Positions 1-64,000 of a stretch of DNA of 64,000 nt are shown here, one piece after another; position 1 is the stretch's first letter, and every line of letters begins with the position of its first letter. The notes beneath the pieces were generated by a model. It made no database searches, was not told where the DNA came from, and saw nothing but the letters and a program-made list of their open reading frames with translations. The stretch is from positions 6,758,001-6,822,000 of the forward strand of contig NZ_CP065997.1 of assembly GCF_016127315.1 (NCBI RefSeq), read 5' to 3'. The translations under genes and the position numbers were made by a program. The DNA is from Achromobacter deleyi. Its GTDB lineage: Bacteria > Pseudomonadota > Gammaproteobacteria > Burkholderiales > Burkholderiaceae_B.

Positions 1-106
1 CGGCCTCGGTCACCACCACGGCGACCTCGATGATGCGCTCTTTCTCAGGGTCCAGGCCGGTCATTTCCATGTCGAGCCAGACCAGGCGGTTTTCGTTCAC
101 AGCCAT
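1..106 (-). CDS. orn: Oligoribonuclease, N-terminal fragment (cut by window edge)
   Basis: The first 35 codons of a minus-strand gene that continues beyond base 1. The reading begins [20 protein letters not shown], the Exo I motif region (DxE) of the DEDDh 3'-5' exoribonuclease Orn, which degrades 2-5 nt RNA and pGpG to mononucleotides in the cytoplasm. The ATG is at 104-106. It is divergent from the M48 peptidase gene, a common orn neighbourhood in Bordetella/Burkholderia. Only the N-terminus is visible, so the rest of the active site cannot be checked, but the start is highly characteristic. Confidence 0.9.
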
Positions 107-182
107 ATAATTTGCCTATAAAAGACGCGATTTTCAAACCCGCGATTTTCGCACATACCCATTTGAGCCGGCCGCATTGCCC

Positions 183-1433
183 ATGTTCACATTGCTGTTC
201 GTTGCCTTCCTGCTGACCGATATCGCCGTGCGCATGTGGCTGGCCAGTCGCCAGATCCGCCACGTGGCGCGCCATCGCGACCAGGTGCCGCCGGAATTTT
301 CCCACCGGATCGGCCTGGCGAGCCATCAGCGCGCCGCCGATTACACGGTCGCCCGGGTCAGGCTGGGCATGTTCGAACGCACCTATGACGCCATCCTGCT
401 GATCTGCCTGACGCTGATGGGCGGCCTGCAGGCCATCGACCTGCTGGTAGGCCAGCTTACCAGCAACGACTTCCTGCGCCAGATGCTGTTGCTGGTGGCG
501 GTGGCGCTGCTGCTGGGGTTGCTGGGCCTGCCCTTCACGCTGTGGCGACAGTTCAAGCTGGAAGCCCGCTTCGGTTTCAACCGCATGACGCCCGAGCTGT
601 TCATCTCGGACGCGGCCAAGGGCCTGCTGGTGGCGGCGGTGCTGGGGCTGCCGCTGGCGGCCGCCGTGCTGTGGCTGATGGGCAGCGCGGGGCAATACTG
701 GTGGATCTGGGCCTGGGCGCTCTGGACCGTGTTCAACCTGGCGCTGCTGATCGTCTACCCGATGTTCATCGCCCCGCTGTTCAACAAGTTCACCCCGCTG
801 TCCGACCCCGAGCTGGCCGGCCGCATCCAGCGCCTGGCGCAGCGCTGCGGCTTCGCGCTCAGCGGCCTGTTCGTGATGGACGGCTCGCGCCGCTCGGCCC
901 ACGGCAACGCCTATTTCACCGGTTTCGGCCGCTCGCGCCGCATCGTGTTCTTCGACACGCTGCTGGCGCGCCTGAACGCCGACGAGATCGAGGCGGTGCT
1001 GGCACACGAGCTGGGCCATTTCGCCAAGCGCCACATCATCAAGCGCATCCTCTTCAGCTTCGCGGCCGCGCTGGGCTTTTTCGCCATCCTGGGCTGGGTC
1101 GCGCAGCAACCGTGGTTCTACGTGGGCCTGGGCGTGCTGCCGCAGCTGGGCGGCCGCAACGACGCCATGGCGCTGCTGTTGTTCTTCCTGGCCATTCCCG
1201 TTTTCACCTTCGTCTTCACGCCGCTGGCCAGCTGGTACTCGCGCCGCGACGAGTTCGAGGCCGACCGCTACGCGGCCGAGCAGAGCTCGCCCGACCGCCT
1301 GGTGTCCGCCCTGGTCAAGCTCTACGACGACAACGCCGCCACCCTGACTCCCGATCCCGTGCACTCCGCCTTCTACGACAGCCATCCCCCCGCCGCCGTG
1401 CGCATCCGCCACCTGACGGCGCCCGCGGCATGA
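183..1433 (+). CDS. M48 family (Ste24-type) membrane metalloprotease
   Basis: A 416-residue integral membrane zinc protease. Several hydrophobic segments (about residues 1-20, 70-120, 148-200 and 285-345) surround the zinc site HELGH at 275-279; the downstream SRRDEFEADRYA carries the third, glutamate ligand. Length and layout match the M48A CAAX-protease/Ste24 subfamily rather than the shorter HtpX. The probable role is proteolysis of membrane or membrane-associated proteins; the substrate is unknown. The ATG at 183 is used; an in-frame TTG at 177 would add two residues. The stop overlaps the rsgA start (ATGA), so the two genes are probably translationally coupled. Confidence 0.9.
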   Translation: MFTLLFVAFLLTDIAVRMWLASRQIRHVARHRDQVPPEFSHRIGLASHQRAADYTVARVRLGMFERTYDAILLICLTLMGGLQAIDLLVGQLTSNDFLRQMLLLVAVALLLGLLGLPFTLWRQFKLEARFGFNRMTPELFISDAAKGLLVAAVLGLPLAAAVLWLMGSAGQYWWIWAWALWTVFNLALLIVYPMFIAPLFNKFTPLSDPELAGRIQRLAQRCGFALSGLFVMDGSRRSAHGNAYFTGFGRSRRIVFFDTLLARLNADEIEAVLAHELGHFAKRHIIKRILFSFAAALGFFAILGWVAQQPWFYVGLGVLPQLGGRNDAMALLLFFLAIPVFTFVFTPLASWYSRRDEFEADRYAAEQSSPDRLVSALVKLYDDNAATLTPDPVHSAFYDSHPPAAVRIRHLTAPAA

Positions 1434-2392
1434 GCATGAACGACCGGAACAAGGCCGCCTTCCAGGACGCGCCCCAAGGCAGCGCGCCCGCCAACGCCGC
1501 CAACGAAGGCCGCATCATCGCGGCGCACGGCCGCCACTACACCGTCGAGCTGGCCGATGGCAGCCTGCGCAAGTGCTTTCCGCGCGGCAAGAAGGCCGGC
1601 GCCGCCGTCGGCGACCGCGTCCGCATCACGCCCCAAGGCCAGGACGAAGGCGCCATCGACGCGATCCTGCCGCGGCGCAACCTGCTGTACCGCTCCGATG
1701 AAATGCGGTCCAAGCAATTCGCGTCAAACGTGGACCAGTTGCTGATCGTCGTGGCGGTGCAGCCGACCTTCTCCGACGATCTCACCGGCCGCGCGCTGGC
1801 CGGCGCCTGGAGCGCCGGCATCGAGCCGCTGATCATCCTGAACAAGACCGACATCGCCGACGCGCTGACCGCAGCCCGCGCCCGCCTGGCGCCGATCGCC
1901 GCACTGGGCGTGGACATCATCGAACTGAGCGCGCTGGAACCCGAAAAGGTCCACACGCTGCTGGCGCCGCGCCTGGCCGGCCGCACCAACCTGCTGCTGG
2001 GGCAGAGCGGCATGGGCAAGTCGACGCTGCTGAACGCGCTGGTGCCGGACGCCGCCGCGCCCACCCGCGAGCATTCGACGGCGCTGGACATGGGCAAGCA
2101 CACCACCACCAGCACCCGTCTCTATCACCTGCCCGCGCCGGGCGGCGACCTGATCGACTCGCCGGGCTTCCAGGCCTTCGGCCTGCAGCACCTGAGCCGC
2201 GAGGACATCATCCGCGGTTTTCCGGAGTTCACCCAGCCGATCGAGTCGTGCCGTTTCTACAACTGCACCCATCGCCACGAGCCGGGCTGCGGCGTGGTCG
2301 CGGCGCTGGACGCGGGCGCGATCGATCCGGCGCGCTATGCGCTGTACCTGCGCATCCTGGACGAGAACCTGGCGGGACAGCAACGGTATTGA
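1430..2392 (+). CDS. rsgA: Ribosome small-subunit-dependent GTPase RsgA
   Basis: A 320-residue circularly permuted GTPase that acts late in 30S subunit maturation. An N-terminal OB-fold is followed by the permuted motif order G4 (NKTD, 138-141), G1 (GQSGMGKS, 191-198) and G3 (DSPG, 243-246). The C-terminal zinc-binding motif is C274, C279, H281 and C287. All diagnostic residues are intact and the length is normal. The start overlaps the stop of the upstream M48 protease by 4 nt. In-frame codons continue far upstream but belong to a shadow of the protease gene. Confidence 0.96.
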   Translation: MSMNDRNKAAFQDAPQGSAPANAANEGRIIAAHGRHYTVELADGSLRKCFPRGKKAGAAVGDRVRITPQGQDEGAIDAILPRRNLLYRSDEMRSKQFASNVDQLLIVVAVQPTFSDDLTGRALAGAWSAGIEPLIILNKTDIADALTAARARLAPIAALGVDIIELSALEPEKVHTLLAPRLAGRTNLLLGQSGMGKSTLLNALVPDAAAPTREHSTALDMGKHTTTSTRLYHLPAPGGDLIDSPGFQAFGLQHLSREDIIRGFPEFTQPIESCRFYNCTHRHEPGCGVVAALDAGAIDPARYALYLRILDENLAGQQRY

Positions 2393-2444
2393 GGGGCCCG
2401 CCTGGCGGCGGCTGGCCGGCGCGGCGATCCGCGCGCCAGCCGTA

Positions 2445-3176
2445 TCAACGCGGCTGGAAGCCGTTGCGCAACAGGTGATAGAGGTTGCGCAGCATGCCGG
2501 CCGTGGCGCCCCAGATGAAGTGCCTGCCATACGGCATACCGTAATAGTGGCGCACCCGGCCATCCTCGAGCCGCGCCTCGTACAGGCGGTGATTGGCCGG
2601 ATCCATCAGGAACGACAGCGGCACCTCGAACACCTCGGCCACCTCGAACGCGTCCGGCGCCAGCTGGAAGCCGGGGGTCACCAGCGACACCACGGGAATG
2701 ATCGAGAAACCCGTGGCGGTCAGGTACGGCGGCATGCTGCCCAGCACCTCGACGTGGTTGGCCGGCAGCCCGGTTTCCTCGTGCGCCTCGCGCAGGGCGG
2801 CGTCGATCGGGGTGGCGTCGCTGGTCTCGATGCGGCCGCCCGGAAAACTGATCTGGCCGGCGTGGTCGTGCAGGTGGGCCGCGCGCTGGGTCAGCATGAT
2901 GTGCACGCCGTTCTCGCGGGTCACCAGCGGAATCAGCACGGCCGCCGGCACCGGCGCGCCTTCGCGGCCGGGATAGCGCAGGTCGTTGTCGCGCGACAGC
3001 TCGAGCGTCCAGGTGGCAGGCTGGCTGAGCGTGCCGCGCAGCTGGTCGGGCGTGAGCAGGCCGGACGGCACCGCCAGCAGGGAATCGTTGGCGACGACCC
3101 AGGGTTGCGACGCCGGATCGAATCCGGGACGCGCCAATGGCCGTCGTGGCCGAGCGGAAGACGAGGAATCAGACAT
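2445..3176 (-). CDS. Nudix hydrolase, CoA diphosphatase type
   Basis: A 243-residue Nudix protein. LTQRAAHLHDHAGQISFPGG is the UPF0035/CoA-pyrophosphatase signature, directly followed by the Nudix box with REAHEETG as the metal-binding core. By family it hydrolyses CoA and CoA derivatives to 3',5'-ADP and phosphopantetheine. The ATG at 3176 (MSDSSSS) is preferred; an in-frame TTG at 3188 lies against the rplS terminator and is less likely. The gene is convergent with rsgA and just downstream of rplS. The N-terminal 25 residues are Ser/Arg/Pro-rich and poorly conserved in appearance. Confidence 0.88.
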   Translation of the reverse strand: MSDSSSSARPRRPLARPGFDPASQPWVVANDSLLAVPSGLLTPDQLRGTLSQPATWTLELSRDNDLRYPGREGAPVPAAVLIPLVTRENGVHIMLTQRAAHLHDHAGQISFPGGRIETSDATPIDAALREAHEETGLPANHVEVLGSMPPYLTATGFSIIPVVSLVTPGFQLAPDAFEVAEVFEVPLSFLMDPANHRLYEARLEDGRVRHYYGMPYGRHFIWGATAGMLRNLYHLLRNGFQPR

Positions 3177-3192
3177 TCGGCTTTTCAAAAAG

Positions 3193-3220
3193 AAAAAGGC
3201 ACCCTCGCAGGTGCCTTTTT
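3193..3220 (-). terminator. Intrinsic terminator of rplS
   Basis: A perfect inverted repeat, AAAAAGGCACC (3193-3203) and GGTGCCTTTTT (3210-3220) with a 6-nt loop, giving a hairpin with T-runs on both strands. It lies 80 bp after the rplS stop and immediately before the Nudix gene. Confidence 0.85.
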
Positions 3221-3299
3221 AACCCGGAAACCCGTGCCGAACGAAAACGCTGGATGGCGTGTGCGTCCGACACTGGTAGGGCCGTGTGCCGATAAGCGA

Positions 3300-3680
3300 T
3301 CAAGCCGCCGAGGCTTGCTTGCTGACCAGCTTTTCCTTGATACGCGCCGACTTGCCCGAGCGGTTGCGCAGGTAGTACAGCTTGGCGCGGCGCACGTCGC
3401 CGCGGCGCTTGACTTCGATGCCGGCGATTTGCGGCGAGTACAGCTGGAACGTACGTTCCACGGCTTCACCCGACGAAATCTTGCGCACGGTGAACGCGGA
3501 GTTCAGGCCGCGGTTGCGCTTGGCGATCACGACGCCTTCGAAAGCCTGCACGCGCTTGCGGGTGCCTTCAACGACGTTCACGCTCACGATGACGGTGTCA
3601 CCGGGAGCAAATTCAGGCTTGGCTTGGCCGCCGGTCAGGCGGGCAATCTCTTCCTGTTCCAGGATAGCGATAAGGTTCAT
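3300..3680 (-). CDS. rplS: 50S ribosomal protein L19
   Basis: A 126-residue L19, recognised from the N-terminal [11 protein letters not shown], the central [21 protein letters not shown] and the C-terminal [21 protein letters not shown]. It sits at the 30S-50S interface in E. coli-type ribosomes. An AGGAG sits a few bases before the ATG. L19 is usually the last gene of rpsP-rimM-trmD-rplS, but here the upstream neighbour is a divergent EamA exporter, so rplS must use its own promoter. The codon use is that of a highly expressed gene. The C-terminus ends in a short Lys/Ala tail. Confidence 0.97.
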
Positions 3681-3803
3681 TGAGAACTCCTAGATCATCA
3701 TGCCTTTGCGGACTAAAAACTTTGCCGTTCGATGTTGTTCACGCCTGCCAAAAAAGGCCAGGCCATGTACCGCAAGCAGAGGATGAGATTTGGCAAACCA
3801 ATG

Positions 3804-3809
3804 ATTCTA
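3804..3809 (-). promoter_or_regulatory. Candidate -10 element for rplS
   Basis: On the minus strand this reads TAGAAT, about 120 bp upstream of the rplS ATG, in the only AT-rich stretch between rplS and the divergent EamA gene. No convincing -35 hexamer is seen at 16-18 bp, so this is tentative. Confidence 0.3.
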
Positions 3810-3913
3810 CACCAAAAATTGGCCGACGCCTCAGGTAACATGGCGCCCTGCCCGCGGGTTTGCGGTACCCTAGCGGTTTCTGTAACAAACACGTCATCAG
3901 ACGCTGTTCCCTC

Positions 3914-4786
3914 ATGTCGTATTCGTCCCTGTTATTGGTCGTCCTGGCGGCGATGGCCCACGCAACGTGGAATCTGCTCGCCAAGCGCGCGGCCATGGTG
4001 GGCGCTCCCTTCGTCTTCGCCTATGGGCTGTGCGCCTCGGTGCTGTACGCGCCGTGGGTCGTGTGGGTGCTGCTGCATGACGGCATGACCTGGACCTGGC
4101 CGGTGGTCGGGGCGATCCTGACTTCCAGCCTGTTGCATCTGGGCTACAGCCTGTGCCTGCAACGCGGCTATCAGGTCGCGGACCTGTCGGTGGTGTATCC
4201 GATCGCCCGCGGCACGGGCCCCCTGCTCTCGACCACCGGCGCTTTCCTGCTGCTGCGCGAACCGGCCACCACTACCGGCATCGCCGGCATGCTGTGCGTC
4301 GTGATCGGCGTGCTGCTGATCGCCACCCAGGGACGGCTGTCGATCTTCCGCAACGCCCAGGCCTGGGTGGGCGTGCGCTGGGGCATGGTGATCGGCCTGT
4401 TCATCGCCGCTTACACCGTGGTGGACGCCTATGGCGTGAAAGTGCTGCTGATCAGCCCGGTGCTGTTCGACTGGTTCACCTGTGTCACCCGCACCGCCAT
4501 GATGACGCCACACATGGTGAAGCGCCGCGCCCAGGCGTGGGAGCTGATGCGCGGCCACTGGCACCTGGCCCTGGCGGTGGGCCTGCTGTCGCCGCTGGGC
4601 TACATCCTGGTGCTGTATGCGCTGCGCAACGGCGCGCCGCTGAGCCTGGTGGCGCCGGCGCGGGAAATGTCGATGATGCTGGGCACGCTGGCAGGCATGT
4701 TCCTGCTGCGTGAGAAAGTCGGCCCCGGCCGCCTGGCGGGCTGCCTGTCGATCCTGGCGGGCGTGGTGCTGCTGGGTTCGACCTGA
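3914..4786 (+). CDS. EamA/DMT-family transporter
   Basis: A 290-residue membrane protein with about ten hydrophobic segments arranged as two EamA repeats. The first is around residues 1-130 (containing HATWNLLAKRA and LSVVYPIARGTGPLL), the second around residues 150-288 (ending LAGCLSILAGVVLLGS). Such drug/metabolite transporters export amino acids or other metabolites; the substrate cannot be told from sequence. The start at 3914 (MSYSSLLLVVL) opens directly into the first membrane helix; an upstream in-frame TTG at 3860 would add 18 non-hydrophobic residues and is unlikely. Divergent from rplS. Confidence 0.85.
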   Translation: MSYSSLLLVVLAAMAHATWNLLAKRAAMVGAPFVFAYGLCASVLYAPWVVWVLLHDGMTWTWPVVGAILTSSLLHLGYSLCLQRGYQVADLSVVYPIARGTGPLLSTTGAFLLLREPATTTGIAGMLCVVIGVLLIATQGRLSIFRNAQAWVGVRWGMVIGLFIAAYTVVDAYGVKVLLISPVLFDWFTCVTRTAMMTPHMVKRRAQAWELMRGHWHLALAVGLLSPLGYILVLYALRNGAPLSLVAPAREMSMMLGTLAGMFLLREKVGPGRLAGCLSILAGVVLLGST

Positions 4787-4796
4787 CGCCCTGCCC

Positions 4797-5258
4797 TCAA
4801 AAGCCGCCGGCCACGCCCAGCCACATCAGAGCGGGAATCATCGCGCCCCACGCCAGCACCAGCACCACGTCCAGCACCATGCTTTTCACGCTGACCTGAT
4901 CCGACACGGGTTCGACCGTGGCATTGCCCAGGCTGCGCTCGCGCGGCGCCTGGACGGCATTGCCAACCGGCACGGCGTCGGCCGCGGCCGGCGGAAACGG
5001 CCACCGGCCCGGCAGCGTCCCCGACCGCTTGCGCGGCTCGACTTGCGCGGACGTCGCCACGCCGCCGGCGGCGGGAACCGAAAGATCGATGGACGCGGCG
5101 CCATTCGCATGGCCGACCGCCGGCGCGGCCGACCAGGGCATGGCCAGCCCCGTGAAACGGGCATAGACGGCACGGGCGCGCTGCGCCGCGCGGCGCAGCG
5201 GGGTCAGGGAAACGGCGGCGAGATCATCCGGCAGGACGGAGAGTTGAGCGGTGTTCAT
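4797..5258 (-). CDS. Hypothetical protein with C-terminal membrane segment
   Basis: A 153-residue protein that I do not recognise. It starts MNTAQLSVLPDDLAAVSLTP and has an Ala/Pro-rich middle of low complexity. A single hydrophobic segment near the C-terminus (about residues 125-150, SMVLDVVLVLAWGAMIPALMWLGVAG) would make it a tail-anchored membrane protein with its bulk in the cytoplasm. A good AGGAG precedes the ATG, which supports translation. It lies just upstream of the radical SAM gene in the opposite sense of travel (convergent with EamA). No enzymatic motif is visible. The reading frame has the expected third-position GC bias. Confidence 0.6.
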   Translation of the reverse strand: MNTAQLSVLPDDLAAVSLTPLRRAAQRARAVYARFTGLAMPWSAAPAVGHANGAASIDLSVPAAGGVATSAQVEPRKRSGTLPGRWPFPPAAADAVPVGNAVQAPRERSLGNATVEPVSDQVSVKSMVLDVVLVLAWGAMIPALMWLGVAGGF

Positions 5259-5330
5259 GAGGAACTCCTAGTAACGCGGTCAAGAACCGCGGCAACGCGC
5301 CGCGGCGGCAACCCACGGCCGGGCCGTGGG

Positions 5331-6671
5331 TCAATCGAACAACGACAATTGCCCGGCGACCATGGCGCGCAATTGGCGCGCGCCGCGCCCGTAGGCGCCG
5401 GCAACCGGCAAGGCACTGGCAAAAGGGACCCCTGAAGACGCTTTCGCGCCAGCCGGGGATGGGAAAACGGGGGCACCGGCGGCGGCCGGCGAGAACAAGG
5501 CGGCGGAACCACCGGCGGGCGCCGGCGGCTGGAAACGGTCGCAGTCGAGCGCCAGCCGATGGCGGTTCAGGCCGAGCTTGCGGGTGGCCACGGCGAAGCG
5601 CTGGCGCAGCAGGTCGGCCCAGATGCCGGTGCCGCGCATGCGCGAACCGAAGTTGGGGTCATTGCGGCGGCCGTTGCGCAGGTCTTCGATGCGATGGAGC
5701 ACGCGCTGGGCGCGATCCGGGTAGTGGGCGTTGAGCCAGTCCTCGAACAGGGTTTTGACTTCCCACGGCAGGCGGATGACGGTGTAACTGGCGTAGTGCG
5801 CGCCCGCCGCCTTGGATTCCTGCAGGATGTGTTCCATGGCGTCATCGTTGATGAACGGGATCACGGGCGCCACCAGCACCCCGACCGGCACCCCGGCGGC
5901 GGTCAGGTTGCGCACGGCTTCCAGGCGGCGCCAGGGGGCGGCCGCGCGCGGTTCGAGCGTGCGGGCCATATCGGCGTCCAGCGTGGTGATGCTCATGTAG
6001 ACCACCACCAGCTTGTGCTCGGCCAGCGCGGCCAGCAGGTCGAGGTCGCGGGCGACCAGGGCGTTCTTGGTGACGATGGTGACCGGATGGCGGGTTTCGA
6101 GCATCAGCTCAAGCATGCCGCGCGTCAGGCGCCAGTCGCGCTCGATGGGCTGGTAGGCATCCGTGGCCGAGCCGATGTTGATGGGCGACGGCTTGTAGCC
6201 GGGGCGGCTGATTTCCGCCCGCAGTGCCTCGACCGCGTTGGCCTTGGCCACCAGCCGGGTCTCGAAATCGAGGCCGGGGGAATAGCCCAGGTAGGAGTGG
6301 GTCGGGCGGGCGTAGCAATAGACGCAGCCGTGCTCGCAACCGCGGTAGGGATTGACGGCCACGTCGAAGGGGATGTCGGGCGAGTCATTGCGCGACAGGA
6401 TCTTGCGGGCCTCTTCGGCCGTGACGGTGGTCTTGGGGGCGGCAGGCGCCCGGCGGACGTCGGGCAGGATGGGAATGACGGAAGTATTGGGGACAGCGTC
6501 AACGAAATCAGCCGGGAGTCCCGAAGTGGACCAGCCATCGTCGACCTGCACGCGGTCATCTTTCTGGAAGCGATGCCGAACATTAGTAACCGCACCCCGA
6601 CCGCGCAAGGCGGCGGGGGCGGCAGCCGGGGACCCAGAACCGGCGGGAAAAGAATGATCGGTGCGTGCCAT
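5331..6671 (-). CDS. PA0069-family radical SAM protein (SplB-like)
   Basis: A 446-residue radical SAM enzyme. The cluster-binding motif CEHGCVYCYARP (CxxxCxxC with aromatic) follows NPYRG, the arrangement seen in the SplB-related/PA0069 family. Further family blocks include GSATDAYQPIE, VTIVTKN and VLVAPVIPFIND. The reaction is unknown; the resemblance to spore photoproduct lyase suggests, but does not prove, a nucleic-acid related role. The ATG at 6671 (MARTDHSFP) is chosen; the open frame runs upstream to 7175 inside cysN and is spurious. The C-terminal 60 residues are Ala/Pro/Gly-rich. A LexA-like half-site pair lies just upstream. Confidence 0.88.
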   Translation of the reverse strand: MARTDHSFPAGSGSPAAAPAALRGRGAVTNVRHRFQKDDRVQVDDGWSTSGLPADFVDAVPNTSVIPILPDVRRAPAAPKTTVTAEEARKILSRNDSPDIPFDVAVNPYRGCEHGCVYCYARPTHSYLGYSPGLDFETRLVAKANAVEALRAEISRPGYKPSPINIGSATDAYQPIERDWRLTRGMLELMLETRHPVTIVTKNALVARDLDLLAALAEHKLVVVYMSITTLDADMARTLEPRAAAPWRRLEAVRNLTAAGVPVGVLVAPVIPFINDDAMEHILQESKAAGAHYASYTVIRLPWEVKTLFEDWLNAHYPDRAQRVLHRIEDLRNGRRNDPNFGSRMRGTGIWADLLRQRFAVATRKLGLNRHRLALDCDRFQPPAPAGGSAALFSPAAAGAPVFPSPAGAKASSGVPFASALPVAGAYGRGARQLRAMVAGQLSLFD

Positions 6672-6678
6672 GAAACTA

Positions 6679-6694
6679 CTGTACAAAAACCCAG
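6679..6694 (-). promoter_or_regulatory. Possible LexA-like box before the radical SAM gene
   Basis: The + strand reads CTGT, 8 nt, CCAG; the SOS-box core is CTGT-N8-ACAG, so seven of eight core positions match. It begins 8 bp upstream of the radical SAM ATG. A single mismatch in the invariant ACAG half makes this uncertain. Confidence 0.25.
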
Positions 6695-6883
6695 TGGTTT
6701 TGACAAGCACCAAAAGCCTTTTCGTAAGACAGCCCCACTTTACCGCAAGACGAAGACGGCGTCCGGACAATTCGATTTCATGTTGCGATATCGCCCGAAA
6801 ACCCGCGCCACCATTGGGTTTGGAATAAAAACAACACCCCCGGGACCGGTGCAGGGCGGGCCTTTTCCACCCCGACTGGCGGT

Positions 6884-8182
6884 TTACCGAAGCATGCCCG
6901 CCGCCGCGGTCTGATGGGTGGCTTCGTCGATCAGGATGAAGGCGCCGGTGGCGGGCACATCCGCGTATCGATCGACCGCCAACGACTCGCGCGTCGTGAA
7001 CGCGACGCGACCTATGTCGTTCATGCGCAGCGTGCCTTCGGTGTTCTCCACTTCCTGCAGTTCGTGGATGTCGCGATGCGAGAGCACCGCGCGAATCTTC
7101 GCCGACGTCAGTCGCGTGCCATGCTTGAGCAGATACTTGCGCGCGGGGTTGAGCGCCTGCGCATCGAGCCAGCACAGCTCCGCCTCGAACTCGCGCGCGA
7201 CCTGCGCCGGCGCCGCCGCGTGCACGATCACGTCGCCGCGCGACACGTCGACATCGCGGTCCAGCACCAGCGTGACCGAGTCGCCCGCCACCGCTTCATC
7301 GAGCGCGCGATCGAACAGCCGCACTTCCTGCACGCGCGCCGTCACGCCCGACGGCTGCACGGTGATCTCGTCGCCGGGACGCAGCACGCCGCTGGCGATG
7401 CGGCCGGCGTAACCGCGGAAGTCATCCTTGCGGCTGCCGTCGTGACGCGCCACCCACTGCACCGGAAAGCGCAGCGGACCCGCGCCGTTGTCGCCGCTCA
7501 GTTCCAGCGATTCCAGCAGCGTCAGCAATGGCTGGCCCGAATACCACGGCGTCTTGTCCGACCGCGTCACCACGTTGTCGCCGTTCAGCGCCGACAACGG
7601 CAGCGCGTCGAAGTGCGCAATGCCGAGCTTGCCCGCCAAATCGGCGTAGGCGTCGCGGATGCGCTCGAACACGGCCGGGTCCCAATCGACCAGGTCCATC
7701 TTGTTGACCGCCACCACGATGTGGCGGATGCCCAGCAGCCGCGCGATGGTGCTGTGGCGCTTGGTCTGCGGCAGCAGCTTGCCGTCGGCGGCGCGGGTGG
7801 CGTCGATCAGGATCACGGCCACGTCGGCGGTGGACGCGCCGGTGACCATGTTGCGGGTGTACTGCTCGTGGCCGGGCGCGTCGGCGATGATGAACTTGCG
7901 CGCCGGGGTCGAGAAATAGCGGTAGGCCACGTCGATGGTAATGCCCTGCTCGCGCTCGGCCTCCAGGCCGTCGGTCAGCAGCGAGAAGTCGATGCCGCCC
8001 TCGGCCACGCGCTTGTACTTGGCGCGCGAGATGGCGTCGAGCTGGTCGGCGAACACGCCCTTGCTGTCATACAGCAGGCGGCCGATCAGCGTCGATTTGC
8101 CGTCGTCGACCGAACCCGCGGTGATCAGGCGCAGCACGCCCGTGCCGGCGCCCGAAAGAAAAGAATCGTTTACTGCGTTCAT
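6884..8182 (-). CDS. cysN: Sulfate adenylyltransferase subunit 1 (GTPase) CysN
   Basis: A 432-residue GTP-binding subunit of ATP sulfurylase, which couples GTP hydrolysis to adenosine 5'-phosphosulfate formation by CysD. It shows the P-loop GSVDDGKS (23-30), the switch II DAPGHEQYTRNM and the NKMD specificity motif, followed by EF-Tu-like beta-barrel domains. It stops at 432 residues with no APS-kinase (CysC) extension, in keeping with an APS-reducing pathway through the neighbouring cysH. It is the last gene of the sulfate operon, 43 bp after cysD. Confidence 0.96.
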   Translation of the reverse strand: MNAVNDSFLSGAGTGVLRLITAGSVDDGKSTLIGRLLYDSKGVFADQLDAISRAKYKRVAEGGIDFSLLTDGLEAEREQGITIDVAYRYFSTPARKFIIADAPGHEQYTRNMVTGASTADVAVILIDATRAADGKLLPQTKRHSTIARLLGIRHIVVAVNKMDLVDWDPAVFERIRDAYADLAGKLGIAHFDALPLSALNGDNVVTRSDKTPWYSGQPLLTLLESLELSGDNGAGPLRFPVQWVARHDGSRKDDFRGYAGRIASGVLRPGDEITVQPSGVTARVQEVRLFDRALDEAVAGDSVTLVLDRDVDVSRGDVIVHAAAPAQVAREFEAELCWLDAQALNPARKYLLKHGTRLTSAKIRAVLSHRDIHELQEVENTEGTLRMNDIGRVAFTTRESLAVDRYADVPATGAFILIDEATHQTAAAGMLR

Positions 8183-8225
8183 ATGCGTCCCCTGTCGGCC
8201 GGCCTGGCGCCGGCCACTCGTGCGA

Positions 8226-9134
8226 TCAGAAATAGCCTTCCTTCTTGCGGCGCTCCATCGAGGCCTCGGAAGTCTGGTCGTCCATGCGCGTGGCGCCGCG
8301 CTCGGTGATGTCGGTCACCGCGGTCTCGGCGATGATGGCGGCCGTATCGGTGGCGTCGGAGGCCACCGGGCAGGTGCAGGAAATGTCACCCACGGTACGG
8401 AAGCGCACCGACAGGCGCTCGACCGTGTCGCCGTCCTGCGGCGGCGTCAGGCGCGTGACCGGCACCAGCAGGCCCTTGCGCCGCACCACCTCGCGCTCGT
8501 GGCTGAAGTAGATCGACGGCAGCGCCAGCTGCTCGCGCTGGATGTACTGCCAGACGTCCAGCTCGGTCCAGTTGGAGATCGGAAACACCCGCATGTTCTC
8601 GCCGCGGTGCACCTTGGTGTTGAACAGGTTCCACAGTTCGGGACGCTGGGCCTTGGGGTCCCACTGGCCGAACTCGTCGCGGAACGAGAAGATGCGCTCC
8701 TTGGCGCGCGCCTTTTCCTCGTCACGGCGGGCGCCGCCGATGCAGGCGTCGAAGCCGAATTCCTCGATCGCCTCCAGCAGCGTCACGGCCTGCGCCGCGT
8801 TGCGCGAGTCGGTCTCGCGCCGCAGCACCACGCTGCCGCGCTTGATCGAGTCTTCGACGCTGCGCACGATCAGCGTCTCGCCCAGCTCGGCCGCGCGGGC
8901 GTCGCGGAAGGCGATCACCTCGTCGAAGTTGTGGCCGGTGTCGATGTGCATCAGCGGGAACGGAAAGCGCCCCGGACGGAAGGCCTTTTCGGCCAGGCGC
9001 AGCAGCACCACCGAATCCTTGCCGCCCGAGAACAGCAGCACGGGCTTCTCGCTTTCGGCCGCCACCTCGCGCATGATGAAAATGGCTTCCGATTCCAGCC
9101 AGTCCAGGTGGCTGCGTTGGATCACTGCGGACAT
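8226..9134 (-). CDS. cysD: Sulfate adenylyltransferase subunit 2 CysD
   Basis: A 302-residue catalytic subunit of ATP sulfurylase. The PP-loop SGGKDS is at residues 36-41, followed by HIDTGHNFDEVIAFRD, and the family C-terminus ERRKKEGYF is present. It makes APS from ATP and sulfate together with CysN. The ATG at 9134 gives MSAVIQRSHLDWLE, the family start; the frame is open further upstream to 9323 but that part is a shadow of cysH. It is separated from cysH by 40 bp and from cysN by 43 bp. Confidence 0.96.
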   Translation of the reverse strand: MSAVIQRSHLDWLESEAIFIMREVAAESEKPVLLFSGGKDSVVLLRLAEKAFRPGRFPFPLMHIDTGHNFDEVIAFRDARAAELGETLIVRSVEDSIKRGSVVLRRETDSRNAAQAVTLLEAIEEFGFDACIGGARRDEEKARAKERIFSFRDEFGQWDPKAQRPELWNLFNTKVHRGENMRVFPISNWTELDVWQYIQREQLALPSIYFSHEREVVRRKGLLVPVTRLTPPQDGDTVERLSVRFRTVGDISCTCPVASDATDTAAIIAETAVTDITERGATRMDDQTSEASMERRKKEGYF

Positions 9135-9174
9135 AGGTATTCCCCTAAAACGAATTCTTGAGACGTGACGGGAG

Positions 9175-9924
9175 TCAGGCGCGCGTGGTTTCCGCGACGA
9201 TGCCGATGACCCGGTTGCCTGCATGCAGGCCGCATTCCTTGGAGTCCGACGACTCCCACCACCAGCGCCCGGCCCGCAGGTCTTCGCCCGGGCGGATGGC
9301 GCGGGTACAGGGCTCGCAGCCAATCGACGGATAGCCCTGGTCGTGCAGCGGGTTGTAGGGAATGCCGAGGGCGCGGATCACGCCCCAGACATCCGCCTCG
9401 CTCCACTCGGCCAGCGGGTTGAACTTGTACAGGCCGAAGGTCGGATCGTGCTCTTCCAGGTGCAGCTCGCCGCGCGTGGTCGATTGCGCCCGCCGCTGGC
9501 CGGTGATCCAGGCGCCGCGTCCGGCCAGCGCGCGCTTGAGCGGCTCGACCTTGCGGATCTGGCAACAGGCCTTGCGCAGCTCGACGCTTTCGTAGAAGGC
9601 ATAGGCGCCGTGCTCGGCCACGTGGCGCTCGACCGCGCCGGCCTCGGGCCGGTACACGGTGACTGCGCGTCCGTAGCGCTCGCGCACCGCGTCCAGCACG
9701 CCCAGGGTTTCAGCGTGCAGCCGGCCGGTGTCGAGCGTGAAGACCTCCAGGTCCAGGCCGGTGCCGTAGATGGCATGCGTCAGCACCATGTCCTCGGCCG
9801 CCAGGGACGAGGCCAGCGCGGCGTCGGGATGGCGCTGGCGCGCGTCCGCCAGGCGCGCGACCAGTTCGTGCCAGCGCGCCGCGAGGACCGGCTCCAGGCC
9901 GGCGGCGAGATCGGCGGCCGTCAT
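9175..9924 (-). CDS. cysH: Assimilatory APS reductase (PAPS reductase family)
   Basis: A 249-residue thioredoxin-dependent sulfonucleotide reductase. It has the paired cysteines of the [4Fe-4S] class (C120-C121 and C203/C206 in GCEPC) and the catalytic cysteine C231 in KECGLH. The iron-sulfur cysteines indicate an adenylylsulfate (APS) rather than PAPS reductase, which agrees with the lack of an APS kinase domain on CysN. It produces sulfite and AMP. The start overlaps the cysA stop by 4 nt. Sulfite reductase genes are not in this window. Confidence 0.93.
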
Positions 9925-10985
9925 GCCTGCACCGCGAAGACACGCGCCCGGCGCGGGCGGGCCAGCAGGATGTCGCCATCGCGCAACGCCAGTTCGCGAT
10001 ACAGGTGCTCGGGCACCTCGGCTTCGATCACGGCGTCGGAATCCTCGCTGGCCAGTTCCAGGTACGCGCTGGGTCCGGCCAGATAGGCATGGGACAGGCG
10101 CACCGGGATGCCCGCGCCGCCCTCCCGATAGCGCTCGATGTCGAATTCGTGCGGCCGCACATAGGCGGTGGCGCGCTGCGACTCGGCCTGCGCCAGCTCG
10201 GGTGCAGGCAACGACAGGCCCGCCCCTTCCCAGACGCCGCGGGTGGCCACGCCTTGCAACTGGTTGACGTCGCCCAGGAAGCCATAGACGAACGGCGTGG
10301 CCGGCCCTTCCCAGACCTCGCGCGGGGTGCCGACCTGCTCGATCCTGCCGGCATTCATCAGCACCACGCGGTCGGCCACTTCCAGCGCCTCTTCCTGGTC
10401 GTGGGTGACGAACACGCTGGCCACGTTCAGCTCGTCATGCAGGCGGCGCAGCCAGCGCCGCAGTTCCTTGCGCACCTTGGCGTCGAGCGCGCCGAACGGC
10501 TCGTCCAGCAGCAGCACCCGCGGCTCCACCGCCAGCGCGCGCGCCAGGGCGATGCGCTGGCGCTGGCCGCCCGACAGCTGCGCCGGATAGCGATCCGCCA
10601 GCCAGTCCAGCTGCACCAGGTTCAGCAGGTCGTGCACCTTGCGCCGGATCAGGTCTTCGGACGGCCGCTGCGAGCGATGCTTGACGCGCAGCCCGAAGGC
10701 GACGTTCTCGAACACCGTCATGTGCTTGAACAGCGCGTAGTGCTGGAACACGAAACCGACCTGGCGCTGGCGCACGTCGACCGCGGTGGCGTCCTCGCCG
10801 GCGAACAGCACGCTGCCCGTATCGGCCGACTCCAGCCCCGCGATGATGCGCAGCAATGTGGTCTTGCCACAGCCCGAAGGCCCCAGCAGCGCCACCAGCT
10901 CGCCCGTCTCGATGTGCAGCGATACGTCGTTGAGCGCGCGGAACTGGCCGAAGCGCTTGGATAGATTGCGAACCTCGATACTCAT
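9921..10985 (-). CDS. cysA: Sulfate/thiosulfate ABC transporter ATP-binding protein CysA
   Basis: A 354-residue ATPase of the sulfate importer. Walker A is GPSGCGKTT, the signature is LSGGQRQR and Walker B/D-loop is [11 protein letters not shown]; a C-terminal TOBE-like regulatory domain follows from about residue 240. The N-terminus [21 protein letters not shown] is the CysA/SulT family start. It energises CysT-CysW with the periplasmic Sbp protein. It lies 25 bp after cysW and overlaps cysH by 4 nt. Confidence 0.96.
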
Positions 10986-11010
10986 GCTTGTCTCCGTCTG
11001 GCCGGCCGCG

Positions 11011-11910
11011 TCAGGCGACGGCCGGCTTGATGGCCACCGCGGGCCCGGGATACTCGACCGGCAATTCCGCCGCCTTCAGATAACGCGCGTTGCGCCACTC
11101 GACCACGTTCTTGGCCACCAGCGTCACCAACGCCAGCAGCGCCAGCAGCGAAGCCACCGCGAACGCCGCCGAATACTGGTATTCGTTGTAGAGAATCTCC
11201 ACATGCAGGGTCATGGTGTTGGTCAGGCCGCGGATCTGGCCCGACACCACCGAGACCGCGCCGAACTCGCCCATGGCGCGCGCATTGCAGAGGATGGCGC
11301 CGTACAGCAGACCCCACTTGATGTTGGGCAGCGTCACGCGCCAGAAGATCTGCCAGCCGCTCGCGCCCAGCGTCAGCGCGGCCTGCTCTTCCTCGCTGCC
11401 CTGCGCCTGCATCAGGGGGATCAGCTCGCGCGCCACGAACGGAAAGGTCACGAACAGCGAGGCCAGGATGATGCCGGGCACGGCGTAGACGATCTTGAAG
11501 TCATGGTCCTGCAACCAGCCGCCGAACCAGCCCTGCGTGCCGAACAGCAGCACGAACACCAGGCCGGCCACCACCGGCGACACCGAGAACGGCAGGTCGA
11601 TCAGCGTGATAAGGAACTGCTTGCCGCGGAACTGGAACTTGGTGATGGCCCAGGCCGCGGCCACGCCGAACACCAGGTTCACCGGCAGCGCGATCGCGGC
11701 CACCAGCAGCGTCAGGCGGATCGCGGCCAGCGCGTCGGGCTCGACGATCGCTTCCAGGTAGAGCGCCCAGCCCTTGCGGAAGGCCTCGTAGAACACGGCG
11801 GCCAGCGGCACCAGCAGGAACAGCGCCAGGAAGCCCAGCGCCAGGAACAACAGGATGCCGCGCACCCAGCGCGGCTCGGTCAGGTGGGCCGGACGGTCAG
11901 CAAAGCTCAT
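11011..11910 (-). CDS. cysW: Sulfate ABC transporter permease CysW
   Basis: A 299-residue inner-membrane permease with about six hydrophobic segments. The cytoplasmic EAA-like loop ([27 protein letters not shown] region) couples to CysA. It pairs with CysT to form the sulfate/thiosulfate channel. The start overlaps the cysT stop by 4 nt. Length is normal for CysW. Confidence 0.95.
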
Positions 11911-12797
11911 GCCTGTCTCCCGAGGCCGCGACGGGCCTGCCAGCCCTGCAGCAGATTGATGATGAGGAGCAGCACGAACGACAGCACCAGCATCACGGTG
12001 GCGATGGCGGCGGCGCCGGCATAGTCGAACTGCTCCAGCTTGGCGATGATGAGCAGCGGCGTGATCTCGGACACCATCGGCATGTTGCCGGCGATGAACA
12101 CCACCGAACCGTATTCACCCACGGCGCGGGCGAAGGCCAGCGCGAAGCCGGTCATCAGCGCCGGCAGGATGGTCGGCAGCAGCACGCGGCGGATGGTCTG
12201 CCAGCGGTCGGCGCCGAGACTGGCCGCGGCTTCCTCGATCTCGCGCTCGACGTCCTCCAGCACCGGCTGCACCGTGCGCACCACGAACGGCACGCCGATG
12301 AAGATCAGCGCGATCACGATGCCCAGCGGCGTGAACGCCACCTTCAGGCCGAACCAGTTGGCCAGCGGCGCGCCCAGCCAGCCCTTTTCCGCGTACAGCG
12401 CGGTCAGCGCGATGCCGGCCACGGCGGTGGGCAGCGCGAACGGCAGGTCCACCAGCGCGTCCAGGATTTTCTTGCCGGGAAAGCGGTAGCGCACCAGCAC
12501 CCAGGCCACGATGGTGCCGAACACCAGGTTCACCAGCGCCGCCAGCAGCGAGGCGCCAAAGGTGAGTTGATACGACGCCAGCACCCGTGGCGCCGTCACC
12601 GCATCCCAGAAGCCCTGCCAGCCCAGCGACGCGCTCTTGATCGGCAGCGCCGCCAGGGGAATCAACACGAGCACGCTCAGGTACAGCACCGCGTAGCCCA
12701 TGGAAATGCCGAAACCGGGCAGCACGCCCGGGCTGTTGCGCCGAACGGCAAAAGGCGCCTGCGCGCCCTTTGCCGTCGGAATCGAGGCTGAAGTCAT
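11907..12797 (-). CDS. cysT: Sulfate ABC transporter permease CysT (CysU)
   Basis: A 296-residue permease with six hydrophobic segments. The EAA loop reads [24 protein letters not shown], characteristic of CysT. A 25-residue hydrophilic N-terminus ends at [25 protein letters not shown], the first helix. The gene begins 24 bp after sbp, so it is cotranscribed; it overlaps cysW by 4 nt. Confidence 0.95.
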
Positions 12798-12821
12798 GGC
12801 CGTCGTCCGCTGGTTGTCCGC

Positions 12822-13850
12822 TTACTTCTTCTGCGGCTGGTAGATCTGGTCGAAGGTGCCGCCGTCGCTGAAGTGGTCCTTCTGCGCCTTGCGCCAGCCG
12901 CCGAAGATCTTGTCGTCGATGGTCACGAGCTTGACCTTGGGGAATTTGCTTTCGTACTTGGCGGCCACTGTCTTGTCGATCGGCCGGTAGTAGTTCTTGG
13001 CGATGATTTCCTGGGCCGTCGGGGTGTAGAGGAATTCCAGGTAGGCCTGGGCCGCGGCGCGGGTGCCCTTCTTGTCGACGATCTTGTCGACGATGGCCAC
13101 GGGCGGCTCGGCCAGGATCGACAGCGACGGCACCACGATGTCGAACTTGTCCGGACCCAGTTCCTCGAGCGCCAGGAAGGCTTCGTTTTCCCAGGCCAGC
13201 AGCACATCGCCCACGCCGCGCTCGACGAAGGTGGTGGTGGCGCCGCGGGCGCCGGTATCCAGCACCGGCACGTGCTTGAGCAGCTCGCCGACGTAGGCGC
13301 GCGCCTTGTCTTCGCTGCCGCCGTTCTTCTCCAGCGCATAGGCCCACGCCGCCAGGTAGTTCCAGCGCGCGCCGCCCGAGGTCTTCGGGTTGGGCGTGAT
13401 CACCTGCACGCCATCCTTGACCAGGTCATCCCAGTCCTTGATGTGCTTGGGATTGCCCTTGCGCACCAGGAACACGATGGTCGAGGTGTAGGGCGAGCTG
13501 TTCTGCGGCAGACGCGCCTGCCAGTTCTCGGGCAAGAGGCCGCGGTCGGCGATGGCGTCGATGTCATAGGCCAGCGCCAGCGTCACCACGTCGGCTTCCA
13601 GGCCGTCGATGACCGAGCGCGCCTGGCGGCCGGAACCGCCGTGCGACTGGCGGATGGTGAGGTCCACCCCGGCCTTTTCCTTGTACTGCTTGATGAAGGC
13701 GTCATCGATGGCGCGGTACAGCTCGCGCGTCGGGTCGTAGGACACGTTCAACAGCGTCTGCTTCTGCTGCGCCTGCGCCGGCGCGATCGCGGCGAGAGAC
13801 ATCGTTACCGCGGCCAAGGCGGCCAACCATCCGGCTTTCCTGAAAGACAT
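12822..13850 (-). CDS. sbp: Sulfate-binding periplasmic protein
   Basis: A 342-residue sulfate-binding protein. A Sec signal peptide ends near AIAPAQAQ (about residue 27); the mature protein begins [17 protein letters not shown] and contains [32 protein letters not shown] and [16 protein letters not shown], the Sbp/CysP blocks that hold the anion. ATG 13850 ([13 protein letters not shown]) is preceded by a GGGAGCAAGGAA ribosome-binding region; the longer frame to 14033 is not coding. It is the first gene of the operon sbp-cysT-cysW-cysA-cysH-cysD-cysN. Confidence 0.95.
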
Positions 13851-13976
13851 TCCTTGCTCCCTTCCCGTGTTTGGCAATGTGGAAGCAAGTGTGCCGGCGG
13901 CCTGTTCTGAACGGAACGAATCATTCTTTGATTGCTCATCGCTCCCAGGCATATAGCGCGGTGACCGCGCGATGTG
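13851..13976 (-). promoter_or_regulatory. Probable sbp-cys operon control region
   Basis: The 125 bp between the sbp ATG and the peroxiredoxin terminator must hold the operon promoter, since the upstream gene is terminated. It is AT-richer than its surroundings around 13911-13945. I would expect CysB sites here, but none can be assigned with confidence because the CysB consensus is loose. Confidence 0.35.
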
Positions 13977-13978
13977 AA

Positions 13979-14011
13979 AAAGCCGCGCATTCCCAGGGAA
14001 TGCGCGGCTTT
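13979..14011 (-). terminator. Intrinsic terminator after the 1-Cys peroxiredoxin gene
   Basis: A perfect 15-bp inverted repeat (AAAGCCGCGCATTCC at 13979-13993, complement at 13997-14011, loop CAG). On the minus strand it ends in TTTTTC, so it terminates the peroxiredoxin transcript about 65 bp after its stop and isolates the sbp operon. Confidence 0.85.
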
Positions 14012-14075
14012 GCGGGCGGTTTCGCGGCACCATCCGGCAAGGCGGCGCGGGCCGCCTTGTGCACGGATTTCTTAT

Positions 14076-14717
14076 TTACTTATTCGGCTGGGGCGTAATG
14101 CGCAGGTACGGGCGCACCGCCTTGTAACCCTTGGGGAACTTCTGCTTGATCACGGCTTCGTCCTGCAGCGACGGCACGATGATGACATCGTCGCCGTCTT
14201 CCCAGTTGACCGGCGTGGCCACGCTGTGGCTGTCGGTCAGCTGCAGCGAATCGATGACGCGCAGGATCTCGTTGAAGTTACGGCCGGTGCTGGCCGGATA
14301 CGTGATGATCAGGCGCACCTTCTTGTTCGGGTCGATGATGAAGACCGAGCGCACCGTCAGCGTGGCGTTGGCGTTCGGATGGATCATGTCGTACAGCTCG
14401 GACACCTTGCGGTCCTTGTCGGCCAGGATCGGGAAGTTGACCTTGGTCGACTGGGTGTCGTTGATGTCCTCGATCCACTTGCTGTGCGAATCGGTGCCAT
14501 CCACCGACAGCGCCAGCACCTTCACATTGCGCTTGGCGAACTCGTCGGCCAGCTTGGCGGTGTAGCCCAGCTCGGTGGTGCAGACAGGGGTGAAATCGGC
14601 AGGATGCGAGAACAGCACTCCCCAGCTATTGCCCAGATACTCGTGGAAACGAATCGGGCCGGCCGAGGATTCCTGTTCGAAATCGGGCGCGGTGTCGCCC
14701 AGGCGTAGATGACTCAT
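14076..14717 (-). CDS. 1-Cys peroxiredoxin (LsfA/Prx6-like)
   Basis: A 213-residue peroxiredoxin that reduces hydroperoxides. The peroxidatic cysteine is C46 in DFTPVCTTEL, and the extended C-terminal domain (PVNWEDGDDVIIVPSL) identifies the Prx6/LsfA group rather than AhpC. The N-terminus SHLRLGDTAPDFEQESS closely resembles Pseudomonas LsfA, a protein known to be induced by sulfate starvation. Its place beside the sulfate operon fits that role, though it has its own terminator. ATG 14717 has an AGGAGAC region upstream. Confidence 0.92.
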   Translation of the reverse strand: MSHLRLGDTAPDFEQESSAGPIRFHEYLGNSWGVLFSHPADFTPVCTTELGYTAKLADEFAKRNVKVLALSVDGTDSHSKWIEDINDTQSTKVNFPILADKDRKVSELYDMIHPNANATLTVRSVFIIDPNKKVRLIITYPASTGRNFNEILRVIDSLQLTDSHSVATPVNWEDGDDVIIVPSLQDEAVIKQKFPKGYKAVRPYLRITPQPNK

Positions 14718-14870
14718 GGTGTCTCCTGCTTGCGGATTCAGGTTACGGAATCGACCGGCCGCCACGTCCGGCGGCCGGCTGGAAAAACGTCTCGGTGGCG
14801 GCCTGTGCCGCCCCTCGAAACGATTCTTCCATCAAACCTGTTGCAGGGGAAATACGCAAGACATATAACC

Positions 14871-16697
14871 TTATGCAATATTCGCGGCGGCGCCGCAGGC
14901 GTCGGCCACCACCCCGGCGCGCACCGCCACCGACAGCGCCAGGGCGCGCGGCAGGATATGGGCGGCGTAGAACAATCCGGTCGCCAGCTTCTCGCGGTGG
15001 AACGGATCGGTCGACCCCGCGGCCAGTCGCCGGCGGCACACCAGCACCGCGCGCGCCATCTGCCAGCCGCCATGCACCACGCCGGCCAGCATCAGGTACG
15101 GCACGCTGCTGGAATAGACCGCGCGGATGTTCGCCGCCGATTGCTCCAGGATGAACTCCACCCCGGCCTCATAGGCCTGGATCGCGCTGTCGAGGTTGTC
15201 GCGCAGCAGGCGCAGGCCGTCGCGCTCGGACGCGGCGGCGCGCGAGGACTCGGCCTCGACTGCGCGCAGCGTCTCGCGCATGGCGGCGATGGCGGCGTAG
15301 GCGGTGGCGCCGGCGTCTCGCTGGGTCTTGCGGCTGACCAGGTCGTTGGCCTGGATCGCGGTGGTGCCCTCGTAGATCGGCAGGATGCGGGCGTCGCGGT
15401 AGTACTGCGCCGCCCCGGTTTCCTCGATGTAGCCCATGCCGCCGTGCACCTGCACGCCGAGCGAGGCCACTTCCACGGCGGATTCGGTCGAGAAGCCCTT
15501 CACGACCGGCACCATGTATTCATAGAAGGCGCGGTTGCGGGCGCGCTGTTCGGGGTCGGGATGATGCGTGCCCTTGTCGTGCGCGGCGGCCGTCACATAG
15601 GACACGGCGCGCGCGGCCTCGGTCAGCGCCTTCATGGTCAGCAGCATGCGCTGCACGTCCGGATGGCGTGCGATCGCGACCGCCGCGGCGGAACCTTCCA
15701 CCGCCCGTCCCTGCACCCGTTCGCGCGCATACGCCAGCGCGTGCTGGTAGGCGCGCTCGGACACGCCGATGCCCTGCTGCCCGACCGAATAGCGGGCCGC
15801 GTTCATCATGATGAACATGTACTCCAGGCCGCGATTGAGCTCGCCGACCAGGTGGCCGACCGCGCCCTCGCCCGCCTCGCCCTTGCCCGAACCGTACAGC
15901 AGCACCGCGGTCGGGCTGCCATGGATGCCCAGCTTGTGTTCCAGCGAGGCGCACCAGACGTCGTTGCGCGGCCCCAGCGTGCCGTCGGCGCCGACCAGGA
16001 ACTTGGGCACGATGAACAGCGAGATGCCCTTGACCCCGGGCGGCGCGTCCGGCGTGCGCGCCAGCACCAGGTGGATGATGTTCTCGGCCAGGTCGTGCTC
16101 GCCGTAGGTAATGAAGATCTTCTGGCCCGACAGGCGATAGCTGCCGTCTTCCTGGCGCACCGCGCGCGTGGCCACCTGCGCCAGGTCCGAGCCGGCCTGC
16201 GGCTCGGTCAGGTTCATCGTGCCGGTCCATTTGCCGCCGATGAGGTTGGGCACGAATTTCTTGCGCTGTTCCTCCGAACCCACCGTGAGGATGGCTTCGA
16301 TCACGCCGTCGGTCAGCATCGGGCACAGCGAGAACGCCAGGCTGGCGGCCTGGATGTTCTCGCCGGGCGCGGCCGCCACCAACTTGGGCAGGCCCTGCCC
16401 GCCCCAGGCCTGCGGATGCTGCAAGCCCTGCCAGCCGCCGGCCGCGTAGTCCTTGAAGCCCTGCGCGTAACCCGGCGTGGCGGTCACCTGGCCATCGTTC
16501 CAGACCGGCGGCCGCGTATCGCCGGGCACGTTCAGCGGCGCGATCGCCTGCTCGACGAAACGGCCGTTTTCTTCCAGGATGGCGTCCACCAGATCGGGCG
16601 TCACCTCTTCGAAGCCGGGCAGTTTGAGCACGTCGTCCAGGCCGGCCAGTTCGTTCAGCGCGAAGCGGAAATCCTTCAGCGGGGTAAGGTAGGGCAT
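14871..16697 (-). CDS. Acyl-CoA dehydrogenase (long, DmdC-like subfamily)
   Basis: A 608-residue FAD-dependent acyl-CoA dehydrogenase. It has a ~50-residue N-terminal extension (acyl-CoA_DH_N type), the flavin/substrate block TGTMNLTEPQAGSDLAQV, the IFITYGEHD block, GYIEETGAAQYYRDARILPIYEGTTAIQ with the catalytic-glutamate motif YEGT, and an extra C-terminal domain of about 140 residues. This architecture is shared by AcdA-like enzymes and the 3-methylthiopropionyl-CoA dehydrogenase DmdC; the actual acyl substrate is not determinable here. It would pass electrons to EtfAB, encoded 6 kb away. No operon partner is evident. Confidence 0.9.
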   Translation of the reverse strand: MPYLTPLKDFRFALNELAGLDDVLKLPGFEEVTPDLVDAILEENGRFVEQAIAPLNVPGDTRPPVWNDGQVTATPGYAQGFKDYAAGGWQGLQHPQAWGGQGLPKLVAAAPGENIQAASLAFSLCPMLTDGVIEAILTVGSEEQRKKFVPNLIGGKWTGTMNLTEPQAGSDLAQVATRAVRQEDGSYRLSGQKIFITYGEHDLAENIIHLVLARTPDAPPGVKGISLFIVPKFLVGADGTLGPRNDVWCASLEHKLGIHGSPTAVLLYGSGKGEAGEGAVGHLVGELNRGLEYMFIMMNAARYSVGQQGIGVSERAYQHALAYARERVQGRAVEGSAAAVAIARHPDVQRMLLTMKALTEAARAVSYVTAAAHDKGTHHPDPEQRARNRAFYEYMVPVVKGFSTESAVEVASLGVQVHGGMGYIEETGAAQYYRDARILPIYEGTTAIQANDLVSRKTQRDAGATAYAAIAAMRETLRAVEAESSRAAASERDGLRLLRDNLDSAIQAYEAGVEFILEQSAANIRAVYSSSVPYLMLAGVVHGGWQMARAVLVCRRRLAAGSTDPFHREKLATGLFYAAHILPRALALSVAVRAGVVADACGAAANIA

Positions 16698-16858
16698 CTT
16701 GTCTCCATGAGCCTGCTCCCGTGACGGCGGGGGCGGCGGGGTGCGATGGGATGCCGCCTTGGGCGACGCGCGTGGCGCGGTCGATGGCGGTCTCGGTAGT
16801 TTCCCTAGCCTATGTTAAACCCTGGCTCCACGTCATGGGGCGAAGCACCCTGCCGGCG

Positions 16859-18562
16859 TCATCCGCCCAGGTGATGGGCCAGCGACACGATGATCGGCCC
16901 CAGCACCGGCAACAGGACGTTGGCGATGGCGTAGGTCACCGTGTAGCCCAGCAGTGGCACGGCGCTGCCGCTGGCGCCCAGGATGGCGCTGATGGCCGGC
17001 GTGCTGACGTGCTGGCCGGCGATGGCGCCCACCAGCAGCGGCCCTTCGATCTTGAGCAGCTTGTGGCCGACCCACAGCGACAGGCAGGCCGGTCCCAGCG
17101 ACACCAGCAGCCCGATCAGCGGCAGCACGGCGCCATGCTCGCGGATCAGCGACACCGCCTCCGGCCCGGCCGACAGGCCGACGCAGGCGACGAACACCGC
17201 CAGCCCCAGATCCTTGAGCAGCTGCACCGCATTGGCCGGCATATGGCCCAGCGATGGCCGCTTGGCGTTGACCCAGCCGCACACCAGCCCGCTGACCAGC
17301 GCGCCGCCGCCGCTGCCGAGCGACACCGGAATGCCCCAGAGACGCGCGCTCAGCGCGCCGATCAGCAGGCCGACCAGGATGCCGAACGCCAGGAACACCA
17401 GGTCGGTGACGCCACTGCGCCGCAACTCGTTGCCCAGCGCCGCGCCCGCCTCCGACAGCTCGGGCTCGGCCCCCACCAGGGTCACCAGGTCGCCGTACTG
17501 CACCACCGTGGCCGGCGTGACCGGCAGCATGTGGCCGGAACGCTGGATCGATTGCAGGAACACGCCACGCGCGCGCTGGGCGCCGGGTCGCTTGGCCAGC
17601 TCGCCCACGGTATGGCCGTTGACCGCCTTCTTGCTGACGATGACCGACAGCTCGACCAGTTGCAGGTCGTCGGCGTGCGCCTCGGGCAGCTGGATCTCCG
17701 GCCCGATCACCGAGCCGGCCCGCAGCGCGAAGCGGCGCAGGCCCAGCACCACCACCACGTCGCCGGTGGCCAGCACGTCGTCGGGCGTCGGCTCGACCGC
17801 CTCGCCATTGCGCAGGATGCGGCTGATCGCGGTGCGGCCGCCCAGTTCCGCCTCGACCGCCGCCACCGTCTTGCCAGCGGCATCCTTGACCACGTGCGAG
17901 CGGCCCACCAGCCGCGGCAGGGTCGGCATGTTGATGTCGTCGGCTTCGCCCGAGGTCGCGCCGAGTTTTTCCTCCAGCGCCTTGGAGGCCTCGCGCAGGT
18001 TGATGCGCAGTAGCGCCGGCGCCACCTGGCTGGTGAAGAACACGATGCTGATCAGCCCCACCAGGTAGGTCAGCGTATAGGCCGTGGCGATATTGGCCTC
18101 CATCCGCTGCACGTCGGCATCGGCCAGGCCCAGGTGCTTGAGCGCCTCGGCGGCGGTGCCCACCACCGCGGACTCGGTCGCCGCACCCGCCGCCAGCCCG
18201 GCCGCGGTGCCCGCGTCCAGGCCGAACAGCGGCACGGCCGCCAGCACCACGGTCAGCACCAGCACCGCCTCGATCAGCGGCAGCAGGATGTAGCGCAGGC
18301 TGGACCGGTTCAGGTTGGCGAAGAACTGCGGCCCACCCGAATAGCCCATGGCGAAGATGAACAGGGCGAACGCGACCTCCTTCAGGTCGCCGCGCATCTG
18401 GCAACCCGTCTGGCCGATCAGCAGGGCGACGATGAGCGTGCCGCACACGCCCCCCAGCTGGATCGGCCCGACCTTGAGCTTGCCGATCAGGTATCCCAAC
18501 CCCACCGTCAGGAACAGCACCGCGATGGGAACGTTATTGAAAAACCCGATGGAGCACGTCAT
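16859..18562 (-). CDS. aspT: Aspartate:alanine-exchanger family antiporter, paralogue 1
   Basis: A 567-residue AAE-family transporter. Two membrane halves (about residues 8-185 and 390-565) flank two cytoplasmic RCK_C/TrkA_C-like domains (about 205-375). The signature of the first half is FALFIFAMGYSGGPQFFANL. The second-half re-entrant region reads GQHVSTPAISAI instead of the GARTTTAAIGQI of the other copy at 20463-22154. It probably exchanges aspartate for alanine or a related dicarboxylate/amino-acid pair across the inner membrane. It lies 34 bp after asdA, so it is cotranscribed with it. Confidence 0.87.
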   Translation of the reverse strand: MTCSIGFFNNVPIAVLFLTVGLGYLIGKLKVGPIQLGGVCGTLIVALLIGQTGCQMRGDLKEVAFALFIFAMGYSGGPQFFANLNRSSLRYILLPLIEAVLVLTVVLAAVPLFGLDAGTAAGLAAGAATESAVVGTAAEALKHLGLADADVQRMEANIATAYTLTYLVGLISIVFFTSQVAPALLRINLREASKALEEKLGATSGEADDINMPTLPRLVGRSHVVKDAAGKTVAAVEAELGGRTAISRILRNGEAVEPTPDDVLATGDVVVVLGLRRFALRAGSVIGPEIQLPEAHADDLQLVELSVIVSKKAVNGHTVGELAKRPGAQRARGVFLQSIQRSGHMLPVTPATVVQYGDLVTLVGAEPELSEAGAALGNELRRSGVTDLVFLAFGILVGLLIGALSARLWGIPVSLGSGGGALVSGLVCGWVNAKRPSLGHMPANAVQLLKDLGLAVFVACVGLSAGPEAVSLIREHGAVLPLIGLLVSLGPACLSLWVGHKLLKIEGPLLVGAIAGQHVSTPAISAILGASGSAVPLLGYTVTYAIANVLLPVLGPIIVSLAHHLGG

Positions 18563-18596
18563 GAGGTCATGTCACCCTGGATGTGGTGGCGGCAGG

Positions 18597-20414
18597 CTAC
18601 GACTTGATCCCTTTCTTGGCGGAACGCTCGGCCTTGGCGGCCTGTTTGACGGCCTGTTTCACCGCCTTCTTGGCCGCCTGCTTGCCTCCCGCCTTGCGCT
18701 TGGCGGCCGCGGCCTTGACCTTCTGGCCCTTGCCCGCGGTGGGGCCCGAACGCACCAGCTGGCCGGCCTTCCAGGCTTCGACGTATTCGGTGGCGGCGTC
18801 GACCATGTGCTTGCCGATCTTGGAATAGTCGCCGTCATCCAGGTTGGCCAGCGAAATGCGGATCGACCACGGCGGGCCGCCGAAGCCGCCGCCGTCCATC
18901 AGCACCACGCCTGACTTCTCGGCCAGGCGGAACAGGAAGTCGACCGGCTCGTAGTTCGACGTCATGTACTTGCAGAAGGCGTCGCCGTAGGTGTTCCTGG
19001 CCCACACCATGAAGTCCAGTTCGACGTAGTACCAGCCGCGCATCGGGTCTTCCGGCGGCAGCGGCGCCCCCAGCCCGCGCCACAGCGCGTCGCGCCGGGC
19101 GCGCACGATCTGCATGGTCAGGTGCTTGTAGGCGTCCTTCAGGTCCAGCAGGTGCGACAGCGCGAAGAAGCCCATCTGCACCTGCTGCGGCAGCGACAGG
19201 CCGGCCGTGTGGTTCAGCGCCACGTTGCGGCTGTCGGCCACCAGCCGGTCGATGAACTTGAGCTTCTCCGGCTCCATGGTCATGGCGCCGTAGCGCTTGT
19301 TCAGGCGGTTCTTCCACGACGCCGGCAGCTCGGCGATGCGGCGGTCCATGGTGTTCTTCTCGTGGGTCGCGATCACGCCCAGGCGCCAGCCGGTGCAACC
19401 GAAGTTCTTCGAGAACGAATACACGCAGATGGTGTTGTGCGGCACCTCGGCCATCAGCGAACGGAAGTTGGGCACGAAGGTGCCGTACACATCGTCCGTC
19501 ACCAGCACCAGGTCCGGATTCTTGCGGATCAGGCCCACGATCTGCTTCATCTCGACCGGGCTGAACGCGACCGACGGCGGATTGCTGGGATTGACCGTCA
19601 CCGCCAGCTTGATCTTCGGGTTCTCGAGCTTGGCGATCTCCGAGGCCGGATAGTGCCAGTCATGGGTGCCGTCGGCGCGCACGCTGCTGGCGTTGATGGC
19701 CACGATCTTGAACTGGAAGCGCTCCAGGTGCGCGATCTCGATGTAGGGCGTGAAGGTCGGCAGGAACAGCGCGATGGTGTCGCCCTGCTTGAGCAGGCCG
19801 TTCTGCATCAGCGAATCGAAGATGTAGCACATGGCCGCGGTGCCGCCCTCGACCGGGAACAGGTCGAACTTGCCCTTGGGCGGACGGCCGTCGCACATTT
19901 CCTTGATCAGGTAGTCGTGCACCACCTGCTCCAGGTGCACCAGCGCGCGCGGCGGCACCGGATAGTTGTCGCCGATGACGCTGTCGGTCAGCTCATGGAT
20001 CCACTCGTCGGGCACGAAGTTCTTGATCTTCACGCCGTACTCCAGCACCCCCGCCAGGAAGTCCGCGCCCGCCGCCCCCTTGTTCTTGGACAGGAACTTG
20101 CGCAGGCGGTCGGCGCAGCCCTTCTTGGGCGGCATGCCCGCCAGGATCACGTCGTCGCGCACCCGGCGCGCTTCCTTCATGGCGAACTGGCCCAGCAGGA
20201 AAAAGGCGTCGCGCGGCTCGGTGGCGATCCAGTTGGGATTGCCGCGGCCGGCGTTCAACATGGTCAAGACGGCGGTCTGCTGGCTGTCCTTGGCCAGCGT
20301 GATCAGGTAGTCCTTCAGTTCGAAGGGCGACAGTTGCTCCAGGTCGCGCTGGCGCGAACGGGTGGTTTTCAGGGCCGAGGCCAGGCTGACGGTGAGAGGC
20401 GCGGTGGAAGCCAT
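18597..20414 (-). CDS. asdA: Aspartate 4-decarboxylase (bifunctional aminotransferase)
   Basis: A 605-residue PLP enzyme converting L-aspartate to L-alanine and CO2. The PLP lysine is K336 in SFSKNFGCTGWRLG; NPSNPPSVAF and VTDDVYGTFVPNF are the aspartate-binding and PLP-ring blocks of fold-type I AsdA. The catalytic core ends near residue 556, matching the usual ~530-550 length. A tail of about 49 residues follows, with 14 lysines and many alanines, resembling histone H1-like sequences. With the flanking antiporters it can consume a cytoplasmic proton per turnover and generate proton-motive force or acid tolerance. Confidence 0.93.
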   Translation of the reverse strand: MASTAPLTVSLASALKTTRSRQRDLEQLSPFELKDYLITLAKDSQQTAVLTMLNAGRGNPNWIATEPRDAFFLLGQFAMKEARRVRDDVILAGMPPKKGCADRLRKFLSKNKGAAGADFLAGVLEYGVKIKNFVPDEWIHELTDSVIGDNYPVPPRALVHLEQVVHDYLIKEMCDGRPPKGKFDLFPVEGGTAAMCYIFDSLMQNGLLKQGDTIALFLPTFTPYIEIAHLERFQFKIVAINASSVRADGTHDWHYPASEIAKLENPKIKLAVTVNPSNPPSVAFSPVEMKQIVGLIRKNPDLVLVTDDVYGTFVPNFRSLMAEVPHNTICVYSFSKNFGCTGWRLGVIATHEKNTMDRRIAELPASWKNRLNKRYGAMTMEPEKLKFIDRLVADSRNVALNHTAGLSLPQQVQMGFFALSHLLDLKDAYKHLTMQIVRARRDALWRGLGAPLPPEDPMRGWYYVELDFMVWARNTYGDAFCKYMTSNYEPVDFLFRLAEKSGVVLMDGGGFGGPPWSIRISLANLDDGDYSKIGKHMVDAATEYVEAWKAGQLVRSGPTAGKGQKVKAAAAKRKAGGKQAAKKAVKQAVKQAAKAERSAKKGIKS

Positions 20415-20462
20415 TGTTCAGTACTCCTGGTTTGCGATTGACAGGCGCGGCGGAAGATCCCG

Positions 20463-22154
20463 CTAGGTCATGAGCATGACGATGACAATGCCCCAGATGA
20501 TGAGCAGGGTATTGCCGATGGCGTACGGCACCGTGTAGCCCAGAGCGGGCACCTGGCTCTTGGCGGTCTCGGTGATCTGGCCGATGGCGGCCGTGGTGGT
20601 GCGGGCCCCGGCGCAGACGCCCAGCACGATGGCCGGATGGAACTTGAACACGTAGCGGGCGATGTACACCCCCAGGATCATCGGGATGCTGGTGGCGATG
20701 ATGCCGGCGATGAAGAGCTTGGCCCCCAGCTGCTGGAAGCCCTGCACGAAGCCCGGCCCGGAACTGATGCCAACCACCGCCACGAACGCGGTCAGGCCGA
20801 CCGATGTCAGGAACCAGTGCACCGGTTCCGGCACGCGGCCGAAGGTCGGATGCACCGACCGCAGGTAGCCGAAGATCAGGCCGGCGATGAGCGAGCCGCC
20901 CGAGGTCGACAGCGTGATCGGGATGCCCCCTACGGTCAGCACCAGCGTGCCGAACAGGCCGCCCAGCAGGATGCCGAAGCCCACGAACACCATGTCGGTC
21001 TGCTCGGTGGCGCGGTCCACGTAGCCGACCTTGCCGACCACCCGTTCGACGTCGCGCTTGGCGCCCAGGATGAAGAGGCGGTCGCCGCGGTCGAGCTTCA
21101 GGCCCCAGTTGACCGGCATCTCGTGGCCGCCGCGCACCACTTTGCGCAGGAACACGCCGCGCCCCAACTGGCGCACCGACTCCATTTCGGAGATTTCCTT
21201 GACCGTCTTGCCGGCCAGGTTCTTGTTGGTCAGCACCACCTCGATGATCTCGGCCGGCAGGTTGAGCAGGTCGCGATCCTCGACCTCGACGCCGATGATG
21301 CCGGCCGCCTGCAGCACCAGCGCGTCATGCCGTCCGGTCACGCCCAGCACGTCGCCGGCCTGCAGCACCGTGGTGGAGTCGTTGTCGATGATCTGGTCGC
21401 CGCGGCGGATCCGCTCGACGAACACGCGTGCCTCGACGAACCGCGACTCCAGATCACCCACGGTCTTGCCGACGAATTCCGGGTGGTCGAGCTTGTAGGC
21501 GCGGGCCGTGAACTTGCGGTAACCCGACAGTTCCATCGAGTCGGCGCCGCCGGACATCTTGGCCTCGTACTCCTTGCACTCCTTGACGATGTCCACGCGC
21601 ATCAGCTTCGGCCCCAGCGAGGCCAGCAGCCAGGCGCTGCCGACCGTGCCGAAGATGTAGCAGACCGCGTACGCCACCGGGATGCTGTCGATCCATTTCT
21701 TCTTGGTGGCCGCGTCGATGCCCAGGCCGTTGATGGTATCGGTCGCCACCCCCATCACCGCGGAAATGGTCTGCGCGCCGGACAGCAGGCCCGCGCCCGT
21801 GCCGGCATCGAAGCCGAAGCCGACGGCGGTGCCCCAGGTGACCAGCAGGCAGATGACGCAGATGACGACGGCGAAGATGACCTGCGGCAGGCCATCGCTT
21901 TTCATGCCGCGGAAGAATTGCGGCCCGACGCCATAGCCCAGGCCGAACAGGAACAACAGGAAGAAGACTTGCTTGACGATGGGCGCGATCGTGATGTCGA
22001 GCTGGCCGACCAGCACGCCGACCAGCAAGGTGCCGGTCACCGCCCCCAGGTTGAATCCGAATATCTTTTTGGCCCCGATCCAATATCCCAGACCCAGGGT
22101 CAGGAATATCGCCAGTTCCGGATATTTCCGCAGAGTGTCAAAGAACCATTCCAT
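20463..22154 (-). CDS. aspT: Aspartate:alanine antiporter, paralogue 2
   Basis: A 563-residue AAE-family transporter with the same layout as its neighbour: membrane half, two TrkA_C-like domains (about residues 210-375), membrane half. FFLLFLFGLGYGVGPQFF and GVCAGARTTTAAIGQITETA are the family motifs, and here the re-entrant motif is the canonical one. In the AspT/AsdA cycle Asp enters in exchange for Ala, which is electrogenic. It is the first gene of a probable operon: this gene, asdA (48 bp gap), then the second antiporter. The two paralogues are clearly diverged, not a recent duplication. Confidence 0.9.
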   Translation of the reverse strand: MEWFFDTLRKYPELAIFLTLGLGYWIGAKKIFGFNLGAVTGTLLVGVLVGQLDITIAPIVKQVFFLLFLFGLGYGVGPQFFRGMKSDGLPQVIFAVVICVICLLVTWGTAVGFGFDAGTGAGLLSGAQTISAVMGVATDTINGLGIDAATKKKWIDSIPVAYAVCYIFGTVGSAWLLASLGPKLMRVDIVKECKEYEAKMSGGADSMELSGYRKFTARAYKLDHPEFVGKTVGDLESRFVEARVFVERIRRGDQIIDNDSTTVLQAGDVLGVTGRHDALVLQAAGIIGVEVEDRDLLNLPAEIIEVVLTNKNLAGKTVKEISEMESVRQLGRGVFLRKVVRGGHEMPVNWGLKLDRGDRLFILGAKRDVERVVGKVGYVDRATEQTDMVFVGFGILLGGLFGTLVLTVGGIPITLSTSGGSLIAGLIFGYLRSVHPTFGRVPEPVHWFLTSVGLTAFVAVVGISSGPGFVQGFQQLGAKLFIAGIIATSIPMILGVYIARYVFKFHPAIVLGVCAGARTTTAAIGQITETAKSQVPALGYTVPYAIGNTLLIIWGIVIVMLMT

Positions 22155-22315
22155 CCCGAATCTCCTTCGTTATGTACAGGCCAAGCACTTGCGCGAATCC
22201 TAGCTGCGCGCCGGCTACATTATCAGAATCTTTCCAAAGATCAAAAGATTCGCACCGTAAATATCAAATGGTTGCGATTGTCAGCCGGAAATGAAGATCG
22301 TCGACGATGAATGAA

Positions 22316-22351
22316 AAAAGCCCGCGGACAAAATAATGTCCGCGGGCTTTT
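22316..22351 (-). terminator. Intrinsic terminator of etfBA
   Basis: A perfect 15-bp inverted repeat (AAAAGCCCGCGGACA at 22316-22330, complement at 22337-22351, loop AAATAA) 26 bp after the etfA stop. A run of T follows on the minus strand. Confidence 0.9.
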
Positions 22352-22376
22352 GGGCGTGCGCCCGAAACGCGTTGGC

Positions 22377-23306
22377 TTACAGCGCGCTGGTCAGTTCGGG
22401 AACGACCTGGAACAGATCACCCACCAGGCCATAATCGGCCACGCCGAAAATCGGCGCTTCGGCATCCTTGTTGATGGCGACGATGACCTTGGAGTCCTTC
22501 ATGCCGGCCAGATGCTGGATGGCGCCGGAAATACCGACGGCCACGTACAGCTGCGGCGCAACAATCTTGCCGGTCTGGCCGACCTGCCAATCGTTCGGCG
22601 CGTAGCCGGCGTCGACCGCGGCGCGCGAGGCGCCCAGGGCGGCGCCGAGCTTATCGGCCAGCGGATCCAGGATCTTGAAGTTCTCGGCGCTGCCCAGGCC
22701 ACGGCCGCCGGAAACGACGACGCGGGCGCCGGCCAGTTCCGGACGGTCGCTCTTGGCGACTTCGCGGCCGACGAAGCTCGACAGGCCGGAATCGGCCACG
22801 GCGGCAACGTCTTCCACGGCGGCCGAGCCGCCCTGCGCGGCCACGGCGTCAAAGCCGGTGGTGCGCACGGTGATGACCTTGACCGGGTCGGCCGATTGCA
22901 CGGTGGCGATGGCATTGCCGGCGTAGATCGGGCGCTGGAAGGTGTCGGCGGATTCGACACCGATGATGTCGGAGATCTGGGCCACGTCGAGCTTGGCGGC
23001 GACGCGCGGGGCGACGTTCTTGCCCGAGGCGGTGGCCGGGAACAGGATGTGGCTGTAGCCGGAGGCCACGGCCAGCACCTGGGCGGCGACGTTCTCGGCC
23101 AGGCCGTCGGCCAGTTGCGGCGCGTCGGCCAGCAGCACCTTGGACACGCCGGCCGCCTGCGCGGCCTGGTCGGCCACGGCGCGGGCATTGGCGCCGGCGA
23201 CCAGCACATGGACGTCGCCTCCGATCTTGGCGGCGGCGGCGACGGCGTTCAGGGTTGCGCCCTTGAGCTGGGCGTTATCGTGTTCGGCAATAACCAGCGT
23301 CGTCAT
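22377..23306 (-). CDS. etfA: Electron transfer flavoprotein alpha subunit
   Basis: A 309-residue FAD-binding subunit of ETF. The C-terminal FAD domain carries [47 protein letters not shown] and [28 protein letters not shown], all diagnostic. It carries electrons from acyl-CoA dehydrogenases to ETF:quinone oxidoreductase. It starts 1 bp after the etfB stop, so the pair is coupled. Confidence 0.97.
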
Positions 23307-23307
23307 T

Positions 23308-24057
23308 TCAAACCACCTTCGCTTCGTTCTTGAGTTTGTCCACCAGGGCCGCGACATCGGCCACCTTGATGCCGGCCTTGCGGGCGGGCGGCTCGCTGAC
23401 CTTGAGCGTCTTCAGGCGGGGCGCCGGATCCACGCCCAGGTCTTGCGGGCTGACGGTGTCCAGCTGCTTCTTCTTGGCCTTCATGATGTTGGGCAGCGTG
23501 ACGTAGCGCGGCTCGTTCAGGCGCAGGTCGGTGGTGATGATGGCCGGCAGCTTGAGCGACAGCGTTTCCAGGCCGCCGTCCACTTCGCGCGTGACGGTGA
23601 CCTTGCCATCGGCCAGCTCGACCTTGCTGGCGAACGTGGCTTGCGGCCAGTCCAGCAGCGCGGCCAGCATCTGGCCGGTCTGGTTGGCGTCGTCATCGAT
23701 GGCCTGCTTGCCCAGGATCACCAGTTGCGGTTGTTCCTTGTCGACCAAAGCCTTGAGCAGCTTGGCCACGGCCAGCGGCTGCAGTTCGGCATCGGTCTGG
23801 ACCAGCACGCCGCGGTCGGCGCCGATGGCCATGGCGGTGCGCAGCGTTTCCTGGCATTGCGCAACGCCGCAAGAAACCGCCACGACTTCGGCCACGGAGC
23901 CCTTTTCCTTCAGGCGGGTGGCTTCCTCGACGGCGATTTCGTCAAAGGGGTTCATGGACATCTTCACATTGGCGATATCCACGCCGGTCTGATCAGACTT
24001 GACGCGCACCTTGACGTTGTAGTCAACGACGCGCTTGACAGGTACCAACACCTTCAT
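23308..24057 (-). CDS. etfB: Electron transfer flavoprotein beta subunit
   Basis: A 249-residue ETF beta subunit, which binds AMP and is the docking partner of dehydrogenases. [32 protein letters not shown] and the recognition-loop region [20 protein letters not shown] are diagnostic. It is the first gene of etfB-etfA. The HDAC-like gene upstream ends at 24128 in the same direction, about 70 bp away. Confidence 0.97.
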
Positions 24058-24127
24058 CCCGCTGCCTCCAAATGGAAATAATTACCCGGCATGCGCCGGG
24101 ATCGCATTGCACAATTTTTTCCTGATT

Positions 24128-25051
24128 CTACAGCTTCGCCAGCGCCCGTATATGGGCCACGACGCTGCGTCCCAGGGCGGACAGGTTGTAACCGCCCTCG
24201 AGCGTGCTGACGATCCGGCCCTGGCAATGGCGTTCGGCCACGTCCACGAGCTGCTCGGTGATCCATGCATAGTCGGCCTCCACCAGCCCCATTTGACCCA
24301 TGTCGTCCTCGCGATGGGCATCGAAGCCGGCTGAAATCAGAATGAGTTCCGGGCGGTGCGCCTCGAGCCGCGGCAGCCAGGTGTCGGTGACGATGGTGCG
24401 CACGGCGGCGCCCGCCGTATAGGCCGCCACCGGCACGTTGACCATGTTGGCCGCCGGGTGCTCGGTGCCGCTGTTGGGAAAGAACGGGTGCTGGAAAATG
24501 CTGCACATCAGCACCCGCTCGTCGCCGGCGAAGACGTCCTCGGTGCCATTGCCGTGGTGCACGTCGAAGTCGACGATGGCCACCCGCGACAGGCCGTGGA
24601 ACTCCATGGCGTGGCGGGCCGCGATGGCCACGTTGTTCAGGAAGCAGAAGCCCATCGCCTGCGAGCGGCAGGCGTGGTGCCCGGGCGGACGCACCGCGCA
24701 AAATGCGGTGCGGGCCTCGCCGCCGATCACCGCGTCGACCGCCGCCACCCCCGCGCCGGCGGCGTACAGCGCGGCCTCGTAGGTGTGCGGATTCATGAGG
24801 GTGTCGGGATCTATCGGGTAATACCCTTGCTCGGGCGTATGTTCGCGCAAACTGTCCAGGTACTGGACAGTGTGCACCCGCAGCACGTCATGGCGGGACG
24901 CCTGGGGCGCCTGCCGGTCATCCAGATAGGGCATCAGGCCGCTGGCGAGCAATTGGTCGGAAATGGCGTCCAGCCTCTGCGGGCTTTCCGGATGCCAACT
25001 GCCCATTTCATGCAAGCGGCATGCCGGGTGGGTAAGATACATGGTCTCCAT
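24128..25051 (-). CDS. Histone deacetylase-superfamily deacetylase
   Basis: A 307-residue zinc hydrolase of the arginase/deacetylase fold (class II HDAC-like/acetoin utilisation protein group). The charge-relay and metal motifs are intact: AVRPPGHHA, VDFDVHHGNGTED, and SAGFDAHRED with the second aspartate. By family it removes acetyl groups from lysine or polyamines; the substrate is unknown. The start is uncertain: METMYLTHPACR (25051), its internal ATG (25042) or ATG 25069 are all possible. It is divergent from mltB, whose ATG is only 11 bp away. Confidence 0.88.
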   Translation of the reverse strand: METMYLTHPACRLHEMGSWHPESPQRLDAISDQLLASGLMPYLDDRQAPQASRHDVLRVHTVQYLDSLREHTPEQGYYPIDPDTLMNPHTYEAALYAAGAGVAAVDAVIGGEARTAFCAVRPPGHHACRSQAMGFCFLNNVAIAARHAMEFHGLSRVAIVDFDVHHGNGTEDVFAGDERVLMCSIFQHPFFPNSGTEHPAANMVNVPVAAYTAGAAVRTIVTDTWLPRLEAHRPELILISAGFDAHREDDMGQMGLVEADYAWITEQLVDVAERHCQGRIVSTLEGGYNLSALGRSVVAHIRALAKL

Positions 25052-25061
25052 AAGGAAGATT

Positions 25062-26222
25062 ATGTTCATCTGTCGGCGATTACTGCAACTCGGCACTTTG
25101 TCGGCCCTCCTGGCCGGCTGCTCCACCACCGCTCCCACCGCCTCGAATCCGTCCGCCGTCCAGCCCCCCGCGGTCACCGCCGGCAACCCTGCTTCCATCC
25201 GCATCGGGCCCGCGGCGCCGACCCCCGGTCCCGAATTGGCGGACGACGGCCCGGCCGCCCTCACCCCCAGCGGCGTCCTGCGCCCCGAGGTGCGCAGCTT
25301 CGTCGAAAGCCTGGCCGCCGAACGCAATCTGCCGCTCAAGCCGATGGTCTCCGCGCTCGAAAGCACGCGCTACAACGCCACGGTGGCGCGCCTGATCGCG
25401 CCGTCGCCGCCGGGCAAGAAGGTCTGGCGCAGCTGGCTGACCTACCGCTCGCGCTTCGTCGAGCCCAAGCGCATCGGCTGGGGCGTAGAGTTCTACAACG
25501 AGCATCGCGACCAGCTCAACCAGGCCGCGCAGCGCTTCGGCGTGCCGGCGCCGATCATCGCCTCGATCATCGGCGTTGAAACGCTGTATGGCCGCAACAT
25601 GGGCAATTTCCGCGTGCTGGACGCGCTGACGACGCTGGCCTTCGATTATCCGGACCCGGCCAAGCCCGAGCGCGCCACCATGTTCCGCGGCCAGTTGGCC
25701 GACTTCCTGACGCTGGCCATGAGCGGCAAGCTGGACCTCGAAACCCGCGGCTCCTACGCCGGCGCCATCGGCATGCCGCAGTTCATGCCCACCAGCATCA
25801 AGCACTACGCGGTGGACGGCGACGGCAGCGGCCATATCGACCTGACCAACAACACCCGCGACGCCATCATGTCGGTCGGCAGCTTCCTGTCGCAGCACGG
25901 CTGGCAACGCGGCCTGCCGGTGTTCGCGCCGGTGGCGCTGCCGGCCGATCCCACGGCGCTGGTGGACGGCGGCCTGGAGCCCAAGCAGACCTGGGGCACG
26001 CTGACCGCCGCCGGCGCGCGGCTGCAGCCTGGCGCCTCGGCCAATGGCTGGGGCGCGCAGCCCATGGGCATCGTCGATCTGGTGGAAGAAGCCCGCGGCA
26101 CCGCGCAATACCGCGTCGGCACGCCCAACTTCTTCGCGCTGACGAAGTACAACCGCAGCTATTTCTACGCCACCGCGGTGGCCGACCTGGCCAGCGAAAT
26201 CGAGGCGCGCGTCGGCCGCTGA
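25062..26222 (+). CDS. mltB: Lytic murein transglycosylase B, lipoprotein
   Basis: A 386-residue outer-membrane lipoprotein that cleaves peptidoglycan with 1,6-anhydroMurNAc formation. The N-terminus MFICRRLLQLGTLSALLAGC ends in a lipobox with C20. The catalytic glutamate is E173 in IIGVETLYGRN; GAIGMPQFMPTSIKHYAVDGDG is the substrate-binding block of family 3. AAGGAAG lies 3-9 bp upstream of the ATG at 25062, which decides the start. A Pro/Ala-rich linker (25-70) would span from the lipid anchor to the catalytic domain. Confidence 0.92.
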   Translation: MFICRRLLQLGTLSALLAGCSTTAPTASNPSAVQPPAVTAGNPASIRIGPAAPTPGPELADDGPAALTPSGVLRPEVRSFVESLAAERNLPLKPMVSALESTRYNATVARLIAPSPPGKKVWRSWLTYRSRFVEPKRIGWGVEFYNEHRDQLNQAAQRFGVPAPIIASIIGVETLYGRNMGNFRVLDALTTLAFDYPDPAKPERATMFRGQLADFLTLAMSGKLDLETRGSYAGAIGMPQFMPTSIKHYAVDGDGSGHIDLTNNTRDAIMSVGSFLSQHGWQRGLPVFAPVALPADPTALVDGGLEPKQTWGTLTAAGARLQPGASANGWGAQPMGIVDLVEEARGTAQYRVGTPNFFALTKYNRSYFYATAVADLASEIEARVGR

Positions 26223-26262
26223 GGCGCCGGTGCCCGCTGCGCCCGCGCCGCGCCGTTACGCC

Positions 26263-27312
26263 TCAGACCGTGGCCACCGGCGTGGCGGGCGAGCCCACCG
26301 CGCCCGGCAGGTTCAGCGGCGGCGCGGTCAGGAGAAAGCGGCTGCGGCCGTTGGCGGTCAGCCAGCGGGCCAGCGCGCCCAGGTACCACATCTCGCCGAT
26401 CGGCAGGCCGAGCTTGAAGATGCAATGGTGGTGCAGCGGCAGCGCCGCGCAGCAGGCGTTGGGCTTCTGCGTCGGGTAGATTTCCAGCGCATGGTTGTCC
26501 GACGCCATCGCCGCCACCTTGGAATCGGTGATCCACTGCAGCAGCTTCTCATCGCTGCCGTCCAGCCCGGCGCAGATCTCGTGCAGGGTGTGGTGATCCG
26601 GCTGACGCGCCTTTTCCAGCAACGCGTCGCCGAACTCGGTGTGGAACAGCACGATGTCGCCCTGCTCGATCTCGATGCGGTCGGCCTCGATGATGCGCAT
26701 CAGGTCGTCATAGCCCACCGACTTCTGCTCGCGGCCGAAATGCCGGGCCAGATCGACCATCACGCCGCGGCTCTGCAGGCAGGATTCGGCCAGCTGGGTG
26801 ATGTCCAGCTTCTTGGCATGGGAGGCGCCGCCCTGGCCCAGGTCGGTCTTGGCGAAGCCGTTGTCGACGTCGTAATCGACCGGGCCGACCACGTGTTCGT
26901 TGGGACGGTAGCCGTTGTAGTAGACGCGTTCGGGCAGGCCGTCGCCATTGGCGTCGAACAAGGCGCCCACGTGCGCCAGCGAGTCCCACTGGGTCGAGTA
27001 CTGCAGGCTCATCTCGACGATGTCGTCGCTCAGCACGTCGACGCATCCCGGACGCAGGCGGCCCAGCGGGAAGTTCAGGTACTGGTCGCCGTCGCGCTCG
27101 GTCGGGCGCAGCTTGGGCGGATGGCGGCGCACGTTGACGCCATTACCACCCGGATAATCCAGCGGCAGCGACAGACAGAAGCTCAAGCCCTCGCGGACTT
27201 CCTGGATTCCCTTCATCACGTTTGCGGGAGTGATGTAATTCAGGCAACCCCGTTGGTCATCAGGGCCGAAGTCTCCCCAGTTGGATCCCTCGGGACGGTT
27301 CTTCCATCTCAT
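26263..27312 (-). CDS. Cyclase-family (kynurenine formamidase-like) hydrolase
   Basis: A 349-residue protein of the Cyclase superfamily (PF04199), metal-dependent hydrolases related to KynB. The metal-site region reads STQWDSLAHVGA, a variant of the HxGTHxDxPxH motif with a tryptophan in place of the usual first part, as in a long (~340-residue) subgroup of unknown substrate. A second block, DIVLFHTEFGDALL, corresponds to the conserved core strand. AAGGAG at good spacing favours ATG 27312; ATG 27333 lacks a ribosome-binding site. It is divergent from the IclR regulator, which probably controls it. Confidence 0.82.
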   Translation of the reverse strand: MRWKNRPEGSNWGDFGPDDQRGCLNYITPANVMKGIQEVREGLSFCLSLPLDYPGGNGVNVRRHPPKLRPTERDGDQYLNFPLGRLRPGCVDVLSDDIVEMSLQYSTQWDSLAHVGALFDANGDGLPERVYYNGYRPNEHVVGPVDYDVDNGFAKTDLGQGGASHAKKLDITQLAESCLQSRGVMVDLARHFGREQKSVGYDDLMRIIEADRIEIEQGDIVLFHTEFGDALLEKARQPDHHTLHEICAGLDGSDEKLLQWITDSKVAAMASDNHALEIYPTQKPNACCAALPLHHHCIFKLGLPIGEMWYLGALARWLTANGRSRFLLTAPPLNLPGAVGSPATPVATV

Positions 27313-27344
27313 GTGGCGCGGCTCCTTAGCCATGAATTAAGAAT

Positions 27345-27374
27345 TTGACACAAATTTATCACATATAGGATAAT
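27345..27374 (+). promoter_or_regulatory. Candidate sigma-70 promoter of the IclR gene
   Basis: TTGACA at 27345-27350 and GATAAT at 27369-27374 with an 18-bp spacer lie in the 68-bp AT-rich divergent region. The expected start of transcription is at or next to the ATG (27381), so the mRNA might be leaderless. An alternative -10, TATAGG at 27364, gives a poor spacer. Confidence 0.45.
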
Positions 27375-27380
27375 AACATC

Positions 27381-28157
27381 ATGGATGTGAAAACAGCCGC
27401 GCGAGTCCTGGATGTTCTGAACCTCTTCGCCGAGGCGCAGAAGCCGTTGCTGTACAGCGAGATCGCCGCGCAAATGGAGATCCCGCTGTCCAGCTGCCAT
27501 GGTTTGCTCAAGACCATGGTGGCGCGCGGCTATCTGTACGAGATCGGCAAGAAGCACGGCTATTACCCGACGCAGAAGCTGATCCACGTCGCCACCCTGA
27601 TCTGCCGCAGCGACCCGCTGAACGCCGTGATCGAACCGGTGCTGGCGCGAGTGCGCGACATCACCGGCGAGACCGCCCTGCTGGCCAAGCTGGCCGACGA
27701 CAAGGTCGTGTACCTGATCGTCGCCGAGTCCAAGCAGACCATCCGCTTCTCGCACCAGCCTGGCGGATTCAAGGCGGTGCACGCCACCAGCTCGGGCAAG
27801 GCCCTGCTCTCGGTGCTGTCCGAGGACGAGCGCCAGAAATGGTTCAAGACCTACCCCGGGTTCGCCTCGTACACCGAGACCACCCTCACCAGCCAGGCCG
27901 CGTTCGACCGCGACCTGCAGGCCGGCATCCAGCGCGGCTGGCAACGCTCCCTCGGCGAAAACGTCGAGGACGTGATGTCCATCTCGCTCGGTTTCCGCGC
28001 CTATGAACAACCCTTCGCCATCGTGGTGGCCGGCCCCCTGGGGCGCATGCAGAAGAACGAAGCCACCACTGGCCAGCAACTGAAAGAGGTCAAGGCGCTG
28101 CTGTACGCGGCCCTGCCCTCGGCCAACCTTACCTTTGTAGGAGAAGACAGCAGATGA
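27381..28157 (+). CDS. IclR-family transcriptional regulator
   Basis: A 258-residue regulator. The N-terminal winged helix-turn-helix (about residues 5-70: AARVLDVLNLFAEAQKPLLYSEIAAQMEIPLSSCHGLLKTMVARGYL) is followed by the IclR effector domain (about 75-250, with HATSSGKALLSVLSEDE). It likely binds the divergent intergenic region and controls the cyclase gene and the overlapping binding-protein gene. The stop overlaps the next ATG by 4 nt (ATGA). The ligand is unknown. Confidence 0.9.
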   Translation: MDVKTAARVLDVLNLFAEAQKPLLYSEIAAQMEIPLSSCHGLLKTMVARGYLYEIGKKHGYYPTQKLIHVATLICRSDPLNAVIEPVLARVRDITGETALLAKLADDKVVYLIVAESKQTIRFSHQPGGFKAVHATSSGKALLSVLSEDERQKWFKTYPGFASYTETTLTSQAAFDRDLQAGIQRGWQRSLGENVEDVMSISLGFRAYEQPFAIVVAGPLGRMQKNEATTGQQLKEVKALLYAALPSANLTFVGEDSR

Positions 28158-29134
28158 ACAAGCGCACTTTGCTCGCCGCGGCATGCTCGGCGATCACCAT
28201 CGGGGCCCTGCCGCTGGCTGGCGCGCAGGCGCAGGACGCCTATCCGGACAAGCCGATCCGCGTGATCATGCCGTGGGCCGCGGGTGGCCCGACCGACGTG
28301 GTGGGCCGCGTGATCGCCGTGCGCATGGGTGAGATCCTCGGCCACCCGCTGGTGATCGAAAGCCGTCCCGGCGCCAGCGGCACCATCGGCGCCGCCCAGG
28401 TCGCGCGCGCGCCGGCCGATGGCTACACCGTGCTGATGAACCCGTCGGTGCAGGGCATCTATCCGGCCCAGTTCAAGAGCCTGACGTTCGATCCGATCAA
28501 GGACTTCCGCATGGTCGGCGTGCTGGGCACGGTGCCGATGGTGGCGGTGGTGCCGCCCGATTCCAAGTTCAAGACCTTCGGCGAACTGATCGCGCAGGCC
28601 AAGGCCCAGCCGGGTTCGCTCAGCTTCGCCTCGCCCGGCGTGGCCACGCTGCCGCACCTGGCCGGCGAGCTGATCAACACCACCACCAAGGCGTCCATCT
28701 CGCACGTCGGCTACCGCGGCAGCAGCCCGGCCCTGACCGACGTCGCTGGCGGTCACGTCGACCTGATGTACGCGCCGCTGGCGCCCGCCCTGCCCCTGAT
28801 CCAGAGCGGCAAGGTGCGCCCGATCGCCGTCACCACCAAGACCCGCCTGGCCGAGCTGCCCGACGTGCCGACCATCGCCGAGAGCGGCCTGCCCGGTTTC
28901 GACATCGTCACCTGGTACGGCATGTGGGTGCCCAAGGACACGCCCGAACCCATCATCGCCAAGCTCAACAAGGCCATGATCGAGGCGTCGCAATCGCCCA
29001 AGGTGGTCGAGGCGCTGAAGTCGCAAGGCACCCTGCCCAGCACCATGAGCTACCAGGAAGCCGAAGCCTTCAACCTGGCCGAAAGCGCGCGCTGGATCAA
29101 GGTCATGAAGGACGCCAACATCCAGCCCGAATAA
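28154..29134 (+). CDS. Tripartite tricarboxylate transporter (Bug/TctC) substrate-binding protein
   Basis: A 326-residue periplasmic protein. A Sec signal peptide ends at GAQAQDAYP (about residue 24). YPDKPIRVIMPWAAGGPTDVVGRVIA and ESRPGASGTIGAAQVARAPADGYT are the TctC/Bug blocks. Such proteins are expanded in Bordetella and relatives and bind carboxylates or amides. No membrane TctAB genes are nearby, which is typical for orphan Bug proteins; it may serve uptake or signalling for the substrate of the divergent cyclase. Coupled to the IclR gene by ATGA. Confidence 0.92.
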   Translation: MNKRTLLAAACSAITIGALPLAGAQAQDAYPDKPIRVIMPWAAGGPTDVVGRVIAVRMGEILGHPLVIESRPGASGTIGAAQVARAPADGYTVLMNPSVQGIYPAQFKSLTFDPIKDFRMVGVLGTVPMVAVVPPDSKFKTFGELIAQAKAQPGSLSFASPGVATLPHLAGELINTTTKASISHVGYRGSSPALTDVAGGHVDLMYAPLAPALPLIQSGKVRPIAVTTKTRLAELPDVPTIAESGLPGFDIVTWYGMWVPKDTPEPIIAKLNKAMIEASQSPKVVEALKSQGTLPSTMSYQEAEAFNLAESARWIKVMKDANIQPE

Positions 29135-29176
29135 GGACTGGACTCGCCCGGCTGATCGCGGCCGGGCGCGCAATGC

Positions 29177-29223
29177 AAACGCCCCACGTCCCGGACGGTC
29201 TCCGGAACGTGGGGCGTTTTTTT
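29177..29223 (+). terminator. Intrinsic terminator after the Bug protein gene
   Basis: AAACGCCCCACGT (29177-29189) pairs with ACGTGGGGCGTTT (29207-29219), with further CCGGA/TCCGG pairing inside and seven T at the end. It lies 43 bp after the stop and may also serve cysM from the other side. Confidence 0.88.
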
Positions 29224-29256
29224 CCTGGACGCGCGGACAAACCCGCGCGCGGCGCG

Positions 29257-30168
29257 TCAGGTATTGAAGACGCCTGTGGACAGGTAGCGGTCGCCGCGGT
29301 CGCAGACGATGAAGACGATGGTCGCGTCATTGACGCGCTCGGCCACGCGCAGGGCGGCGACCAGCGCGCCGGCCGACGAGATGCCGCCGAAGATGCCTTC
29401 TTCGGCCGCCAGGCGGCGCGCCATGACTTCGGCCTCGGCCTGCTGGATGGACTCGTAGGCGTCCACGCGGCTGCGGTCGAAGATCTTGGGCAGATAGGCT
29501 TCCGGCCATTTGCGGATGCCGGGAATCGACGAGCCCTCGGCCGGCTGCGCGCCGACCACCTGCACCGCCGGATTGCGCGACTTCAGGTAGGTGGACACGC
29601 CCATGATGGTGCCGGTGGTGCCCATGGCGCTGACGAAGTGCGTGACGCGGCCTTCGGTCTGGGTCCAGATTTCCGGGCCGGTGGTCTCGATGTGGGCGCG
29701 CGGGTTGTCCGGATTGGCGAACTGGTCCAGCACCACGCCGCGGCCATCGGCCTGCATTTCCGTGGCCAGGTCGCGGGCGTATTCCATGCCGCCCTTGTCG
29801 GCCGGCGTCAGGATCAGCTCGGCGCCATAGGCCGTCATGGCGGCGCGGCGTTCCACCGACAGGTTGTCGGGCATGATCAGGATCATGCGATAGCCGCGCA
29901 TGGCGGCGGCCATGGCCAGCGCGATGCCGGTATTGCCGCTGGTCGCCTCGATCAGCGTGTCGCCCGGCTTGATGTCGCCGCGCTCTTCGGCATGCTTGAT
30001 CATGGAGAGCGCCGGGCGGTCCTTCACCGAGCCGGCCGGATTATTGCCTTCCAGCTTGGCCAGGATGACGTTGCCGCGCGCCGCGCCGGCGGCGCCGGGA
30101 ATGCGCTGCAGGCGCACCAGCGGCGTGTTGCCGACGGTCTGCTCGATAGTGGGATAGGTAGTAGTCAT
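29257..30168 (-). CDS. cysM: Cysteine synthase B (O-acetylserine sulfhydrylase)
   Basis: A 303-residue PLP enzyme forming cysteine from O-acetylserine and sulfide or thiosulfate. EGNNPAGSVKDRPAL holds the PLP lysine, EATSGNTGIALAM the phosphate-binding loop, and SAMGTTGTIMGVSTYLK the glycine loop. The absence of the CysK-type insertion and RRLAAEEGIFGGISSAG fit CysM. It completes the sulfur theme with the cys operon 15 kb away. It stands alone between two opposing units. Confidence 0.95.
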   Translation of the reverse strand: MTTTYPTIEQTVGNTPLVRLQRIPGAAGAARGNVILAKLEGNNPAGSVKDRPALSMIKHAEERGDIKPGDTLIEATSGNTGIALAMAAAMRGYRMILIMPDNLSVERRAAMTAYGAELILTPADKGGMEYARDLATEMQADGRGVVLDQFANPDNPRAHIETTGPEIWTQTEGRVTHFVSAMGTTGTIMGVSTYLKSRNPAVQVVGAQPAEGSSIPGIRKWPEAYLPKIFDRSRVDAYESIQQAEAEVMARRLAAEEGIFGGISSAGALVAALRVAERVNDATIVFIVCDRGDRYLSTGVFNT

Positions 30169-30334
30169 GGAGCCGATGATAACCCCGCCCGGCGCGGCGC
30201 GTCGCCAAAAGCCGCGCTCGCGCCAGGGGTTCCGCGCGGCGGCGGGCGTCGCGGCCCGCCGCCGGCCGGATGGGCGCGGCGCCCGTCCCGGCCACGGTGG
30301 CCGTGGCGGCGCACCAGCCCCATGCTGGCGCCGA

Positions 30335-30889
30335 TCAGGGTCGGGAGACGGCCGCCGCCTTGCCCGCCTTGCCCGCCTTGCCCGCCTGGACCGTGTCCGC
30401 CTGGACCTTGCCCGGCTTGGCGGCCGCGCCGCCCGCCGCCGCGGCCTTGGCGGCGCCCGCCCCTGCCGCGGATCTGGCCCCGGCCGGCGCCGCGACCGCC
30501 GGCTTCACGCCCGCGGCCTTCGGCCCGTCGCCGGCCGCGCCCACCGTCAGGCCGGCGGCCCCCAGCGCCTCGGCCTTTTTCGGGCTGATGCCGCGCACCC
30601 GATCGGCCAGGTCCTGCAGCGACTCGAACTTGCCGGCGCGGTCGCGTTCACTGACGATGGTCTGCGCCGTGCGCGGCCCGATGCCACGGATGGCCTCGAG
30701 CTGCTGCGCGGTGGCGTCGTTCAGGTCCAGCGCCTGCGCGGGCGCGTGCGCCACGCCGGCGGCCAGCAAGGCCACGCCCAGCGCCTGGCGCAATACCGGC
30801 GCGCCACGGCGCGCGGCGGCGCGCTGCGGGCGACGCCAAGGCAATGCCGGCAGGCGGCGGGCGACGGCGGAATGGAGGAAGGGATTCAT
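30335..30889 (-). CDS. ComEA-like helix-hairpin-helix protein
   Basis: A 184-residue exported protein. An Arg-rich N-terminus leads into a hydrophobic segment (about residues 34-52, ending AHAPAQA) that serves as signal or anchor. Two HhH motifs follow (LDLNDATAQQLEAIRGIGPRTAQTI and GKFESLQDLADRVRGISPKKAEAL), the ComEA DNA-binding fold. The last 70 residues are Ala/Gly/Lys-rich low complexity. The likely role is periplasmic DNA binding, as in DNA uptake, though such proteins are also common in non-competent bacteria. ATG 30889 chosen; the longer frame runs into a terminator. Confidence 0.8.
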   Translation of the reverse strand: MNPFLHSAVARRLPALPWRRPQRAAARRGAPVLRQALGVALLAAGVAHAPAQALDLNDATAQQLEAIRGIGPRTAQTIVSERDRAGKFESLQDLADRVRGISPKKAEALGAAGLTVGAAGDGPKAAGVKPAVAAPAGARSAAGAGAAKAAAAGGAAAKPGKVQADTVQAGKAGKAGKAAAVSRP

Positions 30890-31019
30890 TGGACAGGTCT
30901 CCGGAAAAGACGCGGCGCGACGGTTGCCGTGCCACCTCCGGATCATGGCCCGCCCGCCGTGCCGGGCGGGTGCGCGGTGAATGGATTGATCCACCTCGGC
31001 AACTGCGTAGGCGAAAAAA

Positions 31020-31046
31020 AGCCGCCCGGGTGGGCGGCTCTTTTTT
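31020..31046 (-). terminator. Intrinsic terminator of the lapAB-rfaE-rfaD unit
   Basis: AGCCGCCC (31020-31027) pairs with GGGCGGCT (31032-31039) with a 4-nt loop; A- and T-runs on both sides make it usable in both directions. It lies 41 bp after the rfaD stop. Confidence 0.8.
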
Positions 31047-31087
31047 CCTGTCGGCACGGCCACCAGCGGGCGGCGGCCGTTGGCGGC

Positions 31088-32077
31088 CTACGTGCGCGCG
31101 CGCCAGTAGCGCACATACTCGGCCACGCCGGTCTGCACGTCGCGCATGGGGGCGACAAAGCCCGCCGCGCGCAGGCGGCTGACGTCGGCCTGGGTGTAGC
31201 TCTGGTAACGGCCCTTCAGGTCGTCCGGGAACGGGATGTAGCGGATCAGGTCCAGCTCGACCAGCTGGGCCAGCGTCAGCTGCGCCTCGCCGCGTTCGGC
31301 GCGCAGCGTGTTCACCACCGCCGCGGCGACGTCGTTGAACGGCTGGGCCCGGCCTGTGCCGCAATTGAACACGCCCGACTGCTCCGGGTGGTCCAGGAAG
31401 TGCAGATTGACCGCCACCACGTCCTCGACCGAGATGAAGTCGCGGCTCTGGCCGCCGTCCACATAGCCGTCCCAGCCGGCGAACAGGCGCACGTGGCCGT
31501 GCTCCAGGAACTGGTTCATGTTGTGGAAGGCCACCGACGCCATGCGGCCCTTGTGCTGCTCGTGCGGACCGTAGACGTTGAAGTAGCGCAGGCCGACGAC
31601 CTGGGCGGTCAGGGAGTCCATGCGCTTGCGCAGCACCTGGTCGAACAGCAGCTTGGAATAGCCGTAGACGTTCAGCGGGCCTTCGTTGGCCGGGTCTTCC
31701 ACGTAGATCGACGAGCCGCCGTAGACCGCGGCCGACGAGGCATACAGGAACGGAATGCGACGCGCCTGGCAGAACTCGAACAGCTCCAGCGTGACGCGGT
31801 AGTTGTTGTCCAGCATGTAGCGGCCGTTGCGCTCGGTGGTGTCCGAGCAGGCGCCCTGGTGCAGCACGGCGCGGATCTCCGGCAGGCTGCCGTCGGCGAC
31901 GCGGCGACGGAAGTCGTCCTTGTCCATGTAGTCGGCGATCTTGCAGTCGACCAGGTTGACGAACTTGTCGCCCTCGGTCAGGTCATCGACCGCGATGATG
32001 TCCTCGATCCCGCGGCGGTTCAGGCCACGCACCAGGTTGCTGCCAATGAAGCCCGCGGCTCCGGTAACGACGATCAT
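31088..32077 (-). CDS. rfaD: ADP-L-glycero-D-manno-heptose 6-epimerase
   Basis: A 329-residue short-chain dehydrogenase/epimerase (RfaD/HldD) making the LPS inner-core heptose precursor. The NAD(P) motif is [10 protein letters not shown] (residues 5-14), the active-site motif is YGYSK, and [21 protein letters not shown] is the family block. An AGGAGAACTCTC ribosome site precedes ATG 32077. It overlaps rfaE1 by 4 nt. The open frame upstream to 32179 is not used. Confidence 0.96.
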
Positions 32078-33015
32078 GAGAGTTCTCCTGCCAGTTCGGC
32101 GGCGGTGACGACGGACGTGCCCAGCTTGCCCACGGCGATGCCCCCGGCCCGGTTGGCCCAGCCCATGGCATCCGCCCACGGCAGGCCGATGGCGCGCGAG
32201 ACGGCCAGCGTCGCCAGCACGGTATCGCCCGCGCCGGACACGTCGAACACCTCGTGCGCCTGCGCGTCGACGTGCTCGCGGCCCATGTCGGTAAACAAAG
32301 TCATGCCCTGCTCGGAACGCGTCACGAGCAAGGCTTCCAGGTCCAGATCGGCGCGCAGGCGCTGCGCGCGATCGGTCAGTTCGGATTCGGAATTCCAGCG
32401 GCCCACGGCCTGCTGCATTTCGGAACGGTTGGGCGTGACCAGCGTAGCGCCGCGATAGCGCGAATAGTCGTCGCCCTTGGGATCGACCAGCACCGGAATG
32501 CCGGCGCTGCGCGCCAGCGCGATCAGCGACTCGACCCGGGTCAGCACGCCCTTGGCGTAATCGGACAGCACCACGATGTCGTGGTTGGCCAGGTGGCGCG
32601 CCAGCGCGGCGTCGATGCTGTCGAGCGCCTCCTGGGCAGGATGCTGCTCGAAGTCGACGCGCAGCAGCTGCTGCTGGCGGCCCAGCACGCGCATCTTCAG
32701 CGTGGTGTGCAGGCTCTGGTCGGCGATCAGGTCGGCCTGGATGCCGGCCTCGGTGGCCAGGCGCCGCACGCTGTCGCCGGCCTCGTCCTCGCCCAGCACG
32801 CCCACCAGCGTGACATGGCCGCCGAGCGCGGCGACGTTGCGCGCCACGTTGGCCGCGCCACCCAGGCGGTCCTCGCGGCGCGCGACACGCACCACCGGCA
32901 CTGGCGCCTCGGGGGAAATACGCTCCACCTCGCCGAACCAGTAGCGGTCCAGCATGACATCGCCCACCACGAGCACGCGGCTATGCGAAATGGATTCGGC
33001 GGGAAATTGGCTCAT
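32074..33015 (-). CDS. rfaE1: D-glycero-beta-D-manno-heptose-7-phosphate kinase (RfaE domain I)
   Basis: A 313-residue PfkB-family kinase. [15 protein letters not shown] is the sugar-binding block and [15 protein letters not shown] the ATP/anion-hole signature. It is the stand-alone kinase half (HldA-like); the ADP-transferase domain of the bifunctional HldE is absent and must be encoded elsewhere. It supplies heptose-1,7-bisphosphate for LPS core. Overlaps lapB and rfaD by 4 nt on each side. Confidence 0.94.
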
Positions 33016-34229
33016 TCAAGTTCTTCCAGACGACGCGGCGCGTAGGTTTCCCAGGCGTTGCAGCCAGGACATTGCCAATAGAAGCGGCGCGCTTGAAAAC
33101 CGCAGCTCCGGCACGCGTAGCGGTCCAGTCGTTGCGTATGCTTGTGGATCAGGCTGCGCAGCAGCGTCAGGTCGGCCCCGGGCACGGGGCCCTGTTCGGT
33201 GGCGCCTTCCGAATTGGCCAGTTCGGCTTCCAGCAGGCGATCCAGGCCGAGCAGCGACGGATGACTGCGCAGGGCGCCGCGGGCGAACGCCCAGGCCGGC
33301 GCCGAGCCCTGCTGCACTCGCAGCTCGCGGAACACGACGTTGAACAGGTCGAGCGAAGCGTGGCGGGCATACTGCCGCTGCAGCAGTTCCAGCCCGGCTT
33401 CGGCCTGGCCGGCGGCGCGGTAGTTGGCCAGCAACTGCTCGGCCACCAGCCCGGCGTACTCGGCCGCGTCGGTCATGACCGACTCCAGGTACAGGCGCTC
33501 GCGCTTGGGGTCCTGCTCGATCAGCGCCAGGCGCGCGCGCAGCATGGCGGTGCGCACCACGGCGCCCTTGCTCGACATGCCGGCGTCGGCGGTCGACAAG
33601 GCGTGGTCGGCGGCGTCCAGGGCGGCGTGCGCGGCATCGACGTTGGGCGGCTTGGCCGCCAGCGCCGTCGAGGCCTGCTCGCAGTAGTAATGCACGATCT
33701 GCGGCACCGGCTCGTCCACCAGGCCGTGCAGCGTCTTGACGGCCTCGATGGCGCGCGGCCAGTCGTGTTCGGATTCGTAGATGCGGATCAGCGACCGCAG
33801 CGCGGGCAAGGCGTAGCGGGTGTCCTTGAGCTGCTCGAAGCCGCTTTCGGCACGGTCGAGCATGCCGGCCTTGAGGAAGTCCTGCGCCAGTTCGTGCTGC
33901 GCGTGCTCGCGCTCGGCCGCTGGCAGGTCGGAACGGTTCAGCAGGCTCTGGTGCACCCGGATGGCGCGTTCCATTTCGCCGCGGCGACGGAACAGGCTGC
34001 CCAGCGCGAAGTGCAGTTCGGTGGTCTCTGGATCGAGCTTGGCCACCTCGACGAACGCGTCGATGGCGCGGTCGGGCTGCTCATTGAGCAGGAAGTTCAG
34101 GCCCCGAAAATACGAATCGGGCAGGCTGCGGGTCTCCCGCAGCATCTGCCGGATGTCGAAGCGCGCGGCCAGCCAGCCGAGCGCGAACAACACCGGCACG
34201 AATATCAACCACCAAGGTTCAAAATCCAC
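33012..34229 (-). CDS. lapB: LPS assembly protein LapB (YciM)
   Basis: A 405-residue protein with an N-terminal membrane anchor (WWLIFVPVLFALGWLAARF), a run of TPR repeats (about residues 35-345) and a C-terminal rubredoxin-like zinc site (YACRSCGFQ and WQCPGCNAW). LapB recruits LpxC to FtsH and so limits LPS synthesis. The start is a GTG at 34229, giving MDFEPWW directly before the membrane helix; the ribosome site is weak. It sits between lapA and rfaE1, which agrees with an LPS role. Confidence 0.93.
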   Translation of the reverse strand: MDFEPWWLIFVPVLFALGWLAARFDIRQMLRETRSLPDSYFRGLNFLLNEQPDRAIDAFVEVAKLDPETTELHFALGSLFRRRGEMERAIRVHQSLLNRSDLPAAEREHAQHELAQDFLKAGMLDRAESGFEQLKDTRYALPALRSLIRIYESEHDWPRAIEAVKTLHGLVDEPVPQIVHYYCEQASTALAAKPPNVDAAHAALDAADHALSTADAGMSSKGAVVRTAMLRARLALIEQDPKRERLYLESVMTDAAEYAGLVAEQLLANYRAAGQAEAGLELLQRQYARHASLDLFNVVFRELRVQQGSAPAWAFARGALRSHPSLLGLDRLLEAELANSEGATEQGPVPGADLTLLRSLIHKHTQRLDRYACRSCGFQARRFYWQCPGCNAWETYAPRRLEELE

Positions 34230-34289
34230 TATGCGGGCTCTTGCGTAGATTCATGCGGAAAAGAAAGGCTTGCGGACGGCGCGGCGCCG

Positions 34290-34604
34290 TCACAGCGGCG
34301 ACATCGGCGCGACGGCTTCCGGCGGCACGGCCGGGGTCGTGCCATTCACGGCGGCCTGCACACGGTCGAGCTCGCGGCGCAGGCGGATGGCCTCGCGGCG
34401 GCGGCGCATGGCGGCCGGCACGGTCAGCAGCAGGCCGAACAGGGCGCCGACCACGAACACCACCAGCATGACGACGATCAGCGGCACATCCTGCACCACG
34501 TAATCGGCGTAGAACTTCACGGCGACGGGGTCGGTGTTCTTCAACGCGAACATCAATACCGCCACGAACACGAGCAATCGCAGGGCCCAGACAAGGTAGC
34601 GCAT
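34290..34604 (-). CDS. lapA: LapA-domain membrane protein
   Basis: A 104-residue inner-membrane protein with two hydrophobic helices (about residues 3-22 and 41-65) and a short charged coiled segment (MRRRREAIRLRRELDRVQA). This is the LapA/DUF1049 layout; LapA is the partner of LapB. An AGGAGC lies upstream of ATG 34604. It is 60 bp before lapB. The frame remains open upstream through ihfB in another phase, which is spurious. Confidence 0.9.
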   Translation of the reverse strand: MRYLVWALRLLVFVAVLMFALKNTDPVAVKFYADYVVQDVPLIVVMLVVFVVGALFGLLLTVPAAMRRRREAIRLRRELDRVQAAVNGTTPAVPPEAVAPMSPL

Positions 34605-34662
34605 GACGCATGCTCCTAAGAATTCGAGAGGGTCAATTGTAAGCGACCTCTGCAAAAACAAA

Positions 34663-34684
34663 GCCCCTTGATTGCTCAAGGGGC
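34663..34684 (-). terminator. Intrinsic terminator after ihfB
   Basis: GCCCCTTGA (34663-34671) pairs with TCAAGGGGC (34676-34684), loop TTGC, followed on the minus strand by TTTGTTTTTG. It lies 48 bp after the ihfB stop and separates rpsA-ihfB from lapAB, at least in part. Confidence 0.8.
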
Positions 34685-34731
34685 GTTGCTCGCGGTCCGA
34701 TCTGCCCGAAGGCAGCTTGCTGGCCGTGCCG

Positions 34732-35091
34732 TCAATGCATGGCGTGCATGCTCGCCATGGACGGCATCGGTTCACTCGATCCAGAGGATTGAGCGTCCTC
34801 GTCATTGCCGCCGACCAAATCCACCCGCTCGCGCAATTCCTTGCCCGCCTTGAAGTGCGGCACCTGTTTGCCAGGCACCAGCACTTGTTCGCCGGATTTC
34901 GGATTGCGGCCGATACGGGGAGACCGCTGCGACAGCGAGAAGCTGCCAAAACCGCGGATCTCGATGCGCTGGCCCGAGGCCAGGGCCTGGGTCATTGCAT
35001 CGAGCACGGTCTTGACCGCGTAATCGGTGTCGCGGGCGGCCAGCTGAGGATAGCGGGCCGCCAAGGCGGCGATCAGCTCCGACTTGGTCAC
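34732..35091 (-). CDS. ihfB: Integration host factor subunit beta
   Basis: A 119-residue HU/IHF-family DNA-bending protein. [37 protein letters not shown] and the arm-tip region [19 protein letters not shown] identify IHF-beta. The standard fold ends at about residue 94; a 25-residue tail follows that is acidic then rich in Met and His (M109, M112, M115, M118, H116, H119). It begins 3 bp after the rpsA stop, the classic rpsA-ihfB arrangement. Confidence 0.95.
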
Positions 35092-35094
35092 GAA

Positions 35095-36807
35095 TTAACC
35101 GTCGTTGCGCTGTTGGTCCAGCTTGGCCTTCAGCAGCGCGCCGAGGTTGGTGGTGCCGGACGAAGCGCTGGCGTCGGACATGCGCTGGATCGTTTCGGCG
35201 GTTTCGGCGTTGTCACGGGCCTTGATCGACAGCTGGATCGAACGCGTCTTGCGGTCGATGTTGACGATCATGGCTTCGATGTTCTCGCCGGCGTTCAGCA
35301 CGGTGGTGGCATCTTCGACGCGGCCCGAGGAAATCTCGGAAGCGCGCAGGTAGCCTTCGACGTCCACGGACAGCGTCACGACGGCGCCCTTGGCTTCGAC
35401 CGACTTGATGGTGCCCGGAACCACGGCGCCCTTGTCGAACGTGGCAACGAAGTTGTTGAAGGGGTCGCCTTCCAGCTGCTTGATGCCCAGCGAGATGCGT
35501 TCCTTGTCGGTATCGATGCCCAGAACCACGGCTTCGATCTCGTCGCCCTTCTTGAAGTTGCGCACGGCTTCTTCGCCGGTTTCCGTCCACGACAGGTCGG
35601 ACAGGTGAACCAGGCCATCGATGCCGCCGGGCAGGCCGACGAACACGCCGAAGTCGGTGATCGACTTGATGGCGCCGCGGACCTTGTCACCACGCTTGAA
35701 GTTGGTGGCGAACTCTTCCCACGGGTTCTGGCGGCACTGCTTCATGCCCAGCGAGATGCGACGACGGTCTTCGTCGATTTCCAGGACCATGACTTCGACT
35801 TCTTCGCCCAGGGTCACGACCTTGCGCGGATCGACGTTCTTGTTGGTCCAGTCCATTTCGGAGACGTGCACCAGGCCTTCGATGCCGGCTTCGACTTCAA
35901 CGAACGCGCCGTAGTCGGTCAGGTTGGTGACCTTGCCGAACAGGCGGGTGCCTTGCGGGTAGCGGCGAGCCAGGCCCACCCACGGATCTTCGCCCAGCTG
36001 CTTGACGCCCAGCGAGACGCGGCTCTTTTCCTGGTCGAACTTGAGGACCTTGGCTTCGACTTCCTGACCCACTTGCAGGACTTCGGAGGGGTGACGCACA
36101 CGGCGCCAGGCCATGTCGGTGATGTGCAGCAGGCCGTCGATGCCGCCCAGGTCCACGAACGCGCCGTAGTCGGTGATGTTCTTGACCACGCCCTTGACCA
36201 CGGCACCTTCGTGCAGGGTTTCGAGCAGCTTCTGACGCTCTTCGCCCATGCTGGCTTCCAGCACCTGGCGACGCGACAGCACGACGTTGTTGCGCTTGCG
36301 GTCGAGCTTGATGACCTTGAATTCGAGGGTCTTGCCTTCGTACGGGGTCGTGTCCTTGACCGGACGCAGATCCACCAGCGAACCCGGCAGGAACGCGCGG
36401 ATGCCGTTGGTCATGACGGTCAGGCCGCCCTTCACCTTGCCGGTGATGGTGCCGGTGACCAGCTCGCCGTTTTCCAGGGCCTTTTCCAGTTGCAGCCAGG
36501 CCGACAGGCGCTTGGCGCGGTCACGCGACAGGATGGTGTCGCCGTAGCCGTTTTCCAGGGAATCGATGGCCACCGAGACGAAATCGCCGGGTTGCACTTC
36601 GAGCTCGCCCTGGTCGTTCAGGAACTCTTCCAGGGGGATCAGCGCTTCGGACTTCAGGCCGGCGTTGACGACGACGAAGTTGTGGTCGACGCGCACGACT
36701 TCAGCGCTGATGACCTCGCCGGACTTCATGTCCTGGCTCTTGAGGCTCTGGGCGAAAAGGTCGGCGAAACTTTCGCCGCCGGTGGCGGTAGTGGAAACGG
36801 AAGACAT
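35095..36807 (-). CDS. rpsA: 30S ribosomal protein S1
   Basis: A 570-residue S1 with six S1 (OB-fold) domains, recognisable by repeated GxVxxxxxYGAFVxxx...GLxHxS blocks. It delivers mRNA to the 30S subunit. The start [22 protein letters not shown] at 36807 is the expected betaproteobacterial N-terminus; an ATG five codons earlier (36822, MDFNPM) is possible. Neither has a clear Shine-Dalgarno sequence, as for many rpsA genes. Transcription is probably separate from cmk because of the terminator in between. Confidence 0.96.
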
Positions 36808-36950
36808 GGGGTTGAAATCCATTGGGCCAAAATGGCCGTTAAAAACACACCGCAGCGGATTGCCCGCCACAGTGGAGTCAAAATGCCTGCCTGCCGGTTT
36901 GCCCTTGCGGGGTGTCCCGTGGGGGGTTCGCCTGGCGAAGACAGGGCCGA

Positions 36951-37007
36951 TAAAAAAAACGACTGGCGGATACCCGCCATTCAAACGATTGGCGGGGATA
37001 CCCGCCA
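36951..37007 (-). terminator. Tandem-hairpin terminator after cmk
   Basis: Two near-identical hairpins (TGGCGG/CCGCCA at 36964-36979 and TGGCGGG/CCCGCCA at 36990-37007) are followed on the minus strand by GTCG and eight T (36952-36959). They lie 33 bp after the cmk stop and end the supraoperon before rpsA. Confidence 0.85.
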
Positions 37008-37039
37008 TTCATACATTCAGCGAATGCCTGCCCTGCTGC

Positions 37040-37729
37040 TTACTTAGCGGGGCTGGCCTGCCAGAGATCCAGTATTGCCTGCACGGTCTCCGCAATCGTC
37101 AGGTTCGACGAATCCAGCACGTGTGCATCCGCTGCGGGAGCAAGCGGCGCCGTGGCGCGCTGCGTGTCGCGGGCATCCCGCTCGCGCATATCCCGCAAAA
37201 GGTCGTCTAGATTAGCAGAAATTCCCTTTTCGATCAACTGCTTACGCCGCCGCTCGGCTCGTGCGACCACATCGGCCACCAGGAACACCTTCAGGGACGC
37301 ATCAGGGAACACCACCGTGCCCATGTCGCGGCCATCGGCCACCAGACCGGGAAGCAGGCGGAACGCGCGCTGGCGCTCGAGCAGAGCCTGCCGCACGCCG
37401 GGGAACGCAGCCACGCGCGACGCGAAATTGCCGACGGCCTCGCGGCGGATTTCATGGCCGACGTCGGCGCCTTCCAGATAGACGTGGGGGCCGTCGAAAC
37501 GCACATCCAGCGTCTCGGCCACCCGCGCCACGGCGGGCTCGTCGGCCGCGTCGACGCCGCGGTTGATCGCCGCCAGGGCGGTCAGCCGGTATAGCGCGCC
37601 GCTGTCCAGCACCGCCCAGCCCAGCGCCTTGGCGACGCGGTGGGCGACGGTGCCCTTGCCCGAGGCGGTGGGGCCGTCGATGGTGATGACGGGAGCGGCG
37701 GAAGTCACGGTCGGATCAGTCGAAGTCAT
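37040..37729 (-). CDS. cmk: Cytidylate kinase
   Basis: A 229-residue (d)CMP kinase. The P-loop is [11 protein letters not shown], followed by [26 protein letters not shown] and the LID region RAERRRKQL. It phosphorylates CMP/dCMP in nucleotide salvage and lipid/LPS CTP supply. It lies 30 bp after aroA and is the last gene of the gyrA-serC-pheA-hisC-tyrA-aroA-cmk run. Length and motifs are normal. Confidence 0.96.
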
Positions 37730-37759
37730 GTAAGGGAAATGGGCCGAAGCCCGTGGTCG

Positions 37760-39082
37760 CTACGCCGACACCAGGCCGGCGTAGACATCAAAGTAACCCG
37801 GGAACGTCTTGCTGACGCAACCCGGATCCAGAATCCGCACCGCCGCCGGGCCGAACGCGGCCAGCGAAAAGCACATCGCCATGCGGTGGTCGTCCCAGGT
37901 GCCGATGTGGGCATCGCGCCAGGCGCCGTCGGCCGGCGGGGTCACGCGCAGCCAATCCGGCCCCGATTCCACCTGCGCGCCCAGCTTTTCCAGTTCGGTC
38001 TGCATGGCGTGGATGCGGTCGGTTTCCTTGACGCGCCAGCTGCCGATGTTGCGCAGATGGCAGGGGCCGTCGGCGTACAGCGCCAGCGCGGCGGCCGTCA
38101 TGGCGGCATCGGGGATCAAGTTGAAATCGGTGTCGAAGGCCTTCAGGCGTCCGCCCTCGGCCACGCGCACGCCGCTGATCTCGATCCAGCCGTCGCCATA
38201 CGTCACGGTCGCGCCCATGGCGGCCAGGGTGTCGGCGAACTTGACGTCGCCCTGGATGCTGTCGGCGCCCACGCCGGTCACCCGCAGCGGACCGCCGCCA
38301 ATGGCGCCGAGCGCCAGGAAGTACGAGGCGGTCGAGGCATCGCCTTCGACCGCGATCTGCCCCGGGCTGCGATAGCGCGCGCCGCCGGCGATGGTGAAAC
38401 GGCTCCAGCCGTCGCGCTGCACGGTCACGCCGAAACGCGCCATCAGGTTCAACGTGATCTCGATGTACGGCTTGGAAATCAGCTCGCCCGCCACCTCGAT
38501 CACCACCGGCAGGCCGCTCTGCGCGGCTTGCAACGGCGCCGCCAGCAGCAAGGCGGTCAGGAACTGGCTGGAGACCGAGCCCTGCACCTGCGTCACGGCC
38601 GGCGTGGCGATCTCGCCGCGGCCGATATGCAGCGGCGGATAGCCGGGCTGCCCCAGGTAGTCGATGCGGGCGCCAAGCGCCTTGAGCGCATCGACCAGGT
38701 CGCCGATGGGACGCTCGTGCATGCGCGGCACGCCCGACAGGCGGTAATCGCCGCCCATCAGCGCCAGCGCCGCCGTCAGCGGCCGGATGGCGGTGCCGGC
38801 GTTGCCCATGAACAGGTCGGCGCTGTCGGCCGGGAAGCGGCTCACGCCGCGCACGGTGACACGGCCCTCGGCCAGATCGGACACCGCCACGCCCAGCTGG
38901 CGCAAGGCGGCCAGCATGACGCGGGTGTCATCGGAATCCAGCAGTCCGGTGATGGCGGTCTCGCCGTCGGCGATGGCCGCAAGCAACAGCACGCGGTTGG
39001 AAATGCTCTTGGAACCGGGCAAGGCCATCACGCCCTGCGCGCGCCGCGCGCGCGGCAGATCCAGGAAAGGCAAAGCGCCCAT
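37760..39082 (-). CDS. aroA: 3-phosphoshikimate 1-carboxyvinyltransferase (EPSP synthase)
   Basis: A 440-residue EPSP synthase of the shikimate pathway. [20 protein letters not shown], the PEP-site block [17 protein letters not shown] and [12 protein letters not shown] are intact; the LFMGNAGTA motif marks the class I, glyphosate-sensitive type. The ATG at 39082 ([10 protein letters not shown]) begins 5 bp after the tyrA stop. The frame continues into tyrA upstream but that portion is out of phase with the real gene. Confidence 0.96.
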
Positions 39083-39087
39083 GTCGA

Positions 39088-39990
39088 TTACTCCTTGCGC
39101 CAGTTGCGGCGCGCCTGCGCCGCCGTGTCCAGCAGCGCCAGCAAGGCCGCGCCGTCGCCGCCGTCGATCGCGCGCTCGGCCCGATCCAGCACGGCGCGCA
39201 CGGCCGCCAGCTCGGCCAGCATGGCGTCGCGGTTGGATAGAAAGATATCGCGCCACATCTCGGGCGAACCCGCCGCGATGCGGGTGAAGTCACGGAAGCC
39301 GCTGCCGGCCAGCGCCAGCCGCGTGGCGGCGTCGTCGGCGGTGGCGACCTGCTCCATGTAGACCGACGACAGCAGGTGCGGCAGGTGGCTGACCGAGGCC
39401 AGCACCCGGTCGTGCGCGCCGGCGTCCATGTCGATGACCTGGGCGCCACAGGCCCGCCACGCATCGCGCACCACGGCAATGGCGGCGGCGCTGTTCTCGG
39501 CCAGCGGCGTCAGGATGACGCAACGGCCCTGGTACAGGCCGGCTTCGGCGGCCTCGGGGCCGGTCCGCTCGGCGCCGGCGATGGGATGGCCCGGCACGAA
39601 CTGGCCGATGCGCGCGCCCAGCGCCAGGCGGGCGGCATCGACCACCTCGGCCTTGGTGCTGCCGCCGTCCGTCAGCAGCGTGGCATCGCGCAGATGCGGC
39701 AGCATGCGCGCCAGCATGTCCTTCAGCCCGCCCACCGGCGTGGCCAGGAACACCAGGTCGGCGCGGGCGGCGGCGTCTTCGGCGCTGACGGCTTCGTCGA
39801 TCAGGCCGAGTTCCACCGCGCGCGCCAGCGAGGCGGCATTGCGCCCCACGCCCAGCACCCGTCCCACCTGCCCCGCCTGGCGCAGCGCCGCGGCGAAGGA
39901 ACCGCCGATCAGGCCCACGCCAACGACGGCCAGCACAGGAATCAGGGGGCCAGCGGCCCCCTGATTCGGCTTGGAGGAAGCGCCGTTCAT
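39088..39990 (-). CDS. tyrA: Prephenate/cyclohexadienyl dehydrogenase
   Basis: A 300-residue dehydrogenase for tyrosine synthesis. The NAD(P) motif [14 protein letters not shown] is near the N-terminus; [15 protein letters not shown] and [14 protein letters not shown] (substrate-site histidine) follow. It lacks a chorismate mutase domain, as expected for betaproteobacteria. ATG 39990 overlaps the hisC stop by 4 nt (TGAATG-type overlap), and the gene sits between hisC and aroA as in the known supraoperon. Confidence 0.94.
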
Positions 39991-41108
39991 TCGGACAGGA
40001 TGGCGGTCAGCGCGTCGATGAAGCGGGCGTTTTCCTGCGGCAGGCCGATGGACACGCGCAGCCACTCGGGCAGGCCGTCGCCGGCCACGGGGCGCACGAT
40101 CACGCCGCGCTTGAGCAACGCCAGGTTGATGCGCGGCGCATCGCCCACGTGCACCAGCACGAAGTTGCCGTAGCTCGGCACGTAGCGCAGCTTGAGGCGG
40201 TCGAAGGCTTCGCACAGCTGCGCCTTGCCGGTCTTGTTGGAGGCATAGGCCTGTTCCAGGTAGGCGGCATCGCCCAGCGCGGCCACGGCGGCGGCCTGCG
40301 CCAGCGTGTTGACGTTGAACGGCTGGCGCACGCGGTTGAGCAGGTCGGTCAGGGCCGGCTGCGCCACCGCGAAACCCACGCGCAGGCCCGCCAGGCCATA
40401 GGCCTTGGAGAAGGTGCGCGAGACGATCAGGTTGGGATAGCGGCGCACCAGCGCGGTGCTGTCGAAGCGGAATTGCGGTTCGAGGTATTCGTTGTAGGCC
40501 TCGTCCAGCACCACCGTGACACGGTCGCCGTGCGCGGCATGAACGCGCTCCAGGAACGCGGCCACCTGGTCGCCCGGCACGAAGGTGCCGGTGGGATTAT
40601 TGGGATTGGCGATGAACAAGAGACGCGTGTCGTCGGCGATGGCGTCGAACATGGCGTCCAGGTCATGGCCGTAGTCCTTGGCCGGCACCACGATGTGGCG
40701 CGCGCCGCGGGCCTGCGTGGCCAGGCGGTAGACCGCGAACGAGTGCTGCGCGTAGACCGCCGACGCACCCGGCTCCAGCAGCGCCAGCGCGGCGATTTCC
40801 AGGATGTCGTTGGAGCCGTTGCCCAGCGTGATCCAGTTCATCGGCACTTCGTAGCGCGCGGCCAGCGCGGCCTTCAGGTCGAAGCCATTGGGATCCGGAT
40901 AGCGCGCCAGCGATTCGGCGGCGGCCAGCATGGCGGCGCGCGCCGACTGCGGCATGCCCAGCGGGTTCTCGTTGGAGGCCAGCTTGACGATCCCGGCCGG
41001 ATCCAGCCCGAATTCGCGGGCCAGTTCCTCGATGGGCTTGCCTGCCTGGTAAGGGGCGATGGCGCTGACGTGCGCGGGAGCGGCGAGAGGCTTGGAAGTG
41101 TTGGTCAT
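39987..41108 (-). CDS. hisC: Histidinol-phosphate aminotransferase
   Basis: A 373-residue fold-type I PLP aminotransferase. KLASNENPLGMP is the N-terminal substrate block, NPNNPTGT the aspartate region, and SRTFSKAYGLAGLRVGFA holds the PLP lysine. In this genomic position (between pheA and tyrA) the enzyme is thought to serve as a broad-specificity aminotransferase, the hisHb type, for phenylpyruvate/prephenate as well as imidazoleacetol phosphate. It starts 7 bp after pheA. Confidence 0.94.
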   Translation of the reverse strand: MTNTSKPLAAPAHVSAIAPYQAGKPIEELAREFGLDPAGIVKLASNENPLGMPQSARAAMLAAAESLARYPDPNGFDLKAALAARYEVPMNWITLGNGSNDILEIAALALLEPGASAVYAQHSFAVYRLATQARGARHIVVPAKDYGHDLDAMFDAIADDTRLLFIANPNNPTGTFVPGDQVAAFLERVHAAHGDRVTVVLDEAYNEYLEPQFRFDSTALVRRYPNLIVSRTFSKAYGLAGLRVGFAVAQPALTDLLNRVRQPFNVNTLAQAAAVAALGDAAYLEQAYASNKTGKAQLCEAFDRLKLRYVPSYGNFVLVHVGDAPRINLALLKRGVIVRPVAGDGLPEWLRVSIGLPQENARFIDALTAILSE

Positions 41109-41115
41109 GGAGGAC

Positions 41116-42201
41116 TCACGGCGCCGGGTAGGAACCCAGCACTTTCAGGTAGGCAACCTGCGCCCGCAGGGTATCCAGGGCGAGCGCGACATTCGGATCG
41201 TTGCGATGCCCGAGGACATCGACGTAGAAATAGTATTCCCACTCGCCGGTGCGGGCCGGCCGCGACTCGAAGCGCGTCATCGACACGCCATTGGCCGCCA
41301 GCGGCGCCAGCATTTCATAGACCGCGCCGGCGCGGTTCGGCACCGCCAGGATCAGGCTGGTCTTGTCCTTGCCGCTGACCAGCGGCTCGATGTTGCCGAT
41401 GGCCAGGAAACGCGTGCGGTTGTGCGGATCGTCCTGGATGCCGGCGCTGACGACCTGCAGGTTCCAGGCCGGCGCGGCCACTTCGCCGGCGATCGCGGCG
41501 ATGGCCGGATCGGACGCGGCCAGGCGCGCGGCCTCGGAGTTGCTGGCCGCGGCCACGCGCTCCAGGTCGGGGTAGTTGCGCGTCAGCCAGCCCTGGCACT
41601 GGGCCAGCGCCTGCGGATGCGCGGAAATGGTCTTGATGCCGTCCATCTTGCCGGACTGCGACATCAGACAATGGCGGATCACCAGCGAACGCTCGCCCAG
41701 GATGCGCAGCGGCGTGTTCAGCAGCAGGTCCAGGCTGCGGTTGACCGCGCCTTCGGTGGAGTTCTCGACCGGCACCATGCCGACGTCGGCCTGCCCCGCC
41801 TCGACGGCGCGGAAGACTTCGTCGAACGACACGCACGGCAGCTTCTGCACCGCGTGGCCGAAATGCTCCAGCGCGGCCTGCTCGGAAAAGGAGCCCTGCG
41901 GGCCCAGGTAGGCGACGGTCATGCCGCGCTCCAGGCCACGGCAGGCCGAGATGATCTCGGTCCAGACCGAGGCCACGCCGGCCGCCGGAAACGGACCGGG
42001 ATTGAGCTGCTGCAGGCGGCGGATGACCTCGGCTTCGCGCTCGGGGCGTAGCACCGGGCCGTCGGCGTGGGCCGCGTGCTTGGCCTCGCCCACTTCCTGC
42101 GCGGCGCGGGCGCGCTGCGACAGCAGATCGAGGATTTGGGCATCGAGCGCGTCGATGCGGTCGCGCAAGGGGCGCAGCTTGCGCTGCAGATCGTCATCCA
42201 T
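41116..42201 (-). CDS. pheA: Bifunctional chorismate mutase/prephenate dehydratase
   Basis: A 361-residue P-protein. The N-terminal AroQ chorismate mutase covers residues ~5-90 ([22 protein letters not shown]). The dehydratase domain runs ~95-270 with [16 protein letters not shown] and [20 protein letters not shown]-terminal ACT domain carries the ESRP motif (about residue 310) for phenylalanine feedback. It overlaps the serC end by 8 nt. Confidence 0.96.
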
Positions 42202-43324
42202 AGCGGCGCTCGAATTCCTTCAGGTACTCGACCAGCGCGGCCACGCCGGCCAGCGGCACCGCGTTGTAGATCGAGGCGCGCATGCCGCCCACGCTCTTGT
42301 GGCCCTTGAGCTGCGTCAGGCCGGCGGCATCGGCGCCTTGCAGGAAGGCGTCGTTGAGCGACTCGTCGCGCAGCACGAACGGCACGTTCATGCGCGAACG
42401 CACGGGCGCGTGGATCGGATTGCGGTAGAAACTGGTGCTGTCGAGGTAGCCGTACAGCAGGTCGGCCTTGGCCTTGTTGGCCGCTTCCATGCCAGCCACG
42501 CCGCCATTGGCCTTGACCCACTTGAACACCAGGCCGGCGATGTAGATCGCGAAGGTCGGCGGCGTGTTGTAGCGCGAATGCTCGGCGGCCACGTTGGCGT
42601 AGTCGAACGCCGACGGGCAGATCGGCAGCGCGTGGCCGATCAGGTCGCGGCGGGTGATGGCCATGGTCACGCCGGCCGGGCCGGCGTTCTTCTGGGCCCC
42701 GGCGTACATCATGCCGCAGCGGCTCACGTCCATCGGACGCGACAGGAAATGCGACGAGGCGTCGATCACCAGCGGCACGTCGGGCGCGCCGAGCGCGGCC
42801 GTGTCGGGCCAGTCCATGAACTCGACGCCGCCGATGGTCTCGTTGCTGCACAGGTGCAGGTAGGCCGATTCCTTGCGCACCTTCCAGGTGTCGACCGGCG
42901 GCACCCAGGTGAACGGCGCCTGTTCGCGGCCGTCCAGCTGCGTCGCCTGGCCGCTGGTGGCCGCGACCTGCGCGTCACCGTAGCGGCCGGCTTCCTTGTA
43001 GGAACGCGAAGACCAGTGGCCGGTCACGACGAAATCGGCCGCCGGCGTGCCGCGACGCCCCATGAGATTCATGGGAACGATGGCGTTCTCCCCGGAACCT
43101 CCGCCTTGCATGAACATCACCGCGTAGTCAGGAGACAGGCCGAGCAGATCGCGCAGGTCGCTTTCCGCTTCGTCGCAGATCTGCACGAAGTGCTTGCCGC
43201 GATGGCTCATTTCCATCACGGACATGCCACTGCCGTGCCAGTCCAGCATTTCCGCAGCGGCTTGCTGCAGCACCACCTCGGGCAGGGCCGAGGGGCCAGC
43301 CGAGAAGTTCCAGGGGCGGGCCAT
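42194..43324 (-). CDS. serC: Phosphoserine aminotransferase
   Basis: A 376-residue PLP enzyme for serine and pyridoxine synthesis. [30 protein letters not shown], and [13 protein letters not shown] with the PLP lysine are diagnostic; [19 protein letters not shown] is the phosphate-binding block. The ATG shares one base with the gyrA stop (TAATG overlap), so it is translationally coupled to gyrA. Confidence 0.97.
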
Positions 43325-45981
43325 TATTGCTCCGTAGGTTCCGTCGAATCCGTTGCACCGGCGTCGCCGTTGCCCTCTTCCTGGCCGTCGTCCAGGTCTT
43401 CGCTGTCATCGTCGGCATCGCTTTCGACCACGCGGCGCACGCCGGACAGCGAGCTGCCGTCATCGACGTTGATGAGGGTGACGCCTTGCGTGGCGCGGCC
43501 CATTTCGCGGATTTCCGCGACCCGGGTGCGCACCAGCACGCCGCCGGTGGTGATCAGCATGATTTCATCCGAAGGCATCACCAGCACGGCGCCGACCACC
43601 TTGCCGTTGCGCGAGCTGGTCTGGATGGCGATCATGCCCTTGGTGCCGCGGCCATGGCGCGTGTACTCGGTGATCGGGGTGCGCTTGCCGTAGCCATTTT
43701 CGGTGGCCGTCAGCACGCTCTGCGTTTCATCCCCGGCCACCAGCAGCGCGATCACGTTCTGGGTGTCCTCGAGCATCATGCCGCGCACGCCGCGGGCATT
43801 GCGGCCCATCGGACGCACGTCGTTCTCGTCGAAGCGCACGGCCTTGCCGGCGTCCGAGAACAGCATGACGTCGTGCTTGCCGTCGGTGAGGTCGGCGCCG
43901 ATCAGGTAGTCGCCATCGTCCAGGTCGACCGCGATGATGCCGGCCTTGCGCGGGTTGGAGAAGTCGGACAGCGGGGTCTTCTTGACCGTGCCGCGCGAGG
44001 TCGCCATGAAGACGTAGTGGTCTTCGCTGAATTCCTTGACCGGCAGCACCACCGTGATCTTCTCGCCTTCGGCCAGCGGGAACATGTTGACGATGGGCTT
44101 GCCGCGCGAGTTGCGCGTGCCTTGCGGCACTTCCCAGACCTTGAGCCAGTAGACCCGGCCGCGGTTCGAGAAGCACAGCAGGAAGTCATGCGTGTTGGCG
44201 ATGAACAGCTGATCGATCCAGTCGTTTTCCTTCATCGCCGTGGCCTGCTTGCCGCGGCCGCCGCGCTTCTGCGAACGGTACTCGGACAGCGGCTGGCTCT
44301 TGATGTAGCCGCCGTGCGACAGGGTCACGACCATGTCGGTGGGCGTGATCAGGTCTTCGGTGTCGAGTTCGGTCGCGTTCAGCTCGATGTCCGAGCGGCG
44401 CGTGTCCTTGGCGCCGGTCGAGAACTCGGCCTTGATGGCCTGCAGCTCTTCGCCGATGATGGTCGTGATGCGCTCGGGACGGGCCAGGATGTCCAGCAGG
44501 TCGGCGATGGCGGACATGACGTCCTTGTATTCGCCGACGATCTTGTCCTGCTCCAGGCCGGTCAGGCGCTGCAGGCGCATGTTCAGGATTTCCTGGGCCT
44601 GGGTATCGCTCAGGCGGTACATGCCGTCGCCCTGCAGGCCGAATTCGGCGCCCAGGTCGTCGGGACGGAAGGCCGCGCGGCCTCCCGGCGTGTCGCCGTC
44701 GGCGCGCGACAGCATCTCGCGCACCAGCGAGGAATCCCACGACTTGGCCATCAGTTCCTGGCGCGCGACGGGAGGCGTCGGCGCGGCCTTGATGATGGCG
44801 ATGAAGTCGTCGATGTTGGCCAGCGCCACGGCCAGGCCTTCCAGCACGTGGCCGCGTTCGCGGGCCTTGCGCAGCTGGAACACCGTGCGGCGCGTCACCA
44901 CTTCGCGGCGATGCTGCAGGAAGTAGTCGATCATCTGCTTCAGGTTGAGCAGGCGGGGCTGGCCGTCGACCAGCGCCACCAGGTTCATCCCGAAGGTGTC
45001 CTGCAGCTGCGTGTTCTTGTAGAGGTTGTTCAGCACCACCTCGGGCACTTCGCCGCGCTTGAGCTCGATCACCAGGCGCATGCCGTCCTTGTCGGACTCG
45101 TCGCGGATGTCGGAGATGCCTTCGATCTTCTTGTCGTTGACCAGCTCGGCGATGCGTTCCTGCAGCGTCTTCTTGTTGACCTGGTAGGGGATCGCGTCGA
45201 CCACGATGGCCTGGCGGTTGCCCTTTTCCATGTCCTCGAAGTGGGTCTTGGCGCGCATGATGACGCGGCCGCGACCGGTGCGATAGCCTTCGCGCACGCC
45301 GGACATGCCGTAGATGATGCCGCCCGTGGGGAAGTCCGGCGCCGGGATGATCTCCATGAGTTCATCGACCGTGCACGCGGGATTGCGCAGGCAGTACAGG
45401 CAGCCGTCGACCACTTCCTGGAGGTTGTGGGGCGGAATGTTGGTGGCCATGCCGACCGCGATGCCCGAGCTGCCGTTGACCAGCAGGTTCGGCAGGCGCG
45501 AGGGCAGCAGCAGCGGTTCTTGCTCGCTGCCGTCGTAGTTGGGGCCGAAGTCGACCGTTTCCTGGTCGATGTCCGCGAGCAGCTCGTGGGCGATCTTGGC
45601 CAGGCGGATTTCGGTGTAACGCATCGCCGCGGCGTTGTCGCCGTCGATCGAGCCGAAGTTGCCCTGGCCGTCGACCAGCATGTAGCGCATGGAGAAATCC
45701 TGCGCCATGCGGACGATGGTGTCGTAGACGGACTGGTCGCCGTGGGGGTGGTACTTACCGATGACGTCCCCGACGATACGCGCGGACTTCTTATAGGCGC
45801 GGTTCCAGTCGTTGTTGAGCTCGTGCATCGCGTAGAGCACGCGCCGGTGGACGGGCTTGAGCCCGTCCCGCACATCCGGTAGCGCCCGCCCGACGATCAC
45901 GCTCATCGCGTAATCGAGGTAACTGCGGCGCATCTCTTCTTCCAGCGATACCGGAAGCGTCTCCTTGGCAAAGGAATCCAT
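43324..45981 (-). CDS. gyrA: DNA gyrase subunit A
   Basis: An 885-residue gyrase A subunit. The catalytic tyrosine is Y122 in [10 protein letters not shown]. In the quinolone region the sequence is [10 protein letters not shown], so position 83 (E. coli numbering, no gaps) is Gln and position 87 is Asp. The GyrA box appears as QKRGGRGK (about residue 570) at the head of the C-terminal DNA-wrapping beta-pinwheel. The last ~35 residues are strongly acidic. It is the first gene of the supraoperon. No Shine-Dalgarno sequence precedes the ATG; the upstream TATATATATA stretch is AT-rich. Confidence 0.97.
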
Positions 45982-46394
45982 ATATATAACGACAGAATCG
46001 TGTAAGGAGGAACCCGGGCCGGGTAAACAGGAAATTCTATCATTCGATTGGGATCACGGCCCCAAGGGCCCCGCCCCGCCATTGGCGCGGGCCTTCAAGC
46101 GGATGTCGGCGGCAAGCGGCACCGGCGCGTCCACCATCGTCCGGGGAGCCTGTTGCCAAAAACCAACATGGCAAACGGATGGAGCGCGGAAAACGTCATA
46201 TCCAGCACCAATGCGCCTCTCCAGGGAAGCCAAAGCCCCCCAAATGCCTTAAGATTGTTTCCAGCACGCAGGAAACCCAGTAGCTATTCCTTTGAACCAG
46301 CTCTTGGCGTTGCTATACTGGCCCCGTTTTCCTGATATGCGGCGGGGGTTCGCTGCGAGTCACTTATCCAGCTTCAAGCTCAACGAGGAGAAAC
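45982..46394. other. Divergent gyrA-ompA intergenic region
   Basis: 413 bp with no supported gene. The gyrA-proximal end has a TATATATATA run directly next to the gyrA ATG and no ribosome-binding site. The middle (46040-46200) is GC-rich with no clear motif. The ompA-proximal end holds the ompA promoter and a leader of about 70 nt. Short open frames here show no family resemblance. Confidence 0.6.
46292..46319 (+). promoter_or_regulatory. ompA sigma-70 promoter
   Basis: TTGAAC (46292-46297) and TATACT (46314-46319) with a 16-bp spacer, giving transcription from about 46326 and a leader of about 69 nt with GAGGAG 5 bp before the ompA ATG. Confidence 0.65.
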
Positions 46395-46988
46395 ATGAAC
46401 AAACCCTCCAAATTCGCTCTGGCGCTCGCCTTCGCCGCCGTCACGGCCTCGGGTGTAGCCTCGGCCCAGACCTATCCCCAGACGGTGGACAACTGGCGCA
46501 ATCCGTTCGGTAACGTTTGGAAGAACGGTACGAACGAACTGTGCTGGCGCGATGCGTTCTGGACCCCGGCCACCGGCATCCCCGGTTGCGACGGCGTTCC
46601 GGTCGCTCAACAGAAGGCGAAGCCGGCCCCGATGGCGGCCAAGGTCGTGTTCAACGCTGACACGTTCTTCGACTTCGACAAGTCGACCCTGAAGCCCGAA
46701 GGTCGTCAGCTGCTGGACCAAGTCGCCCAGCAAGCTCGCGGTATCGACCTGGAAACCATCATCGCCGTCGGCCACACCGACTCGATCGGTACGGACGCCT
46801 ACAACCAGAAGCTGTCCGAGCGCCGCGCCGCTTCGGTCAAGGCCTACCTGGTCAGCAAGGGCATCGATCCGAACCGTATCTACACGGAAGGCAAGGGTAA
46901 GAAGAACCCGATCGCTTCCAACAAGACGAAGGAAGGCCGCGCCCAAAACCGTCGCGTTGAAATCGAAATCGTGGGTAGCCGCAAGTAA
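46395..46988 (+). CDS. ompA: OmpA-family outer membrane protein
   Basis: A 197-residue exported protein. A Sec signal peptide ends at GVASAQ (about residue 24). The mature N-terminal part ([35 protein letters not shown]) is short, with two cysteines, and too small for an eight-strand barrel. The C-terminal OmpA domain (about 80-193) has the peptidoglycan motif with [21 protein letters not shown] and NRRVEI. It tethers the envelope to peptidoglycan; this is the short OmpA of Bordetella. Codon use is that of a highly expressed gene, and it has its own promoter and terminator. Confidence 0.95.
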
Positions 46989-47010
46989 TTGCCGGACTAG
47001 CTACAATAAA

Positions 47011-47038
47011 GGGCCTCGCATAGCGAGGCCCTTTTTTT
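47011..47038 (+). terminator. Intrinsic terminator of ompA
   Basis: GGGCCTCGC (47011-47019) pairs with GCGAGGCCC (47023-47031), loop ATA, followed by seven T. It is 22 bp after the ompA stop. Confidence 0.92.
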
Positions 47039-47130
47039 CGCCCGGCTTGCACCAATCCGGTGCAAACGCTCCGGCGCCCGCGGGCGCCGCCGACCCTCTA
47101 TATATAGAGCCGTCTTATGCTGGACCGCCC

Positions 47131-47859
47131 ATGAGCACCCAAACCCGAGATTCCGCCCAAGCCACCGTCAACGCCGACCAGGCCGAACTGGACAAGTTCG
47201 GCGCGCTGGCCAGCCGCTGGTGGGACCCCGAAAGCGAATTCAAGCCCCTGCACGCCATCAACCCCCTGCGCCTGGAATGGATCCAGGAAAGCGTGGGCAG
47301 CCTGGCCGGCAAGAAGGTGCTGGACGTCGGCTGCGGCGGCGGCATCCTGTCGGAAGCCATGGCCCGCGCCGGCGCCGACGTCACCGGCATCGACCTGGCC
47401 GACAAGTCGCTCAAGATCGCCAAGCTGCACGGGCTGGAATCGGGCGTGAAGGTCGAATACCGCAAGGTGCCGGTGGAAGAACTGGCGGCCGAGCAACCCG
47501 GCGAGTACGACGTGGTGACCTGCATGGAAATGCTGGAACACGTGCCGGATCCCGCCTCCATCGTGCGCGCCTGCGCGGCGCTGACCAAGCCGGGCGGCTG
47601 GGTGTTCTTTTCGACCCTGAACCGCAATCCCAAGGCGTTCCTGTTCGCCATCATCGGCGCCGAATACGTGCTGCGCCTGTTGCCGCGCGGCACCCACACC
47701 TACGACATGTTCATCAAGCCGAGCGAACTGGCGTCGTCCGCCCGCGGCGCCGGGCTGGAACCGGTCGGCATGCGCGGCATGGAATACAACCCGATCACCC
47801 AGATCTATTCGCTGACGTCCGACACCTCGGTCAACTACCTGATGGCTACCCGCAAATGA
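47131..47859 (+). CDS. ubiG: Ubiquinone biosynthesis O-methyltransferase UbiG
   Basis: A 242-residue SAM-dependent methyltransferase for both O-methylations of ubiquinone. [25 protein letters not shown] is SAM motif [12 protein letters not shown] and [21 protein letters not shown] are UbiG blocks. The ATG at 47131 ([10 protein letters not shown]) is used; a five-codon frame (MLDRP, 47117-47134) ends in its start. The ribosome site is weak. Overlaps gph by ATGA. Confidence 0.95.
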
Positions 47860-48530
47860 GCGCCCTGATCCTGTTTGATTTCGACGGCACGCTGGCCGAC
47901 ACCGCCCCCGACCTGGCCGCCGCCGCCAACCAGCAGCGCACCCGTCGCGGGCTGGAACCCCTGCCCTACGAAACGCTGCGCCCGGTCGCCTCGCAGGGCG
48001 CGCGCGGCCTGCTGCGCGTGGCGCTCGGCCTGAAGCCGGGCGACGACGACTACGAGCCGACCCGCCTGCAGTTCCTGGAAGACTACGCCGCCAGCTCCAC
48101 CGTCCACAGCAAGCTGTTCCCGGGCATCGAGGCGCTGCTGGCCGACATCCGCCAGCGCGGCCTGTCGTGGGGCATCGTGACCAACAAGGTCACCTACCTG
48201 ACGCTGCCGATCGTCGAGCACCTGAACCTGACCCGCGACAGCGCGGTGCTGGTCTGCGGCGACACCACCGCCCACGCCAAGCCGCACCCCCTGCCCCTGC
48301 AGCACGCCGCGCGCGAGGCCGGCTTCGCCACCGACCGCTGCGTATACGTTGGCGACGACCTGCGCGACATCCAGGCCGCGCACGCGGCCGGCATGCCCGC
48401 GGTCGCGGCCGCCTACGGCTACGTCGGCGAAGAAGACAACATCAGCACCTGGGAAGCCGAGACCTGCGCCAACACGCCGGCCGAGCTGTGGGCGGCGATC
48501 GAGCCCCTGCTGCCGCGCGATCTGCGTTGA
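47856..48530 (+). CDS. gph: Phosphoglycolate phosphatase, HAD family
   Basis: A 224-residue HAD hydrolase. [14 protein letters not shown] is motif I with the nucleophilic aspartate; VTNK is motif [21 protein letters not shown] is motif IV. It removes phosphate from 2-phosphoglycolate (or, by the ubiG linkage seen in many proteobacteria, may also act on other small phosphates). Overlaps ubiG by 4 nt. MupP-like activity on MurNAc-6-P is an alternative for ubiG-linked HAD proteins. Confidence 0.9.
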
Positions 48531-48828
48531 TCGCATTAGTTGACCTGACCGAACAATTTATCCGGCGCGAAAGGGTTTATCCCTAGACGCCGGTGAATTA
48601 AAGTACGTTCCATGCAAGGCAATCCGGGCGCCTCCCGATTGCCTTTCCCGGCTCAGGCCGGATGCCGTGTGGCAACGCCCGCACGGCAACGCTCGTTACG
48701 CATCGACGGTTTGCCGCCCTCATGCGCCCGCGCGCCGACGTCTCCCCGGCGCGCAACCTTGACCTTTTAGACCACTCATCCGCCCACCGCGCGTTGCCTC
48801 CCGGCTTCGCGCGCACCTGGAATTGCCT
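48531..48828. other. gph-MFS intergenic region
   Basis: 298 bp without a supported gene. It contains an imperfect inverted repeat at 48616-48645 (AAGGCAAT/ATTGCCTT enclosing CGGG/CCCG with one bulged C) that may act as a terminator for ubiG-gph, though the T-run is short. A second hairpin (GCCGTG/CACGGC) is at 48665-48688. The MFS promoter must lie in the remaining GC-rich part; none stands out. Confidence 0.5.
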
Positions 48829-50004
48829 ATGCTTTTGCCCATCCTGCTACTTTCGGCCGCCGGTTTCACCATCCTGACCACCGAATTCCTGATCGTCGGC
48901 CTGTTGCCCAGCCTGGCCCGCGACCTCGACGTCACGGTTTCCCAGGCCGGCCTGCTGGTGTCGCTGTTCGCCTTCACCGTGGCCGCCACCGGTCCCCTGC
49001 TGACCGCGCTGATGGCCAACATCGAGCGCAAGCGCCTGTTCATCAGCGTGCTGGTGCTGTTCGGCCTGTCCAACGCCCTGGCGGCGGCGGCGCCGAACAT
49101 CTGGGTCATGGCGGTCGCCCGCTTCGTGCCGGCGCTGGCATTGCCGGTGTTCTGGTCGCTGGCCAGCGCCACCGCGGTGGAACTGGTGGGCCCGGCCCGC
49201 GCCGGCCGCGCCATCTCGATGGTGGCGTTCGGCATCGTCGCCGCCACGGTGTTCGGCATCCCCATCGGCGTGCTGATCTCGGACGCCTTCGGCTGGCGCG
49301 CGGCCTTCGGCGTGCTGTCGGTGGTGGCGTTCGCCAAGGCCCTGTTGCTGCTGCTGGCCTTCCCCAGCACCCGCATCCGCGCCGAGAGCGTCAAACTGGT
49401 GACGCAGCTGCGCATCCTGCGCAACCCCATCGTGGTGGGCCACGTGCTGCTGTCGCTGCTGGTGTTCACCGGCATGTTCACCGCCTACACCTACCTGGCG
49501 GACATGCTGGAACGCCTGGCCGGTTTCAATGGCCAGATCGTTGGCTGGACCATGATGGCGTTCGGCGCCGTCGGCCTGATCGGCAACACCCTTGGCGGCC
49601 GCATGGTCGACCGCAGCCCGCTGGGCGCCACCGCGCTGTTCTCGTCGATGATGGCGGTCGGCCTGGCGTTCGTCGCGCCGGTGATGCAGTCGCACGGCCT
49701 GCTGGCCGTGGCGCTGACGATCTGGGGCGTCGCCCAGGCGGCGCTGTTCATCGTCTGCCACGTGCGCCTGATGAAATCGGCGCCGGAGGCCCCGGCCTTC
49801 GCCGCGTCGCTCAACATCTCGGGCGCCAACATCGGCATCGGCCTGGGCGCCGTGGTCGGCGGCCATGTGATCGACCAGTACGGCCTGGCCTCGCTGGGCT
49901 GGGCGGCGGCGGTCATCGTGGCGATCTCGGTGGCGCTGGCGTTCGTGCTGATGGCGGCCTCGCGCGCACGCCCCGCCGGCAAGGCGGCCTGCGCCAACGC
50001 CTAG
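48829..50004 (+). CDS. MFS transporter, DHA1/AraJ-like
   Basis: A 391-residue major facilitator with 12 hydrophobic segments. The first helix is MLLPILLLSAAGFTILTTEFLIVGLLPSLARDL; motif A-like loops include LMANIERKRLFI and GGRMVDRSPLG. The TTEFLIVGLLP segment is typical of the sugar-efflux/chloramphenicol-resistance DHA1 group (AraJ, YdhP). Substrate unknown; probably a proton-driven exporter. ATG 48829 or TTG 48823 both lack a strong ribosome site. It stands alone. Confidence 0.87.
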   Translation: MLLPILLLSAAGFTILTTEFLIVGLLPSLARDLDVTVSQAGLLVSLFAFTVAATGPLLTALMANIERKRLFISVLVLFGLSNALAAAAPNIWVMAVARFVPALALPVFWSLASATAVELVGPARAGRAISMVAFGIVAATVFGIPIGVLISDAFGWRAAFGVLSVVAFAKALLLLLAFPSTRIRAESVKLVTQLRILRNPIVVGHVLLSLLVFTGMFTAYTYLADMLERLAGFNGQIVGWTMMAFGAVGLIGNTLGGRMVDRSPLGATALFSSMMAVGLAFVAPVMQSHGLLAVALTIWGVAQAALFIVCHVRLMKSAPEAPAFAASLNISGANIGIGLGAVVGGHVIDQYGLASLGWAAAVIVAISVALAFVLMAASRARPAGKAACANA

Positions 50005-50093
50005 GCCACATTGCGGCATCCGCGCCACGCCCGGGCGGGCGGACGCGGAAACGCAGCGGACTATCGCGTTTACCAGTACAATAGGAAGTTCTT

Positions 50094-50482
50094 GGGGCCG
50101 ATCCGGATTCGACGTGGGTCGCGAAACAACTCAGGGCATGCCGAGCACCAGTACGCTCGTTAAACCACTGGAACACTACAAACGCCAACGACGAGCGTTT
50201 CGCTCTCGCCGCTTAAGCGGTGAGCCGCTGCACTGATCTGTCCTTGGGTCAGGCGGAGGAAGGCAACTTCCTAGGGGGGCAACCCTCGAACCGCAGCAGC
50301 GACATTCACAAGGAATCGGTTCGCGCTGGGGTCACACGGCTCGGATTTAAATTACGTGAATCGCTCTGGTCCGGCCTGTCGGTTGGCTAAGTCCAGGGTT
50401 AAAACCAAATAGATCGACTACGCATGTAGAACTGGTTGCGGAGGGCTTGCGGACGGGGGTTCAATTCCCCCCGGCTCCACCA
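50094..50482 (+). ncRNA. ssrA: Transfer-messenger RNA (tmRNA)
   Basis: A 389-nt one-piece tmRNA. The 5' end GGGGCCG pairs with CGGCTCC before the encoded CCA (50480-50482); GGATTCGACGTGGGT near the 5' end and GGTTCAATTCCCC (T-arm) near the 3' end are conserved. The tag reading frame at 50184-50216 encodes ANDERFALAA followed by TAA, the Bordetella-type proteolysis tag. It rescues stalled ribosomes with SmpB. Confidence 0.97.
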
Positions 50483-50500
50483 AATTTCCGCTGTAGCGCC

Positions 50501-50536
50501 AAATGGCCGACCTTTACGGGTCGGCCATTTTTTTTT
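50501..50536 (+). terminator. Intrinsic terminator of ssrA
   Basis: AAATGGCCGACC (50501-50512) pairs perfectly with GGTCGGCCATTT (50519-50530), followed by more T, nine in a row in all. It is 18 bp after the tmRNA CCA. Confidence 0.9.
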
Positions 50537-50663
50537 GCCTTGGCCGCTACCCGCTCTTTACGGTCATGGGTGCTTTGCATCCGTCACAGGGCGGGACGGG
50601 CACAGGTCTTTGAGCGAGCCGACACCGCGTGGTCCACGGCCCGCCGCTATCACCAACCCGCGC

Positions 50664-51557
50664 TCAGTGGATATGCTCCTGCTCGGAACGATCCGACCGC
50701 TCCACCTGCAGCGTCGTATGATGCAGGTCGAAGCCTTCCTGCAGGCGTCGTTCGATCTCCCGCCGGACGGTCTCGCCGTCGGCGCCCGCGGCCAGCACCA
50801 CGTGGCCGGTCAGCAGCGGCTGCTTCTGCGTGATCGCCCACAGGTGGATGTCATGCACGCTGGCGACACCCTCGGTGCCGGTGATGGCGTCGCGCACCGC
50901 GCTCAGGCTCATGCCGGGCGGCACGCCTTCGAGCAGCAGGTTGATGCATTCGCGCAGCAGCACCCAGGTACGCGGGAACACCATGAAACCGATGGCCACG
51001 GCCAATGCCGAATCGACCCAGCGCCAGCCCGTCAGCCAGATGATCACGGCCCCCGCGATGACCGCGACCGAGCCCAACATGTCGGCCCAGACTTCGAGAT
51101 AGGCGCCTTTCACGTTCAGGCTGTCGTCCTTGGAACCGGCCAGCAGCCGCATCGACACCAGGTTGATCCCCAGCCCGACGATGGCCACGGCCAGCATGCC
51201 GGCGGACTGGATATCCGGCGGCGCCTCGAGACGGCGCCAGGCTTCGTACAGGATGTAGAACGCCACGCCCAGCAGCACCAGCGCGTTGACCGCGGCCGCC
51301 AGGATCTCGAAGCGCGCGTAGCCGTAAGTGCGCATCAGGTCGGCGGCCTTGCGGCCCGCGCGGATCGCGATCAGCGCCAACAGCAGCGCGATCGCGTCGG
51401 TCATCATGTGCATGGCGTCGGAGATCAACGCCAGGCTGCCGGTCCACAGGCCCCCGACGATCTCCACCACCATGAAGGTACTGGTCAGCCCGAACGCAAT
51501 CCACAGACGGGATTCGGGCAGCGCCCGCACGTCGGCGTGTTCATGGCCGCCGCTCAT
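50664..51557 (-). CDS. Cation diffusion facilitator (CDF) metal exporter
   Basis: A 297-residue CDF transporter with six hydrophobic segments and a C-terminal cytoplasmic domain (about residues 205-297). TM2 carries SDAMHMMTD (the DxxxD/H metal residues). In TM5 the usual HxxxD is ExxxD (AYLEVWADMLGSV), a variant that may alter metal choice among Zn, Co and other divalent ions. His-rich ends (GGHEHAD, EHIH) are present but short. It is a monocistronic gene convergent with ssrA. Confidence 0.9.
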   Translation of the reverse strand: MSGGHEHADVRALPESRLWIAFGLTSTFMVVEIVGGLWTGSLALISDAMHMMTDAIALLLALIAIRAGRKAADLMRTYGYARFEILAAAVNALVLLGVAFYILYEAWRRLEAPPDIQSAGMLAVAIVGLGINLVSMRLLAGSKDDSLNVKGAYLEVWADMLGSVAVIAGAVIIWLTGWRWVDSALAVAIGFMVFPRTWVLLRECINLLLEGVPPGMSLSAVRDAITGTEGVASVHDIHLWAITQKQPLLTGHVVLAAGADGETVRREIERRLQEGFDLHHTTLQVERSDRSEQEHIH

Positions 51558-51815
51558 GCCCGCTCCCGCGAAACGACCGCGACGCGGGCGCGGATGGGGT
51601 GGCTTTCCAGCAGTCTCTTCGGCGAATCCATGGCGCGACGCTCCGGGTGATGTGGCGCGGCACCGTGGCGTCAGGTGCCATGGGCGTATGAGAAAGCCTG
51701 AAGTTACTACAAGGTCAAGCGATAGAAGACCCGCGGCGGCCCGGCCGCCGGCAGGCGGCGGCGGGCGAGGGATTGAAGCCGCGGGCGCGTCAGGGGGGAG
51801 ACCCCTTGGCCGGAT

Positions 51816-52229
51816 TCAGCCGCGGTTGCCGAACAGGCCCGACAGCGAGGCCAGCAGATCAGTGGGATTGAGCGACTGGCCGGGTTGCACCGCGCCTTCG
51901 GGGGTGGCCTTGTCGATCAGCTGCGGCAGCAGCGAAGACAGCGAGCCCAGCACCGAACCGGTGTCCTGGCCGGTCTTGGCGGCCAGCTCGTTGACCACGC
52001 CCGGGTCCAGCACCTGGCCGAGCTGGTCGGCGCTAACCGGCAGGTTCTGGCCCTTGCCGATCCACGACGCGACGATCTCGCCCAGGCCGCCCTGCTGGAA
52101 GCTGGCGATCAGGCCGGACAGGCCGCCGGGGTATTTGCTCAGTTGTTCAATCAGGGCGGGCAGCAGCGAGGCGGAGCCTCCTTGCTGGCCGCCGCCGGCC
52201 ATCGAGGCCAAGGTATCCAATAGACTCAT
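51816..52229 (-). CDS. YidB-like (DUF937) protein
   Basis: A 137-residue protein beginning MSLLDTLASMAGGGQQ, followed by LLPALIEQLSKYPGGLSGLIASFQQGGLGEIVASWIGKGQNLPVSADQL, the YidB/DUF937 repeat. The function is unknown. It has no signal peptide or membrane helix. The N-terminus and Gly/Gln-rich first loop resemble other YidB family members. It is alone between the CDF and transglycosylase genes; the 258 bp downstream (51558-51815) holds no gene. Confidence 0.85.
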   Translation of the reverse strand: MSLLDTLASMAGGGQQGGSASLLPALIEQLSKYPGGLSGLIASFQQGGLGEIVASWIGKGQNLPVSADQLGQVLDPGVVNELAAKTGQDTGSVLGSLSSLLPQLIDKATPEGAVQPGQSLNPTDLLASLSGLFGNRG

Positions 52230-52338
52230 CGCCGTACTCCAGGAAAATCGGAAATCCAGTATAGGCCCGTGGCGGCGCCGATGTGGTCATCCAAAGGTTG
52301 GCAACCGGCGATCTTTGCAAAGCTTGTCTTTCCGGCCC

Positions 52339-53568
52339 TCAGCCCGCGCCGTGCAGGGCTGGCGAGGCCTGGGGAGCCTGGGAGGCCTTGAGGGCTTTCA
52401 GCGCCTTCTGGCCGGCGCGGCCATCGGCGGGCAGGCCGAGTTCACGCTGCGCCGCGCGCAGGGCTTCGCGGGTGCGCTCGCCGATCGTGCCATCGGGTTC
52501 GCCCAATTCATAGCCGCGGGCAATCAGCAGCCGCTGCAATTCGCGCCGCTCGGCGCGCGACAGCCCCGGATCGTCGGTCGGCCAGGCCTGCGCCAGCGGG
52601 CCGCCGCCGCGCAGGCGGTCGGCCAGGTGCGCAATCGCCAGCGCATAGCTTTCGGCGGCGTTGTAGGAATACAGCGCATCGAAATTACGCGTCACCAGGA
52701 ACGCCGGCCCCTTGGGACCGGCCGGCAGCAGCAGGCCGACAGGCGTATCGCCCGCGGGCAACGGCTTGCCGTCGGCGCGGGTCAACCCCTGGCCGCGCCA
52801 GAAGGACAGCGGACGCTTGTTCTTGCGTCCCGCGCCGGCGGTGTTCGCGCCCGCCGGCAGGATCACCTCGTAGCCCCAGTCCAGGCCGCTGTTCCAGCCG
52901 GCGCGCTTGAGGAAGTTGGCGGTCGAGGCGAGCGCGTCGGGCACGCTGTCGATGAGGTCGCGGCGGCCGTCGCCGTCGAAATCGACCGCCAACCGCAGAT
53001 AGGTCGACGGCATGAACTGGGTCTGGCCGAACGCCCCCGCCCAGGAACCCTTGAGCTTGTCGGGGTCGATGCGCTCGTCCTGCACGATCTTGAGCGCGGC
53101 GAAGAACTCGCCGCGGAAATACGCCTGGCGGCGCCCGAAGCAGGACAGCGTCGACAGCGAGGTCAGCAGCGGCCGCCCGCCCAGCGTGCGGCCATAATTG
53201 CTCTCCACGCCCCACACGGCCGCGATGGTGGCCGGGTCCACACCGTAGCGCGCGGCGGCGCGGTCCAGTTCGGCGCGCCAGCGCTCGATGCCGGCCTTGC
53301 CGTCGGCGACGCGCTCGTCGTCGACCAGCGCCGCCATGTAGTCCCAGATCGGCGTCTTGAATTCGGGCTGCGCATCCAGCAGGCCGATCACCGCCATGTC
53401 GGGCGACAGGCTGGCGGTATGCCGGTCGAACGTGGCGCCCGACACGCCCGCCTTGGCGGCGGGGGCGCGCAATCCGGCCAGGCAAGCGGCGAAGGCGTCG
53501 GCGGCGTGCGCGGCGGGCGCGGACAACGCCAGCATGGCGGCCAGGGGAACGGCGTGGCGAAAGGTCAT
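52339..53568 (-). CDS. Lytic murein transglycosylase with C-terminal peptidoglycan-binding domain
   Basis: A 409-residue periplasmic enzyme. The signal peptide ends near residue 23 (PAAHAAD). The catalytic glutamate is E122 in VWGVESNYGRTLGG; GAFGQTQFMPSTYLRLAVDFDGDG is the family 3 block. A PG_binding_1-like domain (about residues 340-395, LQRLLIARGYELGEPDGTIGERTREALRAAQ) follows, then an Ala/Lys-rich tail. It cleaves glycan strands. It overlaps the DUF455 gene by 4 nt. The open frame further upstream is a shadow of that gene. Confidence 0.92.
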   Translation of the reverse strand: MTFRHAVPLAAMLALSAPAAHAADAFAACLAGLRAPAAKAGVSGATFDRHTASLSPDMAVIGLLDAQPEFKTPIWDYMAALVDDERVADGKAGIERWRAELDRAAARYGVDPATIAAVWGVESNYGRTLGGRPLLTSLSTLSCFGRRQAYFRGEFFAALKIVQDERIDPDKLKGSWAGAFGQTQFMPSTYLRLAVDFDGDGRRDLIDSVPDALASTANFLKRAGWNSGLDWGYEVILPAGANTAGAGRKNKRPLSFWRGQGLTRADGKPLPAGDTPVGLLLPAGPKGPAFLVTRNFDALYSYNAAESYALAIAHLADRLRGGGPLAQAWPTDDPGLSRAERRELQRLLIARGYELGEPDGTIGERTREALRAAQRELGLPADGRAGQKALKALKASQAPQASPALHGAG

Positions 53569-54485
53569 CGAGAAAGCGCTCCTGCGGATGCGTTGGCCGC
53601 GCCGCCATCGGGGCGGCGCTGGCTGTCTTCGGCTTCGCCCGTGACGGCGCGTTTGTCGAGCAAGGCGGCCAGTTCGGCCTCGTCGAAACCCGCCGCGCGG
53701 CGCGCTTCCAGGTTGAAGGGGCCGCGCAGCCGCGGCGCGTTGTAGCGACTGGCCAGCTCGGCATAGCAGGCGACCGGCTCCCTGCCCTGCTCGGCGCACA
53801 GCCGCTTGTACCAATAGTTGCCGATGGCCACGTGGCCGATCTCGTCGCGCAGGATGATGTCGACGATGGCCGCGCTCTGCGCGTCGCCGGCGCCGGCCAG
53901 CTTGTTGCGGATCAGCGGTGACGCATCCAGGCCGCGCGCTTCCAGCGTGCGCGGCACCAGCGCCAGGCGCGCCAGCAGGTCGTCGCAAGTGCGTTCGGCC
54001 ATGTCCCACAGGCCGTTGTGGCCGGGAAAATCGCCATACGCATGACCCAGGTCGGCAAGCCGCCGATTGAGCAGATCGAAATGCGCGGCCTCTTCGCGCG
54101 CCACGCGCAGCCAGTCGCGGTAGAACGCATCCGGCATGCCGGCGAAGCGCCACAGGATGTCCAGCGCCAGATTCACCGCGTTGAATTCGATGTGCGCCAG
54201 CGCGTGCAGCAGCGCCGCGCGGCCCTCCAGGGTCGCCATGGAACGCTGCGGCACCTCGGACGGCGCCACCAGCACCGGCGCGGCGGGCCGCCCCGGCAAT
54301 CCCTCCGGCGTCGCGTAATGCCGCGCGCCCTCCAGCGGGGCGTCGTCGCCAATGGCGCGCACCCGCGCCAGCTTGTCGGCCCAGCCGGTGGCGGCCAGCG
54401 CCTGCAGGGCCTGGGCACGCAGACAGGGCGTGCCGGATTCGTCCGGATCGCTCCCGTCCGCGGGAAGGATCGAATTGCTGTCCAT
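53565..54485 (-). CDS. Ferritin-like DUF455 family protein
   Basis: A 306-residue protein of the COG2833/DUF455 family with a ferritin-like helical fold. Candidate di-metal ligands are in HIEFNAVNLALDI, REEAAHFDLL and LRDEIGHVAIGNYWY. The family is related to MiaE-like hydroxylases; no substrate is established. ATG 54485 (MDSNSILPADG) is chosen; an ATG at 54536 would add 17 residues. It is divergent from the FemAB-like gene (ATG 107 bp away) and coupled to the transglycosylase. Confidence 0.82.
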   Translation of the reverse strand: MDSNSILPADGSDPDESGTPCLRAQALQALAATGWADKLARVRAIGDDAPLEGARHYATPEGLPGRPAAPVLVAPSEVPQRSMATLEGRAALLHALAHIEFNAVNLALDILWRFAGMPDAFYRDWLRVAREEAAHFDLLNRRLADLGHAYGDFPGHNGLWDMAERTCDDLLARLALVPRTLEARGLDASPLIRNKLAGAGDAQSAAIVDIILRDEIGHVAIGNYWYKRLCAEQGREPVACYAELASRYNAPRLRGPFNLEARRAAGFDEAELAALLDKRAVTGEAEDSQRRPDGGAANASAGALSR

Positions 54486-54591
54486 GAGGATTTCCGGTGC
54501 GGGGCGAAACGACGCCACCCGCAAGACAATAACCATGCGCGGTCATCCCGCGCCGCGCGCCATGCGCCAGCGAAGACTTTATCATTCGTCC

Positions 54592-55731
54592 ATGGATTCA
54601 CCGCTTCGCCTGACCATCGAGACCGACCTGTCGCGCATCGACGCCCGCCAATGGGATGCATTGGCCGGAAACCAGCCGTTCCTGCGGCATGCATTCCTGC
54701 ATGCGCTGCACGACACCGGCTGTGCCGCGCCGCGCACCGGCTGGTCGCCGCACTACCTGATGCTGTGGCGCGGCGACGCGCTGGCGGGCGCGGTGCCGCT
54801 CTACCTGAAATCGCATTCGCGCGGCGAGTACGTGTTCGACTACGCCTGGGCCGATGCCTTCGAGCGCCACGGCCTGCGCTACTACCCCAAGCTGCTGGCG
54901 GCCGTGCCGTTCACCCCGGTGTCGGGGCCGCGCCTGCTGGCCGCCAGCGACGAAGACCGCGACACGCTGGTAAGCGGGCTGGTCGCCTTCGCCGAAGAGA
55001 TCCAGGTGTCGTCGCTGCACCTGTTGTTTCCCGCCGCCGCCGACCTGCGCGCCTTGCGCGAGGCCGGCTTCATGGTGCGCGAAAGCGTGCAGTTCCACTG
55101 GACCAATCCGGGCCATGCCGACTTCGACGCTTTCCTGGCGACAATGAGCCACGACAAGCGCAAGAAGATCCGCCAGGACCGCAAGAAAGTGGCGCAGGCC
55201 GGGCTGGCGTTCCGCTGGCTGCGCGGCGCGCAGATCGACGCCGCCGCCCTCGATTTCTTCTATCAGTGCTATTGCCACACCTACTTCAACCACGGCAATC
55301 CGCCCTACCTGAGCCGCGCGTTCTTCCTGCGCGCCTACCGCGAGCAGCCCGACGCCTTCGTGCTGATCCTGGCCGAGCGCGATGGCCAGCCGGTGGCGGC
55401 GGCCCTGAACCTGGCGGGCGGCGACACGCTGTACGGAAGGTATTGGGGCGCGACGGAATATGTGCCGGGTCTGCATTTCGAGACCTGCTACCTGCAGGCC
55501 ATCGCCTACTGCATCGCCAACGGCATGGCGCGCTTCGAGGGCGGTGCGCAGGGGGAACACAAGATGGCGCGCGGACTGCTGCCCACGCCCACCTGGTCGG
55601 CGCACTGGGTCGCCGACCCGCGCTTCGCGGCCGCGATCCAGCATTTTCTCGATGAGGAAACCGCCGCGGTGGATGACTACCTGGGCGAACTCGAGGCCCA
55701 CACGCCGTTCAAGCGCGCGGCCCCGGACTGA
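54592..55731 (+). CDS. FemAB-like GNAT-fold acyltransferase (PF04339)
   Basis: A 379-residue protein of the peptidogalycan biosynthesis/recognition (DUF482, FemAB-like) family. Typical blocks are HAFLHALHDTGCAAPRTGWSPHYL, YLKSHSRGEYVFDYAWADAF, MSHDKRKKIRQDRKKV, ALNLAGGDTLYGRYWGATE and FEGGAQGEHKMARGLLPTPTWSAHW. The family probably transfers an acyl or aminoacyl group, but its substrate is unknown. It is convergent with the DUF1854 gene, 4 bp between stops. Confidence 0.88.
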   Translation: MDSPLRLTIETDLSRIDARQWDALAGNQPFLRHAFLHALHDTGCAAPRTGWSPHYLMLWRGDALAGAVPLYLKSHSRGEYVFDYAWADAFERHGLRYYPKLLAAVPFTPVSGPRLLAASDEDRDTLVSGLVAFAEEIQVSSLHLLFPAAADLRALREAGFMVRESVQFHWTNPGHADFDAFLATMSHDKRKKIRQDRKKVAQAGLAFRWLRGAQIDAAALDFFYQCYCHTYFNHGNPPYLSRAFFLRAYREQPDAFVLILAERDGQPVAAALNLAGGDTLYGRYWGATEYVPGLHFETCYLQAIAYCIANGMARFEGGAQGEHKMARGLLPTPTWSAHWVADPRFAAAIQHFLDEETAAVDDYLGELEAHTPFKRAAPD

Positions 55732-55735
55732 CCGC

Positions 55736-56206
55736 TCAGAGGAAGCGGTCGAGCAGCTTGCGGCTGTGCTTGTCGAGCGACAGGATGTCGCGCACCAGGT
55801 AGAAGATGCCGTGGCTGTCGGCGATCAACAGTGTCTGCGGGCTGAGGCGGCGGATGTCCTCTTCGCCGCGCAGCGTGAAGCGGGTGGCGCCGCGATCGGT
55901 CTCGACCTGCCAGACGCTGGGCGTGGCGAAGGTGGACACGCTGGCCAGCTTGCGGATCTCGGGCATGAATTCCCGGCCGGCCAGTTCCTCTTCGATCAGG
56001 GCGCGCTCGCCGGCGGGCACGTCGGCCAGCCGTTCGATCCACACCAGTTCCCGGCCGTCGCCGGTCACCAGCGACAGCCCGCGATCAGCCTCGCTGATCG
56101 GAAAGGCCCGCACCGGGATCACGCCTTCGTGCGCGACGCCGTCGGCACCCTGGAACACCAAACGCCCGAACGCATTGCGTCGCAGCTGAAAAACGGGAAG
56201 CGTCAT
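55736..56206 (-). CDS. DUF1854 protein associated with cyanophycin loci
   Basis: A 156-residue soluble protein: MTLPVFQLRRNAFGRLVF, then GVIPVRAFPISEADRGLSLV and ELVWIERLADVPAGERALIEEELAGREFMPEI, matching DUF1854. No catalytic motif, signal or membrane helix is visible. It follows the ABC exporter by 14 bp, so the two are cotranscribed and divergent from cphA'-cphA. DUF1854 has been noted beside cyanophycin genes; its molecular role is not established. A peptide-binding or adaptor role for the exporter is my inference. Confidence 0.85.
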   Translation of the reverse strand: MTLPVFQLRRNAFGRLVFQGADGVAHEGVIPVRAFPISEADRGLSLVTGDGRELVWIERLADVPAGERALIEEELAGREFMPEIRKLASVSTFATPSVWQVETDRGATRFTLRGEEDIRRLSPQTLLIADSHGIFYLVRDILSLDKHSRKLLDRFL

Positions 56207-56220
56207 GACGGTTATCTCGC

Positions 56221-58506
56221 TCAGGCCACGGCGGCCATGTCTTCGCTGCCGGAGGCCTGCGCGTCCGCTTCGTTCTGGCGCGCCTGCGCCTGGTACAGGC
56301 GGTAGTAGGCGCCTTCACGCGCCATCAGTTCCTCATGCGGGCCCTGCTCCACGATCTGGCCACGGTCCAGCACCACCAGCCGGTCGGCCTTGCGCAAGGT
56401 GCTCAGGCGGTGGGCGATGGCGATGGTGGTGCGGCCGCGCACCAGGTTGTCGAGCGCCTTCTGGATTTCCTTCTCGGTGGTGGTGTCCACCGACGAAGTC
56501 GCTTCGTCCAGGATCAGGATGCGCGGATCGATCAGCAGCGCGCGCGCGATCGAGATGCGCTGGCGTTCGCCGCCGGACAGCGCCTGGCCGCGCTCGCCGA
56601 CCAGCGAGTCGTAGCCATGCGGCAGCCGCAGGATGAACTCATGCGCGTGGGCGGCGCGAGCCGCGGCCACGATCTCGTCGCGGGTCGCGTCCGGCTTGCC
56701 GTAGGCGATGTTCTCGGCGATGGTGCCGAAGAACAGGAAGGGTTCCTGCAGCACCAGCCCGATGTTGCGGCGGTAGTCGGCCACCCGCACCGAGCGGATG
56801 TCGGCGCCGTCCACCAGGATCGCGCCTTCCGACACGTCGTAGAAGCGGCAGATCAGGTTGATCAGGGTGCTCTTGCCCGAGCCGCTGTGCCCCACCAGGC
56901 CGATCATCTCGCCGGGGGCGATGCTCAGGTCCAGGCCGCGGATGACCTGGCGGTTGCCGTAGCGGAAACCGACGTCGCGCAATTCGATGCGGCCGTTGAT
57001 CTGTGGCAGCCTGGCCGGGTTCTGCGGTTCCGGCACGCTGGAGACGTGATCCAGGATATCGAAGATGCGCTTGGCGCCGGCAGCCGCCTTCTGCGTCACG
57101 GACACGATACGGCTCATCGAATCCAGGCGGGTGTAGAAGCGCCCGATGTACGCCAGGAACGCCGCCAGCACGCCCACCGTGATCTGCTTCTGCGAGACCT
57201 GCCAGATGCCGAAGATCCACACCACCAGCAGCCCGACCTCGGTCAGCATCGTGACCGTGGGCGAGAACAGCGACCAGGTGGTGTTGACCCGGTCGTTCAC
57301 TTCCAGGTTGCGGTTGTTGGCCTCGCGGAAACGCGCCACTTCGCGCTTTTCCTGGGCGAAGGCCTTGACCACGCGGATGCCCGGAATGGTGTCGGCCAGC
57401 ACGTTGGTGATCTCCGACCAGATACGGTCGACCTTCTCGAAGCCATGGCGCAGGCGATCACGCACCGCATGGATCATCCAGATGATGAACGGCAGCGGCA
57501 CCAGCGTGACCAGCGCCAGCCACGGATTGATCGACACCAGAATCGCCGCGGTCATGGCGATCATCAGGATGTCGTTGGCGAAATCGAGCAGGTGCAGCGA
57601 CAGGAACACGCAGATGCGGTCGGTCTCGCTGCCGATGCGGGAAATCAGGTCGCCGGTGCGCTTGCCGCCGAAATACTCCAGCGACAGCTGCTGCAGGTGC
57701 TCATAGGTGGTGGTGCGCAGGTCGGCGCCGATGCGCTCGCTGACCCAGGCCAGGATGTAGGTCCGCGCCCAACCCAGCCCCCAGGCCAGGAAGGCCGAGC
57801 CGAGCAGCCCGCCCAGGTACAGGCGAACCTTGCTGTAGTCGATGGGCGCGCCGTTCTGGAACGGAATCAGCACGTCGTCCATCAGCGGCATGGTCAGGTA
57901 CGGCGGCACCAGGGCCGCCGCAGTGCCCATCAGGGTCAGCAGGAAGCCGGCCAGCAACGGCAGGCGGTACGGCCGCGCGAAACGCCACAGGCGCAGCAGC
58001 GCCCAGGTGGTGGACGGCGCCGCCTGCTCCTGGTTGCAGGTGGGACATTCGTCCTGGCCCGCGGGGATGGCGTTATTGTAGATGGTGCACTGGCGTTCGC
58101 CCGCCTCGGCTTCCGGCTGGCCAGACAGGCGGATCGCCTGCTGCGCCTCGAACTGGCCCAGCAGCCGCAGCGCGGCCGGGTTGCAGGCCAGCGTGAAACG
58201 CCAGATGCCCAGGCGCGCGGTGTCGTCGTGCAGTTCCAGCACGGCGGCGCCGGCGTGGTCGGAAAGATTCAGGGACAGTTGGGGACCGTACGCCCAGGAT
58301 TCCCAGCCGGTATCGGCCGGATTGCGGGCGATCACGCGGCGGTCGGTGACCGCGACCAGGCCGGGCTGGAACTTCAGCCGCTGATCCAGGTCAATTTCAA
58401 CCCAGGCCAGCAGGGTTTCATCCTGCGCGAGTTCGGCGCGGATTTCATCCCGCCAGCGGGCAGGAAAGGCTTCGGCTAGGCCGGAAAGCAGGTGTGGTTT
58501 TTTCAT
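56221..58506 (-). CDS. ABC exporter (fused TMD-NBD) of the cyanophycin locus
   Basis: A 761-residue half-transporter. Residues ~1-130 form a PH-like cytoplasmic domain (LLAWVEIDLDQRLKFQPGLVAVTDRRVIAR). A zinc-ribbon-like piece with C140, C154 and C157 follows. The six-helix ABC_membrane domain is at ~180-480, and the NBD at ~515-745 has GLVGHSGSGKST, LSGGERQR and ILILDEATSSVD. It probably works as a homodimer moving a peptide or lipid-like substrate outward; the substrate is unproven. ATG 58506 (MKKPHLLSGLAEAFPARW) opens the gene, divergent from cphA'. Confidence 0.9.
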   Translation of the reverse strand: MKKPHLLSGLAEAFPARWRDEIRAELAQDETLLAWVEIDLDQRLKFQPGLVAVTDRRVIARNPADTGWESWAYGPQLSLNLSDHAGAAVLELHDDTARLGIWRFTLACNPAALRLLGQFEAQQAIRLSGQPEAEAGERQCTIYNNAIPAGQDECPTCNQEQAAPSTTWALLRLWRFARPYRLPLLAGFLLTLMGTAAALVPPYLTMPLMDDVLIPFQNGAPIDYSKVRLYLGGLLGSAFLAWGLGWARTYILAWVSERIGADLRTTTYEHLQQLSLEYFGGKRTGDLISRIGSETDRICVFLSLHLLDFANDILMIAMTAAILVSINPWLALVTLVPLPFIIWMIHAVRDRLRHGFEKVDRIWSEITNVLADTIPGIRVVKAFAQEKREVARFREANNRNLEVNDRVNTTWSLFSPTVTMLTEVGLLVVWIFGIWQVSQKQITVGVLAAFLAYIGRFYTRLDSMSRIVSVTQKAAAGAKRIFDILDHVSSVPEPQNPARLPQINGRIELRDVGFRYGNRQVIRGLDLSIAPGEMIGLVGHSGSGKSTLINLICRFYDVSEGAILVDGADIRSVRVADYRRNIGLVLQEPFLFFGTIAENIAYGKPDATRDEIVAAARAAHAHEFILRLPHGYDSLVGERGQALSGGERQRISIARALLIDPRILILDEATSSVDTTTEKEIQKALDNLVRGRTTIAIAHRLSTLRKADRLVVLDRGQIVEQGPHEELMAREGAYYRLYQAQARQNEADAQASGSEDMAAVA

Positions 58507-58604
58507 TAGAACGCATACCGGGCCAGGACTCTGCCCTACAAGGCGGCGACGGCATGCCAACCCCGGGCTGGCAACGTGTCCCTTCCTTACAACACAACGA
58601 GTTC

Positions 58605-58620
58605 ACGCCTTTGAAGGCGT
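58605..58620. promoter_or_regulatory. Inverted repeat in the divergent cph control region
   Basis: ACGCCTT (58605-58611) and AAGGCGT (58614-58620) with a 2-bp centre lie directly upstream of TATAGT (58623-58628), a possible -10 reading toward cphA'. A further AAGGCG half-site occurs near 58689 and a CTAATTAG palindrome at 58643-58650. Placement fits an operator for both divergent units. Confidence 0.35.
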
Positions 58621-58766
58621 CGTATAGTATCAGCCGATTTTTCTAATTAGGAATATCTGGGATCCCCCACTCGTTGGCATTATTCTTAAGGCGCAACCCC
58701 AATAAATTCGCGGTCTTGCATAGGGGCGTCCGCGCGTGCCAACCTGCTTCTCAAGTAAATTAAAAC

Positions 58767-61382
58767 ATGAAAAAGAAAGACATTGAATTTCTCGATGTCG
58801 TGGCTTTGCGCGGCCCGAACATTTGGACGTACCGTCCGGTACTTGAGGCGTGGGTGGATATCGGCGAACTGGAGGACTACCCCTCCAACACGATCCCCGG
58901 TTTTTACGAGCGCCTGACCGCGTGGCTGCCGACCCTGATCGAGCACCGCTGCAGCCCGGGCGTGCGGGGCGGCTTCCTGTCCCGCGTCAAGGAAGGCACC
59001 TGGCCCGGCCACATTCTCGAACATGTCACATTGGAATTGCAGAATCTGGCCGGTTTGCGCGGCGGCTTCGGCAAGGCCCGTGAAACCTCCACCCGCGGCG
59101 TCTACAAGGTCGTCGTGCGCGCCTGGCAGGAACAGGTCACCCGCACCGCCCTGAACGAAGGCCGCGACCTGGTCATGGCCGCCATCGAAGACCGTCCGTT
59201 CGACGTCGACGCCGCCGTGGCGCGCCTGCGCCGGCTGGTCGACAAGCACTGCCTGGGTCCCAGCACCGCCTGCATCGTCGATGCCGCCGACGACCGCGAC
59301 ATCCCCTACATCCGCCTGTTCGAAGGCAACCTGGTGCAGTTCGGCTACGGCTCGCGCCAGCGCCGCATCTGGACGGCCGAGACCGACCGCACCAGCGCCA
59401 TCGCCGAAGGCATTTCGCGCGACAAGGACCTGACCAAGGAACTGCTCTCGACCTGCGGCGTGCCGGTGCCCGAAGGCCGCCTGGTCGACAGCGAGGACGA
59501 CGCCTGGTCGGCCGCCGAGGACATCGGCCTGCCGGTGGTGGTCAAGCCGTATGACGGCAACCACGGCCGCGGCGTGTTCACCAACCTGACCACCCGCGAA
59601 GAAGTCATTTCCGCCTACCGCGTCGCCGTCGACGAAGGCAGCGGCGTCATCGTCGAGCGCTTCGTGCTGGGCAACGAGCACCGCCTGCTGGTGGTGGGCA
59701 ACCGCATGGTGGCAGCCGCCGCCGGCGAGCCGGCCTGGGTCACGGGCGACGGCAAGTCCACCCTCACCGAACTGATCGACCACCAGATCAACACCGACCC
59801 GCGCCGCGGCCGCACCGAAAACCATCCGCTCAATCCGGTGCGACTGGATTCGGCCGCGCGCCTCGAGATCGCTCGCCAGGGCCTGACGGAAGAAAGCGTG
59901 CCGGCCGACGGCCAGCGGGTGCTGGTGCAACGCAGCGGCAACGTCGCCTTCGACGTCACCGATCGCGTGCACCCCAGCGTCGCCGCCACCGTGACCCTGG
60001 CCGCCCGCGTGGTCGGCCTGGATATCGCCGGCGTCGACCTGGTGGCCGAAGACATCTCGCGCCCGCTGGACGAACAGCGCGGCGCCATCGTCGAAGTCAA
60101 CGCCGGCCCCGGCCTGCTGATGCACCTGAAGCCGGCCGACGGCACCCCGCGCCCGGTCGGCCACGCCATCGTCGATCACCTGTTCCCCGAAGGCGACGCC
60201 GGCCGCATTCCCATCGTCGGCGTCACCGGCACCAACGGCAAGACCGTGGTGGCGCGCCTGGTCGCGCGCCTCTTGCACCTGTCGGGCAAGCGCACCGGCC
60301 TGGCCTGCAGCGAGGGTCTGTACCTCGACCGCCGCCTGGTGCAGAAGGGCGACCGCGCCGACTTCGCGTCCGGCACCCGCGTGCTGATGAACCGCAACGT
60401 CGACGCCGCCGTCATCGAGAACGACAGCGGCGTGATCCTCGGCCAGGGCCTGGCATATGACCGCTGCCAGGTCGGCGTGGTCACCAACATCGACGACGCC
60501 GACCATCTCGGCGATTTCGACATCAACGAAACGGAGCGCATGTTCAATGTGTTCCGCACCCAGGTCGACGTGGTGCTGCCGACCGGCGCCGCGGTGCTCA
60601 ACGCGCGCGATCCGCGCGTGGTGGAAATGGCCGAGCTGTCCGACGGCGCCGTGATCTTCTTCGGCATCGACCCGGCCCTGCCCGCCATCACCGCCCACCT
60701 GCAGGAGGATGGCCGCGCCGTGTTCGTGCGCGACGGCGCCATCGTGCTGGCGCAAGGCGCGCGTGAAGAACGCCTGGCCGACGTCGCCGCGATCCCGCTC
60801 ACGCACGGCGGCCGCGTCGCCTTCCAGGTCGAGAACGTGCTGGCGGCCGTCGGCGCGGCCTGGGCGCTCGACATTCCGGTCGAACTGATCCGCGCCGGCA
60901 TCGAGACCTTCGACATCGACCAGGCCGACGCGCCCTGGCAGTTCACGCTGTTCGAGCGCAACGGCAGCACTGTGGTGGTGGACGACGTCCACAACGCCTC
61001 CGCGCTGCGTCCGCTCATCACCGCCATCGACCAGTTCCCGTCGACCACCCGCGCCGCCGTGTATTCGGCCGGCGCCGACCGCCGCGATGCCGACCTGATC
61101 GAACAGGGCAAGCTGCTGGGCGATGCCTTCGACCGCGTGGTGCTGTACGACGACACCACCGTCACCAGCAAGCGCCCCGCCGGCCAGGCGCGCGCGCTGC
61201 TGCGCCAGGGCCTGGAGCAAGGCAGCCGCGTCAAGCAGATCCTGGACGAACCCGACCATGGCAAAGCCATCGAGAGCCAGCTCGCCGGCATCGCGGCGGG
61301 CGACTTCGTCCTGCTGCAGTCCGACGAGGCCTTCTCCGGCCCCACCATCGATCTCGTCCGCCGCTGGATCCAGCAACACTGA
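58767..61382 (+). CDS. cphA': Cyanophycin synthetase homologue CphA'
   Basis: An 871-residue homologue with the three cyanophycin synthetase parts. The N domain covers ~1-170. The ATP-grasp domain (~190-475) has LPVVVKPYDGNHGRGV and IVEVNAGPGLLMHL. The Mur-ligase domain (from ~480) has a P-loop VTGTNGKT. Several Mur-domain motifs differ from canonical CphA: ENDSGVILGQGL in place of ETARGGILREGL, and DIDQADAPWQFT in place of NDAQTAPGRFN. It may have a different second substrate or a helper role. No Shine-Dalgarno sequence precedes the ATG, which lies in an AT-rich leader. It is followed 63 bp later by cphA. Confidence 0.9.
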   Translation: MKKKDIEFLDVVALRGPNIWTYRPVLEAWVDIGELEDYPSNTIPGFYERLTAWLPTLIEHRCSPGVRGGFLSRVKEGTWPGHILEHVTLELQNLAGLRGGFGKARETSTRGVYKVVVRAWQEQVTRTALNEGRDLVMAAIEDRPFDVDAAVARLRRLVDKHCLGPSTACIVDAADDRDIPYIRLFEGNLVQFGYGSRQRRIWTAETDRTSAIAEGISRDKDLTKELLSTCGVPVPEGRLVDSEDDAWSAAEDIGLPVVVKPYDGNHGRGVFTNLTTREEVISAYRVAVDEGSGVIVERFVLGNEHRLLVVGNRMVAAAAGEPAWVTGDGKSTLTELIDHQINTDPRRGRTENHPLNPVRLDSAARLEIARQGLTEESVPADGQRVLVQRSGNVAFDVTDRVHPSVAATVTLAARVVGLDIAGVDLVAEDISRPLDEQRGAIVEVNAGPGLLMHLKPADGTPRPVGHAIVDHLFPEGDAGRIPIVGVTGTNGKTVVARLVARLLHLSGKRTGLACSEGLYLDRRLVQKGDRADFASGTRVLMNRNVDAAVIENDSGVILGQGLAYDRCQVGVVTNIDDADHLGDFDINETERMFNVFRTQVDVVLPTGAAVLNARDPRVVEMAELSDGAVIFFGIDPALPAITAHLQEDGRAVFVRDGAIVLAQGAREERLADVAAIPLTHGGRVAFQVENVLAAVGAAWALDIPVELIRAGIETFDIDQADAPWQFTLFERNGSTVVVDDVHNASALRPLITAIDQFPSTTRAAVYSAGADRRDADLIEQGKLLGDAFDRVVLYDDTTVTSKRPAGQARALLRQGLEQGSRVKQILDEPDHGKAIESQLAGIAAGDFVLLQSDEAFSGPTIDLVRRWIQQH

Positions 61383-61445
61383 CATCATCGTGCGCGCCGC
61401 GGCGACCCGCCGCGGCCGCGCGCAAGCTAGACAGGAATACCTGCC

Positions 61446-64000
61446 ATGGAAGTTTCCCGTATCCGAGCACTGCGCGGCCCCAACCTGTGGAGCAAGAACA
61501 CGGCAATCGAGGCCATCGTGTCATGCGCCGACGCCGAATGCTCGATCGACACCCTGCCCGACTTTGAAGCCCGCCTGCGCGCGCGCCTGCCGCAGACCGG
61601 CCTGCTGCGCCCCGAAGGCCACCAGGGCGCGGTCTCGATCGCGCACGTGCTGCAGATCGTCTCGCTGACGCTGCAGGCCTATGCCGGCTGCCCCGTCACG
61701 TTCGGCCGCGCCTCGTCCACCATCGAGCCCGGCGTGTTCCAGGTGGTGGTGGAATACAGCGAGGAAGAAGTCGGCCGTCTCGCCATGGACCTGGCCCAGC
61801 AGCTGGTGCAGGCCGCGCTGGACGACACCCCGTTCGACCTGGCCGACGCCCTCAAGCGCCTGCGCGAGCTGGACGAGGACGTGCGCCTGGGCCCCAGCAC
61901 CGGCTCCATCGTCAACGCCGCCACTGTCCGCAACATTCCGTACCGCCGCCTGACGCAAGGCAGCATGGTGCAGTTCGGCTGGGGCAGCAAGCAGCGCCGC
62001 ATCCAGGCCGCCGAAACCGACCTGACCAGCGCCATCTCCGAATCGATCGCGCAGGACAAGGACCTGACCAAGATGCTGCTGGACGCGGCCGGCGTGCCGG
62101 TGCCGCTGGGCCGCTCGGTCACCACCGCCGAAGACGCCTGGGCCGCGGCCCAGGAGCTGGGCGGCCCGGTGGTCGTCAAGCCGCGCGACGGCAGCCAGGG
62201 CCGCGGCGTGGCGGTCAACATCGAAACGCGCGAGCGCGTGATCCAGGCCTTCGAAGTGGCCGAGGAGATCAGCTCCGAAGTCATCGTCGAACGCTACATC
62301 CCGGGCCACGATTTCCGCCTGCTGGTGGTGGGCGGCACGCTGGTCGCCGCCTCGCGCCGCGATCCGCCGCAAGTCACCGGCGACGGCGTGCAGACCATCC
62401 GCCAACTGGTGGACCAGGTCAACGCCGACCCGCTGCGCGGCGACGGCCACGCCACCTCGCTGACCAAGATCCGCTTCGACGACATCGCGCTGGCCACGCT
62501 GAAAAAGCAGGGCTTCGACGCCGATTCGGTGCCGCCTCCCGGCACCCTGATCTTCCTGCGCAACAACGCCAACCTCAGCACCGGCGGCTCGGCCACCGAC
62601 GTCACCGATGAAGTGCACCCCGAGATGGCGGCGCGCGCGGTGTCGGCGGCACGCATGATCGGCCTGGACATCTGCGGCGTCGACGTGGTGGCCGAAAGCG
62701 TGCACTACCCGCTCGAGGACCAGAACGGCGGCGTGGTCGAAGTGAACGCCGCGCCCGGCCTGCGCATGCACCTGAACCCCTCGTTCGGCAAAGGCCGCGC
62801 GGTGGGCGAAGCCATCATCGCCAACATGTACGCCGACGGCGACGACGGCCGCATCCCGGTCGTCGCGGTGGCCGGCACCAACGGCAAGACCACCACGGTG
62901 CGCCTGACCGCCCACATCCTGGGCACGGCCGGCAACCGCGTCGGCATGACCAACTCCGACGGCGTCTACGTCGACAACCTGCGCATCGACACCGGCGACT
63001 GCAGCGGCCCGCGCAGCGCCCGCAGCGTGCTGATGCACCCGGACGTCGACGCCGCCGTTTTCGAGACCGCGCGCGGCGGCATCCTGCGCGAAGGCCTGGC
63101 CTTCGACCGCTGCAACGTCGCCATCGTCACCAACATCGGCATGGGCGATCACCTCGGGCTGGGCTACATCAGCACCGTCGAGGACCTGGCCGTGGTCAAG
63201 CGCGTGATCGTGCAGCACGTGCATCCGAGCGGCACCGCCGTGCTCAATGCCGCCGATCCCATCGTGGCGGAGATGGCCCACAGCTGCCCCGGCTCGATCA
63301 CCTACTTCGCCGAGGACCGCAACCATCCGGTCATGGCGACGCACCGCGCCCAGGGCCTGCGCGTGGTCTACCGCGACGGCGATGCCATCGTCGCGGCCCA
63401 GGGCACCGAGGAAACCCGTTTCCCGCTGGCCGAGATCCCGCTCACGCGCAACGGCACCATCGTGTTCCAGGTCGAAAACACCATGGCCTCGATCGCCGCG
63501 GCCTGGGCGCTGAACCTGCACTGGAGCATCGTGCGCCGCGGCCTGGCCACGTTCGTCAACGACGCCCAGACCGCGCCCGGCCGCTTCAACGTGTTCGACT
63601 ATCGCGGCGCCACCGTGATCGCCGACTACGGTCACAATCCCGATGCGATCCTGGCGCTGGTGCGCGCGGTCGACGCCATGCCCGCCAAGCGCCGCTCGGT
63701 GGTCATCAGCGGCGCCGGCGACCGCCGCGACGAAGACATCCGCATGCAGACCGAGATCCTCGGCGGCGCCTTCGACGACGTGCTGCTGTACCAGGACCAA
63801 TGCCAGCGCGGCCGCGAAGATGGCGAAGTGCTGGCGCTGCTGCAGCAAGGCCTGGTCAACGCCAGCCGCACCCGCCACATCGAGGAGATCCACGGCGAGT
63901 TCCTGGCGATCGACACGGCGCTGGCGCGCCTGGGCGCCGGCGACCTGTGCCTGATCCTGGTGGACCAGGTGGAAGAGGCGCTGGCGCACATCGCCCAACG
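61446..64000 (+). CDS. cphA: Cyanophycin synthetase CphA (3' end beyond the window)
   Basis: 851 codons are visible and no stop is reached; the family is about 855-900 residues, so nearly all is here. N domain ~1-160 (MEVSRIRALRGPNLWSKNTAIEA); ATP-grasp ~190-470 (GGPVVVKPRDGSQGRGVAV, VVEVNAAPGLRMHLNPS); Mur-ligase domain with P-loop VAGTNGKTTTVRL (about 477), ETARGGILREGL (about 539) and NDAQTAPGRFN (about 703). It polymerises aspartate and arginine into multi-L-arginyl-poly-aspartate using ATP. All canonical motifs are intact. An AGGAATACC precedes the ATG. Confidence 0.95.
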   Translation, partial: MEVSRIRALRGPNLWSKNTAIEAIVSCADAECSIDTLPDFEARLRARLPQTGLLRPEGHQGAVSIAHVLQIVSLTLQAYAGCPVTFGRASSTIEPGVFQVVVEYSEEEVGRLAMDLAQQLVQAALDDTPFDLADALKRLRELDEDVRLGPSTGSIVNAATVRNIPYRRLTQGSMVQFGWGSKQRRIQAAETDLTSAISESIAQDKDLTKMLLDAAGVPVPLGRSVTTAEDAWAAAQELGGPVVVKPRDGSQGRGVAVNIETRERVIQAFEVAEEISSEVIVERYIPGHDFRLLVVGGTLVAASRRDPPQVTGDGVQTIRQLVDQVNADPLRGDGHATSLTKIRFDDIALATLKKQGFDADSVPPPGTLIFLRNNANLSTGGSATDVTDEVHPEMAARAVSAARMIGLDICGVDVVAESVHYPLEDQNGGVVEVNAAPGLRMHLNPSFGKGRAVGEAIIANMYADGDDGRIPVVAVAGTNGKTTTVRLTAHILGTAGNRVGMTNSDGVYVDNLRIDTGDCSGPRSARSVLMHPDVDAAVFETARGGILREGLAFDRCNVAIVTNIGMGDHLGLGYISTVEDLAVVKRVIVQHVHPSGTAVLNAADPIVAEMAHSCPGSITYFAEDRNHPVMATHRAQGLRVVYRDGDAIVAAQGTEETRFPLAEIPLTRNGTIVFQVENTMASIAAAWALNLHWSIVRRGLATFVNDAQTAPGRFNVFDYRGATVIADYGHNPDAILALVRAVDAMPAKRRSVVISGAGDRRDEDIRMQTEILGGAFDDVLLYQDQCQRGREDGEVLALLQQGLVNASRTRHIEEIHGEFLAIDTALARLGAGDLCLILVDQVEEALAHIAQ

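Follow-up and report, generated by a model that had tools for sequence, protein, structure and literature searches.

An Achromobacter locus joining two cyanophycin synthetases of seemingly complementary active sites to an ABC half-transporter and a DUF1854 protein

Introduction

Why should two cyanophycin synthetase genes lie beside an ABC transporter gene, when a storage polymer needs no exporter? The question is raised by a locus in the window, the 64,000-nucleotide stretch of Achromobacter deleyi DNA analysed here, which holds the following features.

55736-56206, minus strand: DUF1854 protein, 156 aa (PF08909, NF052234)
56221-58506, minus strand: ABC half-transporter with exporter fold, its TMD and NBD in a single chain, 761 aa counted from the ATG at 58506 (NF052233)
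58012-58506, minus strand: N-terminal PH-like domain and cysteine stretch of the ABC protein (fold search; alignment)
58507-58766, no strand: divergent intergenic region, 260 bp (gene arrangement)
58767-61382, plus strand: cphA′, 871 aa (NF010623, 1291 bits)
61446-64000 in the window, ORF end 64016, plus strand: cphA, 856 aa (ORF call)

The four-gene neighborhood itself is already known, both from the NCBIfam models for the two partners of the synthetases and from a 2023 paper (PMC10687191), in which a “Group 1” cphA cluster of activated-sludge bacteria comprises two cphA genes and an unclassified ABC transporter, with no cphB. As far as the sections cited here go, its authors ask for work on cyanophycin transport genes and raise the idea of a composite transposon with flanking IS elements, and the account of Group 1 in section 3.3 makes no mention of DUF1854, an active-site split or co-inheritance. 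Both window proteins score far above the curated cut-offs of NF052233 and NF052234, whose names (“cyanophycin metabolism-associated”) state association alone, and no mechanism for either family was found in the literature searched. What is added here are the co-inheritance counts, the apparent complementarity of the active sites, the placement of CphA′ and a related gene pair in Gemmatirosa.

Locus architecture

ORFs and profile scores confirm, in this Achromobacter-like genome, the arrangement described by an earlier sequence-only reading, namely DUF1854 and a PH-domain ABC half-transporter divergent to cphA′-cphA, with the cphA stop at 64016 lying 16 bases beyond the window. The divergent order recurs in 48 of the 50 fetched loci that hold the ABC gene, DUF1854 and a cph gene. 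That reading had also proposed a shared control region. The ATG-to-ATG gap is 260 bp and a sigma-70 scan of it returned 0 promoter-like sites, so it is solely the divergent arrangement that speaks for sharing. The remark that the window holds no cyanophycinase gene can be extended to the whole genome, in which TIGR02069 has no match at E ≤ 0.001; the gene that a canonical cphA-cphB storage locus requires has no counterpart by this search. Three clusters of flanking ORFs (at least 100 aa) recur in at least five loci (in 8, 7, and 5 loci), none of them an export partner by eye, and no export gene was seen among the recurring neighbors of this size in the flanking DNA covered, which in most cases spanned about 4 kb.

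The transporter and its DUF1854 partner

The ORF of the ABC gene opens at a TTG (56221-58560, minus strand, 779 aa), but the match to the family profile starts only at residue 30 (profile position 13), which makes the ATG at 58506 the likely start. The protein reaches 1430 bits against NF052233 (curated cut-off 880) and carries PF00664 and PF00005 in a single chain. Its ATPase motifs, which we take to be Walker A, Q-loop, LSGGERQR, Walker B, and H-loop, form a complete, intact set conserved across 52 aligned members, over-long ORFs having been trimmed to the family part before the ABC and DUF1854 alignments. It thus resembles MsbA-like exporters in being a TMD-NBD half-transporter with intact motifs, and the models nearest to its sequence beyond its own family are those of general exporters, MsbA among them; it differs from them in scoring below the MsbA cut-off (TIGR02203, 469.8 bits vs 602), in its extra N-terminal PH-like domain and in its DUF1854 partner. 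An exporter fold is no proof of export, and both transport direction and substrate are putative, although charged residues conserved in or near the membrane part (D308, D312, R456, R460, R466) hint at a possibly polar substrate.

The “PH-domain” of the sequence-only reading rests on fold rather than on sequence. Pfam places no domain ahead of residue 202 of the TTG ORF, whereas in a Foldseek search the fold predicted for residues 1-165 (pLDDT 88.1, pTM 0.75) is matched best by PH, PTB, and FERM structures, with a best E-value of 1.1e-3 and none at or below 0.001; among the best 50 of 1143 matches, probabilities are 0.98-1.00 and query TM-scores 0.29-0.49. The same N-terminal stretch shows a four-cysteine pattern in 32 of 40 aligned sequences, the second cysteine being absent from the window copy, and a plasmid search with the N-terminal domain gave no match. 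The ABC protein probably acts as a homodimer and carries its PH-like domain on the cytosolic side.

The DUF1854 protein is assigned to PF08909 (176.8 bits, cut-off 26.8, E = 2.2e-52) and NF052234 (234.2 bits, curated cut-off 150). Its AlphaFold model (pLDDT 87.2, pTM 0.54) found no confident relative in the PDB (best E-value 7.8e-3; TM-score at most 0.31 in the best 50 of 934 matches), so that no function can be deduced from the fold, and no catalytic motif was recognized in the conserved columns. In 17 of 52 loci the DUF1854 gene begins before the ABC gene has ended, with a 4-nt overlap of start and stop, and the metagenome protein P0245 is an apparent ABC-DUF1854 fusion; ten fusions were found and eight read, of which P0245 alone reads cleanly and most resemble frameshifted or chimeric metagenome reads. 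We infer that the DUF1854 protein probably works with the ABC protein from the cytosolic side.

Division of the active sites

Both window synthetases share the three-domain architecture of CphA1 from Synechocystis and Thermosynechococcus, but the N, G, and M sites that CphA1 carries in one chain are divided over two proteins. Residues were mapped and numbered after these CphA1 enzymes, with roles taken from the relevant parts of the SuCphA1 and TeCphA1 work (PMC9262961; PMC9427784). The comparison covered 52 CphA′ (51 from the order sample plus G207) and 48 tandem CphA, the latter without G276, where a contig ends, without G253 and G293, whose CphA lies on contigs outside the locus set, and without G258, whose CphA is broken into two ORFs; the CphA of G185 was counted apart.

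The primer-making motif of the N domain, Cx19HxxEH, is present in 52/52 CphA′ vs 0/48 tandem CphA, a result that also holds alignment-free, while the arginine-adding M-site set (K499, T500, E558, R561, D585, H586) is complete in 0/52 and 48/48, respectively. Two arginines of aspartate recognition follow the same division: R323 is glycine in 51/52 CphA′ and R458 is lost in all 52 (leucine in 49, other residues in 3), both being kept in 48/48 tandem CphA. Of the 52 CphA′, 47, the window copy included, still have the third aspartate contact, N394, and the ATP-grasp core residues are intact in 51-52 of 52. The M domain of CphA′ is variable and mostly truncated across the family.

Window CphA′ has the N motif (C62...H82xxE85H86) and the ATP-grasp core intact, with G320 and L451 in place of R323 and R458. 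Unlike in most relatives its M domain is full length, and K, T, E, D, and H of the M site are kept while R561 (S554) and T522 are changed. Window CphA lacks the N motif but has an intact M site, the G core and the aspartate-recognition arginines (R305, R440). The P-loop-G histidine, H267, is a glutamine (Q251), a change that does not prove the G site inactive, for two of seven other CphA carry it too, as does G185. Nor is the N-domain primer site obligatory for CphA1: in a CphA1 set made non-redundant at 70%, 83% have Cx19HxxEH according to the part of PMC9262961 that treats it. From their residues, then, CphA′ and CphA look like half-working copies carrying complementary active sites, and this difference between the two synthetases goes beyond the sequence-only reading.

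Placement of CphA′

In a tree of every third locus (17 CphA′, 17 CphA) with seven of 25 cyanobacterial CphA1, CphA′ and tandem CphA each form one clade (100/100). CphA′ stands as close sister to tandem CphA rather than to cyanobacterial CphA2. The CphA2 group consists of those six, out of seven CphA2-like matches, for which a locus was available; their assignment relies on a length of about 640 aa and on the family score rather than on annotation. They are like CphA′ in lacking the M set and in having lost R458 (6/6) but unlike it in keeping R323, in having lysine at H267 and in lacking the N motif (6/6 each), and they fall far outside CphA′ in the tree and are not its sister clade. Tree and residues together lead us to reject CphA′ as a CphA2 orthologue.

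Co-occurrence across genomes

In the order sample, DUF1854 and the ABC gene are found in the identical 50 of 150 genomes, all with cphA and cphA′; in the 51st cphA′ genome the ABC gene is cut by a contig end. In the phylum sample DUF1854 is present in 12/249 genomes, 12/12 with the ABC gene and cphA. The link is kept in G385, where the genes lie about 0.8 Mb apart. A functional link of transporter, DUF1854, and cphA pair, as the earlier reading had proposed, is therefore supported, but within the order sample it concerns the CphA′-type pair rather than every cphA: ABC and DUF1854 are missing from the four genomes of that sample with a single cphA, and two genomes of the phylum sample (G083, G086) have cphA without the pair. 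Cyanophycinase matches exceed the cut-off in 4/4 single-cphA genomes of the order vs 4/50 ABC-positive ones, three further ABC-positive genomes (G352, G317, G253) having matches under it. No DUF1854 was found in 117 cyanobacterial genomes. The locus set excluded G375 (weak cphA match, 79% complete), G225, G231, and G086.

Outside the order, the ABC/DUF1854 pair of G185 adjoins a CphA that is not CphA′-like and in which N motif and M set occur together (its contig ends within that gene), so the pairing can exist without the active-site split. DUF1854-ABC pairs spread widely without cphA were named earlier as counter-evidence, and this applies in part: a related pair is present in Gemmatirosa kalamazoonensis (L245). 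This pair has the gene order of the window, with 39% identity for the ABC protein (residues 14-739) and 36% for DUF1854 (residues 29-152), scores under both NCBIfam cut-offs, and lies on a 1.1 Mb replicon; a search of this replicon alone found no cphA. An ABC-DUF1854 pair may therefore serve a purpose without cyanophycin. A plasmid search with the Gemmatirosa DUF1854 matched itself alone. DUF1854 is also present in Sulfolobus acidocaldarius, which is not among the control genomes with a cphA match at E ≤ 1e-20.

Discussion

The co-inheritance of synthetases, transporter, and partner suggests a two-enzyme machine whose product perhaps leaves the cytoplasm. Our preferred reading, held tentatively and a little short of even confidence, is that the four genes form one Asp-Arg polymer module, a split two-enzyme system with its own transporter. 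CphA, whose residues predict a backbone (G) site with all three aspartate-holding residues, an M site and a lost N site, would be a primer-dependent polymerase. The metallopeptidase-like N-domain site of CphA′ would clip chains into primers or short oligomers, the protein would ligate something other than free aspartate onto chain ends, and the two proteins may form a mixed oligomer. More speculatively, the ABC protein and its DUF1854 subunit might export fragments or short chains from the cytoplasm, and this transport might stand in for the cyanophycinase absent from most of these genomes. What use the polymer has in betaproteobacteria with cphA but no cyanophycinase is left open in the relevant passages of PMC5178258 and PMC10687191; the division of active sites offers a testable answer, one pathway over two enzymes with a transporter accompanying that division. 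cphA gene counts, for example in wastewater surveys, need not imply nitrogen storage.

The kept N motif and lost M set of CphA′ also agree with its being the missing depolymerase, its N domain degrading stored cyanophycin within the cell and ABC-DUF1854 handling overflow (oligomers, arginine, dipeptide) outside synthesis. The scarcity of cyanophycinase in ABC-positive genomes, and its absence from the window genome, point the same way, as do two genome papers (PMC5178258, PMC5670224) that, in the parts cited, report cphA genes but no cyanophycinase; an alternative pathway is inferred in one of the two. We nevertheless consider this unlikely: the SuCphA1 N domain is described in PMC9262961, in the part concerned, as making primers and as tuned against competing with polymerization, and the conserved ATP-grasp core would be superfluous for a pure hydrolase. 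Polymerization of beta-Asp-Arg dipeptides as by CphA2, with CphA′ recycling dipeptides that the transporter handles, draws on the M set and R458 being lost in both groups; it is made quite unlikely by the reversal at R323, H267, and the N motif and by the distance of CphA2 in the tree.

Equally improbable to us is that ABC-DUF1854 moves cargo unrelated to the polymer, such as a lipid or drug, and has only regulation in common with cphA′-cphA. The nearness to MsbA-type models and the Gemmatirosa pair would accord with it, but it is at odds with the pair being inherited strictly alongside CphA′ in the order sample, even where the genes are unlinked. If CphA′ were a duplicate in decay, left with a structural or regulatory role at most, its variable and mostly truncated M domain would be accounted for; we find this very hard to credit, since a decaying copy would lose both the N-domain and the core residues that are kept here. 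Lastly, a CphA′/CphA heteromer might make an Asp-Arg oligomer that is modified or capped at its end, CphA building the chain and the CphA′ N domain clipping it before a nucleophile other than aspartate is ligated to its end, with ABC-DUF1854 exporting a peptide rather than a storage granule being formed. We regard this as doubtful. An exported peptide, like our preferred reading, would fit R. eutropha H16, in which, as the cited part of PMC11362209 states, there are two homologues yet no cyanophycin was seen in the wild type, but does not fit the cyanophycin found in Bordetella species according to a passage of a review (PMC8560796). The latter, together with the 1.30-fold rise of cyanophycin synthetase in cold-exposed Polynucleobacter, interpreted as storage in the cited part of PMC7522526, fits ordinary storage and tells against our preferred reading as well.

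The four-gene locus and its gene order

The locus consists of the following four genes, confirmed by open reading frame (ORF) and family match:

55736-56206, minus strand: DUF1854 gene
56221 to 58506 or 58560, minus strand: ABC half-transporter gene
58767-61382, plus strand: cphA′
61446 to 64016, plus strand: cphA, ending 16 bases past the window

Among protein matches with an organism name, the nearest come from Achromobacter. The 6.99 Mb single-contig genome contains one DUF1854 match and two cphA matches (E≤1e-150). The absence of cyanophycinase, noted for the window in the sequence-only reading, holds for the whole genome at E≤0.001. Genes for a FemAB-like protein (PF04339) and a DUF455 protein (window 53565-55731) adjoin the DUF1854 gene; neighbour clustering did not find them recurrent in at least five loci. 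By eye, PhaR-, PhaB- and PhaC-like genes at L002:15041-18188 (own-genome locus), ~6-9 kb beyond cphA, suggest that a polyhydroxyalkanoate storage locus lies close to those for cyanophycin, and a ferredoxin-like membrane protein, an Ftr1-like permease and a Tp34-like protein at L002:11618-14935 resemble an iron uptake set.

The order is divergent in 48 of the 50 fetched loci containing ABC, DUF1854 and a cph gene, and one-stranded in two (L088 and L096). The ABC/DUF1854 and cph pairs lie ~0.8 Mb apart in genome G385, ~13 kb in G355 and 7.7 kb at locus L114. Counted from each ORF's first start codon, the ABC-DUF1854 gap is exactly -4 nt in 17/52 loci and -8 to 3 in 28/52, and a gap of this kind is a usual sign of translational coupling. 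At L086:9267-11850 (genome G258) CphA is split over two overlapping ORFs, with the CphA′, ABC and DUF1854 frames open.

Co-inheritance across genomes

Profile searches of the order sample (n = 150) used PF08909 for DUF1854, NF052233 for the ABC protein (E≤1e-200) and NF010623 for cphA (E≤1e-150). PF08909 and NF052233 each match 50 genomes, the identical set, and all 50 carry a CphA′-type gene, which bears out the earlier proposal that the pairing is functional; as the sampled genomes have common ancestry, these counts are not independent events. NF010623 matches 56 genomes, namely these 50 and G362, G286, G327, G367, G353 and G375. G362 has cphA′-cphA with a 363-aa ABC fragment running off its contig. 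The single-cphA comparison, from which G375 was left out, covers G286, G327, G367 and G353, each with one cphA and a cyanophycinase over the cut-off, the two lying on one contig within ~2.2 kb in three of the four. Among the 50 ABC-positive genomes, cyanophycinase is over the cut-off in four (G298, G342, G310, G267) and matched below it in three more (G352, G317, G253). Besides its ABC/DUF1854 cluster, G298 holds a second locus (L134:4693-11847) with a different full-length cphA pair on opposite strands and a strong cyanophycinase match close by.

In the phylum sample (n = 249), DUF1854 and ABC (E≤1e-150) each occur in 12 genomes, the same ones, and all of these have cphA; cphA occurs in 14, the other two being G083 and G086, which lack the ABC/DUF1854 pair. 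No DUF1854 match appears in the 117 genomes searched from the cyanobacterial phylum, so DUF1854 is not needed for cyanophycin as such.

Division of active sites between CphA′ and CphA

Residues were mapped onto SuCphA1/TeCphA1, with roles taken from PMC9262961 and PMC9427784. In CphA′, the N (primer-making) site residues C59, H79, E82 and H83 are present in 52/52 sequences, as are K220, K261, R309, D431 and E450, with H267 in 51/52. At R323, 51/52 have G and 1/52 has S; R458 has become L in 49/52 and another residue in 3/52, and N394 is retained in 47/52. No CphA′ (0/52) has the M (Arg-adding) set; 5/52, the window copy included, keep a full C-terminal M lid and 2/52 a partial one. Tandem CphA has the N set in 0/48 and the M set in 48/48, with R323, R458 and N394 each in 48/48. 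Its H267 is kept in just 2/48 and is Q in 46/48, a change to be read with care because Q also occurs in two of seven other CphA and in G185, a genome outside the order. A plain pattern search for Cx19HxxEH agrees (CphA′ 52/52, tandem CphA 0/48, cyanobacterial CphA1 25/25), and one tandem CphA (L117) bears HxxEH without the Cys. The seven other CphA, from the four single-cphA order genomes, G083 and the second locus of G298, give 0/7 exact matches because the spacer is 21 residues in the five that have all four N residues.

According to PMC9427784, R323 and N394 of TeCphA1 contact the side-chain carboxylate of the incoming Asp and R458 its alpha-carboxylate, and every Ala mutant of the three is impaired. 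On these grounds, free Asp is probably not a substrate of the G (Asp-adding) site in CphA′.

Both the linkage and the division of active sites are strong as sequence results. As a mechanism, we infer that CphA would be primer-dependent, CphA′ would clip, and the ABC protein would export. Counting against export are a review's description of cyanophycin as contained in Bordetella species (PMC8560796) and the reading of Polynucleobacter expression as storage (PMC7522526).

Transporter and DUF1854 proteins

The ABC ATPase motifs are intact over 52 aligned members. A structure model and fold search predict a PH-like fold for the N-terminal 165 residues, beyond which a cysteine stretch carries four Cys in 32/40 aligned ABC proteins. 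The predicted DUF1854 structure is fair (pLDDT 87.2, pTM 0.54), with no confident relative among the structures matched in the fold search. The metagenome protein P0245 reads as an ABC-DUF1854 fusion. On a Gemmatirosa kalamazoonensis plasmid, a related ABC gene of 759 aa, whose 625 bits against NF052233 fall short of the 880 cut-off, precedes a DUF1854 gene whose 73.6 bits are likewise below the cut-off of 150; a search of that 1.1 Mb plasmid record found no cphA.

Relation to published work

The neighbourhood is already on record; the active-site division was not found in the literature examined, and it turns an old puzzle into a testable one. NCBIfam release 20 labels both partner families 'cyanophycin metabolism-associated'. 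PMC10687191 describes a cluster in sludge bacteria that lacks cphB and in which two cphA copies accompany an unclassified ABC transporter; its authors ask for studies of the genes that transport cyanophycin. PMC5178258 and PMC5670224 report genomes with two cphA genes and no cyanophycinase. A recognised cyanophycinase occurs in 658 of 1614 cphA1 genomes according to PMC10206079, so its absence is common. The term 'DUF1854' was not found in the literature searched, which covers few subscription papers. By title or abstract opening, no paper among the matches listed concerns a cyanophycin exporter or a paired or heteromeric cyanophycin synthetase, a coverage of print too incomplete to prove absence.

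Origin of the two synthetases

In a tree of 55 sequences built on the N and G domains (17 CphA′ and 17 tandem CphA rows), CphA′ and tandem CphA each form one clade (each 100/100), joined with G185 in a single clade (100/98). The G185 CphA (L131), cut by a contig end, branches basally on the CphA′ side (98/84); it carries the N set as well as the M set and adjoins ABC and DUF1854; G185 alone among 48 genomes of its order has DUF1854. The simplest story would start from a complete CphA with the transporter; duplication and division of labour would follow, and most CphA′ would then lose the M lid.

Cyanobacterial CphA2 falls far outside the CphA′/tandem CphA clade. PMC5178258 applies the names CphA1 and CphA2 to a pair of neighbouring cphA genes in betaproteobacteria; should these correspond to CphA′ and CphA, the name CphA2 would misfit this tree.
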